In this document: positions 1 to 64,000 of the stretch, piece after piece
How the letters are laid out: each line of letters opens with the position of its first letter
Numbering within the stretch: the first letter of the stretch is position 1
DNA from: Kibdelosporangium persicum
Lineage (GTDB): Bacteria > Actinomycetota > Actinomycetes > Mycobacteriales > Pseudonocardiaceae
DNA: 64,000 nucleotides
Direction: 5' to 3'
NCBI RefSeq assembly: GCF_013280595.1
Contig: NZ_JAAATY010000007.1
Span: 248,001-312,000 of the forward strand
The notes under the pieces: model-generated
Told to the model about the DNA's origin: nothing
Databases searched by the model: none
Seen by the model: only the letters and a program-made list of their open reading frames with translations
Translations under genes and position numbers: made by a program

Positions 1-2
1 TC

Positions 3-1211
3 GCCAGGCGACGTGCGACACCCGTCACTACGTCGTTGTTGCGGGTTCAGGCCATCTTGTCCTGCGAGCCCGAGGTCGCCCGGGTGATCGTGCACGAGCT
101 GGAGGCAGCGGGCTACGCGGAGCAGAGCGAGGGCCGGGCAATCCGCGTCTCGCCGACGCCGCACGGTGGTGACGTCACGAAGTTCCTGAACTTGCTCCAG
201 GCTGTCGCGGGTGAGGCTGCGCAGAAGGCCCGGCTGGTGAGGGATCGCGACCGCTGGTGGTCTCGCGGTACTCCCGCCCGGGAAGTGATGCCCCTGCCGG
301 ATGAGGTGAGTGGCTGGCTAGCCACGCACGGCCTTGCGGCGCAGACCATGGTGGCTGTCGCGTCAGAGCATGGCTGGTACGACGTAGTCCGCCCGTTTGC
401 ACAGGATCTGGTGGACCTCTGGTGCGCGACCAGACAGTTCGGACACGCGCTGGATGCTCTTAATGCCGCGCTGGATGCGGAAACCCATGTCCGGCAGTCG
501 CGCATCGCCGAACTGCAAATGATCCGTGCCAGGCTCCTGGATGCTGCAGGCGGCCGGTATGACGAAGCGCTGCGCGCTGCGTTGTCGGCAGTGGTGTCCG
601 CCTGGGAAACGGGAAGCACGGAGCTGGTGGCCTCGGCCTACCAGGCTCGGGCCGAGGTCTATCAGCACGGCGGCCATTCCACACTGGCACTGTACGACTA
701 CGGACGCGTCGAGGCCCTGGCGAGGCGAGCCGTGCAGGATGCGCCGTTGGGAGATACGTCTGTCGTCGCAATAGATCCTGTGTTCGCGGCCGCGCGTTTT
801 GACGACGCGATGCGCCGCTTGGAAGAGGCTGCCGTCGATCTCGCCGTCGCGCCTGACACGCAGGGCTTTGCCAACGTGCTGTCTTTGCTCGCGGACACCC
901 TTGCGGCGACTGGTGAAGCGGACCCCGCAGGGATTCGGATCGCGCGCTTCGTGAAGAAAGCCACGACGACGTTGCCAGATGCCGAAGCAGCCGCCATCGC
1001 GATCACCGTTGGCCACTCGGCAGAACAAGCAGGCCACGTCAAGCTCGCTCGCACCTGCTACGGACTTGCGGCCATCCATTACACGGGCGCGGGCCAGCCC
1101 CACGAGGCCGCCGCGGCCCGCGAACGGCTCGTCGCGCTCGATCAGGCCGACAGCGCTGCATCGACCAGTTCCGCTGCAGACGGGAAGGCCGATGTTGACG
1201 AGCAGGCGTGA
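3..1211 (+). CDS. Partial TPR-type regulator, C-terminal part
   Basis: The frame is open from the left edge, so the true start probably lies outside the window; a TTG at 36 is the first possible start inside it. The first 50 residues look like a winged-helix segment (AILSCEPEVARVIVHELEAAG). The rest is a long array of alanine-rich helices of TPR type, including NALNAALDAE-like and ARTCYGLAAIHY-like repeats, ending in a low-complexity acidic tail. This resembles the C-terminal half of actinobacterial NB-ARC/TPR transcription factors. No ATPase motif is visible in the part present. It stands alone, and the next gene is 230 bases downstream. Confidence 0.55.
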   Translation, partial: ARRRATPVTTSLLRVQAILSCEPEVARVIVHELEAAGYAEQSEGRAIRVSPTPHGGDVTKFLNLLQAVAGEAAQKARLVRDRDRWWSRGTPAREVMPLPDEVSGWLATHGLAAQTMVAVASEHGWYDVVRPFAQDLVDLWCATRQFGHALDALNAALDAETHVRQSRIAELQMIRARLLDAAGGRYDEALRAALSAVVSAWETGSTELVASAYQARAEVYQHGGHSTLALYDYGRVEALARRAVQDAPLGDTSVVAIDPVFAAARFDDAMRRLEEAAVDLAVAPDTQGFANVLSLLADTLAATGEADPAGIRIARFVKKATTTLPDAEAAAIAITVGHSAEQAGHVKLARTCYGLAAIHYTGAGQPHEAAAARERLVALDQADSAASTSSAADGKADVDEQA

Positions 1212-1440
1212 CGAAGCACTCCAGGTCTGGTGTGAGCGACCTCCACGTGTGGCGGAGCTGCGGTCATCCTTACCCACCCTGTCGCACCTGATCGTTCGTC
1301 CGGCCGCGACAGACACGACGTCCTGAACCGCCGACGTCACGGAACACGGCGACTTACCGTTCTGCGCTCAGCGCGACGAACGTCCCGCATCCAATGCATT
1401 GCTAGGTAGTGCTCGAGTTAGATAGAACAATGGAGATCTA

Positions 1441-1890
1441 GTGCCCACTCTTTGCAACTTTGTGTTTCTCCGAATATCCTTTGGGCTTCTGTCCGTAGCG
1501 GCTTCTGTGGCGGCCCTTCTCGTTCTTATCTACTTCGTCTTCATTGCCACTGTCGACGCTTCCGGAGTGATGCGCTTGTTGCACATCGGATGCATCCTCC
1601 TTTTCTTGGTTGTCATCGCTATTGATGTCCTCCTTGGGCAACGAATGCGCCGTAAACCCGGTTCCCGGGGTATCGTGGCAGCGTTGAATAACTGGCGAGC
1701 ATGGACCGTGCGTCTGGTAGGCCTCCCCTTCGCGGGTGCTGCGGCGGCGAAGATGGTACAGACTGGATTCGCCTCGCCGATAAGTGCAACAGGTATTGCG
1801 GTCGTTGGCTGGATTGCGTTCGACGTCTCTACTGTCGTCGGTGCTGCAGTACAACGCAGGGCGCGTTCGCAACGAAACGTCACAACGTGA
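1441..1890 (+). CDS. Small integral membrane protein, unknown function
   Basis: A 149-residue protein starting at GTG with GGAG six bases upstream. Four hydrophobic stretches are visible: near residues 10-35, 45-63, 85-105 and 115-138. Charged loops and a basic arginine-rich tail follow. The hydrophobic pattern argues that this strand is real rather than the opposite-strand frames here. I do not recognise a family. It precedes the XRE regulator by 53 bases and is not obviously co-translated with it. Confidence 0.5.
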   Translation: MPTLCNFVFLRISFGLLSVAASVAALLVLIYFVFIATVDASGVMRLLHIGCILLFLVVIAIDVLLGQRMRRKPGSRGIVAALNNWRAWTVRLVGLPFAGAAAAKMVQTGFASPISATGIAVVGWIAFDVSTVVGAAVQRRARSQRNVTT

Positions 1891-1943
1891 TACGGGCTAG
1901 AAGCTGGTTGTCTTGACTACATTCGAGTGAAGGATCAGGAATC

Positions 1944-2765
1944 ATGCCAGGTGTTACACGGGACCTGAATTTCCACGGTCGCAAGCTGCTTCGCCTGCTC
2001 CGAAAGCTTCGCGAGGAGGCAGGGCTCACTCAGGGCGACGCTGGCGAGAAGGCGCGTATCGAGTTTAGGAAACTTAGTCGACTTGAACTGAAGCAGCTGC
2101 CCACTTACCACGAACTCGTCATATTGTTGGACGTCTACGGTGTGCCGAGCTGTGACTTCGAACCATACGTCCAGCTGTGGGAAATGGCGCGCACGCCGGC
2201 CTGGTGGGCGCCCTACAAGCTGAATGACGTCCGGTATATCCGGATGGAGAGTGAAGCCGACTCGAAAAGCGAGTTCCAACTTGGCTACATTCCCACTCTC
2301 CTGCAGACGGAGCGATATGCGCAAATGACCTTCGAGGACCATGTTAGGTTGTACGGAAAGAAGAGAATTCAGCAACTGGTAGAAGTCAGAATGCGTCAGC
2401 AAGACCGTTTGTCCGGCAAGCAGCCTCTTGTTTTGTCGGCTCTCGTGCACGAACCGGTACTCTGGCATGGCGTAGATCGTGAGCAGGTGCTTCGCCTGAT
2501 CGACATGGCGGAAATGCCGAATGTTACTCTCCGGGTCGTTCCACAACACAAGCGACAGTTGCATCCTGGCCTGGTTGGTTCCTCGGCCATCCTGACGTTT
2601 TCTGACTGTGACGAGCCCGATGTCGCCTTCGTGGAGACCATGTTGGGTATTGACGAATCGAGCGACAACATTAAGGTTTCGACCGTGAAGCGTGCCTTGG
2701 GCAGAATAGAATCTCGCGCCCTGGATCCTCGCGAGACGGTCAACCTTCTGAAACAGATGACTTAG
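1944..2765 (+). CDS. XRE-family regulator with DUF5753 tail
   Basis: This 273-residue protein has an N-terminal helix-turn-helix (about residues 12-65, LRKLREEAGLTQGDAGEKA). The long C-terminal DUF5753 domain carries the usual landmarks: an IPTLLQTERYA stretch near residue 113, RQQDRL near 155, and LRVVPQHKRQLHPG near 195. In Streptomyces-type bacteria such proteins are DNA-binding regulators of the Scr1/BldB-linked class, usually paired with a small DUF397 protein. No DUF397 gene is seen here; a DUF3558 lipoprotein gene follows after two bases. The ATG has AAGGA at good spacing. Confidence 0.85.
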   Translation: MPGVTRDLNFHGRKLLRLLRKLREEAGLTQGDAGEKARIEFRKLSRLELKQLPTYHELVILLDVYGVPSCDFEPYVQLWEMARTPAWWAPYKLNDVRYIRMESEADSKSEFQLGYIPTLLQTERYAQMTFEDHVRLYGKKRIQQLVEVRMRQQDRLSGKQPLVLSALVHEPVLWHGVDREQVLRLIDMAEMPNVTLRVVPQHKRQLHPGLVGSSAILTFSDCDEPDVAFVETMLGIDESSDNIKVSTVKRALGRIESRALDPRETVNLLKQMT

Positions 2766-2767
2766 CC

Positions 2768-3529
2768 GTGTCTCATGTGGAGGCTGGAGAGCTCCTTGCA
2801 GAAGTTGAGGGCGCCGGGGGCGAGGAAGCCGCAGAACTAGGGGACGTTCTCTTGGCGGATAGTCAGACAGCGGCACGGGACGGTCAGGCGGTACTGCGTT
2901 CAAAGCCCAAGCGGTGGGGCGCGACGGTGCTGGCGTGCCTTGCCTTGTTGGCGGGCGCGTGCACGACCGTGAGCACAGGTGCTCCTGTACCGCAGGGGGC
3001 CGCATCGAGCAGCGGCACCGCTCCGCGGCCGAGCACGACGAGTATTGGTTCAGCCGCGACTACCGGGATTAAGTCTCGCAGGCCGGAACAACTCGTCTTG
3101 GCCGATGTCCAGCCGTGTGGTCTGCTTACGGCGGGCCAGCAACAGCGGTTCGGTGTCGACCGTCCACCCCGCATCACCGACGCTCCCGCGTTGAAAGCGC
3201 CAAGCTGCAACTTTCTCTCGTTCGAGCAGGGTATCGTGATCTCCATCTCGCCGATGACGAGTTTCGGAATAGACCGATTTCAGCCGGGACAGGTGAATGG
3301 CGAGGTGCGGCCGTTGACTGTGCGCGCGTTTCCTGCGGTTGAGGTGTTCACGGAGACGTCGGAGCGGTCTGACATGTTTTGCGTTGTTGTGGTTGACGTC
3401 GCTGATGGACAAGCAGTGCATGTCAACTACAGCGAGGCCGGGGTCCGGCCGCATCTGGGCAGGAACGTCGTGTGCGACCGCGCCGCGCAGGTGGCGGATG
3501 TCGTGATAGAGAACCTTTTGGCGCGTTGA
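2768..3529 (+). CDS. DUF3558-type lipoprotein
   Basis: A secreted lipoprotein. The basic SKPKRW motif, a hydrophobic run and the lipobox LLAGAC near residue 65 show lipidation and export. After a serine/threonine/proline-rich linker comes a DUF3558-like domain with its CGLLTAGQQQRFGV start and a second cysteine in CNFLSF. The GTG start gives an unusually long N-terminus of about 48 residues before the signal peptide. A TTG near 2852 or a start just before the SKPKRW stretch may be the real one. Two bases separate it from the XRE gene, so they are probably one transcript. The function of the family is unknown. Confidence 0.7.
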   Translation: MSHVEAGELLAEVEGAGGEEAAELGDVLLADSQTAARDGQAVLRSKPKRWGATVLACLALLAGACTTVSTGAPVPQGAASSSGTAPRPSTTSIGSAATTGIKSRRPEQLVLADVQPCGLLTAGQQQRFGVDRPPRITDAPALKAPSCNFLSFEQGIVISISPMTSFGIDRFQPGQVNGEVRPLTVRAFPAVEVFTETSERSDMFCVVVVDVADGQAVHVNYSEAGVRPHLGRNVVCDRAAQVADVVIENLLAR

Positions 3530-3554
3530 AACGGTGCCTGTCTAAGGAGGAACG

Positions 3555-3911
3555 ATGGCTGGACGCAACTGGCTTGCCACGCCCTATGAGCAGATGTATG
3601 CCGATATCCAGGGTGGACCGGTATCGAGGCCACAGCCACGACAATATGATCCGCGACGGTGGGACAGAGGTGCTGTCCAACGGATACCGCTGCCCGGAGC
3701 CTGGGGCCAGCCGAGGCATCGGCGCTACTGCCAGGTTTCGGTGCCGTCGAGGTACGAGACCTCGCTCGTGGACCTCGGCGATCAGGTTTGCCCCCGCCGA
3801 ACTCGCTCGTGCACCGCGCAATCCCGCTCGCACCCAAGGCCTCCTCTGTGGAGCTTCTTCCTCTGCCCGCCGCGAGCTGCGTTGTCTGCGGTGGATCGGG
3901 GATGGTCATGA
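3555..3911 (+). CDS. Small hypothetical protein, possibly decayed
   Basis: The start is convincing: a strong ribosome site (TAAGGAGGAACG) sits just before the ATG, and the protein begins MAGRNWLATPYEQMYADIQG, a style of N-terminus seen downstream of DUF3558 lipoproteins in related bacteria. After about residue 25 the composition becomes arginine- and proline-rich with no clear fold, and all three frames are open over this stretch. I suspect a frameshift near 3625 and a degraded remainder. It may be co-transcribed with the two genes before it. Confidence 0.35.
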   Translation: MAGRNWLATPYEQMYADIQGGPVSRPQPRQYDPRRWDRGAVQRIPLPGAWGQPRHRRYCQVSVPSRYETSLVDLGDQVCPRRTRSCTAQSRSHPRPPLWSFFLCPPRAALSAVDRGWS

Positions 3912-4344
3912 TCCACCGCTGTGCCGACACCAGTGCCTCTCGACGAAGCGTGATCACGTCACAGGCGTTGATGGGAGGAGAACGCGCGCTGAACTCATCG
4001 TCCGATCGGCCATCGCGACGTGCTGTGGGGCACATCGGTCACACGCAGTAATCTGGCGGTGCCGTCATTTGAGATTAGGCCCACGAACAGGGCAAGTGTA
4101 AGTGTCAGCTTCGAACGGTCAAGCCTCCTCCGCTACTCTGAGCCAAATTGGAACTGCTGTTCCGAAGCGGCGTCGATCCACTGTCAGTGGCCATTTACGT
4201 GCAAATCATCACCTATCGGCGGATTATTCTTTTGCCCTGCCAAGGCGTACTGTGATCGTCCGGATTCGATCAGCCAAATACATGCGCATCACTACCCGCT
4301 ATCGGTGGGCGTGATTGTCGCATGGTTTCGAAAGGCGCTCCATC
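3912..4344. other. Stretch without a supportable gene
   Basis: Several short frames are open, but none has a convincing start, fold or codon pattern. A promoter for the gene at 4345 probably lies in the last 100 bases, which are less GC-rich than the surroundings. Confidence 0.4.
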
Positions 4345-4527
4345 ATGGCTCGTACGCTAAGGATGCTCACGATATCCATGCCCGATAGCGAGGTATTTCA
4401 GCTATACGACTTTCTTGCTGGCCCACTGGAAGGTCGACGACCCCGTCTCCAGCATGGGCGTCGGGTCAACATCGTGGCGCGGCTGCACCAGGTGTTGCAC
4501 GAGGCGAACCTCCGGGGCCAGTTGTGA
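4345..4527 (+). CDS. Small protein coupled to a TSUP exporter
   Basis: A 60-residue protein (MARTLRMLTISMPDSEVFQL) with GAAAGG about ten bases before the ATG. Its stop overlaps the GTG start of the TSUP gene in a GTGA arrangement, so the two are probably translated together. It has no signal peptide or membrane helix and no recognised domain. The start at 4345 is preferred over an in-frame GTG at 4315 because of the ribosome site. Confidence 0.5.
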   Translation: MARTLRMLTISMPDSEVFQLYDFLAGPLEGRRPRLQHGRRVNIVARLHQVLHEANLRGQL

Positions 4528-5282
4528 CTGTCGGGATGCTGGCACTGATGGTCGTGATCGGCCTGGCCGCCGGGGTGCTGAACTATGCCGCCGCGTCCGG
4601 AAGCCTGTTGCCATTCCTGGTGATGTCGTGGCTGGGAGTGCCCATGCTGGTCGCTAACGCCACGACATTGGCGGCAACTCCCTTGAGTTTCGTACGCGCA
4701 TTCTGGGAAATCAAACGCGTTCCCCAGGTGATGGCAGTCCCACTTATATTCGCCGCCGCGGCCAGCGCGTTCGGCGCTTTCCTTGTCGCAAAGGTGGTGA
4801 CGGCGGAGTTCTTTCGTGACGCCGTTCCCTACGTACTCATCGTCTGCGTGGCCGTATTGCTGACCTTCCGCAAGACCAAAGCACGCATCGACACGAACTC
4901 GTGGCGCGGCCGGTTCTCGCCTGCTGCAACCCGAGTCCTCTTGACGAGCGGCTTCAGCGTCACATCTGTGTACGCCGGAGCGTTCGGCGGCTCGGTCGGG
5001 GTGATGACACTCACCGTGTTCGGCGTCGTGACACGGTGGCCATGGCCGACGATCAACGCCGCCAAGAACGTGCTGTGCCTGACGACAAGCCTGGTGGGCT
5101 TCGGCGTGTACGCCACGACCGACCTCGTGCTATGGCCGGTGGCGGCCGTGGTGGGCATGGCCATGGTGACGGGCAGCCTCATCGGCGAGAAGCTGCTGCA
5201 CACGCTGTCCGACAACACACTGCGGCTAATCGTGGCAGCCGCGACAACACTGGCGGCAGGTGGTCTGCTGTGGACGTCATGA
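4524..5282 (+). CDS. TSUP/TauE-SafE family membrane exporter
   Basis: A 252-residue polytopic membrane protein with about seven to eight hydrophobic helices. It shows the two-fold repeat of the TSUP family: an N-terminal GVLNYAAASGSLLPF segment and the corresponding C-terminal VYAGAFGGSVGVMTL segment. Family members export sulfite, sulfonates or other small anions; the substrate here cannot be read from the sequence. It overlaps the small gene before it (GTGA) and the XRE gene after it (ATGA), so three genes are translationally coupled. Confidence 0.8.
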   Translation: MTVGMLALMVVIGLAAGVLNYAAASGSLLPFLVMSWLGVPMLVANATTLAATPLSFVRAFWEIKRVPQVMAVPLIFAAAASAFGAFLVAKVVTAEFFRDAVPYVLIVCVAVLLTFRKTKARIDTNSWRGRFSPAATRVLLTSGFSVTSVYAGAFGGSVGVMTLTVFGVVTRWPWPTINAAKNVLCLTTSLVGFGVYATTDLVLWPVAAVVGMAMVTGSLIGEKLLHTLSDNTLRLIVAAATTLAAGGLLWTS

Positions 5283-6052
5283 CAGCTCCGGCTCACGATC
5301 TGCGGTTATCACGACCCTCCGCGCTCGCGCGTGAGTTTGGCGATCGGCTGCGCCGTCAACGCGAACGTATGCACCTCACAATGGATCAAGCAGCAGCCCA
5401 AGTTGGCTTCGATCCCGACCAAGTCACTGCCATCGAATCCGGTTACCTGCCGCCGCATGTGACCGCAAAAGTCGAGAACTACCTGTCCGCGCTTGGCTGT
5501 ACCACGCCTGAACTGCAGCGCGAACACATCACGCTACGCCAGATCCTGTTGAACCTCGGCTTCTGGCTCTGTGACAGGGAATCGTTGACCTACCACGAGA
5601 CCCATGCCACCCGATGCGTCAGCTATCACCCGTATTCCGTCCCGGACGCCGCGCGCGTGGCCGCGCAGAGCGCCAAGCGACCCCAGCAACACCGGATCTA
5701 CCTGATCGACGAGCGCGCGCTCACTGACCCTCAGCAAGATGCGGGATGGTGGATGGCCGCTCTGGCGCCCATGACCGGACTCGACTCCGTAGCCATCCGA
5801 GTAGTCCCTCATGGGCCATGGTCCTGTTCGGACACGTTCCGCATATTGGAAGGTCCCGGCCACAACGATCTCGTTCACCTTCCCAGTGGGGCTGGACATC
5901 TACTCCTCGAGGCCGAGTGCTACACGAGGCACTACCGAGACGTCGCCGCGAAGCTGCTGGCCAACGCCCACGACGCTGATCGCAGCCGGGATCTCTTGAG
6001 CGAACACTCCGACTGGACATCTCGGGCCTCGCCGACAGAAGAATCTCGATGA
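5279..6052 (+). CDS. XRE-family regulator, divergent DUF5753-like tail
   Basis: The start is the ATG overlapping the TSUP stop. The 257-residue product has a helix-turn-helix at about residues 15-65 (FGDRLRRQRERMHLTMDQAA). Its C-terminal sensing domain resembles the DUF5753 layout (DAGWWMAALAPMTG, VAIRVVPHGPWSCSDTF) but is divergent. Overlap with the exporter gene suggests it controls this operon. A Nudix-fold gene follows 67 bases later. Confidence 0.7.
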   Translation: MTAPAHDLRLSRPSALAREFGDRLRRQRERMHLTMDQAAAQVGFDPDQVTAIESGYLPPHVTAKVENYLSALGCTTPELQREHITLRQILLNLGFWLCDRESLTYHETHATRCVSYHPYSVPDAARVAAQSAKRPQQHRIYLIDERALTDPQQDAGWWMAALAPMTGLDSVAIRVVPHGPWSCSDTFRILEGPGHNDLVHLPSGAGHLLLEAECYTRHYRDVAAKLLANAHDADRSRDLLSEHSDWTSRASPTEESR

Positions 6053-6119
6053 TTCGTCCCACGACTGCGAAGCGCGTGAGAACCCCACCTCAGGCATCCT
6101 CAAAGACGGGACAGCTCGC

Positions 6120-6557
6120 ATGACGAAAACCGGCAACACCACTGGCTCGCCCCGCGTTGGGGCATATGCCCTCATTGGACGAGAGGATCGTCTCCTGGTC
6201 ATCGCACAGCCGGATCGCTCTGTTCTGCCCGGTGGCGAGGTACACGCCGATGAGCCTGTCGAGCAGGCGCTTCGCAGAATCCTGCGCTGCCAACTCGGCG
6301 GTACCATCGCTGACCTGGACTTCTGCGCCGTGATCGAACACGATGCGGCCGAGCCTGGTGGGCCACGCGCGTTCGCACTGGCTTTCCTATTCGACGTCAC
6401 GCTCACCGAACCCCACTTCGTCGGCAAGTCAGCATCACATCCAGTTCGGTGGGCTCATACACGCAACCTCGCCACGCTCGCCCCACCGACCGTCAGAAAC
6501 GATGTGATCTCAGGGCTACTGTCATCTGATCGCCCATGGCGTGGATGGAGCCCCTGA
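6120..6557 (+). CDS. Nudix-fold protein lacking catalytic glutamates
   Basis: This 145-residue protein has the beta-strand start and position of a Nudix domain (VGAYALIGREDRLLVI, then VLPGGEVHADEPVEQAL). The Nudix box normally reads G-x5-E-x7-R-E-U-x-E-E-x-G-U. Here the REUxEE core is RRILRCQ, so the metal-binding glutamates are missing. It is therefore more likely a binding or regulatory protein than a pyrophosphohydrolase. It sits downstream of the XRE and TSUP genes on the same strand and could sense a nucleotide-sugar or similar ligand for them; that is inference. Confidence 0.7.
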   Translation: MTKTGNTTGSPRVGAYALIGREDRLLVIAQPDRSVLPGGEVHADEPVEQALRRILRCQLGGTIADLDFCAVIEHDAAEPGGPRAFALAFLFDVTLTEPHFVGKSASHPVRWAHTRNLATLAPPTVRNDVISGLLSSDRPWRGWSP

Positions 6558-6703
6558 GCGTTCCTGGCGCCAAGGTGTGCCTGACCCGCTGGTCCGTTAG
6601 GGGCGGCGGACATGAACGTTTCTGGACTACACCGGCCCAAATCGGGCGGTGCGAGACGTGGCTCGACGGCACCCCGACATGCACGAAAGTGTACGTTCCT
6701 CGG

Positions 6704-7048
6704 TCAGGAGGGCCTCCAGCACTGCGACGGTGGGCCGTGCGGCGGCAGCCGCATGCCTGCCGGTACTGGCCGAGGGGAACCGTCGGCGGCAATTAGATGC
6801 TGGTGGGCGATGGTCCACACGGTGCACGGGTGTCGTCGCGGGCGTCGCCATCCCGAGCGTTCCGGGCAGCGGCCGTGCTCGTCGGGGGCGTGCAGTTCCA
6901 GCAGTGCCCGCCACGCATCTGTCAGTCGGGCGATCTCCGTTTCCGCCAGGGCGGCGCGGGACGGCTCATCACCTTTGGTGACCGATCGGTCGAGGTAGTC
7001 CAGACGTTCGGTCACCGCCGTGTTGAGGGTCGAGGTCAGGTACTTCAT
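6704..7048 (-). CDS. Small hypothetical protein, end of rSAM operon
   Basis: A 114-residue protein starting MKYLTSTLNTAVTERLDYLD. The ATG overlaps the stop of the upstream gene (ATGA), which fixes the start. The first 75 residues are predicted helical, with one WRALLELHAP stretch; the tail is basic and proline-rich with VWTIAHQHLIA. No family is recognised. It is the last gene of the minus-strand operon led by the radical SAM gene and is convergent with the Nudix-like gene. Confidence 0.55.
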   Translation of the reverse strand: MKYLTSTLNTAVTERLDYLDRSVTKGDEPSRAALAETEIARLTDAWRALLELHAPDEHGRCPERSGWRRPRRHPCTVWTIAHQHLIAADGSPRPVPAGMRLPPHGPPSQCWRPS

Positions 7049-7386
7049 CCATCGGGGGACTCCTCGTCGAACCAGGTATCCGATCGCGGGCCGGCTTGGG
7101 GTCGTGGTGCGGGCGGGGCGGGAGATCGGGACTTCGGCTTCCCCCACAGCCGGGCGTGGAGGTCGTTCGGTATCCAGTCGCGAAGCTGCAGCCCGGCGGT
7201 CATCACCTGACGGGCAGCGGCGTTGAACCGGGAGCACGGCCAGGACTCGGTGCAGCACAGGGGGCAGGCCCACGGCTCATTTTGGGGCGAGAGGTGCGCG
7301 GTCAGTTCATCGATCGCCTCGACGACGCGTGCGGTAGCGCTGTCGGCTGCGACGATGACGGCGACGACTTCGCCGATCCGGCCCAT
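7045..7386 (-). CDS. Small cysteine-rich hypothetical protein
   Basis: A 113-residue protein with a CPLCCTESWPC cluster near residues 41-51, likely a metal or zinc site. FNAAARQVMTAGLQLRDWIP follows, then a proline-rich tail. Proteins with a WPC-x-RF-x-AA pattern occur as unnamed genes in streptomycetes. The stop overlaps the next start and the preceding gene ends five bases upstream, so it is part of one operon with the aldo/keto reductase and radical SAM genes. Confidence 0.6.
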   Translation of the reverse strand: MGRIGEVVAVIVAADSATARVVEAIDELTAHLSPQNEPWACPLCCTESWPCSRFNAAARQVMTAGLQLRDWIPNDLHARLWGKPKSRSPAPPAPRPQAGPRSDTWFDEESPDG

Positions 7387-7390
7387 CGGC

Positions 7391-7576
7391 TCACGCCGCC
7401 GTGTCGGGATGGGTCGGGGTCTCGTAATGCCGCGGCCGTCGTTGCCCGGTCTGCAGGTCGGTGATCAGGTGGCTGGCTGTGGCCGAATCGTGCGACAGCG
7501 CGAGTACGCGGGAGCCGTTGGGGGCGAACAACGGGTAGTTCCCGGCTGGGATCTCGGTGTTGTGCAGGCCGCTCAT
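7391..7576 (-). CDS. 61-residue peptide in the rSAM operon
   Basis: The ATG at 7576 has a strong AGGAAGG ribosome site; an upstream TTG is less likely. The product begins MSGLHNTEIPAGNYPLF and contains serine/threonine/histidine-rich sequence without cysteines, a signal peptide or a membrane helix. It lies between the aldo/keto reductase gene (27 bases upstream) and the 113-residue gene (4 bases downstream). It could be a small accessory subunit or, more speculatively, a peptide substrate of the radical SAM enzyme. Confidence 0.6.
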   Translation of the reverse strand: MSGLHNTEIPAGNYPLFAPNGSRVLALSHDSATASHLITDLQTGQRRPRHYETPTHPDTAA

Positions 7577-7603
7577 GATCAACCTTCCTGGTTCGGGGCG
7601 GCG

Positions 7604-8494
7604 TTAGACAAGGCTGGCGGCCGGGTTGTCGTTGATGGCCAGTCCGATCGCCGTCACGTCGTCGCGGGTCAGGTCGATCTGAACTGCCATCAGGTTCTCG
7701 TGGAGGTGAGTGCTGCAACTGGTGCCAGGGATGGGCATCATTACCGGGGAGCGGTGCAACAGCCATGCCAGTGCGAGCTGGGCGGGCATTGCGTTGTACT
7801 TCGTGGCCAGTTCGTCAAGCACGCCACCGAGTTCAGCGAGCTTGCCGGTCGCGAGCGGCGCGTATGGCACGAAGGCGATCTCGGCGATCTCGCAGTGACG
7901 AAGAACCTCTTCGAACACGCGGTTGGAGACGTTGTACTTGTTCTGCACGGCAGCGATGTCGACCAGCTCGGCGGCCTTGCGAACGTGACTTATGTCCACC
8001 TTGGACAGGCCGATGTGGTGGATCTTCCCTTCGGCCTGCATGTCGGAGAGCACAGCGAGTTGGTCTTCCATCGGCACGGCAGGGTCGATGCGGTGGAGGT
8101 AGTACAGGTCGATCCGGTCGACCTGGAGCCGCCGCAGGCTTATCTCGACGCACTGGCGCAGGTACTCCGGTCGGCCGCAGGGTGCCCACTTGGCGGGGCT
8201 TTGGCGAGTGAGTCCGCCTTTGGTCGCGATGACCAGGCCGTGCGGGTAGGGGTGCAATGCCTTGCGGATGTACTTCTCCGCGGTGAACGGGCCGTAGGCG
8301 TCGGCGGTGTCGATGTGCGTCACACCCGCGTTGGCCGCGTCGCGGAGTATCTGCATGGCCTGTTCCGGATTGTTCGGAGCGCCCCAGTGACCGGGGCCGA
8401 TGATCTGCATGGAGCCGAACCGAAGGCGACGCGTAGGCGGCTCACCGATCGGGAGAACGTTCGGCGTCGAGTGCTGCTTGTCCGCGGTCACCAT
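7604..8494 (-). CDS. Aldo/keto reductase
   Basis: A 296-residue NAD(P)H-dependent oxidoreductase of the AKR superfamily, likely reducing a carbonyl compound in the cytoplasm. The catalytic tetrad is visible: Asp62 and Tyr67 (HIDTADAYG), Lys92 (ATKGG) and His134 (YYLHRID). The cofactor-binding end PIPGTSCSTHLHEN is also present. The start chosen is the ATG preceded by AAGGA; an upstream in-frame TTG at 8518 would add eight residues. It lies in the radical SAM operon 120 bases downstream of the P-loop gene, so its substrate may belong to that pathway. Confidence 0.85.
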   Translation of the reverse strand: MVTADKQHSTPNVLPIGEPPTRRLRFGSMQIIGPGHWGAPNNPEQAMQILRDAANAGVTHIDTADAYGPFTAEKYIRKALHPYPHGLVIATKGGLTRQSPAKWAPCGRPEYLRQCVEISLRRLQVDRIDLYYLHRIDPAVPMEDQLAVLSDMQAEGKIHHIGLSKVDISHVRKAAELVDIAAVQNKYNVSNRVFEEVLRHCEIAEIAFVPYAPLATGKLAELGGVLDELATKYNAMPAQLALAWLLHRSPVMMPIPGTSCSTHLHENLMAVQIDLTRDDVTAIGLAINDNPAASLV

Positions 8495-8613
8495 GAATTC
8501 CTTGTTGTGGTTGGACAAAGTAGACGACAGGCGGCATCGTCGCGAGCTGCGCCTTGGTGGACGGCGGGATCAAGGGTCGGGGCGCTTGACCCCGCCGCCG
8601 GCTTTGGGGGTGG

Positions 8614-9228
8614 CTACACCGCTGCATCGCCGGATAGCGACGTGGCGACGAACTCGATCGCCCTGGACAGAGCCTGGTCGTGTCCGTTTGCGGGCAGCAA
8701 CTCGTGGGTCAGGTCGAGTTCATCGAGAACGCGGCCGACGAAGCGATCCGCGAGCACACGGAATTCACTGTCCTCGTCGCGGTCCTTGTTGTTACCCAAC
8801 GGAATTGATGCGTCCAGAGTGGTGCGGAGCAACAGGTCGTAGTGGACGCTGTGACCGCGGACCAGGGATTCCAAGTAGGCCAGGGTGGTGGGCTCGGGCT
8901 GCTCACCGCGGTACTCCAGCGCGGCACGGTAGTAGCCGAGGGCGTCAGGCACTGGCCGGTCCACGAGTACGACATCGCCGTGACGCCACGCTTCCAGTTC
9001 GTAGCTGATCCCGCGCGTGGCGAACCACAGTGTCGAGGCCCAGGTGTGGTTGTGCAGGATCGGTAGCCCGGCGCGTTGGGCCTGCTCGCCGAGATCAGCC
9101 ACGGTTGTGACCTGGATGTGCCGGCGGCGCAGGTCGTGGGCGAGGCGGGCGAGGAAGGTGGACTTTCCGGTGGAGTGGGTGCCGAGCACCCCGATCACCA
9201 CGGGCTTTTCGACGTCACCGATCACCAC
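8614..9228 (-). CDS. P-loop AAA/kinase-like ATP-binding protein
   Basis: A 204-residue protein with Walker A GVLGTHSTGKST at about residues 13-24 and an acidic VVLVDRPVPDALGYY motif near residue 88. This layout is typical of the AAA_28/NadR-type nucleoside kinase group. Such proteins phosphorylate small molecules or act as NTPases; the substrate is unknown. The GTG start follows AAGGAGGG and overlaps the end of the exonuclease gene by seven bases, so translation is coupled. Confidence 0.75.
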   Translation of the reverse strand: MVIGDVEKPVVIGVLGTHSTGKSTFLARLAHDLRRRHIQVTTVADLGEQAQRAGLPILHNHTWASTLWFATRGISYELEAWRHGDVVLVDRPVPDALGYYRAALEYRGEQPEPTTLAYLESLVRGHSVHYDLLLRTTLDASIPLGNNKDRDEDSEFRVLADRFVGRVLDELDLTHELLPANGHDQALSRAIEFVATSLSGDAAV

Positions 9229-9842
9229 AACCCTCCTTCGGGTTCACTGGGTGGAGCGAAACCTGGGAGCGCGGCAAGCTTGATCAGCTTGTCCCAGTCG
9301 AGGCTGCCGAGTTCGATCAAAGCGAGTAGCAGCTTCCAGGCGCACCAGGTGTCGTAGCCGGCGCGGTGGTAGCGCTGCTCGGTGATGCCGCTGGTATCCA
9401 ACTCGACCACCCGGACCACGTTGTCGAGCCCGTAGCCGCCGCTGAGGTTGGGCAGGACGTACTTGGCCAGGCGCAGGGTGTCGAGCACCATCGGCGGTTT
9501 CCAGGCCGGGAGGTGGGCGGTGAGGACGTTCAGCTCCACCGAGGCGTTGTGCGCGATCAGCGTGCGCTCGGTCAGCAGCGGTTCCACCTCGGACGCGACC
9601 GCGGACCATGGTGGACAGCTGGCCACGTCGTCGTTGCTGATGCCGTGGACCTTGCGGGTCACCATCGCGGTGATCGGCCGTTCGGGGCGGATCATCCACG
9701 ACCGCAGGTGGTCACCCGACACCTCGCCGTCCACCGGCAGCACCGCGATCTCGATGATCTCGGGCGGCTGCTGGCCGTTGCCTTCCACGTCGACCACAGC
9801 AAGCTGCCGGCCCGTCAGGACCGCGGGCAGGGAAGCGGTCAC
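9222..9842 (-). CDS. DnaQ-fold 3'-5' exonuclease-like protein
   Basis: A 206-residue DEDDh-type exonuclease fold. Motif I is VVDVEGNG (Asp18 and Glu20), motif II is HNASVELNVL and motif III is HRAGYDTWCAW. Motif II normally carries Asp where this protein has Glu, a conservative change that may keep or weaken activity. The GTG start overlaps the stop of the radical SAM gene (GTGA) and has AAGGAG upstream. Coupling to a radical SAM enzyme and a kinase-like protein suggests a nucleotide-related substrate, which is inference. Confidence 0.8.
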   Translation of the reverse strand: MTASLPAVLTGRQLAVVDVEGNGQQPPEIIEIAVLPVDGEVSGDHLRSWMIRPERPITAMVTRKVHGISNDDVASCPPWSAVASEVEPLLTERTLIAHNASVELNVLTAHLPAWKPPMVLDTLRLAKYVLPNLSGGYGLDNVVRVVELDTSGITEQRYHRAGYDTWCAWKLLLALIELGSLDWDKLIKLAALPGFAPPSEPEGGLW

Positions 9843-11050
9843 GGCGTCGTCTCCTTCATGGTCGCGGGCCAACCGAGGTCGGCTCGCCCGTGGCGGCGCG
9901 GGTGGTGCGGCTTGCTCACGTCGTGCACCTGGTAGCCCAGGCTGTGCTGCATGACATACCGGCATTGCTCGTCCAGTCCGGCAACCACCACGGCGCGGTC
10001 GTTGATGCCGACCAGCTTGCCGCCCAACCTCTCGGCCATCGCGGCGACCTTCTGTGCCTGCGGGCGAGTCCACGCTTTCGCGCAGCGCTGTAGCTGGCTG
10101 GCCGGGCAGATGTCGCACAGCTCGCGGATGCCGTAGTGGCCGTTGAAGTCCGCGACGCCGTGCGCGTAGGTGACGGCACAGGAGGTCTTGCGAAACAACG
10201 GTGAGCCACCATCCGGGCGGGACCGCGCGGCGGCCAGGATGCGCTGTTCCAGCGCCTCGGGGAAAACCTTGCGGCGTGCTCCTTCCTGGTAGGGCTCGGG
10301 GAGGCCGTGGTCGCGGTAGTAGGCGCGGATCTGGTCCTTGTAGAACAGGCCGGTGAACACGGTGGCGTGCGCGTACCGGCTCAGGTCGAGCGCTCGGCTC
10401 AGGTGCTCGTCACTGTCGTTGAGGCCCGGCACGATCGGCCGCCAATACAGGACCGTCCGATAGCGCTCGGCGTGCTCAAACGCCGTGCGCAACGAGGTCG
10501 CCGCAATGGTGGAGTCCACCGGCTCGACCTGATCGTGCTCGATCCCTGAGTGCGTGATCAGCAGGGTGAGCTTGATGTTGCGGAACGAGTTCAGCACCGC
10601 ACAGTCAGCCGGCTCGACCCGCCAGCGGGAGATGACCAGGACGTGGTTGGTCAGCTTGTGGGCGTCCAGTAGTCGTAGCGTCGCGAAGGTGTGCGGCTTG
10701 ACGGCCGGCAGCATCGGGTCGGTGGCCCGGTTGAGCAGCTGAATCGGGGTGACGTGGGGCTGAAAGAACCGGTGCCCGACCAGCAGGTCAACGGCCTGCT
10801 CGTCGCTCATCAGCGCGCGGGGCACCTTCATGGCGAAGTTGTCGAACAGGTGCCGCACGCAGTACCCGCAGTCCAGCGGACACCCGATCACGTGGTTGAG
10901 GCTCAGTCCGCTCTTGCGGTTCTCGATCACCTCCAGCAGCTCCGGCCGCAGGCCCGCCCGCTGCTGCTCGGTCAGGATCGGCAGCGGCTTCCGCGAGGTC
11001 ACCGCGGGCCTGTCCTGAGCGGGTGCGGGGCTGGTGGGCGAGATCGTCAC
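9839..11050 (-). CDS. Radical SAM enzyme, first gene of operon
   Basis: A 403-residue protein with the [4Fe-4S]/S-adenosylmethionine motif CPLDCGYC (Cys57, Cys61, Cys64), a variant CX3CX2C. A C-terminal cysteine set (CDICPASQLQRC) may hold a second cluster or metal. The spacing and SRKPLPIL/NHVIGCPLDCGYC context are reminiscent of the spore photoproduct lyase-like branch, but the substrate is unknown. GTG at 11050 has GGAGGC upstream and is preferred over ATG 11077. It is divergent from the XRE regulator and heads a seven-gene operon with overlapping or near-overlapping genes. Confidence 0.85.
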   Translation of the reverse strand: MTISPTSPAPAQDRPAVTSRKPLPILTEQQRAGLRPELLEVIENRKSGLSLNHVIGCPLDCGYCVRHLFDNFAMKVPRALMSDEQAVDLLVGHRFFQPHVTPIQLLNRATDPMLPAVKPHTFATLRLLDAHKLTNHVLVISRWRVEPADCAVLNSFRNIKLTLLITHSGIEHDQVEPVDSTIAATSLRTAFEHAERYRTVLYWRPIVPGLNDSDEHLSRALDLSRYAHATVFTGLFYKDQIRAYYRDHGLPEPYQEGARRKVFPEALEQRILAAARSRPDGGSPLFRKTSCAVTYAHGVADFNGHYGIRELCDICPASQLQRCAKAWTRPQAQKVAAMAERLGGKLVGINDRAVVVAGLDEQCRYVMQHSLGYQVHDVSKPHHPRRHGRADLGWPATMKETTP

Positions 11051-11090
11051 AAGAGCCTCCTGCTCGTTGGGGCGCATTTCGAGGAGCCGA

Positions 11091-11121
11091 TTGCCATGTG
11101 AGCAGGACCACCTATGCTCAC
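11091..11121. promoter_or_regulatory. Candidate promoter/operator between rSAM and XRE genes
   Basis: The 150-base gap between the divergent genes contains a perfect 7-base inverted repeat, GTGAGCA at 11098-11104 and TGCTCAC at 11115-11121. It overlaps a possible rightward promoter, TTGCCA at 11091 and TATGCT at 11113 with a 16-base spacer. It is a reasonable binding site for the XRE protein encoded next to it. Confidence 0.4.
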
Positions 11122-11199
11122 GGAACGGGGCAACTCCACGACACCGTGTGGTCGGCCCCTGTTGCCCCTCCGCGACACATGCAGCGCCGGGAGCCCGCG

Positions 11200-12720
11200 A
11201 TGACCCACGACGACGCAGCCGAGGGCACCACCCTCGGTGAGGACGTCGAACCTACGGCGGGGCGGCTTGCTGAAGAGATCCGGCGACGCCGCAAGGCCGC
11301 CGACCTCAGTCATGCCCAGTTAGCGATGACGATCGGCTACTCGCGCGAGTACGTACGGCGGGCCGAGAGTCCGCGCAAGGGCTTGCCCTCGGTTGACCTG
11401 GTCCGCGCACTCGACCACGCCCTGGGTGACGACGGCACACTACTGGCCCTGCGCGAACAAGCCGACGTCGCGCGGCAAGCACGTCGCCGCTCGCGCGCCG
11501 GCTCGCTCGTGGCGGGAATGTCGATGTCGGCGATCCCCACCACGGTGTCTGGTGTCCCCGCACTCGCTCTGGACACCAGCGGCGGAGCAGACACCGAGGT
11601 CGCCGTCCAGGCACCACCCGGCCGGTTCTTCACGGGAACCTCGATCGCGGCCAGGGCCTACCCGGCCAGCGACGACGGCCGCATCCTGACCACCGTCCCG
11701 ACCGGGTTCGCTGACGACATGTTCCTGCGGCGCCCCCGGCGTGGGCTGGTCATCGGCGTCACCAAGAACGAGCACGGTGTCGGCCTGTTCGGGCTGGACA
11801 GCCGGCAGGCGCGCCGACGATTGGCAGGTGCACCCGAGGGAGCACGGCTGCTGATGTCGCGTGCCTACGCCCTCGACGACCTCACCCTCGGCATCCTGTG
11901 GGCGGTGGCCAACCTGGATGAGGCGCTGCTCGACGACGACGCGACGCTGTCGGCCAGTCGGGGGCAACTGGCCGTCTACGAGCAGTCGCCCCGCTCGGCC
12001 GCTGGCTGTGAGATCGCTGCCGATCTGGCTCCCGCCTCGCGGATGTGGCTGGGTTCCCAGTTCTGTGCCAGCCACATCCTGCGCCACACCGACACCCTCA
12101 CCGGTATGCCCGCGTTCTGGACCCGCGAGCAGCGCGGCGAGGAGGCCAGCACCTGGCTGCTGTTCGCGCACAAGTACGACTACCTGCGCCAATCGGCCAG
12201 TACAGCCTCCGGGGCGGATGCAGGCCCCACCCGCGCCTTCTGCGTACCGGCCTCGGCAGTGGCCAACTCCAGCCGACCCGAACGGATCCTGCTGCTGCTT
12301 GCGGTGGCGCTGATGGAGTCGTTCGGTATCACGGTCGACGTGTGTGCTGAGCCCGAATATGTTGCGGTGCCCGGCTTCGTTTTCGACGGCCATCGGCGCG
12401 CGATCGTGGCGAACTGGGTCGGCGCCGACGGCATCTGGCAGGTCGACGTCACCGACACCCCGCCGTTGCTGCGCGAGTTCGCCGACGCCACCGGCTACGC
12501 ACGCTCCCACTCCATCGCCGCTGCCGCCACGCCGAGCGAACGGCTGCACGCGTTGGCGGACTACCTCGACCTGGACTGGGCGTGGCTCGTCCACCGCTGC
12601 CGGGAACTCGGCGACTACGGCAGCGCTGGGATCGCCCAGCCCCGCAGCCGCTTGCTGTCCACCGAGGGCGTCGACCAAGCCTGCCGCTTCCTCGCGCAGG
12701 CTGATCAGGTCGGCCGCTAG
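11200..12720 (+). CDS. Large XRE-family regulator with unknown sensor domain
   Basis: A 506-residue protein. Residues about 22-75 form a helix-turn-helix (RLAEEIRRRRKAADLSHAQL then TIGYSREYVRRAE). The remaining 400 residues are a conserved-looking enzyme-like or sensor domain (GRFFTGTSIAARAYP, FCASHILRHTDTLTG, FCVPASAVANSSRPERILLL, GIWQVDVTDTPP). I do not recognise this domain by name, though the architecture occurs in actinomycetes beside radical SAM genes. The ATG at 11200 has GGGAG upstream; in-frame starts before it would add an unstructured leader. It is divergent from the radical SAM operon and 42 bases before the asparaginase gene, so it likely controls both. Confidence 0.75.
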   Translation: MTHDDAAEGTTLGEDVEPTAGRLAEEIRRRRKAADLSHAQLAMTIGYSREYVRRAESPRKGLPSVDLVRALDHALGDDGTLLALREQADVARQARRRSRAGSLVAGMSMSAIPTTVSGVPALALDTSGGADTEVAVQAPPGRFFTGTSIAARAYPASDDGRILTTVPTGFADDMFLRRPRRGLVIGVTKNEHGVGLFGLDSRQARRRLAGAPEGARLLMSRAYALDDLTLGILWAVANLDEALLDDDATLSASRGQLAVYEQSPRSAAGCEIAADLAPASRMWLGSQFCASHILRHTDTLTGMPAFWTREQRGEEASTWLLFAHKYDYLRQSASTASGADAGPTRAFCVPASAVANSSRPERILLLLAVALMESFGITVDVCAEPEYVAVPGFVFDGHRRAIVANWVGADGIWQVDVTDTPPLLREFADATGYARSHSIAAAATPSERLHALADYLDLDWAWLVHRCRELGDYGSAGIAQPRSRLLSTEGVDQACRFLAQADQVGR

Positions 12721-12762
12721 GCTGCCGAGGCATCCCGGCACCCAACACTGGAAGGGATACCT

Positions 12763-13836
12763 GTGCCCGAACCCTCCACCACGCTGGCACGCCGAGTGGT
12801 CGTTTTCGGCCTGGGCGGCACCATCGCCATGACCACCAGCGACGCGGGCGGCGTTGTACCCGCGCTGTCCGCCGACCAGCTGGTCGCCGCGGTGCCAGGG
12901 CTGGCCGAGTCCGGCATCGCCGTCGATGTGGAGGACTTCCGCCGCGTCCCCGGCGCATCGTTGACCTTCGACGACCTGGCCGCGCTGGCCAGCGCGATCG
13001 ACCAGAAACTCGCCGCCGGGGCGGACGGCATAGTGATCACCCAGGGCACCGACACCATCGAAGAGACCGCCTACCTGCTCGATCTCACCCACACCCGCTC
13101 GCAGCCCATCGTCGTGACCGGGGCCATGCGCAACCCCACCCTCGCCGGAGCCGACGGCCCGGCCAACCTGCTCGCCGCGGTGCAGACCGCCGCCAGCCCC
13201 GACGCACGCGACCTCGGCACCCTGGTGGTGTTCGCCGACGAGATCCACGCCGCAGCTCGCGTCCGCAAAACGCACTCCACCAGCGGATACACATTCGTCT
13301 CCGCCAACGGCGGACCACTCGGCTACGTCGTGGAAGGACAGCCCCGAGTACTCAACCGCCCGAGTAGCCGCACCACCGTCCCCACGACCGGCGAGTTCCG
13401 CCCGGTTGAGGTCGGCCTGGTCACGATGGTGCTCGGCGACTCCGGCACCCTCCTGGAAGCCGCCGCTGATCGCCTGGACGGGCTGATCGTCGCCGGCTTC
13501 GGCGTCGGACACGTCCCCAAACGCGTCGTCGACACCCTCACCAAGCTGGCCGCCCAAATGCCCGTGGTACTGGCCTCCCGTACCGGGGCCGGCTCTGTGC
13601 TCGCCCGCACCTACGCGTTCCCCGGCTCCGAGTCCGACCTGCTGGGCCGGGGCTTGATCTCGGCCGGGTTCCTCGATCCGCTCAAGGCCCGCATCCTGCT
13701 ACACCACCTCCTGGCCACGGGACACGACCTGGCCGGTATCCATGCCGTGTTCGCCCAAGCCGGCGGCGGACATGACGCCACAAACCCGCGCTCTAGCCAC
13801 CCAGCCAGCACCCTGCAGGGAGCCGCCCGTGCGTAG
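12763..13836 (+). CDS. L-asparaginase
   Basis: A 357-residue type I/II asparaginase family amidohydrolase, hydrolysing asparagine (or a related amide) to aspartate and ammonia. The two threonine motifs are present: GLGGTIAMT near residue 17 and ITQGTDTIEET near residue 91, together with the GADGPANLLAAV stretch. There is no signal peptide, so it is cytoplasmic. The GTG start follows GGAAGG. It is 42 bases downstream of the XRE gene and overlaps the PCC-domain gene by eight bases. Whether it acts on free asparagine or on a product of the neighbouring radical SAM pathway is open. Confidence 0.9.
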   Translation: MPEPSTTLARRVVVFGLGGTIAMTTSDAGGVVPALSADQLVAAVPGLAESGIAVDVEDFRRVPGASLTFDDLAALASAIDQKLAAGADGIVITQGTDTIEETAYLLDLTHTRSQPIVVTGAMRNPTLAGADGPANLLAAVQTAASPDARDLGTLVVFADEIHAAARVRKTHSTSGYTFVSANGGPLGYVVEGQPRVLNRPSSRTTVPTTGEFRPVEVGLVTMVLGDSGTLLEAAADRLDGLIVAGFGVGHVPKRVVDTLTKLAAQMPVVLASRTGAGSVLARTYAFPGSESDLLGRGLISAGFLDPLKARILLHHLLATGHDLAGIHAVFAQAGGGHDATNPRSSHPASTLQGAARA

Positions 13837-14299
13837 CCACGAACTGACCCTCGGCCGCAGCTTCGCCGTCGCCTTCGACCACGGCGACGACTTCTTCACC
13901 GCCCTGACCGAGTTCTGTCAACAGCACGGCGTGCGCCAGGGCTACATCCCCGGCTTCATCGCCGGCTTCAGTGAGGTCCAGATCGTCGGTACCTGCGACA
14001 AGCTCGACGACCCCAACGCTCCAGTGTGGACCAAGGTCCACCTGACCAACGTCGAAGCCTTCGGCGGCGGCACCCTCGCCTACGACCCGGTCAACGACCA
14101 GGTCGCCCCACACATCCACGTCGCGGTCGGCCTCAAGGAACACAGCGCCACCGGCCACACCAGCCACCTGCTCGGCGCCACCGTCCAGTTCCTCACCGAG
14201 ATGCTCGTCATCGAAGTCGCCAGCCCACAGATGCACCGCGTCCGCCAACCAGACCTCTACGACGTCCCCCTCCTGCGCTTCCAACCGAACGACGAGTAG
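13829..14299 (+). CDS. PCC/DUF296-domain protein
   Basis: A 156-residue stand-alone PCC (DUF296) domain. The metal-binding histidine pattern HIHVAVGLKEHSATGHTSHL is visible near residues 93-112, and the core GYIPGFIAGFSEVQI is typical of the trimeric fold. Bacterial members are small cytoplasmic proteins of unclear function. The GTG start overlaps the asparaginase stop by eight bases, with GGGAG upstream, so the two proteins are coupled and may act together. Starting further upstream would only translate asparaginase sequence in another frame. Confidence 0.85.
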   Translation: MRSHELTLGRSFAVAFDHGDDFFTALTEFCQQHGVRQGYIPGFIAGFSEVQIVGTCDKLDDPNAPVWTKVHLTNVEAFGGGTLAYDPVNDQVAPHIHVAVGLKEHSATGHTSHLLGATVQFLTEMLVIEVASPQMHRVRQPDLYDVPLLRFQPNDE

Positions 14300-15026
14300 C
14301 GGCGGTTGCGGCCACCACGCGATCGCGTGAGCCACCACCTCGCCGTCGTCCTACCGGTGCTGCCCCAGCGCGGTGCCAGCGGGACGTTCAGTGGAACCGC
14401 GGCCAGCATCTGCGTGAGGCGGATCGAGCCGCCGACCTCGGGGCGGCGCGCTGGGATCGGGGTCTCGGCCCTGCACAACGCGGAGGTCGCCTGGTCGGTG
14501 CGGATCGCTTCGCGGCTGAGTGTGCAGACGACTCAACGCATCTACCCCCTAGTCGGCATCGACGATGGCATCGATGCCGTTCTCCGCCGTTGCCTCGAGC
14601 TCAGGGGGTGCGTTCCATGGGTCGGCGATGGGTTGCGAACGTTTGCTCCGCGCGTGTCACCGTATTGAGTGGTTTATGGGACTGGCGTGCGCGGGCCATG
14701 CCGCCAACTGCTGGATAATGCGAGGGCGACGCCGCAGTTTGGCTCTGCCTCGCCAGCAGCATCCAGCGCGCGGACTGGGAGGTGTGGCCGTTGCCCAGCG
14801 AGAGCACGACGCGGTCGATGCTGCTGATCGATGCGGCTCCGCGCAGCGGTGATCACCGAGTGATTGTTGGTGAGGACGCCAAATTTCGGACCGCGCACGT
14901 CAACGCGCCTCCGACGGCTGGGCTGGCACGGACCTCAAGAGCTGGAAGGACCAGCTACTCGCCCAGTCGATCCAGCTCACCGAACTCTTCGTCATTCCGT
15001 CCCGAGCGAACAAGGGAGCGTCATTC
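14300..15026. other. Stretch without a supportable gene
   Basis: No frame on either strand has a convincing start with a recognisable domain, although several are open because of the GC content. The last 60 bases should contain the promoter and ribosome site for the helix-hairpin-helix gene. Part of the region could be decayed coding sequence, but I cannot assign a parent gene. Confidence 0.4.
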
Positions 15027-15251
15027 ATGGCCGTTTCCGCCGACCTGGCCAAGCAACTCGACAAGGCTTACGAGAACCTCACCGTCGCTGAAGTACTCGA
15101 TGCACCCGTGGCGGCCCTGTCCGGCGTCAGCGAGGGTGATGCCGAGAAACTCGCCGCCGCCTTCGGTATCAAAACCGTGCGTGATCTGGGCACCAATAAG
15201 TACTTCCGGCTCGCTGCGGCCCTGACAGAACTCGACGCGGCGGCGAAATAA
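15027..15251 (+). CDS. Small helix-hairpin-helix-like protein
   Basis: A 74-residue, all-helical acidic protein (MAVSADLAKQLDKAYENLTV). Its middle, LSGVSEGDAEKLAAAFGIKTVRDLG, resembles a helix-hairpin-helix motif. Close relatives of this short form occur widely in actinobacteria as unnamed proteins. AAGGGAG precedes the ATG. It is monocistronic: a strong hairpin terminator follows immediately. Confidence 0.75.
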   Translation: MAVSADLAKQLDKAYENLTVAEVLDAPVAALSGVSEGDAEKLAAAFGIKTVRDLGTNKYFRLAAALTELDAAAK

Positions 15252-15263
15252 CCCATTCAGAGC

Positions 15264-15289
15264 GCCCGGAGAGCGTTGTCTCTCCGGGC
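15264..15289 (+). terminator. Hairpin terminator after helix-hairpin-helix gene
   Basis: A perfect 10-base inverted repeat (GCCCGGAGAG / CTCTCCGGGC) with a six-base loop, 13 bases after the stop. There is no T-run, as is common for actinobacterial terminators. Confidence 0.8.
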
Positions 15290-15552
15290 ACTTGTTCGTC
15301 CTGCACAGCGTGGCACAGCCCAGGTTCGCTCGGTAGCAACTGGTCGAGCACCTTGTCCACGGTGACCAGACCGATCAAGGCTGCGTCGGCCTCGACGAGT
15401 TGATGGTTGCGGCGCTGGGCTTTGTATTTATCACCGTCCATGACCGCGTGGCAGCGCACGCACAGGCGATCGCCTTACGGGTACCTCGCCTCGCGTCGCG
15501 ACATCCGGGCTCAACACCCTGCGCCCTGACGTCGAGAAGGCGGCGAACGAGT

Positions 15553-16458
15553 TCAGCCAGTTCGCTCTGATTCTGTTCGAGGCGAAGGGTTCGGCTGATC
15601 GTGGCTCAGCACGCCGGAAGATGAGCGGCGCTCCAGGAAGACGGTGTCGTGCCAGATACCGTCGAATTGGGCGATGCGTTCGCGGATGCCGACGGTGCGG
15701 TAGCCGGCGGCATGGTGCAGGGCGATGGCTGCCCGGTTCTCGGTGAAGACCGAGGTTTGGAGAGTCCAGAGACCGGCCGTGTCGGCGTCGGTGACCTGCT
15801 TGTGCAGCAACGCTTTGCCGACGCCGCGGCCGCGGTGGCTTTCTGCTACGTAGACCGCCGTTTCGGCGACGCCTGAGTAGCAGTCGCGGGTGGAGACCGG
15901 GCTGGCGGCGGTCCAGCCGACGACTTCGCCGTCGATCTCGGCGACCCAACGGTGGTCGGGCAGCCAGCTGGCGTCGAGGCTGGCCCGGCTGGGCACCGTG
16001 GTGTCAAAAGTGGCCAGCCCGGTGGCGATGCCTTCGCCGTAGATACGGCGCACGGCTGTCCAGTCGTCGGGTCTGAGGGCGCGGACGGTGACGTCGGCGG
16101 GCACGTTGTCTGGGCAGCAGGGGCGAGGTGCGAGCAGGCCCATGATCGCGTCGGCGGCGTGGGGCAGGCCGGAGCAGCAGGCTTGGTTGATGGTGATGAT
16201 CGTGGCGGTGCCCTCCTTGCGGAGGTGGACGAAGCCGACGTCGGCGAGTTTGCGGACGTGGTGGGAGGTCGTGGACTGGCTGGTACCGAGGATCTCGGTC
16301 AGCGCGCCCACGGTGACGCCTTTCGGGCTGGTGGCCACGGCATGCAGCAGTCGCACCCGCATTGGTTCGGCCAGGCAGGCGAACCAGTCGGCGTAGGTGG
16401 CTGCCTCGGCAGCTGGCAGGACCTGGGCCTGGGGCAGCGCGATCGGCATGGGCGCCAT
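15553..16458 (-). CDS. arsN: ArsR-ArsN fusion (regulator plus GNAT acetyltransferase)
   Basis: A 301-residue two-domain protein. Residues about 20-90 are an ArsR/SmtB winged helix (LGTSQSTTSHHVRKL recognition helix). Vicinal cysteine pairs at 94-95 and 114-115 can bind trivalent arsenic. Residues about 124-285 are a phosphinothricin-acetyltransferase-like GNAT domain (GRGVGKALLHKQV for acetyl-CoA; HHAAGYRTVGIRERIAQFDG). ArsN1-type enzymes of this family N-acetylate arsinothricin and similar herbicide-like compounds. Fusion to ArsR suggests the enzyme and its repressor are one protein. It is divergent from the flavin monooxygenase gene across a large palindrome. The tail after 285 is unstructured. 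Confidence 0.85.
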   Translation of the reverse strand: MAPMPIALPQAQVLPAAEAATYADWFACLAEPMRVRLLHAVATSPKGVTVGALTEILGTSQSTTSHHVRKLADVGFVHLRKEGTATIITINQACCSGLPHAADAIMGLLAPRPCCPDNVPADVTVRALRPDDWTAVRRIYGEGIATGLATFDTTVPSRASLDASWLPDHRWVAEIDGEVVGWTAASPVSTRDCYSGVAETAVYVAESHRGRGVGKALLHKQVTDADTAGLWTLQTSVFTENRAAIALHHAAGYRTVGIRERIAQFDGIWHDTVFLERRSSSGVLSHDQPNPSPRTESERTG

Positions 16459-16484
16459 TGTATCGATCGTCCTCGATAGTTGCG

Positions 16485-16538
16485 TTCATCGATGCCGCTC
16501 GATATTGTCTGGCTGATCAATCGAGCGGTATCGATGAA
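16485..16538. promoter_or_regulatory. Long imperfect palindrome, operator of ArsR-ArsN
   Basis: Left arm 16485-16507 and right arm 16518-16538 are reverse complements over 21 bases, except for a two-base gap and one mismatch; both contain ATCGAT half-sites. A third ATCGAT lies at 16462-16467 by the arsN start. The right arm overlaps a likely -10 (TATCGA at 16529), 18 bases after TTGTCT. It fits an ArsR operator for both divergent genes. Confidence 0.6.
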
Positions 16539-16549
16539 AGGGGTTTGGG

Positions 16550-18115
16550 ATGGGTGACCTGCCTGTCGTGGTGATCGGTGCGGGGCCGGTGGGGCTGGCC
16601 GCCGCGGCGCACCTGGCCGAGCGGGGCCTGCCGTTCATGGTGGTCGAGGCCGGTGACGGGCCGGGGGCTTCGGTGCGGGAGTGGGCGCACATCCGGTTGT
16701 TCAGCCCGTGGCAGTACAACACCGATCCGGCGGCCAGGCGGCTGCTGGAGCCCACCGGCTGGGTACTGCCCGACGCCGAGGTGTTGCCGACCGGCGCTGG
16801 GCTGGTCAGCGAGTACTTGGCGCCGCTGGCGGCGCACCCGGCAATCGCGCCGCACGTACGTTATGGGGCGCGCGTGGCGGCGATCTCTCGCGAGGGCGTC
16901 GACCGGGTACGTACCGCGGGCCGGGCGGAGGCGCCGTTCGTGGTGCGGTTGGCCGATGGCCAGGAGTTGTCCGCGCGGGCGGTGATCGACGCTTCCGGTA
17001 CCTGGCGGCAGCCCAATGTGCTGGGGGCCAACGGGTTGCCGGCCCGCGGCGAGGAGCAGATGGGCGAGGTCATCGCTACCGCGCTGCCGGACGTGCTGGG
17101 CGCCGACCGGGACAGGTACGTCGGTGTGCACACGCTGGTGGTTGGGGCCGGGCACTCCGCGGCGAACACTCTGCTGGCACTCGCCGAGCTTGCCGAGACG
17201 GCACCGGCCACCCGCATCACGTGGGCAGTACGCGGTGCGAGCGCGGATCGGGCGTTCGGCGGGGGTGACGCCGATGCGTTGCCCGGTCGTGGTGCCCTCG
17301 GCAGTGGGCTGCGGATGCTCATCGAGTCCGGCCGGATCGAGCTGCGTACGGGGTTCGGCGTGCGCGCCGTGCGGCCCACCGCTGACGGCCGGGTGGCGGT
17401 CGACGCCGATGGGCAGTCGGTGACGGTCGACCGGGTCGTGGCCGCGACCGGGTTCCGGCCAGACCACTCGATCGCTGACGAGTTGCGGCTCGACCTCGAC
17501 CCAGCTGTCGGGTGTACCCGGGCGCTGGCGCCGCTGATCGACCCGAACCTGCACTCCTGCGGCACAGTGCGCCCGCACGGGGTGGACGAGCTGTCGCACC
17601 CCGAGCCGAACTACTTCATCGTCGGGATGAAGTCCTATGGCCGAGCGCCGACGTTCCTGTTGGCCACCGGGTACGAGCAGGTCCGCTCCATCAGCGCGGC
17701 CCTAGCCGGTGACTGGTCGGCAGCGCGCGATGTGCAGCTGGAGTTGCCCGAGACCGGGGTGTGCTCGGTGACCGCCGGGGCTCGCGCCATCGCCGCCGAT
17801 GCCGCCGTCCGCCTTGGTCTGCCCGCGGACGTGCCGGCCAGGCTGGTGTCGGCCACGATCGCCCATTACGCGGTCACCTCCGACCTGCATGCCGCGGTGC
17901 GTGCCGCAGCCGACGAACTGGAGATCGAGGCGACCGCCGCCGATCAGCTTGCCGTACTGGTCGCCGATCAGCTTGAGGCCATGCTGGACACCGGCACCGC
18001 CGACCCTACCGTCGATGCTGCTGGTGACGGCGAGGTGGTGGGCGCGGCCGGCGGATCCTGCGGCGCACCTGCCGGGGCCGAGAACCTGTCGCTGTCGGCC
18101 TCGCTGGCTCGCTGA
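16550..18115 (+). CDS. FAD/NAD(P)-dependent flavoprotein, arsenic-linked
   Basis: A 521-residue flavoprotein monooxygenase-like protein. Dinucleotide-binding motifs are VVIGAGPVGLAAAAHL near residue 5 (FAD) and LVVGAGHSAANTLLAL near residue 197 (NADPH), with ATGFRPDHSI near residue 301. Residues past about 400 form an extra helical domain that ordinary ArsO proteins (about 350 residues) lack, ending with a cysteine in GGSCGAP. AAAGGGG precedes the ATG. Position between arsN and an MFS gene suggests oxidation of an organic or trivalent arsenical; that is inference from context. Confidence 0.75.
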   Translation: MGDLPVVVIGAGPVGLAAAAHLAERGLPFMVVEAGDGPGASVREWAHIRLFSPWQYNTDPAARRLLEPTGWVLPDAEVLPTGAGLVSEYLAPLAAHPAIAPHVRYGARVAAISREGVDRVRTAGRAEAPFVVRLADGQELSARAVIDASGTWRQPNVLGANGLPARGEEQMGEVIATALPDVLGADRDRYVGVHTLVVGAGHSAANTLLALAELAETAPATRITWAVRGASADRAFGGGDADALPGRGALGSGLRMLIESGRIELRTGFGVRAVRPTADGRVAVDADGQSVTVDRVVAATGFRPDHSIADELRLDLDPAVGCTRALAPLIDPNLHSCGTVRPHGVDELSHPEPNYFIVGMKSYGRAPTFLLATGYEQVRSISAALAGDWSAARDVQLELPETGVCSVTAGARAIAADAAVRLGLPADVPARLVSATIAHYAVTSDLHAAVRAAADELEIEATAADQLAVLVADQLEAMLDTGTADPTVDAAGDGEVVGAAGGSCGAPAGAENLSLSASLAR

Positions 18116-18121
18116 CCTGGC

Positions 18122-19357
18122 GTGGCTACGACGCAGACGCCGGCCGAGTCGGACCCGGCGACCCGTGCGGGGCTGCGGCGAGTGTTGGTGGTGCTGTGCA
18201 CCACGGAGATCACCAGCTGGGGCGTGCTCTACTACGCCTTCCCGGTGCTGGCCGGGCAGATCACCACTGCGACTGGCTGGTCGGCCACGGCGCTGACCGC
18301 GGCGTTGTCGGCCAGCCAGTTGGTCGCCGCCGCGATCGGTATCCCGGTCGGGCGATGGCTGGACCAGCAGGGGCCGCGCGGGGTGATGACCGCTGGGTCA
18401 TTTCTGGCGGTGGCGGCGGTGGTCGCGGTCGCCACTGCCCAGAATGTGGCGTGGTTCCTCGGGGCGTGGCTGCTTGCCGGGGTGGCCATGGGCGCGGTGC
18501 TCTACCCACCGGCGTTCGCCGCGTTGACCCGCTGGCACGGCCCCAACCGGGTCCACGCGCTCACGGTGCTGACGTTGGCCGCGGGGTTGGCCAGCACCGT
18601 GTTCGCCCCGTTGACCGCCTGGCTGTCGGCGCACCTGGACTGGCGCGGCACCTACCTGGTTCTCGCCGGAATTCTCGCCATGGTCACGATCCCCGGACAC
18701 TGGGTGGGCCTGCGTCTGCCCTGGCCGCCCCGTCCCACGGTAGAGCCGCAGCACGCCCAGGCCGCCGACCCGGCCCGGGTGGCGCGTAGCCGCGCGTTCC
18801 TGGCCCTGGTGACGGCAATGAGTGTGGCCGGGTTCGCCACGTTCGCAGTCGTGATCACCCTGGTGCCGCTGCTGGCCGAACGGGGCGTGGACACCGGCAC
18901 CGCGGCGGTGGCCCTCGGCCTCGGCGGCGCCGGTCAGGTCGCCGGCCGACTGGGCTACGGGGTGCTGACCCGGCACACCAGCGTGCGTATCCGCACCCTG
19001 CTGGTTCTGCTGGCTATGGGCGCCACCACCGCGTTGCTGGGCCTGCTCACCTCCGTGACCGCGCTGATCGGCGCGGCGATCATGGCGGGCATGGCCCGTG
19101 GGGTGTTCACCCTGCTGCATGCCACCGCCGTGACTGACCGGTGGGGAACGGCGCACTACGGCCGGCTCACGGGGCTGCTCTCGGCTCCATTGACGATCGC
19201 GATGGCGCTCGCGCCGTTCGCCGCGACCGCCCTGGCCGAGCTGTTCGACGGCTACCCGATCACCTTCCTCGCGCTGGGCGCGGTCACCGTCGCCGCTGCC
19301 CTGCTGTCGCTGGCCACGACCCACAACCCTGATGAAAGGACTCGATTTCGTGATTGA
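18122..19357 (+). CDS. MFS transporter, probable arsenical exporter
   Basis: A 411-residue major facilitator with twelve hydrophobic helices and the loop signature GRWLDQQGPRGVMTAG between helices 2 and 3. The GTG start lies six bases after the flavoprotein stop and the end overlaps arsO. MFS proteins in ars operons (ArsK and ArsJ types) export arsenite, organoarsenicals or arseno-phosphoglycerate. ArsJ normally pairs with a GAPDH gene, which is absent here. The substrate is therefore inferred only from the neighbours. Confidence 0.75.
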   Translation: MATTQTPAESDPATRAGLRRVLVVLCTTEITSWGVLYYAFPVLAGQITTATGWSATALTAALSASQLVAAAIGIPVGRWLDQQGPRGVMTAGSFLAVAAVVAVATAQNVAWFLGAWLLAGVAMGAVLYPPAFAALTRWHGPNRVHALTVLTLAAGLASTVFAPLTAWLSAHLDWRGTYLVLAGILAMVTIPGHWVGLRLPWPPRPTVEPQHAQAADPARVARSRAFLALVTAMSVAGFATFAVVITLVPLLAERGVDTGTAAVALGLGGAGQVAGRLGYGVLTRHTSVRIRTLLVLLAMGATTALLGLLTSVTALIGAAIMAGMARGVFTLLHATAVTDRWGTAHYGRLTGLLSAPLTIAMALAPFAATALAELFDGYPITFLALGAVTVAAALLSLATTHNPDERTRFRD

Positions 19358-20420
19358 TGTCGTCGTCATCGGCGCGGGCCAGTCCGGCCTGACCGCCGCC
19401 CGCATCCTCCGGAGCCACGGCCTCACCCCGGTGGTGCTGGAGGCTGGACCGGAGCCGGTCGGCTCATGGCCGCGCTACTACGACAGCCTCACCCTGTTCT
19501 CCCCGGCCGGGCACAGCGGGATGCCCGGCCTGGACTTTCCCGGCGAGCCCGACCACTACCCCCACCGCGACGAGGTCGTGGATTACCTGCGTCGCTACGC
19601 CGCCGACGTGGACGCAGACATCCGCACCAACACCCCGGTCACCGCGGTGACCGCCCACGACGAGCGCGGATACCTCGTGCACACCTCCGCGGGCACGACC
19701 CTTCACACGGCAGGGGTAGTGGCCGCGACCGGCTCCTTCGACAACCCGCACATGCCGGTCTTACCCGGTCAGGAAAGGTTCGGCGGGCGAGTGCTGCACG
19801 TCGCTGACTATCGGAATCCCAAACAGCATGCCGGTGAACGGATCATCGTGGTCGGCGCGGGCAATTCCGCTGTGCAGGTCGGCTATGAACTGGCCGAGGT
19901 CGCCACGGTTTCCCTGGCAACCCGCCGTCCGATCACGTTCCTGCCCCAGCGACGCGGCGGAAAGGACGTCCACCACTGGCTGGTGACCAGCGGTTTTGAT
20001 CAGTTGCCCCCGGAATGGCTGATCCGTTATGTCGGCGGAACGCTGGTGTTGGACACCGGCGACTACCGCACTGCCCTGACCACCGGGCGGCTGGACCGGC
20101 GCCCGATGTTCAGCACCTTCGACGGTGACGGTGTCGTCTGGGCCGACGGCACTCGTGACAAGGTCGATACCGTCCTTTTCGCCACCGGCTACCGCCCGCA
20201 CCTGGACTACCTCACCCCGCTGGGCGCCCTCGACGAGCACGGCATGCCTCGTCACTCCGGCGGGATCTCGGTCACCCATCCCGGCCTGGTGTACGTGGGA
20301 CTGGAGTTCCAACGGTCGTTCTCCTCCAACACCCTGCGCGGTGTGCACCGTGACGCCGGGCACGTCATCACTGCTCTGGTCGCCCACCTCCGCGACGCGC
20401 CCGCCACCATCGGCCTGTAA
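19350..20420 (+). CDS. arsO: ArsO-type flavin monooxygenase
   Basis: A 356-residue flavoprotein with FAD motif VVVIGAGQSGLTAARIL at the N-terminus, NADPH motif IIVVGAGNSAVQVGYEL near residue 164 and LFATGYRPHLDYL near the C-terminus. It matches ArsO-like proteins of ars operons. The GTG at 19350 has AAAGGA nine bases upstream. An ATG at 19332 would add six residues without a ribosome site. Its 5' end overlaps the MFS gene by eight bases. A second, distinct ArsO lies at 31617. Confidence 0.8.
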   Translation: MIDVVVIGAGQSGLTAARILRSHGLTPVVLEAGPEPVGSWPRYYDSLTLFSPAGHSGMPGLDFPGEPDHYPHRDEVVDYLRRYAADVDADIRTNTPVTAVTAHDERGYLVHTSAGTTLHTAGVVAATGSFDNPHMPVLPGQERFGGRVLHVADYRNPKQHAGERIIVVGAGNSAVQVGYELAEVATVSLATRRPITFLPQRRGGKDVHHWLVTSGFDQLPPEWLIRYVGGTLVLDTGDYRTALTTGRLDRRPMFSTFDGDGVVWADGTRDKVDTVLFATGYRPHLDYLTPLGALDEHGMPRHSGGISVTHPGLVYVGLEFQRSFSSNTLRGVHRDAGHVITALVAHLRDAPATIGL

Positions 20421-20452
20421 CCACCAGACCGCGCAAGACGCGGGTTTCGGAC

Positions 20453-20510
20453 GCTCGTGCAGCACGTCCGGCCGAACTCGTCCCGGATCGGCCGGACGTG
20501 CTCCACGAGC
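20453..20510. terminator. Bidirectional hairpin between arsO and arsC
   Basis: Two 22-base arms (20453-20474 and 20489-20510) are inverted repeats with one mismatch around a 14-base loop. This is a very strong hairpin between two convergent genes, well placed to end both transcripts. The loop and right arm repeat the sequence that encodes VRPIRDE near the end of arsC. Confidence 0.8.
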
Positions 20511-20537
20511 TTGCGGCACGGTCGCCGACTGCCTTGT

Positions 20538-20942
20538 CTAGTCCAGGATTTCAGCTACCAGCCGACGAACTCGGCGGTCGATCTCGTCCCGGATCGGCCG
20601 GACGGCATCCACACCCTTGCCCGCCGGGTCGTCGAGCTGCCAGTCGAGATAACGCTTGCCAGGGAACACCGGACACGTGTCGCCGCAGCCCATAGTGATG
20701 ACCACATCGGACGCTTCGACGTCCTCAGTGGTCAGCTTGGACGGCACCTCGGCGGTAATGTCCAAGCCCCACTCGGCGAGCGCCTCGGCCGCGGCGGGGT
20801 TGACTGTGCCCGCCGGGTCGGAACCTGCGGAGCGCACGGCGATGCGGCCGAGCCCGTAGTGCTGCAGCAGCGCGGCAGCCATCTGGGAACGGCCGGCGTT
20901 GTGCACGCAGACGAACAGGACTTCAGGAACGTTCGCCACCAC
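20538..20942 (-). CDS. arsC: Arsenate reductase, LMW-phosphatase type
   Basis: A 134-residue arsenate reductase converting arsenate to arsenite with thiol-derived electrons. The phosphate-loop motif CVHNAGRSQ holds nucleophilic Cys12 and Arg18. Cys86 and Cys90 in MGCGDTCPVFPG are the candidate resolving cysteines, close to the thioredoxin-coupled pattern. The GTG start follows AGGAG. It is transcribed with, or just after, the longer arsC gene upstream on the same strand and ends at the shared hairpin with arsO. Confidence 0.9.
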   Translation of the reverse strand: MVANVPEVLFVCVHNAGRSQMAAALLQHYGLGRIAVRSAGSDPAGTVNPAAAEALAEWGLDITAEVPSKLTTEDVEASDVVITMGCGDTCPVFPGKRYLDWQLDDPAGKGVDAVRPIRDEIDRRVRRLVAEILD

Positions 20943-21073
20943 GTACTCCTCTGATCAGTTGTCCTGGTCTTGGCTGTAACGGTACAACCCGATCACCAGG
21001 CTGCTGCGCAGCCGTCGTGTCATGGTCGATGCCCGCGCGGGCCACAACGGCCTTGTCGTCCACATGCGACTGT

Positions 21074-21715
21074 TCAGTCGGACAGTTCTGACAGGAGACC
21101 GCGGATGCGGTGGCCGATGTCGTCGCGGATGCGACGGACCTGGTCGAGGGGCGCGCCGACCGGGTCGGGGATGTCCCAGTCGAGGTAGCGCTTGCCCGGG
21201 TAGACCGGGCAGGCGTCGCCGCATCCCATGGTGACCACGACGTCCGCCGCGCGCACGACCTCGTCGGTGAGCGGTTTCGGGTACGCCTCGGTCAGTGGGA
21301 TGCCGAGTTCGGCGAGCGCGTCGGTGATGGTGTCGGGCATCTGGTCTTGTGGGTGGCTGCCCGCGGAACGGACGGCCACTTTGCCGGAAGCGTGGTGGTT
21401 CAGCAGCGCGGCGGCGATCTGCGAGCGGCCGATGTTGTGGAGGCAGATGAACAGCACCTGTGGCGCGGTGATGGGGGTTAGGCCCTGGGCGCGGCCGTAG
21501 TCGGTAAGTCGTTGCTTGGCGAACCTTGCGGTCAGTGAGGCCAGGTGCAGTGTGACGGTCGCGCGGGCTTCCAGCAGGTCGTAGGTTTCGTAGACGAACC
21601 GCCCGACGGTCCCGCGAGCGAACACGCCCTGGAACTTCTCGGCGAGCTCGTCGGTGATCCGGTGCAGTTGATCCCCGATGTGGTGCTGGGGAAGGCCTTC
21701 GGTGGCGCGAGTCAT
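21074..21715 (-). CDS. arsC: Arsenate reductase with N-terminal helical bundle
   Basis: A 213-residue protein. About 70 N-terminal residues form a three-helix segment (HHIGDQLHRITDELAEKFQG) found on many actinobacterial ArsC proteins. The reductase domain has CLHNIGRSQ and MGCGDACPVYPGKRYLDW. The start is the ATG with GGGAGCC upstream; the frame is open further but has no ribosome site. It is divergent from arsR at 21855 across a candidate operator. Confidence 0.9.
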   Translation of the reverse strand: MTRATEGLPQHHIGDQLHRITDELAEKFQGVFARGTVGRFVYETYDLLEARATVTLHLASLTARFAKQRLTDYGRAQGLTPITAPQVLFICLHNIGRSQIAAALLNHHASGKVAVRSAGSHPQDQMPDTITDALAELGIPLTEAYPKPLTDEVVRAADVVVTMGCGDACPVYPGKRYLDWDIPDPVGAPLDQVRRIRDDIGHRIRGLLSELSD

Positions 21716-21780
21716 GATCGGCTCCCTGCCCGTGCACTCCGCTGAGCGCTGTTTCGACGCGGGACAGCACAGCAGTGTGG

Positions 21781-21796
21781 ATCGACTCTTGTCAAT
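21781..21796. promoter_or_regulatory. Candidate ArsR operator, arsC/arsR
   Basis: ATCGAC-TCTT-GTCAAT, an imperfect 6-base inverted repeat in the gap between arsC and arsR. On the minus strand it contains TTGACA, a good -35 element for arsC. It resembles the repeat before the ArsR-ArsC fusion at 33942. Confidence 0.4.
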
Positions 21797-21854
21797 CCAG
21801 AACGTACGCTGTGTGGCACATCGCTTCCTCTGGGTGAACGGGAGATAGGGGTCT

Positions 21855-22166
21855 TTGGTGGCCACGGTGCCTGATGGCGCGGACTTGCCCGATGACGATG
21901 CGGTCGCAGTGCGCGTGGTCCTGGTGTGTCGTGCGCTGGCCAATCCTGTGCGGGTGCGACTGCTCAGCCTGTTGCGTGCCGCGCCCGGTGGCGAAGCCTG
22001 TGTGGGCGAGCTGATCGAAAGCGTCGGCGTGTCCCAGTCGACCGTCAGTCATCACTTGCGTGTCCTGGTCGACGCCGGACTGGTCCGCTCGGCGCGCAGG
22101 GGGCACTGGGTCTGGTATTCACCCCGGTCAGACCAGCTTGACGTGATCGATTTCCTGCTGCGGTGA
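21855..22166 (+). CDS. arsR: ArsR-family regulator
   Basis: A 103-residue winged-helix repressor. The recognition helix is VSQSTVSHHLRVLVDAGL. The metal site of ArsR proteins is usually ELCVC at the start of the recognition region; here it is EACVGEL, so only one of the two cysteines remains. It may sense arsenite differently or another ligand. Start is TTG 21855 or the next codon GTG 21858, after GGGAGATAGGGG. It precedes pstS by 178 bases and is divergent from arsC. Confidence 0.85.
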   Translation: MVATVPDGADLPDDDAVAVRVVLVCRALANPVRVRLLSLLRAAPGGEACVGELIESVGVSQSTVSHHLRVLVDAGLVRSARRGHWVWYSPRSDQLDVIDFLLR

Positions 22167-22227
22167 GCGGCATGCGGCAGATTCACCAGCTTCCGCTGCG
22201 TCGAGTTTTTTCGATCCGATGCGGCGC

Positions 22228-22256
22228 TGTCACGGCGTGTTCACCTGCTGTTTAGA
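22228..22256 (+). promoter_or_regulatory. PHO box upstream of pstS
   Basis: Direct repeats at 11-base spacing: TGTCACG (22228), GTTCACC (22239) and GTTTAGA (22250). The middle unit is a perfect match to the actinobacterial PhoP half-site GTTCACC. It lies 88 bases before the pstS start. Confidence 0.7.
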
Positions 22257-22343
22257 ACGACACTCTTCGATGCAAGAGTCCCGCGATCGCGGGTTTGACA
22301 GATCGCCCTGAGGCGGGGCGGCACCCATCAGGAGGGCACACCA

Positions 22344-23327
22344 GTGACCATCCGCCAGGTGAAATTCGCGCGTGTGGCACCCGTTTTTGTGGCCGCCGCG
22401 TTGGCGCTGGCCGGCTGCGGAGGCAGTGAGAACGCCGGCACCGGCACCGGCGAGAGCGGCGGTGAGCAGCTGTCCGGTCCGGTCGTGATCGATGGATCGA
22501 GCACGGTGAAGCCGTTGTCGGCGACCGCGGGCGAGCTGTTCATGGAGGCCAACCGGGGCGTCCAGGTCACGGTCGCGACGTCGGGTACCGGTGGTGGTTT
22601 CAAGAAGTTCTGTGCCGGTGAGACCGACATCTCCAACGCGTCCCGGGCGATCACGGAGGCGGAAAAGAAGCTCTGCGCCGACAAGGGAATCAAGTACACC
22701 GAGCTGCAGGTGGCCAACGACGCGCTGACGGTCGTGGTCAACAAGGACAACAACTGGGTCGACTGTCTCACCGTCGAACAGTTGAAGAAGATCTGGGAGC
22801 CCAACTCCAAGGTCAAGAACTGGAACGAGGTCGACCCGAAGTTCCCGAACGAGCCGATGGCCTTGTACGGGGCGGGGTCGGACTCGGGCACGTTCGACTA
22901 CTTCACAAGCGCGATCAACGGCAAGGAAGGTGCAAGCCGCACCGACTACAACCCCACTGAGGACGACAACATCACCGTCCAGGGCGTCAGCGGGTCCAAG
23001 GGTGGCCTTGGCTACTTCGGGTTCTCCTACTTCGAGGAGAACGCCGGCAAGCTCAAGGCCCTCAAGGTCGACGGCGGCAAGGGCTGTGTCGAGCCGTCGG
23101 TGAAGACCGCGCAGGACGGTACGTACACGCCGTTGGCGCGGCCGCTGTTCGTCTACCCGTCGGACGCTGGTCTGAAGAAGAAGCAGGTCGAGAAGTTCGC
23201 CGAGTTCTACCTGGAGAAGAACGAGGAGATCGTCAAGACGGCCCGGTTCGTGCCGCTGACCGAGGAGCAGAAGAAGAAGGCCAACGAGGCACTGGCCGCG
23301 TTGAAGGCGCAGGCGGGCGGCAAGTGA
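22344..23327 (+). CDS. pstS: Phosphate ABC transporter, binding lipoprotein
   Basis: A 327-residue periplasmic-type phosphate-binding lipoprotein with lipobox LALAGC (Cys25). The binding site GSSTVKPLS, the TSGTGGGFKKFC region and the GSDSGTFDYFT motif mark the PstS fold. High-affinity Pst systems favour phosphate over arsenate, which suits an arsenic island. The GTG start has AGGAGGG upstream. Its stop overlaps pstC in GTGA, and a PHO box precedes it. Confidence 0.95.
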   Translation: MTIRQVKFARVAPVFVAAALALAGCGGSENAGTGTGESGGEQLSGPVVIDGSSTVKPLSATAGELFMEANRGVQVTVATSGTGGGFKKFCAGETDISNASRAITEAEKKLCADKGIKYTELQVANDALTVVVNKDNNWVDCLTVEQLKKIWEPNSKVKNWNEVDPKFPNEPMALYGAGSDSGTFDYFTSAINGKEGASRTDYNPTEDDNITVQGVSGSKGGLGYFGFSYFEENAGKLKALKVDGGKGCVEPSVKTAQDGTYTPLARPLFVYPSDAGLKKKQVEKFAEFYLEKNEEIVKTARFVPLTEEQKKKANEALAALKAQAGGK

Positions 23328-24310
23328 CGGTCCGCCAGACCCGCAGGAGTGGTCCCTCGGCGTCGGGGGACCACTTCGTGCTGTGGCAGGGGCCCAGCGT
23401 GGACCTGACGCAGCAGCGCCGCCGGATGGGGGAACGCGTGATCAAGGCGTTCCTGGTTGGTGCGGCGCTGCTGTCGGTCGTCGTCACGGTCGGCATCGTG
23501 GTGTCGTTGTTCGCCCCGTTGACCGAGTTCTTCAGTCACGTGGGCATCGGCGAGTTCCTGTTCGGGACCGAATGGACGGTCGGCTTCGGGAACAAGGCCA
23601 GCTGGGACGACAAGTCCTGGGGTGTGCTGCCGCTGGTGACCGCCACGTTCGTCATGACCGCGATCGCCCTGCTGGTCGCCGTGCCGCTCGGTTTGGGTGC
23701 GGCGGCGTTCCTCAGTGAGTACGCCTCCCCGCGAGCGCGCAAGATCCTCAAGCCCATCCTCGAGATTTTGGCCGGTATCCCAACTGTCGCGTTCGGATTC
23801 ATCGCACTGACGGTCGTCACCCCGCTGCTGGGTAACATCTTCCAGTTCAATGGCATCTTCAACATGCTCGCCCCTGGCATCGTGATGGGCTTCATGATCG
23901 TGCCCACCGTGGCGTCGCTGAGCGAGGACGCCATGTCCGCGGTCCCGCTGGCGCTGCGGCAGGGCTCGTATGCCTTGGGAGCCAACAGGATGAAGACGAC
24001 TGTGCGGGTGGTGTTCCCGGCCGCGTTGTCCGGCATCGTCGCGGCGATCGTGCTGGGCATCTCCCGGGCGGTCGGTGAGACGATGATCGTCACCATCGGC
24101 GCGGGCCTGCAACCGAAGATGACATTGGACCCGACACAAGGCGCGCAGGCGATGACCGGGTTCATCGCGCAGATCGCCAGCGGAGACGCCCCGGAGGGCA
24201 GTCCGGTGTACTACTCGCTGTTCGCGGTCGGTTCGCTGCTGTTCCTGTTGACCTTGCTGATCAACATGATCAGCATCCGGTTGGTGCGCAAGTACAGGCA
24301 GGCCTACTGA
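23324..24310 (+). CDS. pstC: Phosphate ABC transporter permease PstC
   Basis: A 328-residue inner-membrane permease with six helices. The ABC coupling loop, EDAMSAVPLALRQGSYALGA near residues 200-219, contacts the ATPase PstB. The N-terminus carries a longer cytoplasmic arm of about 35 residues. GTGA overlap with pstS and TGATG overlap with pstA place it firmly in pstSCAB. Confidence 0.95.
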   Translation: MTVRQTRRSGPSASGDHFVLWQGPSVDLTQQRRRMGERVIKAFLVGAALLSVVVTVGIVVSLFAPLTEFFSHVGIGEFLFGTEWTVGFGNKASWDDKSWGVLPLVTATFVMTAIALLVAVPLGLGAAAFLSEYASPRARKILKPILEILAGIPTVAFGFIALTVVTPLLGNIFQFNGIFNMLAPGIVMGFMIVPTVASLSEDAMSAVPLALRQGSYALGANRMKTTVRVVFPAALSGIVAAIVLGISRAVGETMIVTIGAGLQPKMTLDPTQGAQAMTGFIAQIASGDAPEGSPVYYSLFAVGSLLFLLTLLINMISIRLVRKYRQAY

Positions 24311-25203
24311 TGACCACCACGACAGTTTCGTTCGGCGAGCGTCTGCGTTCCGGACGCCGGTCCAGTACCGCCTCGATGGTGTTCACAGCCGTCCTGTGGG
24401 CGTGCATGGCGATCATCTGCGCGTTTCTGTTCTTCGTTCTGTTCACCATCATTCAGCAGGGTGTGGCGAGGCTCGACGGGAACCTGCTGGACCGGCAGCC
24501 GTCGCAGATCCGTCCGGAGACCGCGGGTGTGCAGTCGGCGTTGTTCGGCACGCTGTGGGTGATCGGTCTGACAGCGGTGATCGCGGTCCCGCTCGGGATC
24601 GCCGCCGCGGTGTACCTGGAGGAGTACGCCGACCCGAAACGCTGGTATAACCGGCTGATCGAGCTGAACATCCAGAACCTGGCCGCGGTTCCGACGATCA
24701 TCTACGGCATCCTGGTGCTGGCGTTCGTCGTGCGCGGGCCGCTGTCCGTGGGCGCGGTGGTCCTGGCTGGTGGTGTCGCTCTCGCCTTGCTGATCCTGCC
24801 GGTCATCATCATCACCACCCGAGAGGCGCTCAGAGCTGTGCCCGAGGAGATCCGGGCCGGATCGCTGGCCTTGGGCGCCACGCCGTGGCAGACCACGTGG
24901 AAGCAGGTGTTGCCGGCGGCGATCTCCGGTATCGCCACGGGCACGATCCTGTCGCTGTCGCGGGCGATCGGTGAGGCCGCGCCGCTGATCCTGGTCGGTG
25001 CCACGACGTTCATCACCTTCAACCCGGACGGCGTGTTCTCCCGGTACACCACGCTTCCGGTGCAGATCTACACCCTGGTGCCGGAGGATCGCGACGCGTA
25101 CCGCGACTTGGCGTACGCGACCATTTTGTTGCTGATCATCGTTCTGCTTGCCATGAACGCCATCGCGATCTGGCTGCGCAACCGCTACCAGCGTCGCTGG
25201 TGA
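24310..25203 (+). CDS. pstA: Phosphate ABC transporter permease PstA
   Basis: A 297-residue permease partner of PstC, with the loop [20 protein letters not shown] near residue 170 and six membrane helices. The start ATG overlaps the pstC stop. It is 23 bases before pstB. Confidence 0.95.
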
Positions 25204-25226
25204 CCGGGGGAGGAGACCGATACCCG

Positions 25227-26129
25227 ATGACTCGAGCGGAGCATGACACTGTGACCCCAGCCGACAAGGACGCGACGGGCGAGATCGCGCAGCCCCCAGG
25301 GCACGTCGAAGTATGGCGCGGCAACGAGCATTCACCTGTGGAGGGAGCACCCGACGGTGTGATCACGCTCAAGGACCTGGAGGTCTACTACGGGGACTTC
25401 CGTGCCGTCACCGATGTGAACGTCCAGTTCGGCAGCAAGGAGATCACCGCGCTGATCGGCCCGTCCGGTTGCGGCAAGTCGACTGTGCTGCGGTGCCTGA
25501 ACCGGATGAACGACCTGGTGCCGGGAGCTCGGGTGGTGGGCACTGTGGCCTACCACGGGGTGGACATCTACGGGCCGGATGTGGACGTGATCGAGGTCCG
25601 CCGCCGGGTCGGCATGGTGTTCCAGAAGCCGAACCCGTTCCCGAAGTCCATTTACGACAACGTCGCCTACGGCCCCAGGGTGACCGGCATGAAGGTCGAC
25701 TCGATGGACGAGCTCGTCGAGCGGGCGCTGCGCGGTGCGGCGTTGTGGGACGAGGTGAAGGACAAGCTCAAGCAGAACGCGTTCGGCCTGTCCGGTGGTC
25801 AGCAGCAGCGGTTGTGCATCGCGCGGGCGATCGCGACCAGCCCGGAGGTGATCCTGATGGACGAGCCGTGTTCCGCGCTGGACCCGATCGCCACGGCGAA
25901 GATCGAGGATCTGATGGCCGAGCTGGCCAAGACCTACACGATCATCATCGTCACGCACAACATGCAGCAGGCCGCTCGTGTCTCGCAGCGCACCGGGTTC
26001 TTCACCGCCGAGGCCGACGAGATGGGGCACCGGACTGGGCGGCTGGTGGAGTTCGACACCACCGAGCACATCTTCGGCAACCCGTCCGACGAACGGACCG
26101 AGGCCTACATCACCGGCCGATTCGGCTGA
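25227..26129 (+). CDS. pstB: Phosphate ABC transporter ATPase PstB
   Basis: A 300-residue ATPase that powers PstSCA. Walker A is GPSGCGKST, the signature [15 protein letters not shown], and Walker [14 protein letters not shown]. The first 45 residues are an extra polar arm compared with the usual 250-260-residue PstB. The chosen ATG follows GGAGGAGA. The response-regulator gene starts five bases after its stop. Confidence 0.95.
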
Positions 26130-26134
26130 CCGCC

Positions 26135-26956
26135 ATGCAAAGTCCGGTTCTGCCCGCCTGGGAGTCGGACAACTCCCAGTTCCACGTCCGGCGGCGAGCC
26201 TGCCTCGCCGCCGGCGGACGTGTCCAGAACAGGCTCGCGGTGCTGCTCGTGGATCACGACGGCGACGTCGTGCATGAGTTCACCACCGCGGTGGCTGGGC
26301 AACCGCTGGAGATCCGTACCTGCGGCGACCCAGCGGAGGCGTTGCTCGTGCTCGGTCGTACCTGCCCGGACATCGTCCTGCTCGGCCCCGCGGTGGGCCG
26401 CCTGGACCCGGTCGAGTTCATCCGCATCGTCCGGGCGGACGACCCAGAGGTGCCGATCATCGCCGGGGCCGGCGCGGGGTCCGGTGACTTCGCCGCGCGG
26501 GCGGCCGACGCGGGAGCGAGCGTGGTCGTACCCCGCCCGTACCGGGCGCGGGATGTGGTCGCGTTGCTCACCTCGTTCGCGCCGGAATCCGAACAGATCT
26601 CGGTTCGCCCCATGGAGATCGACCTCGGCCGGCTGAAGGTCGATGGTGCGGTCCCGCAGATCTGGCTCGACGGCGAGCGGATCGAGCTGCCCATGCGGGA
26701 GTTTCTGTTGTTGCGGTACTTCGCCGAACGGGTGGGTGCCGTGCACACCCGTGATGAACTGCTCAACGCGGTCTGGGGCGGACGGCATTCGACGAAGAGC
26801 AACACCCTGACGGTTCACATCCTGCGTCTGCGCAAACGTCTTGGCGACAACGAAAACGATCCGCAGTGGATCAAGGCCATCCGCGGTCTGGGCTATCAGT
26901 TCGTTGTGCCTGACCGTGAGCCGACGAGTCCGCCGCGGCCCCGGCACCCGGCCTGA
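26135..26956 (+). CDS. OmpR/PhoB-like regulator with degenerate receiver
   Basis: A 273-residue protein. Residues about 33-148 form a receiver-like domain and 155-260 a PhoB-type winged helix (IELPMREFLLLRYFAE, NTLTVHILRLRKRLGD, WIKAIRGLGYQFV). In the receiver Asp40 is kept, but the phospho-accepting aspartate is Gly84 (DIVLLGPAVG) and the conserved lysine is Arg134. It therefore probably does not respond to phosphorylation. Its place at the end of pstSCAB and before arsR suggests control of phosphate genes, perhaps from another signal. No histidine kinase gene is nearby. Confidence 0.85.
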   Translation: MQSPVLPAWESDNSQFHVRRRACLAAGGRVQNRLAVLLVDHDGDVVHEFTTAVAGQPLEIRTCGDPAEALLVLGRTCPDIVLLGPAVGRLDPVEFIRIVRADDPEVPIIAGAGAGSGDFAARAADAGASVVVPRPYRARDVVALLTSFAPESEQISVRPMEIDLGRLKVDGAVPQIWLDGERIELPMREFLLLRYFAERVGAVHTRDELLNAVWGGRHSTKSNTLTVHILRLRKRLGDNENDPQWIKAIRGLGYQFVVPDREPTSPPRPRHPA

Positions 26957-26968
26957 GGAGGCTGAGTC

Positions 26969-27334
26969 GTGGCGGCAGCAGAGCGCGACCCAGTGCGAGC
27001 TGGCACGCCACGTCGGCGGGATCCGCTCGACCTGGCCGAGGCGATGACAGCGGCCGAGTTGTTCAGGGCGTGGGCCGATCCCGTCCGGGTCCAGATCTTC
27101 ACCCGGATCCGCGAGGCTCCGGACGGTGAAGTCTGTTTCTGCGACCTGGCCGACGAGTTCGGCATGCCGCAGTCGTCGCTCAGCCATCACCTGAAGATCA
27201 TGGTCGACGCGGGAATCCTGGAGCGAGAACGGCGACGGACCTGGAGCTGGTACCGGGTGGGGCAGGACGCTTTGGAGCGGCTGGAGACTCTGATCCGCCC
27301 CGGTGGCCCGCTGCGCGCGGCTGTTCCCCGGTAG
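26969..27334 (+). CDS. arsR: ArsR-family regulator with CxC site
   Basis: A 121-residue repressor with the thiol site EVCFCDLADEFGMPQSSLSH, where the two cysteines can bind arsenite. The C-terminus ends LIRPGGPLR. It is a close paralogue of the protein at 29798 (same FCDLADEF, MPQSSLSHHLK and LIRPGGP segments). The GTG has GAGGAGG upstream. It is the last gene of the pst transcript, 12 bases after the response regulator, followed by terminators. Confidence 0.9.
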   Translation: MAAAERDPVRAGTPRRRDPLDLAEAMTAAELFRAWADPVRVQIFTRIREAPDGEVCFCDLADEFGMPQSSLSHHLKIMVDAGILERERRRTWSWYRVGQDALERLETLIRPGGPLRAAVPR

Positions 27335-27345
27335 CCCGGCGAGAA

Positions 27346-27372
27346 GGCGGCTCCCAGCAGCCGGGAGCCGCC
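27346..27372. terminator. Hairpin terminator after pst/arsR operon
   Basis: GGCGGCTCCC / GGGAGCCGCC, a perfect 10-base inverted repeat with a seven-base loop. A second, weaker hairpin (about 27375-27403) follows and may serve phoX in the opposite direction. Confidence 0.75.
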
Positions 27373-27424
27373 CCTGAGGGTTGGTTGTTCCGGACCACCC
27401 TCACCCGGCTGGAGGACCGGGCGT

Positions 27425-29533
27425 CTAGTCGTCCTCGCCGATGCGGCAGTTGCCGCGGCTACGCCACACCGACACCACCGACGGGCGCGTGAGATTGCCC
27501 GGCCCGTCCGGCCAGACCGACACCGGCTTCTCCACACTGGCGCCGTCGACCTCGCCAGGGTGCTGCACCGCCACCATGACGCGCTTCTCGCTGATGATGG
27601 GACCGCAGGTCTCGGCGCCGATCGGCACGGTGAGGAACTGCTTGACCTGACCGCGGTCGCGACCGCTCACCGCGACCCCGAACAGCCCGTCGTTGGAGCC
27701 CAGGGCGTTGCCGTCCGTGGCGATCCACAGGTTGCCGTACCGGTCGAACGCGAGGTTGTCCGGGCAGGACACCGGGCTGACCTTGTCCTTGGGGAACCCG
27801 GCGAAATAGGTGCTCGGATCGGCCGGGTCGCCGCACACCAGGAACAACCGCCACGTGAAGCTGGTCGCCGCCGCGTCGTTGTGCGACTCCATGACTTCCA
27901 TGACCTGACCGTGACGGTTGCGCGTGCGCGGGTTGGCCTCGTCCGGGCCCGCCTTGCCGGCGGCGCCGCGGTCGGAGTTGTTGGTCAACGCGACGTACAC
28001 GGTTCCGGTCTGCGGGTGCGGTTCCACATCCTCCGGCCGGTCCATTTTGGTCGCTCCGACCTTGTCCGCGGCCAGCCGGGTGAACACGTAGACCTCTTCG
28101 GCGCTCATCCCCGGTACGAACGACCGGTTGCCGCTGGCGAGCGGGATCCACTTGCCACGACCGTCGAACTCGCCGTCGCTGGGCAGTTTGCCGCTGCCGT
28201 CGATCTCCGCGGCCGGGCTGTCACCGGTGAACTGCGCCACGTACAGGGTGCCCTCGTCCAGCAGGGTCAGGTTGTGCTTCCGTGCGGCCGGACTGTTGCC
28301 CTTCTTGACCCGGTCACGGGAGACATACTTGTAGAAGTAGTCAAACCGCTCGTCGTCGCCCATATACAGCACGACCCGGCCGTCCCGGGTCAGCCGCGGC
28401 TCGGCGGCCTCGTGCTTGAACCGGCCCAGCGCGGTGCGCTTGCGCGGCACGAAGTCCGGGTCGAACGGGTCGATCTCGACGATCCAGCCGTGCCGGTTGG
28501 TCTCGTTCGGCTCCTGGGAGACATCGAAGCGCTTGTCGAACCGTTCCCACTTGCGCTCACTGGCCAGACCGCGCAGGCCGTAGCGGGCCAGCTGGGCCTT
28601 GACCGTGGGATCGGTGACAAGGTCGGCGTTGCCGAAGTACTGGTTGAAGTTCTCCTCACCGGACAGCACGGTGCCCCACGGTGTCGTGCCACCGCCGCAG
28701 TTGTTCAACGTGCCCAGCACCCGCGTGCCGGTCGGGTCGGCCGACGTCTTGAGCAGCTTGCTGCCTGCGGCAGGTCCGGTGAACAGATGGGGGGTCGTGG
28801 CGGTGATGCGACGGTTGAGGCGGTGGCGGGTCACTGGGGTGAGCCGGCCCGAATCGTGGTCCTCGGCCAGGACGAGCACGCTCATGCCGTGCGCGGCCCA
28901 GGCGATCTCCACCTGCTCGCGCGTCGGATTCGCCGCGTTGTAGCCGGCGAACATCAGCACCTCGTCGGTGTACTCGTGGTTGGCCACCATCACGACCCGG
29001 CGCGGTTCGCCCGGCAGGTCCAGCACGGCGAGGTAGTCGCAGTTGTATCCGAACTGGGCGGCCTGGGCCGCCGCGGTCTGCCGTCCCGGGTTGAACGCCG
29101 GTGCGCCGGGCAGGACCGGATCACCCCACCGGACCACGACTGCCTGCTCGTAACCGGGCGCGACGACAACCTGGTCCAGCTTGTTAGGCGCCACCGGCTC
29201 GAACTGCAGTCCCTTCGGCTGCCGGCCGCGTCCCAGTGTCAGATCCGCCTCGCCAGCGGGAGTTGCGGCAGCGGACGTCGCCGCCGCGGCCATGCCCACT
29301 GCGCCCAGGGACACCACGGACCCTGCCCGCAGCAGCGACCGCCGCGACAGAGCCTTCGCGATCACGTCACCCAGGTATGGGTTGCCCGAGGTGTTCGGGG
29401 CCTGGTGAAAACACGCATCCCCACAGCGGTAGCGGCAAGTCAAAGCGGCACGGCCGCCCTCGTGGGCAGGAATGACCGGCAGCGGAACGATCCGCTGCCC
29501 GGCTTCGGAATGCGGGGGCACAAAAACCTCCAT
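27425..29533 (-). CDS. phoX: PhoX-type secreted alkaline phosphatase (DUF839)
   Basis: A 702-residue phosphatase of the PhoX family, which releases phosphate from organic esters outside the cell using calcium and iron. A twin-arginine export signal SRRSLLRAG sits near residue 63, unusually far from the N-terminus, after CRYRCGDACFHQAPNTS, which is typical of the actinobacterial form. Family landmarks include VMVANHEYTDEVLMF, LNNCGGGTTPWGTVLSGEEN, GWIVEIDPFDP and VYVALTNNS. The ATG at 29533 is chosen because residues beyond it do not fit the family. A PHO box lies 93 bases upstream. It faces the pst/arsR operon. Confidence 0.9.
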   Translation of the reverse strand: MEVFVPPHSEAGQRIVPLPVIPAHEGGRAALTCRYRCGDACFHQAPNTSGNPYLGDVIAKALSRRSLLRAGSVVSLGAVGMAAAATSAAATPAGEADLTLGRGRQPKGLQFEPVAPNKLDQVVVAPGYEQAVVVRWGDPVLPGAPAFNPGRQTAAAQAAQFGYNCDYLAVLDLPGEPRRVVMVANHEYTDEVLMFAGYNAANPTREQVEIAWAAHGMSVLVLAEDHDSGRLTPVTRHRLNRRITATTPHLFTGPAAGSKLLKTSADPTGTRVLGTLNNCGGGTTPWGTVLSGEENFNQYFGNADLVTDPTVKAQLARYGLRGLASERKWERFDKRFDVSQEPNETNRHGWIVEIDPFDPDFVPRKRTALGRFKHEAAEPRLTRDGRVVLYMGDDERFDYFYKYVSRDRVKKGNSPAARKHNLTLLDEGTLYVAQFTGDSPAAEIDGSGKLPSDGEFDGRGKWIPLASGNRSFVPGMSAEEVYVFTRLAADKVGATKMDRPEDVEPHPQTGTVYVALTNNSDRGAAGKAGPDEANPRTRNRHGQVMEVMESHNDAAATSFTWRLFLVCGDPADPSTYFAGFPKDKVSPVSCPDNLAFDRYGNLWIATDGNALGSNDGLFGVAVSGRDRGQVKQFLTVPIGAETCGPIISEKRVMVAVQHPGEVDGASVEKPVSVWPDGPGNLTRPSVVSVWRSRGNCRIGEDD

Positions 29534-29625
29534 GGAGTCAATCCGGGAACGAGACCACCGACTTTCGATCGGAAAGTCTCGATCCAGGACCGTAAGCGCT
29601 CCGACTCCCGTTCCGGCCACGGCTC

Positions 29626-29643
29626 GGTGAACAGTCAGCGAAC
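29626..29643 (-). promoter_or_regulatory. PHO box upstream of phoX
   Basis: On the minus strand, GTTCGCT then GTTCACC at 11-base spacing (plus-strand GGTGAAC at 29626 and AGCGAAC at 29637). It is oriented toward phoX, so PhoP-dependent expression under phosphate limitation is likely. Confidence 0.65.
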
Positions 29644-29758
29644 CCCTCGGATGTCGCGAGCCGGGCGTCACGGTGGGTGCCCGAGCATTCGCACCACGGC
29701 AACAAGGGATTGCGCTACCGGGAACGCCCAGCCGGATGGCGTATGGTGATCGGCTGGT

Positions 29759-29776
29759 GTTCACCGCACGTTCACC
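29759..29776 (+). promoter_or_regulatory. Perfect PHO box before arsR-acr3 operon
   Basis: Two perfect GTTCACC units at 29759 and 29770, 11 bases apart, on the plus strand. They end 21 bases before the arsR start at 29798, so they overlap or abut the promoter of the arsenite-efflux operon. Activation or repression cannot be told from position alone. Confidence 0.7.
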
Positions 29777-29797
29777 TGCTTTGATCAGTATGTCACC

Positions 29798-30214
29798 ATG
29801 GCACGCAACGCAGCCGGAGTGAAGAACGTGGATGAGGTGGTGTCTCTGGTCGCGCTGCCCGCCGGGTCTGAACCGCTGGATCCGGACGACTCCGCTGCGG
29901 CGGCCAGCCTGTTCAAAGCCCTGGCCGACCCTATCCGGCTGCAGCTCGTCGCACTGGTCCGCCAGGCCCCCAGCGGTGAGGCGTGTTTCTGTGACCTGGC
30001 CGACGAGTTCGACATGCCGCAGTCCTCGCTCAGTCATCATCTCAAAGTCCTGGTCCAGGCCGGAATTCTGGAGCGCGAACGGCGCGGGACCTGGAGCTGG
30101 TATCAGGTGGCGGACAAACCGTGGGATCTGATCGAGCGCCTCATCCGTCCCGGCGGCCCGTTCCGGGACAAAAAGGCGCCGACCAAACGTGGGCGTCGTA
30201 ACACTCGCTGCTGA
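29798..30214 (+). CDS. arsR: ArsR-family regulator with CxC site, paralogue
   Basis: A 138-residue ArsR with thiol site EACFCDLADEFDMPQSSLSH and the ending LIRPGGPFR, followed by a basic tail. It is strongly similar to the regulator at 26969 across the winged helix. It is the first gene of a run arsR, arsR, acr3, arsO and lies directly after a PHO box; no clear ribosome site separates the box from the ATG. It probably controls its own operon and perhaps phoX. Confidence 0.9.
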   Translation: MARNAAGVKNVDEVVSLVALPAGSEPLDPDDSAAAASLFKALADPIRLQLVALVRQAPSGEACFCDLADEFDMPQSSLSHHLKVLVQAGILERERRGTWSWYQVADKPWDLIERLIRPGGPFRDKKAPTKRGRRNTRC

Positions 30215-30253
30215 ACGCTTCACGGCGGACGACCCACCTCCTATCATCGCCGC

Positions 30254-30556
30254 GTGATACCAGTGGCGACTGATGTGATCAAGTTGCTGGCCGACCCGCT
30301 GCGCGCGCAAATCGTGCAGTTGCTGGCCGGTGAGGCACTGTGCACGTGTCACCTGGTCGAGGAAACCGGCGCGAAACAGACGAACATCTCCAATCACCTC
30401 CGTCTGCTGCGTGAAGCCGGTGTGGTCGAGGCAGAACCGTACGGTCGCTTCACCTACTACCGGTTGCGTCCCGAGCCGCTGCAGTCCACTGCTGATCACC
30501 TCGCTGCCCTTGCCGAGCGTGCCCGTAGCCACTCCGAGAGCAGGAGGCCCTGCTGA
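30254..30556 (+). CDS. arsR: ArsR repressor of acr3
   Basis: A 100-residue ArsR of the type that accompanies actinobacterial acr3, with thiol site ALCTCHLVEETGAKQTNISN and a terminal RRPC that could add a third thiolate. It binds DNA until arsenite displaces it (family knowledge). The stop overlaps the acr3 ATG (TGATG), so repressor and pump are coupled. Confidence 0.9.
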   Translation: MIPVATDVIKLLADPLRAQIVQLLAGEALCTCHLVEETGAKQTNISNHLRLLREAGVVEAEPYGRFTYYRLRPEPLQSTADHLAALAERARSHSESRRPC

Positions 30557-31620
30557 TGACCGCCACCCAACCCGCCGCCGAACCGGACGTGTTGCGCGGC
30601 CTGTCCTTTCTGGACCGGCTGCTGCCCGTCTGGATCGGTCTCGCGATGGCCGCGGGGCTGCTGCTCGGCCGGTTCGTCCCGGGTTTGCAGGGCGTGCTGG
30701 ACGCGGTGAAGATCGGCGAGGTCTCCCTGCCGATCGCGCTGGGCCTGCTGCTGATGATGTACCCGGTGCTGGCCAAGGTCCGTTATGACCGGCTCGACAC
30801 CGTCACCCGCGACAAGCGCACGATGTGGCTGTCACTGGTCCTCAACTGGGTCGTCGGCCCGGCGCTGATGTTCGCCCTGGCCTGGCTGATGCTGCCGGAC
30901 CTGCCCGAATACCGGACCGGGCTGATCATCGTCGGCCTGGCCCGGTGTATCGCGATGGTGATCATCTGGAACGACCTCGCGTGTGGCGATCGTGAAGCCG
31001 CCGCGGTCCTGGTGGCGCTGAACTCCGTGTTCCAGGTGATCATGTTCGGCGTGCTCGGCTGGTTCTACCTCGAACTGCTGCCGGGCTGGCTCGGCCTGGA
31101 CACCGCGACGCTGGACATCTCCGCCTGGGAGATCGCCCGCAGTGTGCTGATCTTCCTCGGCATCCCGCTCGCCGCCGGCTACCTCACCCGCCGGTTCGGC
31201 GAGAAGTCCCGGGGCCGGGAGTGGTACGAGGCGAGGTTCCTGCCGCGGATCGGGCCGGTGGCGCTGTACGGGCTGCTGTTCACCATCGTCGTGCTGTTCG
31301 CGCTGCAGGGCGAGACGATCACGTCACGGCCGCTGGACGTTGCCCGGATCGCGTTGCCGCTGCTGGTGTACTTCGCGTTGATGTGGGGCGGCAGTTACCT
31401 GCTGGGCAAGGCCTGCGGACTGTCCTATCAGCGCACCACGACACTCGCGTTCACCGCGGCGGGCAACAACTTCGAGCTGGCCATCGCCGTGGCGATCGGC
31501 GTGTTCGGTGTCGCGTCCGGGCAGGCGTTGGCCGGTGTGGTCGGTCCGCTCATCGAGGTCCCTGTTCTCGTCGGTTTGGTGTACGTCAGCCTCTGGCTAC
31601 GCCGTCGCTGGGTGGCATGA
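30556..31620 (+). CDS. acr3: ACR3 arsenite efflux permease
   Basis: A 354-residue ten-helix membrane protein that exports arsenite using the proton gradient. The family signature around the essential cysteine is intact, GLARCIAMVIIWNDLACGD with Cys131, as is the FTAAGNNFELAIAVAIG segment in helix 9. It overlaps arsR before it and arsO after it. It is the main arsenite exit route in the island. Confidence 0.95.
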   Translation: MTATQPAAEPDVLRGLSFLDRLLPVWIGLAMAAGLLLGRFVPGLQGVLDAVKIGEVSLPIALGLLLMMYPVLAKVRYDRLDTVTRDKRTMWLSLVLNWVVGPALMFALAWLMLPDLPEYRTGLIIVGLARCIAMVIIWNDLACGDREAAAVLVALNSVFQVIMFGVLGWFYLELLPGWLGLDTATLDISAWEIARSVLIFLGIPLAAGYLTRRFGEKSRGREWYEARFLPRIGPVALYGLLFTIVVLFALQGETITSRPLDVARIALPLLVYFALMWGGSYLLGKACGLSYQRTTTLAFTAAGNNFELAIAVAIGVFGVASGQALAGVVGPLIEVPVLVGLVYVSLWLRRRWVA

Positions 31621-32636
31621 ACCAGGTCGTCGTCATCGGAGCCGGGCAGGCCGGCCTGGCCGCGGGTTTCTACCTGCGGCGGGCCGGGCTCGACTTCGTC
31701 CTGCTCGACGCGCAGACAACCCCGGGCGGTGCCTGGTTGCACGGCTGGGACTCGCTGCGCCTGTTCTCACCTGCTCAGCACAGTTCGCTGCCCGGCTGGC
31801 CGATGCCGCCCTACCGCGGCTACCCGCCTGCCGATCACGTCGTGGACTACTTGGCGGCGTACGAGAAGCGCTACGAGTTCGACGTCCGCCGACCAGTGCG
31901 GGTGACCGCGGTCCGGCGCACCGACGGGCAGTTCGAGATCGCCACGGATGGGGGAACGTGGCGGGCCGACGCGGTGATCAGTGCGACCGGCACCTGGTGG
32001 CGGCCGTTCATCCCCGCCATTCGAGGACGGGCCGACTTCCTCGGCCGTCAACTGCACACTGTGGACTACGGCGGCCCAGACGAGTTCGCGGGCCAGCGTG
32101 TGGTCGTCGTGGGCGGCGGGAACTCCGGCGCGCAGATCGCCGCGGACCTCGCCGAGGTCGCGCATTTGACGTGGGTCACCCGGCGCCCACCGCGCTACCT
32201 GCCTGACGAGATCGACGGGCGAGCCTTGTTCGATATCGCCTCTCGGCGGCAGGAGACCGGCGGCGTGGCCGCTCTCGGCGACATTGTCGCTGTCCCGCAG
32301 GTCCGCGCCGCCAGGGACGCTGGGCTGCTTCGCGCCCGTCCCCTGTTCGACCGCATCACCGAGAGTGGTCCCGCGTGGACGGATGTCGTGGAGCCTGCTG
32401 ATGCCGTGATTTGGTGCACCGGCTTCCGGCCCGCTCTCGGGCACCTCGCACCGCTGCAGCTGCGCGGCCGGGATGGAACCGTGCGAACCGATGGCACCCG
32501 AGTGGTGGCTGAGCCGCGGCTGCATCTCCTCGGTTATGGAGACTGGACCGGCCCCGCGTCGGCGACACTGATCGGCGTCGGACCGACCGCTCGTGCGGCG
32601 GCGAACGAGATCGCAGCCCAACTCACACGGCGGTAA
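31617..32636 (+). CDS. arsO: ArsO-type flavin monooxygenase (second copy)
   Basis: A 339-residue flavoprotein, with FAD motif VVVIGAGQAGLAAGFYL at the start and NADPH motif VVVVGGGNSGAQIAADL near residue 160. ATG overlaps the acr3 stop (ATGA), so it is made together with the pump, as in many ars operons. It differs clearly from the copy at 19350, so this is not a recent duplication. The exact reaction of ArsO proteins on arsenicals is not settled. Confidence 0.8.
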   Translation: MNQVVVIGAGQAGLAAGFYLRRAGLDFVLLDAQTTPGGAWLHGWDSLRLFSPAQHSSLPGWPMPPYRGYPPADHVVDYLAAYEKRYEFDVRRPVRVTAVRRTDGQFEIATDGGTWRADAVISATGTWWRPFIPAIRGRADFLGRQLHTVDYGGPDEFAGQRVVVVGGGNSGAQIAADLAEVAHLTWVTRRPPRYLPDEIDGRALFDIASRRQETGGVAALGDIVAVPQVRAARDAGLLRARPLFDRITESGPAWTDVVEPADAVIWCTGFRPALGHLAPLQLRGRDGTVRTDGTRVVAEPRLHLLGYGDWTGPASATLIGVGPTARAAANEIAAQLTRR

Positions 32637-32648
32637 CTCGCTTCTGTC

Positions 32649-33038
32649 TCAGGAAGCTTGTGCCGCCGGTTCGGCCTGCCATTCGTTGGCCGGGCGCGCG
32701 AGCAACGACGCGAGCCGGTCCGTGACCTCAGGCCGCAGCCAGTAGTACACCCACGTTCCGCGTCGCTCGGACCCCACCAGGCCGGCTTGGCGCAGCAGCT
32801 TGAGGTGGTGCGAGATCGTCGGCTGGGACAGCTCGAACGCAGGAGTGAGTTCGCAGACGCAGACCCCCTTGTCCGCCTCGGCCGCGGCAATCAGGGACAG
32901 CAGCCGGAGCCGGACCGGGTCGCCCAGAGCCTTGAAGATCGCGGCGAGTTCCACCGCCTGACCTTCGCCGAGGGGCGCGGACTGCGGACTCGTGCAGCAC
33001 GAAGTGGTCTGCACGATCGGCAGCTCCTGTTTCGACAT
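32649..33038 (-). CDS. arsR: ArsR-family regulator, divergent from arsM
   Basis: A 129-residue ArsR. Thiol site GVCVCELTPAFELSQPTISH has a CxC pair, and an additional CC occurs near residue 14. The winged helix ends GTWVYYWLRPEV. It is divergent from arsM and most likely represses it and itself through the inverted repeats between them. It converges with arsO, with 12 bases between stops. Confidence 0.9.
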   Translation of the reverse strand: MSKQELPIVQTTSCCTSPQSAPLGEGQAVELAAIFKALGDPVRLRLLSLIAAAEADKGVCVCELTPAFELSQPTISHHLKLLRQAGLVGSERRGTWVYYWLRPEVTDRLASLLARPANEWQAEPAAQAS

Positions 33039-33045
33039 GCCTCTA

Positions 33046-33095
33046 TATTGACGTACTTCGATGAACCGGGCAACATGAATAGAAGAACGTCAATA
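33046..33095. promoter_or_regulatory. Candidate ArsR operator between arsR and arsM
   Basis: TATTGACGT (33046-33054) and ACGTCAATA (33087-33095) are perfect 9-base inverted repeats 32 bases apart, filling most of the divergent promoter region. Each half could hold one dimer, allowing looping or overlap with both promoters. Confidence 0.5.
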
Positions 33096-33113
33096 CAACC
33101 TGAAGGGAGTGTC

Positions 33114-33911
33114 ATGAGCGAATCCGCTGATCTGCGCGAGGAGGTCCGAGCCCGGTATGCCGCCGCCGCGACAGCTGTCGTCGAGAAAGGCGGTGGCTGT
33201 TGCGGGCCGCAGGCCGTTGAGGTCGACGAGAGCTTCGGATCGGGCCTCTACACCGCCTCGGAGCGGGACGAGTTGCCCGCCGAGGCGATCGCGGCCTCAC
33301 TGGGATGCGGAAATCCCACTGCGGTGGCCGAGCTGCGCGAAGGCGAGCGAGTGCTGGACCTCGGTTCTGGTGGGGGTATCGACGTCCTGCTCTCGGCTCG
33401 CCGCGTGGGGCCGACCGGCAAGGCCTACGGCCTGGACATGACCGACGAGATGCTTGCCCTGGCGCTGCAGAACAAGGCTAAGGCGGGCGCGGAGAACGTC
33501 GAGTTCCTCAAAGGCACGATCGAGGCGATCCCGCTGCCCGGCAACACCATTGACGTGGTGATCTCCAACTGCGTGATCAACCTGTCGGTCGACAAACCCG
33601 CGGTGTTCGCCGAGACCTTCCGCGTCCTGACACCGGGTGGGCGGATCGGGATCTCCGATGTCGTCGCCGACGACAACCTTACGGCCGAGCAGCGCGCGGA
33701 GCGTGGCTCCTACGTCGCGTGCATCGCGGGCGCGCTCACGTTCGCCGAGTACCGGGCTGGGCTGGAAGCGGCCGGGTTCACCGATATCGAGATCACTGCG
33801 ACCCATGAGGTCGCCGACTCGATGCACTCGGCGATCATTCGTGCGGTCAAGCCGGCCAATGCTGTTGTCAGTCCTGTTCAGACGGCCTCGGCTGGTTCGT
33901 GCTGTGGCTAG
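33114..33911 (+). CDS. arsM: Arsenite S-adenosylmethionine methyltransferase
   Basis: A 265-residue class I methyltransferase that adds methyl groups to arsenite. The SAM site is VLDLGSGGGIDVLL near residue 80. The arsenic-binding cysteines expected in ArsM are all present: Cys29/Cys30 (GGGCCGP), Cys65 (SLGCGNP), Cys153 (SNCVINLS) and Cys203 (YVACIAGAL). A terminal CC is extra. AAGGGAG precedes the ATG. Products may be volatile or toxic methylarsenicals handled by the oxidases and ArsN nearby. Confidence 0.95.
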   Translation: MSESADLREEVRARYAAAATAVVEKGGGCCGPQAVEVDESFGSGLYTASERDELPAEAIAASLGCGNPTAVAELREGERVLDLGSGGGIDVLLSARRVGPTGKAYGLDMTDEMLALALQNKAKAGAENVEFLKGTIEAIPLPGNTIDVVISNCVINLSVDKPAVFAETFRVLTPGGRIGISDVVADDNLTAEQRAERGSYVACIAGALTFAEYRAGLEAAGFTDIEITATHEVADSMHSAIIRAVKPANAVVSPVQTASAGSCCG

Positions 33912-33941
33912 CCGACTGGTGTTGACGCCGGAGATTTAGTC

Positions 33942-33955
33942 AGTCATCATTGACT
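33942..33955. promoter_or_regulatory. Candidate operator before ArsR-ArsC fusion
   Basis: AGTCA-TCAT-TGACT, a perfect 5-base inverted repeat ending two bases before the ATG. A TTGACG -35-like element lies at 33922. No ribosome site is seen, so transcription may begin at or near the start codon. Confidence 0.4.
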
Positions 33956-33957
33956 CA

Positions 33958-34647
33958 ATGAACGCTGACTGGCCTTCGACGTTGGTCGAGCGCGCGCGGG
34001 TGCACGCAGCGCTCGGCGAGCCGGCGCGGCTGGCGATCGTGGACCTGCTCTCGCTCGGCGACGCCTCGCCGAGCGAGATCGGGAAAACGCTCAGCCTGTC
34101 GAGCAACCTGCTGGCGCACCACGTGAAATTGCTGGAACAAGCCGGTGTGATCGAACGGTCCCGCTCCGAGGGTGATCACCGGCGCACTTACCTGCGGCTG
34201 AGAGCTTCGGCCTTCACCGGCCTGACGCCGACTGGAGCCCGGTCGGCGTCGCGGGTCGTCTTCGTGTGCACCCACAACTCCGCGCGTTCGCAGCTTGCGG
34301 CGGCCTTGTGGAAGCGCCGCAGTTCCGTCCCCGCTGCATCAGCGGGCACCGCGCCCGCGGAACGTGTTCATCCACGTGCGGTCGCCACGGCGAAGGAACA
34401 CGGCCTGTCGCTGTCGCGAGCCCGCACGGCGCACCTGCAGGACGTTGTCCGACCCGACGACTTAATCGTCGCCGTCTGCGACAACGCCCACGAACAACTC
34501 GCCCATCAAGACCGGCTGCACTGGTCGGTGCCCGACCCCGTCCGCGCTGGCACTGACGAGGCCTTCGAGCAGGCCTTCCGTGACCTCGCCGACCGCGTCA
34601 ACCGTCTTGCCCCCGCCGTACATCCCTTGGGAGACACCAATGACTGA
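33958..34647 (+). CDS. ArsR-ArsC fusion protein
   Basis: A 229-residue two-domain protein. Residues about 10-85 are an ArsR-like winged helix (LSLSSNLLAHHVKLLEQAGV) without the CxC metal site. From residue 98 an LMW-phosphatase/arsenate reductase domain follows (VVFVCTHNSARSQ, Cys104 and Arg110), with one further cysteine near 172. Such fusions are known in actinobacteria; a regulator whose ligand domain is an arsenate-binding enzyme is plausible. The stop overlaps the next arsC gene by eight bases. Confidence 0.85.
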   Translation: MNADWPSTLVERARVHAALGEPARLAIVDLLSLGDASPSEIGKTLSLSSNLLAHHVKLLEQAGVIERSRSEGDHRRTYLRLRASAFTGLTPTGARSASRVVFVCTHNSARSQLAAALWKRRSSVPAASAGTAPAERVHPRAVATAKEHGLSLSRARTAHLQDVVRPDDLIVAVCDNAHEQLAHQDRLHWSVPDPVRAGTDEAFEQAFRDLADRVNRLAPAVHPLGDTND

Positions 34648-35287
34648 GACCCACGAGCTGAGCATCGACCAGCAGGTCGCGCTGAGCACGGCCGCCGCCC
34701 GCCTGAAGAGGGAGTTCGACGGCGTGTTCGGCAAGGAGACCATCGAGCTGTTCCTGCACACCAGCTACGACCAGTTCGCCTCGCGCAGCACCATCCCGAA
34801 CTTCCTGCCGCTGCTGGCCGAGCGGTTCGCCCGCCAACGGCTCCAGGCACTGGCCAAAGTGGAAGGACACGCGCACGACGGCAAGCCGACCGTCCTGTTC
34901 CTGTGCGTGCACAACGCCGGCCGTAGCCAGATGGCCCTCGGCTTCTTCCAGCACCTGGCCGGTGAAGGAGCCGTAGCCTGGTCCGGCGGCTCGGAACCCG
35001 GCCACGAGATCAACCCCTCGGCGATCGAGGCCATGGCCGAGCGGGGGATCGACATCTCCAGGGAATTCCCCAAGCCGTGGACGGACGAGATCGTCCAGGC
35101 CGCGGACGTCGTGATCACCATGGGCTGTGGCGACGCCTGCCCGGTGTTCCCCGGCAAGCGCTACCTGGACTGGACTTTGGACGACCCGGCTGGCATGGGC
35201 GTCGAGGCCGTCCGCCCGATCCGCGACGAGATCGAACGCCGCGTCCGCGCCCTGCTGGAAGAACTCAACGTCCCAGCCCAGCACTGA
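34640..35287 (+). CDS. arsC: Arsenate reductase with N-terminal helical bundle
   Basis: A 215-residue reductase with an N-terminal three-helix segment (LSTAAARLKREFDGVFGKET) and catalytic motifs CVHNAGRSQ and MGCGDACPVFPGKRYLDW. GGGAG precedes the ATG, which overlaps the fusion gene. It resembles the protein at 21074 in domain order and the shorter ArsC at 20538 in its last 60 residues. It is the last gene of the arsenic island on this side. Confidence 0.9.
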   Translation: MTETHELSIDQQVALSTAAARLKREFDGVFGKETIELFLHTSYDQFASRSTIPNFLPLLAERFARQRLQALAKVEGHAHDGKPTVLFLCVHNAGRSQMALGFFQHLAGEGAVAWSGGSEPGHEINPSAIEAMAERGIDISREFPKPWTDEIVQAADVVITMGCGDACPVFPGKRYLDWTLDDPAGMGVEAVRPIRDEIERRVRALLEELNVPAQH

Positions 35288-35344
35288 CCGGCGATAGCAA
35301 GCTTCCGGCACCCGGCCAGCAACGCTCCCATCCGGCGTTCATGG

Positions 35345-38300
35345 TCATCGAGTGTCGGTGGGCGGCACGTTCTCGACGACATGCAGCACGAGATCCGCGT
35401 CCGGCAGTGCGTCCCGTGCGGTCTGTACGTCAGCGCTGGGTACGTTGAACAGTTCGATCCGCAGGGAGCCGAGAGGGCGCAGCCGCACCAGGTCTTCGAT
35501 CGACTGGACGTTGTTCAGCGTCAGCTGTCGTAACGCAGGCAGCCTGCTCAGCTCGCGTACCTCCTCGGCGGTGGGGATTCCCTGCGCGGACACGGTTGTC
35601 AGCGTGGGCCATCGCTCGATTCCGAGCAGGGAACGTCGTTCCGGTCGCATGTCGACCGCGAGTTCGGTGAGGGGAAGGTCGTCCGGCAGTGGGTGCAGAC
35701 CGTCGGCCAGCTGGGGATGGCGGATTGACAGTCGCTGGAGGCCGGCCCCGGTGAGGGATTTCAACGCCGGCACAGAACCTCCGCGGTACCCGGGAATGTG
35801 CAGCCGTAGTTCGGTGACGTTCAGCTCCGCGAGTGTCGAGAGGTCCCGCAACGCGTTGGCGTAGCCGGAGATCCACACCGAACGCAAGCTCACGCACCCG
35901 GCGAGCCCACGCAGGCTGCGCAGAACCTCGTTGGACCTGATCTCCAGGTGCCGCAGGGCAGGCAGGTCGGCAAGGGGATAGAGCCCGGCGGACCGGTCGG
36001 CGATGGCAATGTTGCCGATCAACTGCACCGCGGTCAGCGTACGCAGGTGCTTCAGGCGCGGCAGGACGTCCCAGCGGTGAACCTTGAGCACCAGATCCCC
36101 GAAGTCGACATTGGACAACAGAGTCCGGGCATAGTCCTCGGAGTACTCGTTCTGCCGCCATGCGCGCAGCAGCTCGTTGATCACGGCGCCCCGGTGGGTG
36201 TCGCTGAACGCCTGGATCTTGTCCCAGGCTTCCTCACCGCCGATCATCGCCAGAGTCCGGATGACGCACGCGGCGATCGCCGCGGGGTCGCCGCCGGACT
36301 CTTCGGCGTGCTTGCCAACCTCGATCGGGCCGGGCAGCAGATCGATCACGAAAGAGCCGGCTCTGGCCAGCAGTTCCGCTTCCTCGAGCCCAGCAGGCGG
36401 AATGAGCCTGCGCGCCGCGGCCATGACGTCGGTGCGGACGTGTTCGGGATCAATCACATCGACGTAACCCAGGGCCGCCGCCGCGATCAGTTCCAACCTG
36501 TCCGCGACCTCCTGATCCTTGCGGGTGACTCCTTTGCCGGCGCGCGCCAGCAGGCCGAGGAGCAGCTCACCGGCCTCGCGAGCACGTGCCTGCGCCGCGG
36601 CCATGAAGATGACTTCGTTGAGCGAGTCGTCATGGGCGTGGTCGATCAGATAGCCGAGTTCACCCGCCTTGACGAACTCGCCCGCCGCGAGGAAGTCCCG
36701 GAAGGTGCGGTGAACGAACTGGATCTTGCCGTCCACCGCGCTCTCCCGCATCAGGCCGGTGCGCTCCAGCATGTGTCTGAGCACCAGTGCGGGTGGCACG
36801 CCCTGTGAGCGTAAACCGGACATGGCCCTGCCGAATCGTTTCTCGGCTTCGTCGTGGCGCACCAGCAGCTCGGAGTTGCGCACCATGGGCGCGGCGAACC
36901 GCTCCAGCAGGATGATCTTTTCCTTCTCGGACATGCGCAGCTCGTCCTCGACCTGGACACCGCGGCGGACGTCCCACTCGCCGAGAAGCAGCTCGAGTGC
37001 CCGGTCCAGCAGTTCCTTGCGGCTCTGCGGGAGGTACATGTTCTCCTTGCGGTACAACGCGCACAGCAGAGAGCACAACAATGGGCTGGACACGAGTGTG
37101 CGAGTGTCCGGCCGCGTGGACAGCGCCTGGATGAGGCGGTGCTCGCAGCTGGTCAGCCATTCCCGTTGCTCGGGTTCGGTTTCCGACGCTCGGGCGGCGG
37201 TGAACCAGTGCCCGATGAGGTCACGCAGCCCATGGCCGCTCAGCGGAAGCAGCTCGTATCGTGCGAGGCCGTCACTGGCGTCTGGGCGGCTGGGGGCCAG
37301 CCAGTCTTCGGACACGGCTGACGGACGGGTTGTCACGACATAGCGCGCCAGCGGATAGGCCCGCAGCAGCCCGCCCAGCCACCGGCGTACGTCCTCCCGC
37401 CGCCCGAGCAGCAGCTCGTCGACACCGTCCACCAGCAGCATCGCACGCCCGAACCGCAGCAACGCACTCACCCAGCCGTCCGGTTTCTCCCCGGCCAGCG
37501 CCGGTGCGGTGACGCGGACGAGGTCCTCCGGCTCCGGCAGGTCCCGATCGGCGAACTGCCGGAGCGACACGAAGAACGGAACCACGTACTGCCGGGCATC
37601 GTCGGCGCCGTCCCGACGGTCCCGGACCGCGGCGGCCTCGGTGTGGGCCAGCCAGTGCAGGAACGTCGTCTTGCCTGCTCCCGCACCACCGAGCAGGAGA
37701 ACATGCTGGGCCGAGGCGATGGCATGCGCACCGTTGGTGCCCGCGCCCGTGAGTTCGGTGTCGGACTCCGAGCGCAGCCGGCGCGCGATCGACGGCACGG
37801 CATAGAAGTCCGAGAACCTGTAGCGGGTTGGCGCGCGGCCCACACTGACTTGGAACAGTTCGAAGGTCGCGTGATCGTCGGCCACATAGGACACATACCT
37901 GCGCTCGAACGCATCGGCGCGCAGACGGTCACGCTGATGCGACTGGCGGGCCAGTTCGTCGACACCCTCCCTGATGGTGGTCACCTGAGTGGCCACGTCG
38001 ACCTGCAGTGCCCGCATCACCTCATCAACGGCTCGCGCACGCAACGCGATCCGGCGGCAGCATTCGTCCAGCAACCGCTGATACGCCTCGATTCCCTGAT
38101 CACCCAAGGCCGCTGACGCAAGCGCGCGCTTGCCCGCAGTACGGACCCTGGCCCGTAACCGAGCAGCGTCGGTCAGAACGGCGGGCTCGGTCTGGATCAG
38201 CCTGCCGACCACGACCTCCTGCAACGACTCGGCGACCGCATGCTGGGCGGCGTGCCAGTCGCCGTCCGGCAGAGTGGCGAACTCCGCACGACGCAGGTCG

Positions 38301-38494
38301 GCTAGGTCGTTGCCTGCGGCCGCGAGCAGCTTGGCGTGGTCACCCAGCGCCCGCCTCCGGCGCTGCTGTTCGTTCCGGTCCGCCGCTTTCTCCACAGCCC
38401 ATTGGTGCAAGGCCGAAAAGGTCGCACCCAGCACCCCGGCGAGAGCAGAAGACAGCGGATCTACCAAGCCAACCCCCTCAACGGCACACACCAC
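35345..38494 (-). CDS. NACHT NTPase with leucine-rich C-terminus
   Basis: A 1049-residue STAND NTPase. The first 200 residues are helical and begin VDPLSSALAGVLGA, like the NNH-type helical domains of bacterial NACHT proteins. Walker A is GGAGAGKTT (269-277), Walker B LLVDGVDEL, and the sensor YVVTTRP. From about residue 810 repeated leucine patterns (LPALRHLEIRSNEVLRSL, LSRLPALRQLTLNN) form a leucine-rich sensor. Related bNACHT proteins stop phage infection. The start may instead be TTG 38467, which has GAGGGGG upstream and better matches the family's first residues. Confidence 0.85.
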   Translation of the reverse strand: MVCAVEGVGLVDPLSSALAGVLGATFSALHQWAVEKAADRNEQQRRRRALGDHAKLLAAAGNDLADLRRAEFATLPDGDWHAAQHAVAESLQEVVVGRLIQTEPAVLTDAARLRARVRTAGKRALASAALGDQGIEAYQRLLDECCRRIALRARAVDEVMRALQVDVATQVTTIREGVDELARQSHQRDRLRADAFERRYVSYVADDHATFELFQVSVGRAPTRYRFSDFYAVPSIARRLRSESDTELTGAGTNGAHAIASAQHVLLLGGAGAGKTTFLHWLAHTEAAAVRDRRDGADDARQYVVPFFVSLRQFADRDLPEPEDLVRVTAPALAGEKPDGWVSALLRFGRAMLLVDGVDELLLGRREDVRRWLGGLLRAYPLARYVVTTRPSAVSEDWLAPSRPDASDGLARYELLPLSGHGLRDLIGHWFTAARASETEPEQREWLTSCEHRLIQALSTRPDTRTLVSSPLLCSLLCALYRKENMYLPQSRKELLDRALELLLGEWDVRRGVQVEDELRMSEKEKIILLERFAAPMVRNSELLVRHDEAEKRFGRAMSGLRSQGVPPALVLRHMLERTGLMRESAVDGKIQFVHRTFRDFLAAGEFVKAGELGYLIDHAHDDSLNEVIFMAAAQARAREAGELLLGLLARAGKGVTRKDQEVADRLELIAAAALGYVDVIDPEHVRTDVMAAARRLIPPAGLEEAELLARAGSFVIDLLPGPIEVGKHAEESGGDPAAIAACVIRTLAMIGGEEAWDKIQAFSDTHRGAVINELLRAWRQNEYSEDYARTLLSNVDFGDLVLKVHRWDVLPRLKHLRTLTAVQLIGNIAIADRSAGLYPLADLPALRHLEIRSNEVLRSLRGLAGCVSLRSVWISGYANALRDLSTLAELNVTELRLHIPGYRGGSVPALKSLTGAGLQRLSIRHPQLADGLHPLPDDLPLTELAVDMRPERRSLLGIERWPTLTTVSAQGIPTAEEVRELSRLPALRQLTLNNVQSIEDLVRLRPLGSLRIELFNVPSADVQTARDALPDADLVLHVVENVPPTDTR

Positions 38495-38580
38495 GGCCTA
38501 CAACTCCACATTACCGACGACAAGCGACGACGCGTGCCCGCGTTCTCGGACCTGTGACTGGTAGGCACGGCACACGAGAC

Positions 38581-38598
38581 CTTCACCCGCCGTTCACC
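38581..38598 (+). promoter_or_regulatory. PHO box-like repeat before phoX relic
   Basis: CTTCACC at 38581 and GTTCACC at 38592, 11 bases apart, on the plus strand; a TATATC element at 38641 could be a -10. It precedes the short reading frame at 38667. Confidence 0.45.
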
Positions 38599-38666
38599 AC
38601 GACGTTCCCTCACCCGCGCCACACACTGGTTGAATCCAGATATATCGATCCAGAGGGTGACGGCCC

Positions 38667-38890
38667 ATGCAGCACCACCAGGTGGTCGACCTCGATCCAC
38701 TGACCGCACGTCGTTCCCCGCAAACGAACCGCGCTCGGCCGCACGCCAACCTTCCGGGGATGTCGGCTGACGAGGTTCGCCTATTCACCCGAGTAGCCGC
38801 TGATGAAGCCCGTGCGAGCGGCCCAATGCCGCAACCGTCCCGGACCATGGACGCCCAAACGCGGGCATCCCGGCATGAGCGAGGAAATCG
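38667..38890 (+). pseudogene. Relic with PhoX-like segment
   Basis: A start codon with GAGGGTGA upstream opens a frame whose residues 30-55 read LPGMSADEVRLFTRVAAD, closely matching VPGMSAEEVYVFTRLAAD inside the PhoX protein of this window. The DNA is also alignable. The rest of the frame is low-complexity and runs into the next gene in another frame, so I read this as a decayed phoX-like fragment with its promoter retained. A chance match to a small unknown protein is the alternative. Confidence 0.4.
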
Positions 38891-38896
38891 GTACCG

Positions 38897-39847
38897 ATGG
38901 CGACAGCTGACCACAAACCGCAGCAGAACGTCGAGGACATCACCAGGGAACTGCTCGTCGCGGCCTACCCGGAGAAGGACTCGTCCTGGATCGACGAGCA
39001 GGCGACGGCGGCCGGGCAGCGGATCACCCGGGCGAAACAGGGCCAGCCCTCAACGGCCGCGGCTGCCCGGCGGCTATCCGACACGGTGGTCAACCGCTCC
39101 GCTCCGCGCAGCACCCGGCCCTCGCAAGTCCCCATCGGGATCGGGCTGGCCGCGGTTGGCGTTCTGGCGATGGTTCTGGGAACCACGGAGCTGCAATGGG
39201 TTGCCGAGACCACCAACAGCACGGCCGGCATCGGCGTCCTCCTCGCCGTCACGGCAGTGGCCAGCCTAGGCACGATCACGTCGTACGCACGGTCGCGCCG
39301 CGAGCGGATTCTGTCCTGCCGCGTGCGGATCGACGCTCCCTTTGGATCCGAACTCGGCGAAACCGTCCGGCTGGAAGGCGAACGAGCCACCGTGGTCGAT
39401 CCCGGCGTGGTTGTGGTGCGGGTGAAGAACACGGGCGGCACGCCGATCCAACCGGAGGATTACATCTCGCCGCTCAGCCTCCGTTTTCCCGGCCGGAAAG
39501 TGTTTTCGGTCGGTGCCACCGAATTTGAGCCGCCGGAACTGCAGCGCGTTCTCAACGCGCTGCCGGGCTTCACCATCGAACAGGACCGGGTGCGACTGCC
39601 GATGATCGGCCCGGACCAGGGCGACTCCTTCAAGCTGATGATCGTGCTGTCCGGGACCAAGGCCGGGAAGAAGCACCAGGTCGTCGTCGAGGGCGGCCTG
39701 CGGGACGGCCGGATCACCACCCGGGCCGGCAAGGAGAAGATCAGGCCCGACACGCTTGTGTGGGGCGGTCTGACCGCCATCTGCGCCGGGGCACTCGCCG
39801 TGGTGCTGCTGTTCAACAACGTCACACCATTCATCAGGCTGCCCTAA
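38897..39847 (+). CDS. Membrane protein of unknown function
   Basis: A 316-residue protein. The N-terminal 75 residues are polar and helical. Two membrane helices follow near residues 78-95 (IGIGLAAVGVLAMVLG) and 105-125, then a beta-rich soluble domain (TVRLEGERATVVDPGVVVVR), and a last hydrophobic helix near the C-terminus. No family is recognised. It lies between the NACHT and OLD genes on the opposite strand and may belong to the defence region, but nothing ties it to either. Confidence 0.6.
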   Translation: MATADHKPQQNVEDITRELLVAAYPEKDSSWIDEQATAAGQRITRAKQGQPSTAAAARRLSDTVVNRSAPRSTRPSQVPIGIGLAAVGVLAMVLGTTELQWVAETTNSTAGIGVLLAVTAVASLGTITSYARSRRERILSCRVRIDAPFGSELGETVRLEGERATVVDPGVVVVRVKNTGGTPIQPEDYISPLSLRFPGRKVFSVGATEFEPPELQRVLNALPGFTIEQDRVRLPMIGPDQGDSFKLMIVLSGTKAGKKHQVVVEGGLRDGRITTRAGKEKIRPDTLVWGGLTAICAGALAVVLLFNNVTPFIRLP

Positions 39848-40332
39848 AGGTTGGTGTGTGTGCCCGGAACGCTGACAGTGGAGGGATCGAGCGCGTCCGG
39901 CCGTGCCGCTACGGAACTGGCGGGCCCGTACGCGCGTACTGTCGGGCGGTGTTGTCAGGGTGCGCACGCCCGGTAGTCGGGAAGGGCTGTTCGACGTCGT
40001 TGTCGTTCGAGCGATGGACGGTGACCGCCGAGAAGATCATCACGAGAAACCCCATCGGCTCGCTGACGACCAGGAGGTCCCGAGTCGTGTAGACACCTGC
40101 CGCATTGATCCGCAACGAACCGGGGCGAACTACACGGACGCTAACGGCAATGAGCAAGAGAGCAGGTAGGGCCTCCTGCCCGGATGCTGGCCTCGTCCAG
40201 CCAGCCAGTGAGATCGCCGGGCAAACCCACCGGGCTCCGATCAGCCAGTCATGCGCGGAATCCCTGATGAACGAATCCCGGGTGGCCATGACATCCATTC
40301 GTGTCACAACCACCCGAGGCTCGCCGGGATCG
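39848..40332. other. Stretch without a supportable gene
   Basis: Open frames here show no start, domain or composition that separates them from chance. It ends at the stop of the OLD nuclease gene. Confidence 0.4.
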
Positions 40333-42261
40333 TCAGCTGTCGGGCAACAGGCCGTTCAGCTTCACCATCAGCTTCTCGAACCGGTTCAGCGTCGCCTGGT
40401 TGATCTTCGGCAGGAGACTCTTCTGGTTGCGCAGCAGCGCAGCAGCGGGCTTGTAGTGATTGAACTTCCCGCCGGCGACGTTGTTGGCCCTGAAGTACGC
40501 CTCGACGGCGCGGACCACCCGCGGATCATGCTCGTTGAGGTCGGCGAGCATGATGGGCGCGAGGAGCACCTTCTCATAGGCGGCGTTGACCAGCCGAAGG
40601 TAGAACTCGCGATCGAAGAGATCTTCGATATCGGCGTCCGTAGTGCCAGTGAACTCACTGACCTGGATCAGCCCGTTCTTGTCGAGCTGCCCGTTGTCGC
40701 GCAGGCGCTTGATCGCGCCCGCGTCCTGGGTGCTGGAATCGATCAGGACCGCGACGTGGAGTCTGTTCGCACCGAGCAAGGTCGCGAATGTGGACAGCTT
40801 GCCGGCGCCGCCGATCGGTGTCTTGACCCACCGGGTGTCGAGGCCCGCCTTGTTCTTAACCTCCAAGGCGTCGGTCAGGACGTCGAGGTAGATCAGATCA
40901 GAGGGGCCTTCGAGCAGCAGCGTGTGCTCGCCGACGAACAGCGTCTGGCTCAGCCCGATGCCCATCGCGTTGAGCAGCGGGAAGGCAGTGTCCTCGTCGG
41001 CCTGAAAGACGTCTGCCGAAACCTTCGTCCCGACTCCATCACGGTCGATGACCGTCCGCACCCGCTGGAAGTGGTCCGCCGAGACCAGGAACGGCGAGTG
41101 TGTGGTGTAGATGACCTGGTGCTTGGGGGCCAGCCGGGCGTCGATCAGCTTCAGCAGGTCCTCCTGGGCCCTGCCGTGCAAGGACAGTCCAGGCTCGTCG
41201 AGCAGCAGGATCAGGTCTTGGTTGGCTGCAGCTTCCAGCTCGTTGAAGTAGGCGAGGAAGCTGAAGAACCACACAAACCCGCGGGAGCGGTCGTCAAAGG
41301 GAACCGACGCCCTATGCCGGCTGTTGTAGACCCGGATCTGGAGGATCGGGCCCTCGTTCAGAGGCGGAAGGGCCTCGGTTTCGGGAGGCAACACCTTGAG
41401 CTCGACGGCGAGCTCGGTGTTCTGCGACCAGTACTCGAACACCTCGTCGGATATGACCGTGCTGGAGTTCTCGAGTTCTCGAATGAGGCGTTCGTGCTTG
41501 TCGTTGTGTAGGAACTCCTCGGGCGTCGTCCCGGCCATACTCAGCAGGCTCAGCAGAGCCTTCTCCCCACGCGTGAGGGTGCCGTCGTCGCGGCTGCGGA
41601 TCAGATATGGGATGGAGACGGTCCCGGGCATCGAGTCGTAGTCGTCGAAGTAGACGAACTTCGGCAACCGCGGCCGCAGCAGCCGCTCGATGCAGCGGAA
41701 AGAGTTACCGCCCCACTGAACAAGGCGTTCGAGGAGCCCAGACGCCCTCGTAGTAGGTTCCTCGAGTTCCTTCAATGCCGTCACCAGGCCACCGACCGTC
41801 GTGGCCTTGGCCAGCTCCGCAGTTGCGGCCGCGTTCAGGTCGAGCGAACTACGGAAATGGTCGAGCATGACTTTCTCGCTGTACCGGATGCTCCAGTACC
41901 GGGTGGTGTCGCGGTAGCCACGCGTCACAGTGAGCTCCGGATCGGTGATGACTCCGACGCCGAGCACCTTTTCGACCGTGTCGATCTCGGATTGCTCAAG
42001 GCGGAACGTCGCGACGACGACCGGGACCTGCTCGTCTTTGGCCCACCGCTTGCGCTCGCGCGTCTTGCGGGTCGGGAAGTCGATTACTTCGTCGTAGACG
42101 GCCGACTCTTCGACCGGGTTGAGCCGGAAAAGTGCCCGGAGCGTCGCGGTCTTACCGGACTCGTTCTTACCGACGAGGCAGGTCACATCCGGCTCGACGG
42201 CGAATCTGCCCGAGTCTTCGACCGACCGATAGTTCGTGATGTGAGCATTGATCAGTTTCAC
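40333..42261 (-). CDS. OLD-family ATP-dependent endonuclease
   Basis: A 642-residue protein with an N-terminal ABC-type ATPase and a C-terminal TOPRIM nuclease domain. Walker A is VGKNESGKT (residues 30-38) and Walker B LILLLDEPGLSLHG. TOPRIM residues are LLLEGPSDLIYL, VLIDSS and TDADIEDLF. OLD nucleases cut DNA and act in phage defence or phage exclusion. No UvrD-type helicase gene follows, so it is not a Gabija pair but a solitary OLD protein. The GTG has GAGGT upstream. Confidence 0.85.
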   Translation of the reverse strand: MKLINAHITNYRSVEDSGRFAVEPDVTCLVGKNESGKTATLRALFRLNPVEESAVYDEVIDFPTRKTRERKRWAKDEQVPVVVATFRLEQSEIDTVEKVLGVGVITDPELTVTRGYRDTTRYWSIRYSEKVMLDHFRSSLDLNAAATAELAKATTVGGLVTALKELEEPTTRASGLLERLVQWGGNSFRCIERLLRPRLPKFVYFDDYDSMPGTVSIPYLIRSRDDGTLTRGEKALLSLLSMAGTTPEEFLHNDKHERLIRELENSSTVISDEVFEYWSQNTELAVELKVLPPETEALPPLNEGPILQIRVYNSRHRASVPFDDRSRGFVWFFSFLAYFNELEAAANQDLILLLDEPGLSLHGRAQEDLLKLIDARLAPKHQVIYTTHSPFLVSADHFQRVRTVIDRDGVGTKVSADVFQADEDTAFPLLNAMGIGLSQTLFVGEHTLLLEGPSDLIYLDVLTDALEVKNKAGLDTRWVKTPIGGAGKLSTFATLLGANRLHVAVLIDSSTQDAGAIKRLRDNGQLDKNGLIQVSEFTGTTDADIEDLFDREFYLRLVNAAYEKVLLAPIMLADLNEHDPRVVRAVEAYFRANNVAGGKFNHYKPAAALLRNQKSLLPKINQATLNRFEKLMVKLNGLLPDS

Positions 42262-42636
42262 GCAGTTACCTCAGGTATGTACGGAGCACTCACACGCACA
42301 CAACGATGAGACTTGGATCACAAGAAGGGTGGCCATCTGTCACCCGTTCGTGAACCCGAGGTACGTTCATGACGCCAATCTGGACGGACCCCGGTCCTCG
42401 TCGCCCCATGCGCGCGAGCACCGGGGATTCCTATGTAGTCGGCAAGCTTAGCTTGGGACACCGACACTTTCACGTGCCTCCACCCGCCGCCGCGCTGGGT
42501 TTCTTCCTGTGCATTCAAACGCTCGCTGGCCGTGACGGCGCGCACACCTGGTGTGTCATTTTAGCGGTCAGTGACCGAACGAACACAATGTGGTGGGCAT
42601 ACCTAGTGTTTAGGCCCTACCGGGCCGTTGAGCGGC
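42262..42636. other. Stretch without a supportable gene
   Basis: The upstream region of the OLD gene. It is less GC-rich than the neighbours and has no frame I can support. Confidence 0.4.
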
Positions 42637-42833
42637 GCTCGATAAGGACGGTGCCGTGCCAAACACCGTCGAGTTGCGCGATGCGCTCGCGGATGCCCAC
42701 GGAGGGGTAGCCGGTCGAGTGGTGCAGGGCGTGCTGGTGCGGTTCTCGGTGAAGATCGAGGGCTGCTGAGTCTAGATTCCGTCGTCGGCGACCCGCTTGT
42801 GCAGCAGGGCTTTACCGACGCCTCGGCCGTCCG
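42637..42833 (-). pseudogene. Relic of an ArsN-like GNAT acetyltransferase
   Basis: The DNA aligns clearly with the 3' half of the arsN acetyltransferase domain at 15630-15835. The minus strand still reads RGVGKALLHK followed by a stop, and later frames give SIFTENR. Stops and small deletions break it. It is either a partial copy of that gene or the remains of a separate homologue. Confidence 0.7.
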
Positions 42834-42869
42834 CCACAGATTGCCGCCCCCATCAGCGACAGCCGCGAA

Positions 42870-43440
42870 CGGGAACCATTGCCGAGGTCGACGTCATCCA
42901 CGCCACCATCCCACGCCTACGCCCGCCCTCGACCGACTGGACCTGTCCGACGACGGGCCCACCAGGACATCGGCCGACCTGTATGAGAGATCGACCGAGC
43001 CAGCGACGACCAGCTGCGGTCCCCGCTACGGCAACCTCGCCCGCCGCCTACCCGACCTCATCATCGAGCTTGCCGGCGCCGGCAAACTCGGCGCCGCCGC
43101 CGAGCGCGCCCGCCGCGCTGCTCACCCTGGCGCTGCGCGCTGCCGACGGTGTGGCCTTCAAGTACGGATACGTGGACTTGCCCGCGCGGCTGATCGACCT
43201 AATGCGCTCAGCCGCCCAGCTCGCCGAGGACCCGCTGCTGCTGGCCGCGGTGGCGTACGTGCGAACCGAGACCTTCTTCGCCACCGGCCACTTGACACCG
43301 CCGCCCGCGCCCTCGAACTCGCGCCGACCGCGTACCCGACGTTGGCACCGCCTTGTCCTCGGCCCCTCCTGTGGTAGTTCGCGTGCAGCCGCAGGGATTT
43401 GAGCCTGCAGAACGCGCCCGGGAGATGGACGTGGCGATGA
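42870..43440 (+). pseudogene. Frameshifted XRE/TPR regulator, C-terminal part
   Basis: Pieces of one protein lie in different frames: YGNLARRLPDLIIELAGAGK, then ALRAADGVAFKYGYVDLPAR and LIDLMRSAAQLAEDPLLLAA, then LDTAARALELAPT. These match the TPR-like tail of a common actinobacterial XRE regulator. The N-terminal DNA-binding part is missing. At least two frameshifts are needed to read through. Confidence 0.65.
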
Positions 43441-43589
43441 GGCATCGCCGACTGGATCGACGGTCATGGCGAGGTCGACAAGCGGCTTGCCGACGCGCTG
43501 CATGTCGTCGACCGTCCACTACAGACGGTGGAGGTCATCCGGCACGTCGGCGGCGCCGCGGTGTCCGGGCGGTCGCGACCGAGGAGGAG

Positions 43590-44042
43590 GTGTCGGTCCG
43601 GCGGATTCCGCCGTCCGGTCTTGGTTCCCAGGCAGCGGCGCTGCTGCCTAGCGTTGCTGAGGGCTATGGGCGTTCGGTGTCTGTGCCGACCGAGGCTCTG
43701 CAGGCCGCGGCTCACGCTGCGGGCGATGACATGCGCTCGTTACGGTCGCATCTGGAGCGGCAGGGGGTGTCTCAGGACGTGGCCCACCTGGTCGCGGTCA
43801 TGAATCAGGACACTGTCGGTACCGCCCAGTTCGGCATGACGGTCTGCGTCGGTGACCGGGTTCGTCGTGCCGAGCACGTCATCGGCTGGTGGGCCACCAA
43901 GACCGGCGGCTACCTCGCTCAGCAACGCCGAAGCTCGTCCAACGAGTGCTGGACGACGATGACGCCTGCCGGCAATGCCAAGCTGGCACACCAGATCGAC
44001 TCGGAACTCGCCCGGCTCAGCAGGCAGGCTGGTGTGCAGTGA
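43590..44042 (+). pseudogene. Truncated EspG-family (ESX-associated) protein
   Basis: About 150 C-terminal residues of an ESX secretion-associated EspG protein. Landmarks are GRSVSVPTEALQAA, GTAQFGMTVCVGDRVRR and TGGYLAQQRR followed by ECWTTMTP. A full EspG is about 250 residues; the first 100 are absent and the upstream sequence is a different broken gene. No other ESX component is in the window, so it is probably nonfunctional. Confidence 0.6.
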
Positions 44043-44062
44043 CGCAGCATGCCCGACGACCT

Positions 44063-44371
44063 TCATTCGCGTTTTCGTAGTGCGTAGTCGGGCACGAGTT
44101 GGTCGTGGACCTCGAGTTTGTCTCGTCGGCCGTCGGCGTAGGGGATGGCGAAGTTGACCACACCGAGCCAGTTGCCTTTCACGGTGGGCCACCAGCCGTA
44201 CAGGAAGCCGTGGACTTCGCCGGTCATGTCCAGGCCGTGGGCGATGGTGTGGACGGGTGCGCCGCGGACGCGGACATAGATCCAGTCCAAGCGCACCCAG
44301 ACGGGCGTCAAGACAGGGTGCCGGCCGTGTAAGTCGTCGCCTTCCCAGCGGGTGTAGGGGCTGTTGATCAC
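44063..44371 (-). CDS. Hypothetical protein
   Basis: A 102-residue protein rich in tryptophan and tyrosine (VRLDWIYVRVRGAPVHTIAH, GFLYGWWPTVKGNWLGVVNF), probably a small beta-sheet domain. The GTG at 44371 is the likely start, since earlier codons overlap the previous gene in another frame. The ribosome site is weak. It lies 19 bases after the gene at 44391 and is probably co-transcribed. No family is recognised. Confidence 0.55.
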   Translation of the reverse strand: MINSPYTRWEGDDLHGRHPVLTPVWVRLDWIYVRVRGAPVHTIAHGLDMTGEVHGFLYGWWPTVKGNWLGVVNFAIPYADGRRDKLEVHDQLVPDYALRKRE

Positions 44372-44390
44372 GGGACTGCGCTCAGCCGAG

Positions 44391-44702
44391 CTAGGCCAGC
44401 GGTGTGTCGGTGAGCAGGTGGGCGTAGGGCGTGTTGTTGAACTCCGCCGATTCGGCCTGGCGGCCGTCTGTGGTGAAGGTCCAGGTGTGGTTCGGCCTGT
44501 CGTCGGTGACGCAGGACTGGCAGGTGACATGCAGGGTGCGGTCGGTTTCGTAGATCCGGTAGCCGGTGGCGCTCAGCTGGTGCAGTCCGCTAGGGCAGCG
44601 GGTGGGGACGAGGACTTGATGACCGTGACCTGCGGTGCGGTAGTGGGCAGGGCCGTGAGTCTGCTGGGCTTCGGTATCGCTGCTGGTCACGCGCGTCGTC
44701 AT
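44391..44702 (-). CDS. Hypothetical protein with possible zinc site
   Basis: A 103-residue protein with CPSGLHQL near residue 36 and CQSC near residue 61, spaced as in a zinc ribbon, and HTWTF after them. The start ATG is 11 bases upstream of the threonine-rich leader. It heads a two-gene unit with the gene at 44063. The function is unknown. Confidence 0.55.
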   Translation of the reverse strand: MTTRVTSSDTEAQQTHGPAHYRTAGHGHQVLVPTRCPSGLHQLSATGYRIYETDRTLHVTCQSCVTDDRPNHTWTFTTDGRQAESAEFNNTPYAHLLTDTPLA

Positions 44703-45032
44703 GCGGGACAGCGTAGCGCCGTTCGAACATATATTCGACTCCGGCGTAGGATTTGGCCCCTACGCTGCGGGGGAGGTTCGGTGTGTGTCGGGGTCAGGTC
44801 GCGCGTGCCACGGTGACGTGGTCGGTCTTGCCACGGCCAGCCTCAACGGCTAGTGCTCGCGGCCCATGAGGACACGCTCGATCGATCCAGTGGCGGCAGG
44901 TCACAGCACCTGTCCTCGCTCCCCACCCTCATCCGTCCAGCCTCGAACCGGGTCACCAACCGGGAGACTGACCCACGTCGGGCCCGCCGACGGCTACGGT
45001 GAGCTGCGGTGTTCGACGCTATCGTGCGGAGG
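44703..45032. other. Stretch without a supportable gene
   Basis: Upstream of the gene at 44391, with no convincing frame. It leads into the broken STAS gene. Confidence 0.4.
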
Positions 45033-45417
45033 GGGAGCCCATCCGAACCCGCACCATCGCCGTCCGCCGGGCTGCAGATCACCCACCATGTCGGGGAGGG
45101 GATCCGGTCGTTGTGGTTGCGGGCGAGATCGACGTGGAAACCGGGCCCGTGCTGGGCGACGCCGTGAGACAAGGTTGGACCAGGCGGCAGGCAGGCCGTG
45201 CGTCCTGGATCTGACGGCCATTACCTTCCTGAACTCGACCGGGCTCACGCTCTGTTGGACGCCACCCGGCACGCCTACGCCCGATGAGAACCGCTTCGCA
45301 TCGTGTCGATGCCAATTCGCCTGGTGATCAGGCCGATCAAGGTCAGGGGCCTCGACCGCGTGTTGGCGCTGTATCACAGCGTGGAGGAGGCACTCAACGT
45401 CGGCGGCCGGCCCTAGC
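45033..45417 (+). pseudogene. Frameshifted STAS-domain anti-sigma antagonist
   Basis: Three frames in succession give one protein: PVVVVAGEIDVETGPVLGDA, then RPCVLDLTAITFLNSTGLTL, then RLVIRPIKVRGLDRVLALY and HSVEEALNVGGRP before a stop. This is a STAS domain with the phosphorylatable serine of NSTGL. At least two frameshifts destroy it unless they are assembly errors. It converges on the broken GAF-ANTAR gene. Confidence 0.7.
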
Positions 45418-46225
45418 TGGGCGGTGGATCGAGTTCGTGGTGGCGGGTGGCCAGGGTGGTGGCGAGTTCCGCCAGTTTGACGTTGAGTTCCTGGGAGGCG
45501 CGGCGCAGGATGTCGAACGCCTCGTCGGCGCTGATCCCGCGACGGTTCATCAGGATGCCTTTGGCCTGCCCGATCACGTCGCGGGAGTCGATCGCGCGCC
45601 GCAGTTGCGCCTCCCGCAACGCGGCGAGTTCGACGGCCTGGTGCCGGCCAAGGCCAGCGAGGCGTGCGTGGCCAGCAGCAACGCGATATCCGCTGCCTCG
45701 CCGCGCAGGGCACCCGGCTCACGCGCGTAGATGTTCAGCGCGCCCGACAGCAGCGGCGGTTGAGCATCGGGCACCAGGACGGTGGACAACACCGCGTTGA
45801 AGCCACGTTCGGCGGCAGCGGCGCCGAACTTCGGCCAGGCTGGTGTGCGGGCGAGGTCGTCGTCGTACACATGGCCGGGTCCGGAAGCGCCGGGCAGCCT
45901 CCAGGCACGGGCCTTGTCGGGTGTCGTACTCCACCTGGTCGAGTTCGGTGGCCACCGGCGAAGTCTCCACTGGCGTGTGAAACGCGCCGTCGGCGGACCG
46001 CAGCGTGACCGAGACGAGGTCCGCGCCGGGCACGATCCGCTGCGCTGTCCACACGACTTGTTCGAGCACATCCGCGGTGGTGGAGGCGGCCCACAACGAG
46101 CGGGTCACGTGGGCGAACTCGGCCACCAGCGGGCTCGGGCTGGGATTGCCGACCCGGTGCTCGGCATCGTGGGCGTGCGCGACGAACTCGGCTCGGTCAC
46201 GAGCCCAGTCCTGCTCATCGGCCAT
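45413..46225 (-). pseudogene. Frameshifted GAF-ANTAR RNA-binding regulator
   Basis: An N-terminal GAF domain (LEQVVWTAQRIVPGADLVSV, YDTRQGPCLEA) continues in a second frame (WPKFGAAAAERGFNAVLSTV, LSGALNIYARE). It ends in a third with a clear ANTAR domain (DSRDVIGQAKGILMNRRGIS, AFDILRRASQELNVKLAEL). ANTAR proteins bind RNA hairpins as antiterminators. Frameshifts near 45890 and 45650 break it. The STAS and GAF-ANTAR genes decaying side by side suggest a lost signalling unit. Confidence 0.75.
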
Positions 46226-47122
46226 CTGCGATACCCGTGGTTTCCCCGTGCCCGGCGCCGGATCCTTGTGGGCACGGTCGTGATGGTGCCCCTCACGGCG
46301 CTACAGGATGGGTCGCGCTGCCGCCGCGGTGACCATAGCGATCACTACCCGGGCAGCGATCACGGTGACCAGACGGCCAACCCTACGCTGCTGAAGGCCG
46401 GAGCTACACCCGCCCGACCACCTGACGACCACCGCGAACGTAGCCAGCCGCCTGTCGCCGCTGCGCTCACCGTACGCGCTCCACCCATGACGGCACACCC
46501 TTTACTCGTGCCACAGACCCGCCTCGATGTCCGCGGCCGAGCTTGGCGATGAAGCAAGCCCGCTGGTCCTCGATCAGTCGCCAAGCAGGGGTAGAGCGGA
46601 GCCAGTCACCGTCGACGTGTTTTCGATGGCCCCGGCCTCGTGCCGTAGGTGAGCAGAGTCCCGGTCTTCCACGATCACCGGGATGCGTCGTAGCCGAAGC
46701 CAGAGGCCAACCGGTGCCGCACCATGTTGTTGCCCCATCAGTCCGCGGACCGCGCGGCACTTCGGGCCGGATGGTCGTCCGGCGCCGCAGGCGCCAGCAG
46801 GTCCCCGAAGGGACCGGGCGGACCCGAGTTCACGAGGCTGATGTCGAGTGGGGGTACCGAGTGCCCGCGTCCCGCCGTCGTCCCGGCGATGGGGACTGAG
46901 TGGCTTCCGGAGTGAATCGCTCTGCCGGGTGTCGGTGAGGCCGCATCAGGCGGCGAACGGTTACGCCGTCGTGGCCAGGCCGCCGCAGCTCTGCGGTGAC
47001 CGAAGCGGGTGGGTGAGAGCGAACAGGACGTCGCGGTAGCCGGATATCAACCAGCGTGGCCATCGCGGCGCCTAGCGTGCCAGCGGGATAAGCAAACGCG
47101 AGGGCGATAGCCGAGACACCGG
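46226..47122. other. Long stretch without a supportable gene
   Basis: About 900 bases with many short open frames but no domain, ribosome site or conserved-looking segment that I can defend. It may be further decayed sequence. Confidence 0.4.
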
Positions 47123-50100
47123 CTACGTCAGTTTCACGACAAAGACGTCCTTCAACCGCCGCTTTCTGAAGTCGGCGACGATACCGGCCTCCCTGAGGTG
47201 ATCGAAGACTGTCCGGTGCGTCTCGTCAGCGGGCACGTCGAACTCGTCTGTGGCGCGGCTGATCAGATTGCTGTACGGCTCTCCCAACTCCGTCAGCACT
47301 GCAACGACCTCGGGTGCTGGCATGGGTGAGGCGGCAGCCAGCAGTTGTAGCGTGAGGTTCTTGTCGCGCGTGGCCGTCGCAACTCGGCGAACTTGGTCGA
47401 GGGGAAGTGTCCGCCCACGGGTAAAGGCATAGCGCCCTGCGGCCGAAAGCGCAGCGGTATCGTTGCCGGGTACGTACTGCGCGAGATTGTCGACGACTTT
47501 GTCGCAAGCCTGTCCCGGTACCACGTGACTGCCGAGGAGGTCTTTGACGAAGCCATTGATCAGTTCGGGCGTCATGAACTCCACGAAGTTCTCCGACTTC
47601 GCGATCGCAGGCTCGATGGCTTCCCAACCGGCAGTGCGGAACTGCGCGAAGGACTCCAGGGAGTCATCGACGAGATCGTGTTCGAGCAGGAGTGCCAGGA
47701 AGTCACCGGCCTCGGGTTTGATCTCCCCGGGCGATATGTAGTGGTCGAGTTGTAGGCTCACCACCAGGTTGACCCTCTGGCGAGCTTCGGGGATGGTGTC
47801 AGTCGCATTGAGGACGTCGATGGCGACGTTGAGCCGGACAGTTGCGTCCTCGCCAGCGTCGTCGATGCTGCCGGTCTGGACGAGTAGGTCGGCGAGGCTT
47901 TGATCGATAGAGCCGAGCGAGTCGCGGTAGGCCCGCACATTTCGAAGAGTCGAGCGAAAGAGGCGGTGTGCCGCGAGGTCAGGCCAGAACAATGGGGGAG
48001 CGGAGTCCAGGCGCTCCAGTCGACTATCTGGCGCGGCCATCGCGATGAGTTCCCGAACGTGGTCGATGTCCCAGGTTTCGGCGACGTCAGGGAGCACTTC
48101 GGCGAGGGTCGTCTCGGTAAGGACCGAGTACGGGGTGTGGCTGTCGTTCTCCACCGCTGCCAGGTACTCGTTCGGCCTCCGACGGCAGAGGGCGTACACG
48201 TCTGCGTTCTGGCATACCCGGTCGAAACTGACGTCTCCGGTGACACCAAGAGCCTCGCGCAGGTTGTCGGCCGTGAGGAGGTACAGGTGTTCGTGCACGA
48301 CGCGATTCCGAATCGCCTCGTCCAGCCCCGCGAGTCCGGGAAGGATGACTCCTGCCTTCTTGATGAGCGCGACGACTTTGTCAGCGACCGCATCGTCCTG
48401 GTGACTTGTGAAGACCGCCATGTCCAGGTAGTTCGCGACGATGAAGTCACGCACCTCAGGACCGAGTTCGTAAGTCTTGCCGTCCACGGCATCGCGGAGT
48501 GCAGCGTCAACGAGAGCGGGTCGAACATCCGCCGGGATACCCTCGTCTTGGACCAGATACGTGAACACGCCAGGCCAAGGACGTTTGCTCAGCAGGGCGG
48601 CAAAGCGCGCTCGTTCCGAACCGGAGTTGAGGTATGCCGCGAGGAACGCTTGTGCGGCGTCCCCGAAGTTCGAGGCGATGGTGTCGGCGACGTCTACCGC
48701 GCGATCGTCGTTCTGCTGGAGGAGGTAATCGACTATTTCGATGTTGTAGGCGCTGACCGTGCGCGAGAAGTCCGCTGTCGTCTCGGCAAGGAGGTTCGCG
48801 ATGGCCTCGGGCCCGCTGAACGTGTAGTCGATGTCCATCGTGTTGGTTTGCACGCTCTGCACAATGAAGTTGGCTACGTCGATTCCTGTGAAATCGCCGT
48901 AGAACTGTGCGGCATAGAGGGCGAAGTTGCGGTCCAGGTAGCCCTGCTTGACGAGATCCTGAGCAAGTCGCGACTTCATCGTCGCGTCGATGACGCTGGC
49001 GAAGGTCTTGTCGCCGTCCTCTGTGGACACGGTGAACCGGCTTTCGCGTGCAAGGTCCATGAAGTCTGCTCCTCGCAAGAACGTGATGTCCTCGTCGAGA
49101 CTTTTAAGGGCGGACTGACGCTCGATCTCGTCGATCTCGACCCACCGGTTCGCGTCCAACGCTTCCGGGAAGAGCGCTTGGATCTGGCTGCGGCTCAACT
49201 TGCCTACCTCGGCGTGCTGACTGCCGTTCGGGTCGGCGCAAGCCAGGATGGAGACCGCACGGGTCTCGGCGACAGCAGCCCAGAACTGGTACGAGTTCAT
49301 CTGGTCTCGGGAGTGCCGTGCCGAGCCGACAGAGAACTGTACGTGCGGCCAATGCGGGTAGGTGGAGGAGGCGGCTTTGACAGCCATCCCGAGCGCTTGC
49401 AACCGGTCGCCAAGCTGCTCGGCCATCGACGCCATCGACTTGTGCCTAGTTGGCTCGTTCAGTAGGTCGCGCTTGCGGGCCTCGCAGGCGTCGATGGCTG
49501 TGCGTACAAGTTCCCGACGCCGGTCGTAGAGCACGTCGAGGTCGCTGTTGCGGCGGGAGATCTCCTCGAAGTCTTCGAGGTGAAAGTTTTTGTAGGCAAC
49601 GAGCGCGAAGAGGATGCTGGCGGACAGGCCTGGAGCGGTCTTACCGGAGGTGAGTAGTCGCTCAGCGAATACCGCGTACTCGTTGCAGATGTTCCTCAGC
49701 AGTCGCATGTCGGTGGCGTGCTGAGCAACGAGTGTTACGAGGGACCGATCGATGCCGGTGAAGCCGCTGGCCTTGAGCAGGTCGGCGAGGAGTTCGCGTG
49801 CGTTTCGGTGCGAGATGAACGGAACGAGTGGGATGACGACGTCGAAGAACTTCGTTCGGTTGGCGCGCGCGGTCTCGGCGGTCGCAGCGTCGTCGTTCAA
49901 CTTCGTGGAGTCGGAGCCCAACCGCTCGAACAGGCTGTCCTTGATGGCGTAGATGAACCGAAGGGGTTCTCCCTTCCTGTGGCGCTTGGCCGTGTGGTTG
50001 AGGAGGGTGTTCAACTCTCGCAGTGCCTCGAAGATGTGTGGGTCGTCGAAGCGGTCAAGGTCCTCGAAGATGACGATGTCGGGCGAGACCTCGTCGAAGA

Positions 50101-50842
50101 AGTAGACGATTTCTTCCAGGTACTCGTCGAAGTAGGTCGAGGTGCGCTGTGTCAACTTCACCGCGGCCCCAGCCGCTGACACATCGGAGAGGACGAAACG
50201 GCCGTAGATGGTCCGTCTCAGCGCGGCGAGAACTATGACGACGAGGGCGGCGAAGGCGAGCCACGACAACACGCGGACCAGCCAGTGCTGGCCGGGTCCC
50301 GTTCCAGCCACGGCCGGTAGCCATCCGAGGAGCGCCAGAATCGAACCGACCACGCCGACTGCGATACTCGCTTCAACAGCCGCGCGCTTTCGCGAGAGCG
50401 GGACGATGCGATTGAAGCGTGAGAAGGCAAACTTGCGGGGAGCCGCCCGGTATAGGAGTTGTTTGACGAGCTCTTTCTGGATTCGATTGGTGAGGGTCAC
50501 GCCCTCAGAGTTGGGTCCGAGGGTCGAGATCGCTATGCGCAGCGTCTTGTTCTTGTTCGTGACCTCGAACTCGTCGAGAACGCTGGACTTACCCGTCCCG
50601 TATCGGCCCGTGAGCGCTATGTTGAGATTCTTCGGCTTCTCGACTGCCTCTTGGAGATGCCGCAGGTATGTCACGTGCTGCTCGGGCACGTAACGCGAAG
50701 CCAACGATTCCAGCGCAAGGGAACCAGGGATGGGCGCGGGTGTAGCAGAACCGCCTCCCCTGTCGGCACCACCGGACACACCGGCGTCTCCATTAACTCC
50801 GGAGTCATCGGCTGGTTGATGCACATCGTCAGCGTTGATCAT
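47123..50842 (-). CDS. YobI-family P-loop NTPase
   Basis: A 1239-residue protein. A disordered glycine/proline-rich start is followed by Walker A ALTGRYGTGKSS (about 76-87). Two membrane helices lie near 165-190 and 205-225. The acidic Walker B is IVIFEDLDRFDDPHIFEALR, as in KAP/YobI NTPases. The last 700 residues are helical with no known domain. The family is linked to phage defence islands and thought to sense and respond at the membrane (family knowledge, limited). The ATG at 50842 has GAGGA upstream; the frame is open further up. Confidence 0.8.
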   Translation of the reverse strand: MINADDVHQPADDSGVNGDAGVSGGADRGGGSATPAPIPGSLALESLASRYVPEQHVTYLRHLQEAVEKPKNLNIALTGRYGTGKSSVLDEFEVTNKNKTLRIAISTLGPNSEGVTLTNRIQKELVKQLLYRAAPRKFAFSRFNRIVPLSRKRAAVEASIAVGVVGSILALLGWLPAVAGTGPGQHWLVRVLSWLAFAALVVIVLAALRRTIYGRFVLSDVSAAGAAVKLTQRTSTYFDEYLEEIVYFFDEVSPDIVIFEDLDRFDDPHIFEALRELNTLLNHTAKRHRKGEPLRFIYAIKDSLFERLGSDSTKLNDDAATAETARANRTKFFDVVIPLVPFISHRNARELLADLLKASGFTGIDRSLVTLVAQHATDMRLLRNICNEYAVFAERLLTSGKTAPGLSASILFALVAYKNFHLEDFEEISRRNSDLDVLYDRRRELVRTAIDACEARKRDLLNEPTRHKSMASMAEQLGDRLQALGMAVKAASSTYPHWPHVQFSVGSARHSRDQMNSYQFWAAVAETRAVSILACADPNGSQHAEVGKLSRSQIQALFPEALDANRWVEIDEIERQSALKSLDEDITFLRGADFMDLARESRFTVSTEDGDKTFASVIDATMKSRLAQDLVKQGYLDRNFALYAAQFYGDFTGIDVANFIVQSVQTNTMDIDYTFSGPEAIANLLAETTADFSRTVSAYNIEIVDYLLQQNDDRAVDVADTIASNFGDAAQAFLAAYLNSGSERARFAALLSKRPWPGVFTYLVQDEGIPADVRPALVDAALRDAVDGKTYELGPEVRDFIVANYLDMAVFTSHQDDAVADKVVALIKKAGVILPGLAGLDEAIRNRVVHEHLYLLTADNLREALGVTGDVSFDRVCQNADVYALCRRRPNEYLAAVENDSHTPYSVLTETTLAEVLPDVAETWDIDHVRELIAMAAPDSRLERLDSAPPLFWPDLAAHRLFRSTLRNVRAYRDSLGSIDQSLADLLVQTGSIDDAGEDATVRLNVAIDVLNATDTIPEARQRVNLVVSLQLDHYISPGEIKPEAGDFLALLLEHDLVDDSLESFAQFRTAGWEAIEPAIAKSENFVEFMTPELINGFVKDLLGSHVVPGQACDKVVDNLAQYVPGNDTAALSAAGRYAFTRGRTLPLDQVRRVATATRDKNLTLQLLAAASPMPAPEVVAVLTELGEPYSNLISRATDEFDVPADETHRTVFDHLREAGIVADFRKRRLKDVFVVKLT

Positions 50843-51820
50843 CCCGGTTCCTCGACTGCTCGGTGGTTCTCGGTGTCCAACTGTGCTGACCGGTAGCGCA
50901 CGCCATCGGGGAGCACGCACTACGCGGCCATTCCTCGCCACTACGCTCGGCGGCCAACGCGCCGGACAGGCTCCAAGTGTGATGGCTCTCGTTCCAGTTC
51001 GGCCGACGACCCGCCGGTCAACCGCAGGTCACGCCATCAGGAGCTCTGACGGCCGCCTCTACGTTGAGCGGCCCGTGGCCAGCACGTCGAGCGCCACAAA
51101 GCGACCCGTCCGTCCCCACACGCGGCCAACACCACCGAGCACCAAGCGGTGGACCACGCCGCACGATCGTCGCCATGGCCCAGGATGTCTTTGGCCCGTG
51201 CAGTGGCCTTGCTCGCGAATGCGGCGACAGGAGGACAACATCGCCGAAGCTTTGGACATGGCAGGCGCGCGACCGGTACGCCGCCGTGGCGACCACTGGT
51301 AGAACAGGTTCAACTTGCCGTGTGAACGAGTCCGGCTGGTCCTGCCAGCCGTATGCCGGACAGCACCACCGAACCGGCCGGATCGCCGCCGACTGCGGTC
51401 AGTGGTGTCTGCGGCACCTTGCCGAGAACGCGGCGCCCGCCACGAGGGCATCGAAGAACGGATGGTGTCCGCAAACCTGCCACAGTCCACCCCGGTGCCG
51501 AGACCAACAGCCTCACCTGCGCCGCCGCATACCAGCGCGGGATGGAGCCACGGAGGCTGAGCGAGAAGCCTGCGATATCCGCAAGGATGCATTGTTAGCC
51601 AAGCTCAGTCGGCCGACGACGCAAATTCAGCGCTTGGCACGTCACGGTTACTCCGGTTGCCGAGCGGGAGCAACCGGAGTAACTGCGGGCACATACCAGG
51701 CCGGTCGAAAATAGGTCGACTCGTCAGGCACCGACATGGCGCAGGTTCGGAGTGGGCGACGACTGCGTTGTGGCCACGAATCGCCTACGGAGGTGTGACA
51801 CGAGCAGCCTACCGTCGTGA
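50843..51820. other. Long stretch without a supportable gene
   Basis: Nearly one kilobase with no convincing gene. Short remnants such as ACDIRKDALLAKL could be decayed coding sequence. It contains a strong hairpin at 51647-51683. Confidence 0.4.
51647..51683. repeat. Perfect 14-base inverted repeat
   Basis: GTTACTCCGGTTGC and GCAACCGGAGTAAC flank a nine-base loop. It is not next to a stop codon of a recognised gene, so it is either a terminator of a lost gene or the end of a mobile element. Confidence 0.7.
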
Positions 51821-52273
51821 TCAGGTCTCCGTCGGGGAGCGTGTCGGATCGTTCGTCGGATCAGCGGGGTTGGCTGCAGGTGCTTTGCTGTCCCCAGCAG
51901 CTAGGTCTGCGCCGCGGATCAGCGCTTCGCCGAGCTGGCGTGCTTCGGACGGTGTCAGATGCAGCTCGTCGATGCGACAGTGTGCCTCGTGCACGATTAC
52001 CAGGGGTGCGGCGTCCCGGACGTGCTGATCGAGCCGTGCGACAAGCTCGAATGGCACGTACCAAGGACCGTCCCCGGCTGGTGTGCGCTCGACAATCGTC
52101 GGCTCCTCCGTTGTCAGCACGATATGAGCCGACCAGTCGGACATGTGCCGCCGGTCGTCGACGAAGTCTGAGTCCTCATGCAGGTTGTCACACCAGGCGG
52201 GGCACGGTTCGGTTTTCCAATACGGGTGTGTCCGCGCCAACGTCTGGACGGAGGGAGGCTGTTTGGTCGTCAT
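51821..52273 (-). CDS. DUF6907-type protein
   Basis: A 150-residue protein with a CPAWCDNLHEDSD motif near residue 24, typical of DUF6907. VRDAAPLVIVHEAHCRID and a tail LTPSEARQLGEALIRGAD follow. The function is unknown; such genes are common on actinobacterial mobile elements. The start ATG overlaps the stop of the gene before it, and the two are homologous. Confidence 0.7.
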   Translation of the reverse strand: MTTKQPPSVQTLARTHPYWKTEPCPAWCDNLHEDSDFVDDRRHMSDWSAHIVLTTEEPTIVERTPAGDGPWYVPFELVARLDQHVRDAAPLVIVHEAHCRIDELHLTPSEARQLGEALIRGADLAAGDSKAPAANPADPTNDPTRSPTET

Positions 52274-52773
52274 CGCGCACCGCCACCTTCAGCGTGCCGT
52301 TGGGTGATGTCACGACGGACTTGGACGGCAGCCTCCTGGAGATGGGTGGCCATCGTGAGCGCCTCATCTGGCGACATCACGACGTCGTACGGCTCCTCGC
52401 CGTTGCAGTCGTTCTCCAAGGCGCGCAGGTGCACGACCGGGTCGCAGCCTTCGACGCTCTGCCCCAGGCCGACCTGGATCGTCAGCCCCCACTCGACGAA
52501 GATAGTCCGGACCCCCGCCCGGTGATAGCCGTCCCAGTGCCACACGCGGCTGTCGACGATCTGTGGCCGGACCAGGCACCAACCGGGCGAGCAGATGGTA
52601 TCCGGGTGCTCAGGCTCGCGCCGCTTCTCCTCGTTGAGCGCGGTCATCTGCTCTTGGCTGAGCGAGACGCCCACCCGGTTCAAGGCCGGTGCGGGCGAGG
52701 TCTGCCCGCTGTGTTCGATACACGGCGCCGTAACCGACCTGGTCGAAGCTTCCGTACTTGCGAGTATTGACAT
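52270..52773 (-). CDS. DUF6907-type protein, tandem paralogue
   Basis: A 167-residue protein with CSPGWCLVRPQIVDSRVWHWDG near residue 60 in place of the CPAWC motif, and the same ending pattern (MSPDEALTMATHLQEAAVQV). GGAGG precedes the ATG at 52773; a start at 52788 is possible. It overlaps the next gene in ATGA, so the pair is co-translated. The N-terminal 50 residues are extra relative to its partner. Confidence 0.65.
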   Translation of the reverse strand: MSILASTEASTRSVTAPCIEHSGQTSPAPALNRVGVSLSQEQMTALNEEKRREPEHPDTICSPGWCLVRPQIVDSRVWHWDGYHRAGVRTIFVEWGLTIQVGLGQSVEGCDPVVHLRALENDCNGEEPYDVVMSPDEALTMATHLQEAAVQVRRDITQRHAEGGGAR

Positions 52774-53026
52774 GGTTCTATCCTCCATTTGCTCATGCGT
52801 GTTCGTGAGACCACTCAGTCGCCGCGAAAGTGACTGGGTGGTCCTTCATACGACGGTCGATCTTGGCGGTCATTACGCGGAAGGGGGTTGGTTCGATCCG
52901 CTTCGGTGATCCACGCGTCCGGATCGTTTTGGTAGATCCGTTGCCGACCAATTGAGGATGTTGCTTACAGTAATGCGCCGAGCTTGCTGTTAATCACCCT
53001 TCGGAGTCGTTTCCGAACTTGGCGGG

Positions 53027-53263
53027 CTACTGATCTGCGGCACGTCCGGCACGCTCAGCCTTGGCCAGGTGCAGCGCCTCCGTGACGGCCGCAGAACTCA
53101 TCGAGCGCCGCTTGCTGGTCAGGGTTTTGACGGTCAAACTGAGTCCTGCGGCGGTAACGTCGCCGTGCAGCGAGTTCTCGGACCGAAAGCCGGTCGACAG
53201 TTGCAAGTCGATCGCCCCGATGGTCGTTTTGAGGCTGTCGTCGAGTTGCACCACGTCGAGCAC
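53027..53263 (-). CDS. Small hypothetical protein
   Basis: A 78-residue frame (MLDVVQLDDSLKTTIGAIDL) with plausible composition and a lysine/alanine-rich C-terminal helix (SSAAVTEALHLAKAERAG). No ribosome site or family is recognised, and it may be the end of a longer decayed gene. It would be read after the DUF6907 promoter region in the same direction. Confidence 0.3.
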   Translation of the reverse strand: MLDVVQLDDSLKTTIGAIDLQLSTGFRSENSLHGDVTAAGLSLTVKTLTSKRRSMSSAAVTEALHLAKAERAGRAADQ

Positions 53264-53739
53264 CCTGGTTGCCGCATCTTCCTGGCCGAGCGCGGCGTCG
53301 GGCCGTCCGGCCTAGCCCGGCGGGCCGAAGGCCGTCGGATAGGCAAGGTATCGTCGTCGGCATAGGCGGAGGCGTTCCAAGGTCGTGAGCAGCGCTTTCT
53401 ATGTGTCCTGGGCCAGTCGGCTTGCGGCGAGTCGGCTTGCAGTCTCGCGTCTCGGCAGCGGAGTTTTGAGGTCGAGTTGCTCGGTGTTTCCGTGGACGTC
53501 TCGATGAAGCTGCCGAATCTGCCGCGGGTCGGTTCGTCAGCGTCCTGGCATCCGAGCTTGTGTCCATTCGATGAAGTGTGAGCAGTACAGGCCTTGGCGG
53601 CGCACGATCACGCTCTTCTCGGCGTTGGTGGGTTTTCGTGCTCGGTGACGATCACCAGTTAGTGGGCTGGGATGAACACCCGCCGGGACGGTTGTGACGC
53701 CCTACCTAGGCCTGGCGCGGCTGCGGAAGAATCTGGGAG
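53264..53739. other. Stretch without a supportable gene
   Basis: Nothing supportable on either strand. It should hold the promoter of the NACHT gene at 53740. Confidence 0.4.
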
Positions 53740-55626
53740 GTGCGAACGACTGGACGAATAGTGATCGTGGTCGTGGTGGCCGCTGGCCTGGCTGGCGTCG
53801 TGTGGATGTTCACCGGGCGGGTGGCCGGTGATGCTGCTATAGGCAATGCACAGGTGGTCGGCGCGCTGGCCGGGGTATTAGCGGTGCTAGTCGCGGTTGT
53901 GGTGTTGTGGCCACGGGGTTTCCGACGCGTCAATGCGCAGCAGACAGAGAACGGGCACGCGGAGGTGGCAGTCGAGTACCTGGCCAACGAGACGTTGCGG
54001 TACTGGCGGCGTGAGGCCAAGGATCGACGGATCACTAATCCCTCGCCAGCATCCGTGCGGTGGGCGTGGGGGAGCCCGGATTTCGCCGTTCCCGCGGCGG
54101 AGCTGCAACCCGACCTGCCCGCAGTCTCCGGTGGGTTGGTGCTGGGGTCGACAGGCAAGGTACTCACAGCCGGGGTTGTGACGGAGCTCCGCCAGCAACT
54201 CTACGAATGCCTGGACGTCACACGAGGGCGGATCGTGGTGCTCGGTGGGCCAGGAGCGGGCAAGACGTCCGCGATGTTGCTGTTGCTCATCGACATCTTG
54301 GAACACCGACAGGCTGGCTCCCGCGTGCCCATACCGGTGTGGCTGTCCCTTGGCGGGTGGAACCCGGACAGCATCTCCCTGGAGGACTGGGCGGCCGAGA
54401 CCTTGATCCGCGACTATCCCGCTCTGTCTGCCAGCGTCCACGGCGGTCGGGCCATCGCCAAGGAACTGATCCGCACCGGAAAGGTCGCGTTGTTCCTCGA
54501 CGGGCTGGACGAGATGGCGCCCGCCATCCAAGGGCGGGCGTTGCAGAAGGTCGACCGCGACGCTGCCGGACTCAAGGTGGTACTGACTAGCCGTCCCCGC
54601 GAATACCATGCGGCGATCAGGGACGGGCGACTGTACGGAGCTGCTGTTGTCGAGGTCCTGCCGGTCGACGTTGACGACGCCGCAGCATTTCTGCTTGCCG
54701 AACAATTCGGTGAGCGTCGCATGGCTTGGCAGTACGTCACCGATCAACTGCGCGATCATCCGGATAGCGTCGCCGCCCGCACCTTGAGGACCCCGCTGGC
54801 GCTCAGCCTCGCCCGCGAGACCTACACGCGCGCTGATCCTGCCGAGTTGTTCGACACCCGCGCTTATCCCAGCCCTGACACGCTGCTGCAGCACCTGCTC
54901 GCGCGGTCTCTCATCCTTGCCTACCCGGACCCCGCCGAACGCGCCCGCGCCACTCGATGGCTGTCCTGGATGGCCCGGAACATGGGCGCCCGCCGGGACT
55001 TGCTCTGGTGGGACATCCTCGCCTGGGTGCCCTCCTGGCCCACCAGGCTCGTCTTCGGGCTCGTGGCTGCGCTGCCGGTATGTCTCACGGGTGGCAGGGG
55101 AGTCCTGCTCGGGCTCGTAATTGGGTTCGTGGCGGCAGTTGTGTCCGGGTTCGAGCTGGGGCCCCGAACTTTTGTTTTGCGGTGGCTTACGTATAGGGAA
55201 CTGCGCGATCTTCTGGTGTCCGGGGTTGGTCCTGAGCGCGCTGTGGAACTCGCGGCTTTCTGGGCCAATCCTTCTGCTACAGCACGTGCTGGTAGCCCAT
55301 TGGAGCTCTATCAGTCTGATCTGCGACGGAGTCTCGTCCTCGGGCTTGGAACCGTGCTTGTGCTCGGGCTCATCGGTGGGCTCATGGCCGATCTGGCGGT
55401 CGGGTTGGCACTTGGGTTCGTTGCCGGGCTCCCATCGGGACTTGGCCCGGCCCTACAGCTGACCGTGGTCCAAATGACCTGGTGGTCACGAGGTCGCGGG
55501 GTTCGGTTCCTGCCACTACTCAACACTGCGGTGCACAGGCAAGTCCTGCGCCAGGCGGGAGCGGCCTACCAGTTCCGTCATGCTTGCCTGCAGGACTACC
55601 TCGCAACTCTTGACCAGCCGAAATGA
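53740..55626 (+). CDS. Membrane-anchored NACHT NTPase
   Basis: A 628-residue STAND NTPase. Two membrane helices at about residues 7-26 and 37-57 anchor it. The NACHT core has Walker A GGPGAGKTS (169-177), Walker B VALFLDGLDEM and sensor VVLTSRPREY. A second membrane region occupies about 430-470 and 515-560. The ending YQFRHACLQDYLATL is typical of this actinobacterial type. There is no large sensor domain as in the NACHT at 35345. GGGAGG abuts the GTG; a GTG at 53760 is an alternative start. Probably defence-related by family. Confidence 0.8.
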   Translation: MRTTGRIVIVVVVAAGLAGVVWMFTGRVAGDAAIGNAQVVGALAGVLAVLVAVVVLWPRGFRRVNAQQTENGHAEVAVEYLANETLRYWRREAKDRRITNPSPASVRWAWGSPDFAVPAAELQPDLPAVSGGLVLGSTGKVLTAGVVTELRQQLYECLDVTRGRIVVLGGPGAGKTSAMLLLLIDILEHRQAGSRVPIPVWLSLGGWNPDSISLEDWAAETLIRDYPALSASVHGGRAIAKELIRTGKVALFLDGLDEMAPAIQGRALQKVDRDAAGLKVVLTSRPREYHAAIRDGRLYGAAVVEVLPVDVDDAAAFLLAEQFGERRMAWQYVTDQLRDHPDSVAARTLRTPLALSLARETYTRADPAELFDTRAYPSPDTLLQHLLARSLILAYPDPAERARATRWLSWMARNMGARRDLLWWDILAWVPSWPTRLVFGLVAALPVCLTGGRGVLLGLVIGFVAAVVSGFELGPRTFVLRWLTYRELRDLLVSGVGPERAVELAAFWANPSATARAGSPLELYQSDLRRSLVLGLGTVLVLGLIGGLMADLAVGLALGFVAGLPSGLGPALQLTVVQMTWWSRGRGVRFLPLLNTAVHRQVLRQAGAAYQFRHACLQDYLATLDQPK

Positions 55627-55827
55627 CCAGAGGTGTTTCGAGTTCTCCGAGTACGACACGTTCACGGCGGTGCAGTTGCTGCGGCGCTGAAAGTCGGCGG
55701 TGGCCTGACAATCGGGCGGAAGGCAGAACGCGGGGGTCACGAGTAAGTCCTGAGTCGGCGGTGGCTGGAGACGCGACGTAGTGTGTTCAAGATCAGTTTT
55801 GTGACGACCGACCTGACCGCCGTGGTG

Positions 55828-55988
55828 TGGAGAGAGCGACCGCATCGTCGACCCGGCATACGGCAAGGCGTACGCCGCCGCGATCCCGACCTCGACATTC
55901 ACCGTGCTGCCCCGCATCGGTCACCTGCCGCAGGTCGAGACACCCGAGGAACTGCTCGGCGACGCTGTTCGACCGCCTCGACCGGTGA
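55828..55988 (+). pseudogene. Alpha/beta-hydrolase C-terminal relic
   Basis: About 55 residues from the end of an alpha/beta hydrolase are readable (SDRIVDPAYGKAYAAAIPTS, VLPRIGHLPQVETPEELL, with the catalytic histidine in RIGHLP). A frameshift follows, giving LFDRLDR and a stop. The rest of the gene is missing upstream. Confidence 0.6.
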
Positions 55989-56016
55989 CATCTTTACCAG
56001 GCAAGGAGAAACCACC

Positions 56017-56307
56017 ATGCCCAACGGCCGGATCGGTCACACCTGTCAGCTGATCGACATCGGCAGGATCCGAGTTGGCACCGAACCGCGTGGTTCACCT
56101 AGCGGGGGACGTCGGCGCGCCTCCTGCGGCATACCGGTCGATGTGCGGCCTGCTGCCCGAAGCCCGTGGGAGCAGGAGGTGGGAGCAGTTTGGGAGCCGC
56201 TAGGTGCGCTCAACTGCGTTGAACTGCACCCAACGGCTCCCAACGGCTATGTGCGACGTGCAGAAGTCGTGTTTCCGCAGGTCACTGAGATTGTTGATCT
56301 TAGTTGA
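56017..56307 (+). CDS. Small fragment after hydrolase relic
   Basis: A strong ribosome site (AAGGAG) precedes this ATG, and the first 25 residues (MPNGRIGHTCQLIDIGRIRV) look like a real gene start. The remainder is of mixed composition and runs to the tRNA 3' fragment. I read it as the start of a gene cut off by the integrated element. It originally followed the hydrolase as an operon. Confidence 0.3.
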   Translation: MPNGRIGHTCQLIDIGRIRVGTEPRGSPSGGRRRASCGIPVDVRPAARSPWEQEVGAVWEPLGALNCVELHPTAPNGYVRRAEVVFPQVTEIVDLS

Positions 56308-57484
56308 CACGGTAGAGGTCACTGGTTCAATCCCAGTATCGCCCACCAGGACGTTTGTCCAGGTCAGAGACCCTTTCTCGCGATCAACGAGGGAGGGTTT
56401 TTCTGTGTCCACCAAGATCCTTTGTAGATCGATTGTAGAACCCTGCACGCCGGTTTCGGCGGCAAGATGCGGGAACCAGGACACCAGCCTGGCACGCTCC
56501 GTCGCGGTGAGCCCGGCCAGCCCGTCCCGCCACCGGGCCTCCAGCACGTCGAGGACCTGCTGGCGCATCTCCGGGGTGACGTGGTCGTAGGTGCGGGCGA
56601 TGCCCTTCATCTTCTGCCCGAGCCGGGCCCGCCGGGCGACCTCGGGGACACCGTCCTCGATCAGCCAGGTGGAGTGGGTGTGACGTCCTTCATGGAAGGT
56701 GATCCAGGGCAGGATCGGAGGCTGATGGTCGGGTGATGTGGGGTAGTCCACATCGACGCCGTCCCAGGTCGGCCGCCAGTAGCGCTGCCGGAAGTTCGAC
56801 CGCCGCAGCGGCTGCCCTTCGGGCGTGGTGAACACAAACAGGTGCGGCAGTCCTTGATCAGCAGCTCGTAGAACACCGCGATGCTCGGCGGCAGCTCCAC
56901 CAGCCGGGTACCGGCTGGGGTTTTGGTCCGGCCGCGCTGCTTGCCCCGAACCCGCCGCGGCTGGACCGCGCTGACCGGCGTCGCCGCCAGCTCATTGACG
57001 GTCTTGCCGCCTTTGGTCAACACGCCGCTCACCTCGAGCAGCGGGGTGCGGATGTTGATCCCGCGTCGCTCGGGGTCGTATTCGTGGGGCTGCTGCCCGA
57101 CGAGTTCACCCCATCGGGCGCCGGTGTAGAAGTCCAACAGACACAGCACAAACCCCGGCAGGCCCATGGTTTCGTACAAGCGCATGGCGGCGCGGAGCGC
57201 CTGGGTGGGCGTCGCCACCAGGTACTCGGTCTCGTAGGCGCCGGCGGTGACCCGGACGCCGTAGCACGGGTTGACGGGGATCAGCCGGGCGCGCACGACG
57301 GCGTTCATGATGGTGGAGAACGTGGCGAAGATGGATGCCACGGTGGACTCGGCGAGGGGATCAACATGCAGCTCCTGACCGACCTGCGGCGCGACGGCGT
57401 GCCTGACATGGTGCGGCGTGCCCTCGATCAGGTACTCGCTCGTCTGCGGGAACAACCCTCCGAGGGCTTCACGGCTTGCACTTG
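56200..57484 (-). pseudogene. Broken tyrosine recombinase (integrase)
   Basis: The catalytic residues of a phage-type integrase are present: arginine in TGARWGELVGQ, HxxR in HEGRHTHSTWLIEDG and the tyrosine in ARTYDHVTPEM. The protein is split by a frameshift near 56850 (reading LLIKD in one frame and LFVFTTPEGQPLRRSN in the next). The N-terminal arm-binding domain is missing because the frame begins in mid-domain. Its 3' end overlaps the tRNA fragment. The element it moved is now immobile unless the frameshift is an assembly error. Confidence 0.75.
56316..56348 (+). other. tRNA 3' end, probable attachment site
   Basis: The sequence folds as the T-arm (ACTGG, loop TTCAATC, CCAGT) followed by acceptor strand ATCGCCC and ACCA, i.e. 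the last part of a tRNA gene. No matching 5' half (a GGGCGAT acceptor strand) is present upstream. It lies at the 3' end of an integrase gene, which is the usual place for an att site. Confidence 0.6.
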
Positions 57485-57497
57485 ACGTAAACGTCAA
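57482..57497 (+). promoter_or_regulatory. Palindrome before MDR gene, MerR operator
   Basis: TTGACGT-AA-ACGTCAA, a perfect 7-base inverted repeat 18 bases before the ATG. The first half provides a -35-like TTGACG. It is the expected kind of site for the MerR regulator encoded downstream. Confidence 0.55.
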
Positions 57498-57514
57498 CTC
57501 GTAACGTCGGCGCC

Positions 57515-58528
57515 ATGACCATTGCTGTTCCTACTGTCCATCGTGAGGTGCGTCTCGCTGCCCGTCCGGAAGGGACGTTCAGGACCGATCACCTCCGGGT
57601 CGTCGAGGCTCCCGTTCCCGAGTACGGCCCCGGCCAAGTGCTTGTCCGCAATCGGATGATGAGCGTCACCGCTGTGATGCGCACGCTCATGGACGGCGAC
57701 ATCGGGTTGCCCATGCCGGCGTATGAGCCAGGTCAAACCTTGTGGGGACCGGCCATCGGCGAAGTGATCGCTTCGGCGGACACTGACTTGAGTCCTGGCG
57801 ATCTCGTCGTGCACAACCATGGTTGGCGGGAGTATGCCGCCGTCGGCGCGGCTGATGTGCGGCGTGCTGACGTTGACTCGTTGCCAGACTTGGGTGCGCA
57901 CCTGTCCCAGGGGTTGACTGCATGGCTCGGCGTTGTGCGGACTGCCGAGGTGCGGAGTGGGGACACGGTGTTCGTGACCGGTGCTGCGGGTGGTGTCGGT
58001 TCCCTTGCAGGGCAGTTCGCTCGGCTGCGTGGTGCCACGCGGGTGATCGGCAGCACCGGTTCCCGGCGCAAGGGTGAGTACTTGGTCGGACAACTGGGGT
58101 ACGACGCCGTGGTCATCCGGGGTGAGGGCGCTATCGAGGACCAATTGCGCACGGCGGCTCCGGATGGCATCGACGTGGTCTTCGACAACGTCGGCGGCGA
58201 GCAACTGCTTGCTGCTCTGGCGGTTGCCCGACGCGGCGCTCGCGTCGCGCTCATCGGCACGATGTCCAGCCAGACGTCGGGTGGCTTCAGTGCTCCGGTC
58301 ACGATCGACACGGGCGCACTCATCTTGCGGGGGATCACACTGCGCGGCATCGCGGGCAGCGACCACCTCGATGCCACTCCCCAAGCGATGCGGGAGTTCG
58401 GTCGTGGGCTCCGCGACAAGACGCTTGTCTTCCCCCACACGCGTCTGTCAGGCATCGATCAGGCACCTCGTGCGTTGTGCGAGTTGCTTGAAGGGCGCCA
58501 TATCGGTGCGGTGATTGTGGAGCTGTAA
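57515..58528 (+). CDS. MDR-family NADP-dependent oxidoreductase
   Basis: A 337-residue medium-chain reductase of the zinc-free leukotriene/curcumin-reductase branch, reducing double bonds of enones with NADPH. The nucleotide-binding motif VFVTGAAGGVGSLAGQ lies near residue 152, and RVIGSTGSRRK and VFDNVGGEQLLAAL follow. No structural zinc cysteines are seen. It is followed after 19 bases by a merR gene that probably regulates it. Confidence 0.9.
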   Translation: MTIAVPTVHREVRLAARPEGTFRTDHLRVVEAPVPEYGPGQVLVRNRMMSVTAVMRTLMDGDIGLPMPAYEPGQTLWGPAIGEVIASADTDLSPGDLVVHNHGWREYAAVGAADVRRADVDSLPDLGAHLSQGLTAWLGVVRTAEVRSGDTVFVTGAAGGVGSLAGQFARLRGATRVIGSTGSRRKGEYLVGQLGYDAVVIRGEGAIEDQLRTAAPDGIDVVFDNVGGEQLLAALAVARRGARVALIGTMSSQTSGGFSAPVTIDTGALILRGITLRGIAGSDHLDATPQAMREFGRGLRDKTLVFPHTRLSGIDQAPRALCELLEGRHIGAVIVEL

Positions 58529-58547
58529 GTCCAGGGGAGGACCAGGA

Positions 58548-58988
58548 ATGCGGATCGGCGAAGCTTCGGCAGCGGCGGGGCTTACCCCGAGAGCGCTCCG
58601 CTACTACGAAGAGCGAGGGCTGCTCGCGGCGCGGCGCACGACATCGGGCCATCGTGAGTACGACGAGGAGGACGTCCACCGGTTACGGATCGTACGGGAG
58701 TTGCTGGCAGCAGGACTGACGATCAGTGATGTCCAGGCCGTGGTCGAAGGCCTGGACATGCCGCTCAAGCAACCTGGCGATTGCCCGATCGTCGACATCA
58801 CCAACCGGCGGCTGGCCGAGCTCGACAAGCGCATCGAGCGGCTGACCGAACTGCGCCGTCGTCTGGCCAACGCGCTCACTCACCGATTCGACAAACAGTT
58901 CCATAGACCTGACCAGCAGGCGGTCGCAATGCGACGCCGACTGAATCCGTGTGAACGCCAAATAAGCGATGAGTTCACGGTGACGTGA
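58548..58988 (+). CDS. MerR-family regulator
   Basis: A 146-residue MerR protein. The DNA-binding head MRIGEASAAAGLTPRALRYY is intact, and a long dimerisation helix (ITNRRLAELDKRIERLTEL) follows. One cysteine occurs in GDCPIVD. GGGAGG precedes the ATG. It shares a transcript with the MDR gene. The stop lies within the neighbouring aminotransferase relic on the other strand. Confidence 0.9.
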   Translation: MRIGEASAAAGLTPRALRYYEERGLLAARRTTSGHREYDEEDVHRLRIVRELLAAGLTISDVQAVVEGLDMPLKQPGDCPIVDITNRRLAELDKRIERLTELRRRLANALTHRFDKQFHRPDQQAVAMRRRLNPCERQISDEFTVT

Positions 58989-59440
58989 GCAGCTCGGCTT
59001 CGTAGCCGCGGCGGAAAACCTCCACAAAGGACGGTGCATCGGGCGGGAACACATCGCCGATCCGGCGCACGGGCACGCCCGGCGTCCATGAGTTCATGAC
59101 CACGGATCTGCCCAATGTGGACAGATCCTCGACTGTGATCTCTTCGACACGCTGCGGGACGCCGAGGCGGTCCAGTTGCCTGCGAGACGATGCTCATCGT
59201 GATCCCGGTGCGGATGTCGACGTGTGCCACACCACCGCGGTGCCGTCCCAGAAGGCGAGGTTCCAGATCGTCGCTTCGCTGAGCCTGCCGCGGCGGTCGA
59301 TGAACGCGGCGTCGTCGAAGTGCTGTTTGACGGCCTGACGGAGGTAGTAGGTCTTGGCCACCTCGCCGACATGCTTCACTGCCGGGAGTACGTGTTCGTG
59401 TTCCACCACCGCCAGCGGCAACGGACCTGTCGGACCCGAG
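58978..59440 (-). pseudogene. Class IV aminotransferase relic
   Basis: Two frames together give the C-terminal half of an aminotransferase class IV (branched-chain/aminodeoxychorismate lyase type): VAKTYYLRQAVKQHFDDAAF, FIDRRGRLSEATIWNLAFWD, then LDRLGVPQRVEEITVEDLST, SVVMNSWTPGVPVRRI. A frameshift lies near 59180. The N-terminal half was lost at the IS3 junction. Confidence 0.7.
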
Positions 59441-59551
59441 GAAGGTGGCGCGGTCCGGACCTGTGGGGTTCCAAAAGTCGGCTTCAGGGTGTGACCAGGG
59501 TTTACGCAGCCGTGGGTGGGATTGACCCGATTCGACAGACAAGGTCGATAT

Positions 59552-59950
59552 GTGGTCAGGCTACCGCAAGCCCGGTAGCAGTTTCCTGGGCCGCTTCGTA
59601 GGCGGCCGGGCTGGGGTATCCAGGGCTGGAATGCCGCCGGCGGGTTGTTGTACCAGCCTTTCACGTATTCGAAGATTGCCTTGTGCACCAAGGCTTTCGT
59701 GGGCCACGCCTGCCGATCGAGCAGCTCGGTCTTGATCGAAGCGAAGAACGACTCCGCAACCGCGTTGTCCCAGCACTGTCCCTTCCGGCCAACCGACAGC
59801 CGCACCCCGCTGTCGCGCGCGAGCCGGGCGTACTGGCCGGAGGTGTACTGACAGCCCCGATCGGAATGGAAGATCACACCAAGCTCCGGGCGGCGCTGGG
59901 TGATGGCGTTGCGCAAGGCCTGCTCGACCCGATCCCCGTGTCCGCACATT
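59552..59950 (-). mobile_element. IS3-family transposase fragment
   Basis: The C-terminal part of an IS3 transposase: the second catalytic Asp in FHSDRGCQYTSGQYA, the Glu in CWDNAVAESFFASIKTELL, and the ending GYPSPAAYEAAQE. A frameshift lies after KGWYNNPP. The first half of the transposase, the orfA gene and the terminal repeats are not seen, so it cannot move on its own. Confidence 0.8.
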
Positions 59951-60250
59951 ACCCGCGAGGAGTTGCTGCGACGGGTCTGTTCCGGCGGCGCCACCGTGAT
60001 CGACGTGCGTCCGCACGAGGAATACACCGCCGGGCACATCCCCGGCGCGGTGTCGATTCCGCTGGCGGATCTCGCCGAGCGCTTGGCTGAACTCCCGCTC
60101 GATCAGGAGATCGTCGCCTACTGCCGCGTCGCCTACTGCGTGTTCGCCCACGACGCGGTCCGCCTGCTCACCGCAGCCGGTCGCCCGGCTCGCCGGTTGG
60201 CCGACGGCATGCTCGAATGGCGCTTGGCCGACCTACCGGTGGCAACCTGA
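59945..60250 (+). pseudogene. Truncated rhodanese, probably ArsR-rhodanese remnant
   Basis: A rhodanese domain begins directly at the IS3 border (ITREELLRRVCSGGATVID, HEEYTAGHIPGAVSIPLADL) with catalytic cysteine in AYCRVAYCVFAH. The phrase before it is the usual link between an ArsR winged helix and a rhodanese domain, so the lost 5' part was probably ArsR. The domain itself is intact but has no own start or ribosome site. Confidence 0.65.
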
Positions 60251-60474
60251 CCGAGATTTTCAGGCGCGGTGCCGAATCGGGCGTGTTGTCAGTCTTCTCC
60301 TGAGCAAGGAGAAGTTGAGCTGGCCGCATCGCGCCATCGCTCTGCACACCACGTGGCCGGCTCCGAGGCCGCACTGACTGAGCTGTCCACATTGGATGAT
60401 GTGCTGGACCATTGCCACCGCTATCACGCCACCCGCGCAGAGCCGATGCGCGAGCTCGGCCACTCCAGGCAGGC

Positions 60475-60690
60475 TCAGGCCGCCGAGCGTCGCGCGCTGG
60501 AGCTGATCGCCCCCCGGATCAACCGGTGGTGGCTGCCGACGTGGTCGAGCAGCAAGACCGTCCCGTCGGGACGTAGGACCCGGTGCATCTCGATGATCGC
60601 TGCCCGCTCGTCGGGGAAGCCGCACAACCCGAGTGCACACCAGGCGAATCCCTCCACCAATGCGCGGGTCAACGCCTCCAAGCGTCTGGG
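60475..60690 (-). pseudogene. SAM methyltransferase fragment
   Basis: About 65 residues of a class I methyltransferase (DERAAIIEMHRVLRPDGTVL, LLDHVGSHHRLIRG). The SAM-binding start and the end are missing, and sequence on both sides is unrelated. It is another truncated gene in the scarred region. Confidence 0.6.
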
Positions 60691-60768
60691 TCCTGCCAGT
60701 CAGAACTGCGCCAGCTGTCCGCGGCGCAGCTCGCTCGCGCCGCCGGTTGGGTGATCTGCTTCACATGG

Positions 60769-60795
60769 TGTCAGGATTTTCGTCGATGCGGTGTC
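60769..60795 (+). promoter_or_regulatory. Candidate ECF41-type promoter
   Basis: TGTCAGG at 60769 and TGTC at 60792, with a 16-base spacer, resemble the ECF41 promoter pattern TGTCACA-N16-CGTC. It lies 34 bases before the oxidoreductase start, upstream of the ECF41 operon. Confidence 0.45.
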
Positions 60796-60828
60796 TTGTG
60801 CTCGATCCCCAAGAGCGAAGGAGACACC

Positions 60829-62019
60829 GTGAGCAAGAACATCGACGTGGTCGTGATCGGCGGCGGATATGCCGGTGTCATGGCGGCCAACCGTGTGACG
60901 CAGCGCGACAACGTGACGGTGACCGTGATCAATCCGCGCCCGGTCTTCGTCCCGCGGCTGCGTCTGCACCAGTTGGTGGGTGGGACCCACGATGCGGTCG
61001 TCGACTACACGGAAATCCTCGCCGAGGGCGTCCAGTTGGTCGTCGACGGCGCGACACGGATCGACGCAGCTGGACGGGGTGTGACGCTGGCTGAGGGCGG
61101 CAGTATCGGCTACGACTACCTGATTTACGCGGTGGGCAGCGGGAGCGCCGGCCCGCAGGTGCCCGGCGCGGCCGAGTTCGCGTACCCGATCTCCACACTG
61201 GAGGCGGCGCAGCGACTGCGGTCAGTGCTCGACGACACCCCTGTGACGGCTGCGGTGACGGTCGTCGGGGGTGGCCCGACCGGCATCGAGACCGCCGCGG
61301 AACTGGCAGAACAGGGTCGCAGCGTCACGTTGGTCTGCGGGGGTGTCGTCGGCCCGTACTTGCACCCCCGCGCTCGGCGCACCGCCCGCAAGTACCTCGC
61401 CAAGCTGGGGGTCGATGTGTTGGAAGGCTCGGCTGCGTCGGTCAGTGCGGTGACACGGGAGGCCGTGCAACTCGGTGACGGCCGCACGCTGGCGAGTCAG
61501 GTCACCATTTGGACCGCGGGTTTCGGTGTGCCCGATCTGGCGGCCAACAGCGGGTTGCGCACCGACGCCGCCGGGCGCCTGCTCACCGACGAAACACTGA
61601 CCTGCATTGATGAGGAGCGAATCGTCGCGGCAGGTGACTCGTCAGCCCCGTCTGGCCTGCCGTTCCGAATGAGCGCCTACGCCGCAGGTTGCCTGGGCGC
61701 CCACGCCGCCGACACCGTCCTGAACCGGATCGCGGGTGAGCAGCCGGCACCGATCGACCTGTCGTTCCCCGCCATGTGCATCAGCTTCGGCCGCCACACC
61801 GGGATCTTCCAGCTCGGCCACAAGGACGACACAGCGATGCGGATCTACTTCAGCGGGCTCGTGGGCAAGGCGCTCAAGGAGTTCTCCTGCGCCGCCAGCG
61901 TCAAACACCTGATCACCGAAGCGCACAAGCCCGGCTCGCACTCCTGGCCGAAAGACGGCAAGCACAGGCCGCAGTTGCTGCGGGCCCAGCACAGCGACGC
62001 GCCCGCACAGATCGCCTGA
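60829..62019 (+). CDS. NDH-2-like FAD-dependent oxidoreductase
   Basis: A 396-residue flavoprotein with FAD motif VVVIGGGYAGVMAANRV at the start, NAD motif VTVVGGGPTGIETAAELAEQ near residue 143, and IVAAGDSSAP near residue 266. This is the fold of type II NADH dehydrogenase-like proteins. The GTG has AAGGAG upstream. Genes for oxidoreductases commonly accompany ECF41 sigma factors and are their targets. The sigma factor gene follows eight bases later. Confidence 0.85.
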   Translation: MSKNIDVVVIGGGYAGVMAANRVTQRDNVTVTVINPRPVFVPRLRLHQLVGGTHDAVVDYTEILAEGVQLVVDGATRIDAAGRGVTLAEGGSIGYDYLIYAVGSGSAGPQVPGAAEFAYPISTLEAAQRLRSVLDDTPVTAAVTVVGGGPTGIETAAELAEQGRSVTLVCGGVVGPYLHPRARRTARKYLAKLGVDVLEGSAASVSAVTREAVQLGDGRTLASQVTIWTAGFGVPDLAANSGLRTDAAGRLLTDETLTCIDEERIVAAGDSSAPSGLPFRMSAYAAGCLGAHAADTVLNRIAGEQPAPIDLSFPAMCISFGRHTGIFQLGHKDDTAMRIYFSGLVGKALKEFSCAASVKHLITEAHKPGSHSWPKDGKHRPQLLRAQHSDAPAQIA

Positions 62020-62027
62020 GACACCCC

Positions 62028-62966
62028 ATGGACACAACAGGTGCACCCGACGGGCAGCGGCGGGCCGACAGCGAGGACCACGCCACCGTCGACGCGACGG
62101 AGACGTTCGTCGTACACCGCAATCTGCTGTTCACCGTCGCCTACGAGATGCTCGGATCAGCGGCCGACGCCGAAGACGTCCTGCAGGAAACGTGGCTGCG
62201 ATGGGTGAAGGTCGACGTAGCCAAAGTGAGCGACCCGCGCGCCTACCTGGTGCGGATCACGACCCGACAGTCGCTCAACCGGCTGCGCTCGATGAAACGC
62301 CGCAGGGAAGCATATGTGGGCTCCTGGCTACCGGAGCCACTGCGCACCGCACCGGATGCGTCCGCCGACATCGAACTCGCCGAAAGCGTGTCGATGGCGC
62401 TGATGCTCGTCCTCGAGACACTAAGCCCGACCGAGCGGGCGGTGTTCGTGCTGCGCGAAGCATTCGGAATCGGCTATGACGACATCGCGGCCGCGGTCGA
62501 CAAGACCCCCGCCGCCGTGCACCAGATCGCCCGTCGTGCCCGCCGCCACGTCGAAGCCCGCCGGCCGCGCCGTGCGGTCACCGCACGGCAGGCCCAGGCG
62601 GCTCTCGAAGCTTTTCAGCGGGCGCTCGAGACCCGGGACCTGCAGGGCCTGCTCGACGTGCTCGCCCCCGACGTTGTCGCGATCAGCGACGGCGGCGGTA
62701 TCAAACAGACCACCCCGCGTCCGATTGTCGGCGCCGACAAGGTGGCCCGGTTCATCGTCGGCGGACTCACCAGGAACGACGTGTTGCTCACTGTCGAGCC
62801 GACCATGGTCAACGCCGGCCCGGCACTGGCATTGCATGTCGACGGTGAACCCGACGGCGTCATCGTGATGCATGTCGTGGACACCCGCATCACCGGCCTC
62901 TACTACGTCCGCAATCCGCAGAAACTGACCCACATCGAATCCGCGACCCCGCTCACCCTGCGGTGA
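62028..62966 (+). CDS. sigJ: ECF41-type sigma factor (SigJ-like)
   Basis: A 312-residue sigma factor. Region 2 has DAEDVLQETWLRWV, and region 4 has LSPTERAVFVLREAFGIGYD. A SnoaL-like C-terminal domain (ARQAQAALEAFQRALETRDL onward) replaces the usual anti-sigma protein. The two ECF41 hallmarks are present: WLPEPL in the linker and NPQKL (normally NPDKL) near the end. The extension both inhibits and is required for activity in studied members. It should switch on the oxidoreductase gene just upstream. Confidence 0.9.
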   Translation: MDTTGAPDGQRRADSEDHATVDATETFVVHRNLLFTVAYEMLGSAADAEDVLQETWLRWVKVDVAKVSDPRAYLVRITTRQSLNRLRSMKRRREAYVGSWLPEPLRTAPDASADIELAESVSMALMLVLETLSPTERAVFVLREAFGIGYDDIAAAVDKTPAAVHQIARRARRHVEARRPRRAVTARQAQAALEAFQRALETRDLQGLLDVLAPDVVAISDGGGIKQTTPRPIVGADKVARFIVGGLTRNDVLLTVEPTMVNAGPALALHVDGEPDGVIVMHVVDTRITGLYYVRNPQKLTHIESATPLTLR

Positions 62967-63001
62967 ACACCGGTCACGGCCCAACTGTTCAAGGAGTAGA
63001 C

Positions 63002-64000
63002 ATGACCCCGCGAGCACCGCTCGCCACCGACACCCCTCCGTCACGATGGTCGACGGTGGCCGGCGTCGTCGTCCTGCTCACGGCGATCACGGGCATGTTG
63101 CTCATCGCGTTCGCCTGGCCGTCAGTGCGGTCGTCGGTGCACGATGTGCCAATCGCTGTCGCTGGACCGGCCAGCGCGGCCGCACAGATCCGCACCGCGC
63201 TCGATCAACGTCTGCCGGGCGGCTTCGAGATCACCGAAGTCGCCGACACCGATGCCGCTGAACAACTTATCCGCGACCGGCAGGTGTACGGGGCGATCGA
63301 CCTCAGCTCCGGCCCCCCGCAAGTCATCGTCGCCTCAGCCGCCAGCACCGCAGTCGCCCAAACCCTGCAGACCATGGCGACCGGCCTCGGCCAGGCAGAC
63401 AAAACCGGCACACCCGTCGCCGTCCGCGACCTCGCCGCGCTGCCCGCCGACGACCCGCGCGGCGCCGGCCTGGCCGCAGGCGCACTGCCACTGGTCATGG
63501 GTGGTCTGCTGGCCGCGGTGCTGCTGACCAGACTCGTGCACGGCACCGTCCGCCGGGTCACCGGGGCACTCGCCTTCGCGACCATCGGCGGCCTGACAGT
63601 GGCAGCGATCCTGCAGTTCTGGCTCGGCTCCCTGAGCGGGTCCTACCCAGCCAACGCCGGCGCTCTCACCCTGACCATCGCGGCCACATCCCTGACCGTC
63701 CTCGGGCTGGAATCCCTGCTCGGATACGCCGGAATCGGGATCGGCGCCGTGGTCATAATGCTCATCGGCAACCCACTCTCGGGCACGGCGACCGCACCCG
63801 AGATGCTGCCCGGCTGGTCCGGCACGCTCGGCCAACTACTACCCCCCGGAGCAGGCGGCCAGGTGCTGCGATCGACCGCCTTCTTCGACGGCCGCGGCAC
63901 CACCCACGCCGTCACCATCCTGATCGCCTGGATCGCGCTCGGTGCAGTGCTCTGCCTCGTCGGCGGCCTCCGCGCACGCCGTGCCGCCAACGCCGCAGCC
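63002..64000 (+). CDS. Membrane protein, ABC-2/YhgE-like, cut by window end
   Basis: The frame is open to the right edge, so the C-terminus is missing. An N-terminal membrane helix (WSTVAGVVVLLTAITGMLLI) is followed by a soluble domain of about 130 residues, then at least five hydrophobic helices from about residue 160. This is the layout of ABC-2 type permease or YhgE/Pip-like proteins. AAGGAG precedes the ATG, 35 bases after the sigma gene, so it may belong to the same operon. Confidence 0.7.
   Translation, partial: MTPRAPLATDTPPSRWSTVAGVVVLLTAITGMLLIAFAWPSVRSSVHDVPIAVAGPASAAAQIRTALDQRLPGGFEITEVADTDAAEQLIRDRQVYGAIDLSSGPPQVIVASAASTAVAQTLQTMATGLGQADKTGTPVAVRDLAALPADDPRGAGLAAGALPLVMGGLLAAVLLTRLVHGTVRRVTGALAFATIGGLTVAAILQFWLGSLSGSYPANAGALTLTIAATSLTVLGLESLLGYAGIGIGAVVIMLIGNPLSGTATAPEMLPGWSGTLGQLLPPGAGGQVLRSTAFFDGRGTTHAVTILIAWIALGAVLCLVGGLRARRAANAAA

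What the first reader, a model, noticed from the sequence alone, without database searches (positions are those of the whole stretch)
6704..12720. Undescribed-looking radical SAM / exonuclease / kinase operon with a dedicated regulator
Seven minus-strand genes are packed with overlaps (GTGA, ATGA): radical SAM enzyme, DnaQ-fold exonuclease, P-loop kinase-like protein, aldo/keto reductase, a 61-residue peptide and two small proteins, one with a CPLCC cluster. They diverge from a 506-residue XRE protein with an unrecognised sensor domain and a palindrome between them. The mix suggests a modified-nucleotide or peptide pathway, or a defence system. I know no named system with this set.
Basis: partly seen in the sequence, partly recalled or inferred. 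Interest (0 to 1): 0.75.

Follow-up and report, generated by a model that had tools for sequence, protein, structure and literature searches.

The report
Radical-SAM nucleotide-analogue operon with exonuclease
These genes belong to a little-studied but widely shared gene set that probably makes an altered nucleotide, with its own nuclease as a safety device; some relatives sit among known anti-virus genes, so it may be a chemical defence against phages.

Summary
The exonuclease was found beside the rSAM in 80 of 80 related genome loci. 98 of 104 loci also carry a nucleotide enzyme nearby: a thymidylate-kinase-type enzyme, the window's kinase, and/or a CMP hydroxymethylase with nucleoside-diphosphate kinase (NDPK). 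The window's kinase folds like thymidylate kinase. The relatives' 'thymidylate synthase' is closest to MilA, a CMP 5-hydroxymethylase. Eleven loci hold hydroxymethylase-NDPK-rSAM-exonuclease-kinase-AKR in order (AKR broken in one). The rSAM has seven near-invariant cysteines, so a second Fe-S cluster is likely.

Best reading: a pathway makes a modified, probably cytidine-type, triphosphate, and the exonuclease removes it from host nucleic acid. Alphaproteobacterial plasmid copies lie near named anti-phage genes in 4 of 7 loci, against 0 of 7 same-plasmid controls (1 of 7 if an AbiEi antitoxin counts), which hints at phage defence. Actinobacterial plasmid copies do not (0 of 7), so a nucleoside-antibiotic role stays open. 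The small genes and the XRE protein are not conserved parts.

The parts
9839..11077 (-). Radical SAM enzyme of an unnamed family (412 aa): CxxxCxxC cluster C66/C70/C73 plus four C-terminal cysteines C300/C321/C324/C332
   Evidence: no Pfam/NCBIfam hit; model pLDDT 88.9; fold matches are mainly rSAM enzymes (PFL-activating enzyme, spore photoproduct lyase, HydE, viperin); the seven cysteines kept in 103-105 of 105 aligned rows
9222..9842 (-). DEDDh 3'-5' exonuclease (206 aa)
   Evidence: the five DEDDh positions kept in 77-81 of 81 rows; in the window the third acid is Glu instead of Asp; found beside the rSAM in 80 of 80 genome loci
8614..9228 (-). P-loop nucleotide kinase with thymidylate-kinase-like fold (204 aa)
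   Evidence: AAA_28; best fold match thymidylate kinase 4gmd, E 1.5e-7; PHROG thymidylate kinase 4.7e-8; no convincing solved relative by sequence (best E 0.13)
7604..8518 (-). Aldo/keto reductase, frequent accessory (an ATG eight codons in may be the real start)
   Evidence: an AKR on the same strand within 4.5 kb in 37 of 104 loci
7391..7582 (-). Small ORF (61-63 residues), membership doubtful
   Evidence: matched in 1 of 80 genome loci (L018)
7045..7386 (-). 113-aa protein with CPLCC cluster, membership doubtful
   Evidence: matched in 1 of 80 genome loci (L018)
6704..7075 (-). Last small ORF, doubtful gene
   Evidence: not called by codon usage; matched in L018 and weakly in L037 (2 of 80)
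11200..12720 (+). XRE-type regulator, C-terminal part unrecognised, divergent from the operon; probable local regulator (inference)
   Evidence: HTH_31 2.6e-10; 5 of 80 loci, 2 of them over most of its length
11127..11168 (.). Inverted repeat GGGGCAAC-N26-GTTGCCCC, candidate operator
   Evidence: same repeat in L018, related GGGGCAAAT/ATTTGCC repeats in L021 and L019; not in L022 (5 regions looked at)
11098..11121 (.). Inverted repeat GTGAGCA-N10-TGCTCAC, second operator candidate
   Evidence: also in L018, not in L019, L021 or L022

Best explanation
The operon is one form of a patchily spread, often plasmid-borne nucleotide-modifying system. The rSAM enzyme, probably with a second Fe-S cluster, alters a pyrimidine nucleotide; relatives that supply a CMP hydroxymethylase point to cytidine nucleotides. 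The thymidylate-kinase-type partner, with NDPK in some clades, carries the product to the triphosphate inside the cell. The triphosphate then acts on invading phage, for example as a faulty or chain-ending building block. The DEDDh exonuclease trims it from the host's own nucleic acid, which would explain why the rSAM gene is so rarely seen without it. The aldo/keto reductase, when present, reduces an intermediate. The XRE protein controls expression. Shown: gene set, conservation, predicted folds, family of the hydroxymethylase, neighbourhood. Inferred: substrate, product, triphosphate as active form, exonuclease as antidote, defence role.
For: Exonuclease beside rSAM in 80 of 80 genome loci; immediate same-strand neighbours in 80 of 81 gene maps, window included (L093 rSAM not called); junction gap median -4 nt, n=80. 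98 of 104 loci have a TMPK, AAA_28 kinase, CMP hydroxymethylase+NDPK or NDPK on the same strand within 4.5 kb; TMPK and AAA_28 kinase never together (0 of 104), as expected of interchangeable kinases. The window's kinase folds like thymidylate kinase and matches PHROG thymidylate kinase. The one 'TS' partner compared with solved structures (L041) matches MilA at 2e-79 and the best ordinary TS at 8e-8; MilA's Lys133 is kept and its Ala176 is Gly/Ala in 26 of 26 full rows. NDPK active-site His 25 of 25. Named anti-phage genes (dGTPase, Shedu, CBASS-type) near 4 of 7 alphaproteobacterial plasmid loci, 0 of 7 controls (Fisher one-sided 0.035). Patchy: 3 of 7 other same-genus genomes, 7 of 60 relatives with own. 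Precedent: a viral exonuclease excises viperin's product ddhCMP from RNA (PMC9415739, abstract).
Against: No activity or phage test exists. Defence statistics are fragile: if the AbiEi-type antitoxin in control L127 is counted the contrast is 4 of 7 against 1 of 7 (p=0.13); classing was mine, from annotation names. Actinobacterial plasmid loci show no named anti-phage gene (0 of 7: L111-L116, L121), and four of them (L114, L115, L116, L121) carry a 'natural product biosynthesis' DUF6415 protein. Chromosomal flanks were not scored. The window's operon has no hydroxymethylase or NDPK; no hydroxymethylase was found in its genome (no positive control), NDPK-like matches lie elsewhere, so its substrate is inferred from relatives. 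MilA's Tyr218 is not kept in the partner. L109 (Nostoc) lacks the exonuclease. Six of 104 loci show no nucleotide enzyme, three of them (L075, L091, L094) near contig ends.
Confidence: 0.42

Rival explanations
1. Nucleoside natural product: the same enzymes make an exported nucleoside antibiotic, and the exonuclease gives self-resistance, much as in the 4'-thiothymidine (thmA-C) pathway, where an NTPase does so.
For: thmA-C (rSAM, kinase, NTPase) suffice for a nucleoside antibiotic with self-resistance (PMC12691670: outline, passages and section 7 read). The hydroxymethylase partner is closest to MilA of mildiomycin. AbmG of albomycin is rank 50 among fold matches of the kinase. RiPP-like genes lie beside L018, L059 and L067. 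No named anti-phage gene in the 7 actinobacterial plasmid loci.
Against: None of the families shared by nine or more loci (c0-c13) looked like a transporter, though c4, c9 and c13 have no Pfam match and c11 was judged by eye. NMP kinase plus NDPK suggests a triphosphate kept in the cell. Alphaproteobacterial copies sit near defence genes.
Confidence: 0.32
2. Nucleic-acid modification: the pathway supplies a modified nucleotide for incorporation into the host's DNA or RNA as a self-mark.
For: A hydroxymethylase that makes hmdCMP for incorporation is the logic of T-even phage DNA (PMC5175136, passages). A glycosyltransferase-like gene precedes the set in about 15 loci (c10; Pfam only 1.1e-3, below cut-off).
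Against: The hydroxymethylase has MilA-like CMP-preferring residues. No restriction nuclease recurs in the set. Most loci (65 of 104) lack the hydroxymethylase.
Confidence: 0.1
3. Repair or house-cleaning: an SPL-like rSAM acts on damaged nucleic acid, with an exonuclease and salvage kinases.
For: Spore photoproduct lyase is the third fold match (4fhc, 2.2e-5).
Against: PFL-activating enzyme ranks above it, viperin follows at 3.9e-4, and TM-scores are only about 0.4; a de novo hydroxymethylase and NDPK do not fit repair; patchy, plasmid-borne distribution.
Confidence: 0.07
4. Chance neighbourhood of unrelated genes.
For: The three small ORFs and the XRE-asparaginase-PCC block are not conserved with the core.
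Against: 80 of 80 co-occurrence, gap median -4 nt; rSAM and exonuclease distances correlate (r=0.945, n=100, 0 of 1000 permutations; shared ancestry not removed).
Confidence: 0.01

Closest known systems
Viperin / SAND (ddhCTP synthase) with CMPK2-type kinase
   Same: rSAM with a nucleotide kinase of the thymidylate-kinase kind nearby (CMPK2 pairing recalled); nucleotide product and antiviral role proposed here
   Different: No PADLOC match for the rSAM; extra four-Cys C-terminus; almost constant exonuclease; optional CMP hydroxymethylase, NDPK, AKR
thmA-C (4'-thiothymidine, Photorhabdus; PMC12691670)
   Same: rSAM + kinase + one hydrolase as a minimal movable set
   Different: Hydrolase is an NTPase, not a DEDDh exonuclease; reported in gammaproteobacteria; ThmA sequence not compared here
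Mildiomycin pathway (MilA; PMC5175136)
   Same: CMP 5-hydroxymethylase homologue in 39 of 104 loci
   Different: Rest of the mildiomycin pathway not compared; kinases and exonuclease added; the window lacks MilA
Albomycin AbmM/AbmG
   Same: rSAM plus kinase building a cytidine analogue (as told in PMC12691670); AbmG structure among kinase fold matches (2.3e-5)
   Different: AbmM sequence not available for comparison
DEDDh and PDC-S48 entries of PADLOC
   Same: Exonuclease domain
   Different: Only the general DEDDh domain is shared

Membership tests
Radical SAM superfamily | CxxxCxxC cluster motif and partial TIM-barrel fold | tested here: met
   Cys at 66/70/73 in 103-104 of 105 rows; fold matches mainly rSAM enzymes. 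No Pfam hit at E<=1
Viperin/SAND | Sequence match to a viperin-type model | tested here: not met
   PADLOC: no hit for P0007 or the L119 rSAM at E<=0.01 (that PADLOC holds a viperin model is recalled); viperin first appears as the 15th fold match
Viperin/SAND | Makes ddhNTP | not testable with these tools
   No chemistry done
CMP 5-hydroxymethylase (MilA), for relatives only | Closest homology to MilA and CMP-selecting Lys133/Ala176 | tested here: met
   One member (L041) against solved structures: 2.2e-79; Lys kept 26 of 26, Ala176 position Gly/Ala 26 of 26, Tyr218 position mostly Asn. Window lacks this gene
Thymidylate-kinase-fold nucleotide kinase (P0005) | P-loop and fold | tested here: met
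   GTHSTGKS P-loop; fold E 1.5e-7, TM about 0.6-0.7; substrate untested
DEDDh exonuclease | Four acidic residues and the His | tested here: met
   77-81 of 81 rows; window has Glu for the third acid
Named anti-phage system in PADLOC 2.0 | System-specific protein hit | tested here: not met
   generic DEDDh/PDC-S48, capH/HTH and LeoA/mad8 P-loop hits, weak dGTPase for the HD protein; none specific
Thm/Abm thionucleoside clusters | Homology of the rSAM | not tested
   Their sequences were not obtained

The most novel reading that the evidence does not exclude
A viperin-like but separately evolved immune pathway: an rSAM enzyme with two Fe-S clusters makes a toxic (hydroxymethyl)cytidine-type triphosphate against phages, and a genetically linked DEDDh exonuclease is the built-in antidote that proofreads it out of host nucleic acid. 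The module is found on plasmids of Actinomycetota, Alphaproteobacteria and (without the exonuclease) Cyanobacteriota.
Probability: 0.33. Interest if true: 0.88.

Novelty: new variant of a known kind. Interest (0 to 1): 0.7.

Why it matters
If right, it adds an unstudied enzyme family that makes nucleotide analogues, shows how bacteria can pair an analogue maker with its own proofreading antidote, and supplies about a hundred operons in which to look for new antiviral or antibacterial nucleosides. It also makes a testable link between nucleoside-antibiotic chemistry (MilA) and phage defence.

Tried and rejected
Peptide (RiPP) pathway: small ORFs not conserved with the core; RiPP-like genes near only a few relatives. 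Strict exclusivity of the three nucleotide-enzyme types: held in the 81 loci but broken by eleven plasmid/viral-collection loci; only TMPK versus AAA_28 kinase stays exclusive. Phage cargo: no match in the phage collection; the nine IMG/VR loci were not checked for true viral origin. Solved relatives of the rSAM by sequence: none at E<=1. Cyanobacterial survey: 1 of 292 at E<=1e-20, the query's own genome. Chance level of the first palindrome: one search used the wrong spacing and missed the site, so it tells nothing.

Paper searches (open PMC texts only) gave no listing that I recognised as this gene set; that is not proof of absence. Papers: PMC12691670 (outline, passages, section 7), PMC5175136 (passages), PMC10853773 (passages; DndFGH, not this set), PMC7074753 (passages; albucidin, two rSAM genes, no exonuclease mentioned), PMC9415739 (outline with abstract); others only as listings.

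Counts differ between (gene clusters, 81 loci; tblastn E<=1e-8, same strand, 4.5 kb, 104 loci): TMPK 36 against 39. The 80 loci are the best 80 of 93 confirmed; 15 of 39 matching plasmid records were opened, near-duplicates and weak matches left out. Some loci are near copies (L025/L026; L078/L105 identical in rSAM). L059 was left out of alignment A2 because the stretch held a stop. On rechecking I lowered the best explanation from 0.45 to 0.42 and the novel case from 0.35 to 0.33, and raised the antibiotic rival from 0.30 to 0.32, because of the AbiEi gene in a control stretch.
Full report
1. Observation. Pfam and NCBIfam identify the exonuclease, P-loop protein, AKR and XRE helix-turn-helix; the rSAM and the small ORFs have no family. 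rSAM and exonuclease overlap by 4 nt, exonuclease and kinase by 7 nt; the AKR follows after 95 nt. The three small ORFs downstream were found together in one of 80 relatives (L018) and not around the same-genus copy L143, so the conserved unit is rSAM-exonuclease-kinase, often with AKR.

2. Relatives. A scan of genome contigs with the rSAM alignment gave 93 confirmed places, of which the best 80 were kept: nearly all Actinomycetota, plus a Nitrospirales MAG, an Acidobacteriota MAG and a Leptolyngbya. Nine more came from viral contigs. 39 plasmid records matched, of which 15 were opened; no phage record matched. In a spread of 296 genomes of the class 14 matched at E<=1e-3, own genome, partial and weak matches included; 7 of 60 relatives matched at E<=1e-20, including the own genome and 3 of 7 other members of its genus. 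The module is therefore accessory.

3. Gene set. The exonuclease was found beside the rSAM in 80 of 80 genome loci. In gene maps of these loci and the window the two are immediate same-strand neighbours in 80 of 81; in L093 the rSAM was not called. The gap has a median of -4 nt (n=80, range -101 to 72, with called starts). In the enlarged set of 104 loci the exonuclease was found in 102 at E<=1e-8; L093 has it at a weaker score, and L109 (Nostoc plasmid) seems to lack it. Nucleotide enzymes nearby: TMPK 39, hydroxymethylase+NDPK 28, AAA_28 kinase 19, AAA_28 kinase+hydroxymethylase+NDPK 11, NDPK alone 1, none 6, of 104. TMPK and AAA_28 kinase never occur together. The types follow the rSAM tree (11 changes against a shuffled mean of 56; near copies add to this). 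The window lies with L018-L022 and the Nocardia plasmid copy L111, sister to the eleven loci with the order hydroxymethylase-NDPK-rSAM-exonuclease-kinase-AKR; in one of these, L116, the AKR is in broken pieces.

4. What the proteins are. The rSAM model (pLDDT 88.9) matches PFL-activating enzyme, spore photoproduct lyase, HydE, OxsB and viperin at TM about 0.3-0.45 by its own length: an rSAM fold without a close solved relative. Three SAM-cluster cysteines and four C-terminal cysteines are kept in 103-105 of 105 rows, so a second Fe-S cluster is likely (inference). The window's kinase model (pLDDT 88.7) matches thymidylate kinase best (E 1.5e-7, TM 0.66), then NadR; AbmG of albomycin is rank 50; PHROGs agrees. 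The TMPK of the other clade (L055) matches true thymidylate kinases (7.4e-18). The 'thymidylate synthase' of relatives, compared through its L041 member, matches the CMP 5-hydroxymethylase MilA (2.2e-79) far better than any TS (8.2e-8 at best). In the MilA paper (PMC5175136, passages) Lys133 and Ala176 set the preference for CMP; the Lys is kept and the Ala position is Gly or Ala in 26 of 26 full rows, while MilA's Tyr218 position is mostly Asn. NDPK keeps its active-site His (recalled) in 25 of 25; the exonuclease keeps the DEDDh positions in 77-81 of 81, with Glu for the third acid in the window.

5. Setting. Of seven distinct alphaproteobacterial plasmid loci, four have a named anti-phage gene within 7-8 kb: dGTPase (L107), Shedu and ABC-three-component genes (L117, L120), and patatin, DncV-like nucleotidyltransferase and ThiF genes that I read as CBASS (L119). 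A fifth has an N-6 DNA methylase (L108); L110 and L118 have toxin-antitoxin, helicase-type or FRG genes. Stretches half a plasmid away on the same seven plasmids have no such named gene, but L127 has an AbiEi-type antitoxin, L124 RelE and Fic genes, and L122 a helicase. Fisher one-sided: 4 against 0, p=0.035; 5 against 0, 0.010; 4 against 1 (AbiEi counted), 0.13; 5 against 1, 0.051. Classing was mine, from annotation names, after seeing the loci. Four of the seven also carry an HD-domain protein as the fourth gene (L108, L117, L119, L120), only weakly like dGTPase (L120 not scanned). In the seven actinobacterial plasmid loci no named anti-phage gene was seen; two have a MazE7-Doc toxin-antitoxin pair.

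6. Mechanism. The parts fit a pathway that makes a modified nucleotide and raises it to the triphosphate. A DEDDh exonuclease so closely tied to the rSAM is best explained as an antidote that trims the product from host nucleic acid; a viral exonuclease (DEDD class, recalled) excises the viperin product ddhCMP from RNA (PMC9415739, abstract). Defence and antibiotic production both fit; neighbourhood evidence leans to defence in Alphaproteobacteria and gives no support for it in Actinomycetota plasmids. The thm genes show that an rSAM, a kinase and a hydrolase can be a complete analogue-making unit with self-resistance (PMC12691670).

7. Regulation. The GGGGCAAC/GTTGCCCC repeat between the divergent genes recurs in L018 and, changed, in L021 and L019, not in L022: a candidate operator for the XRE protein. 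P0008-like XRE proteins matched in 5 of 80 loci, over most of their length in 2; TMPK-type loci mostly have an XRE/DUF5753-DUF6879 cassette instead.

8. Novelty. No PADLOC, NCBIfam, Pfam or solved-structure sequence match names the rSAM, and ten paper searches in open PMC texts showed nothing that I recognised as this system. It works like known analogue makers, so I file it as a new variant of a known kind rather than a new category.

Noticed in passing
11200-14299: XRE, asparaginase and PCC-domain genes form a block also found beside the rSAM operon in L018 and L021; asparaginase and PCC not found around L143.
   Followed up: partly
L018:14496-20752, L059:14620-21194, L067:15591-20725: Genes that look by eye like an FxLD-type lanthipeptide cluster (name recalled, not HMM-checked; short precursor with EFDLD in L018 and L059) lie downstream of the rSAM operon; a LanC-family gene is annotated near L116.
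   Followed up: partly
L119:10304-11740, L117:10308-11744, L108:9298-10728, L120:10290-11720: A 476-478 aa HD-domain protein is the fourth gene in four alphaproteobacterial copies; only weakly like dGTPase.
   Followed up: partly
L112:5916-6977; also L099-L102, L113, L114: NDPK is doubled (two NDK stretches in one 353-aa protein in L112).
   Followed up: no
L109:6977-8785: Nostoc plasmid copy has rSAM and kinase but no exonuclease; its branch is long in the tree.
   Followed up: no
plasmid records NZ_CP109396.1, NC_023286.1 and others: A second rSAM family, about 25-30% identical, exists on Streptomyces plasmids.
   Followed up: no
6120-6557: ORF that looks NUDIX-like by eye (not HMM-checked) just beyond the small ORFs; relatives in L043 and L055.
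   Followed up: no
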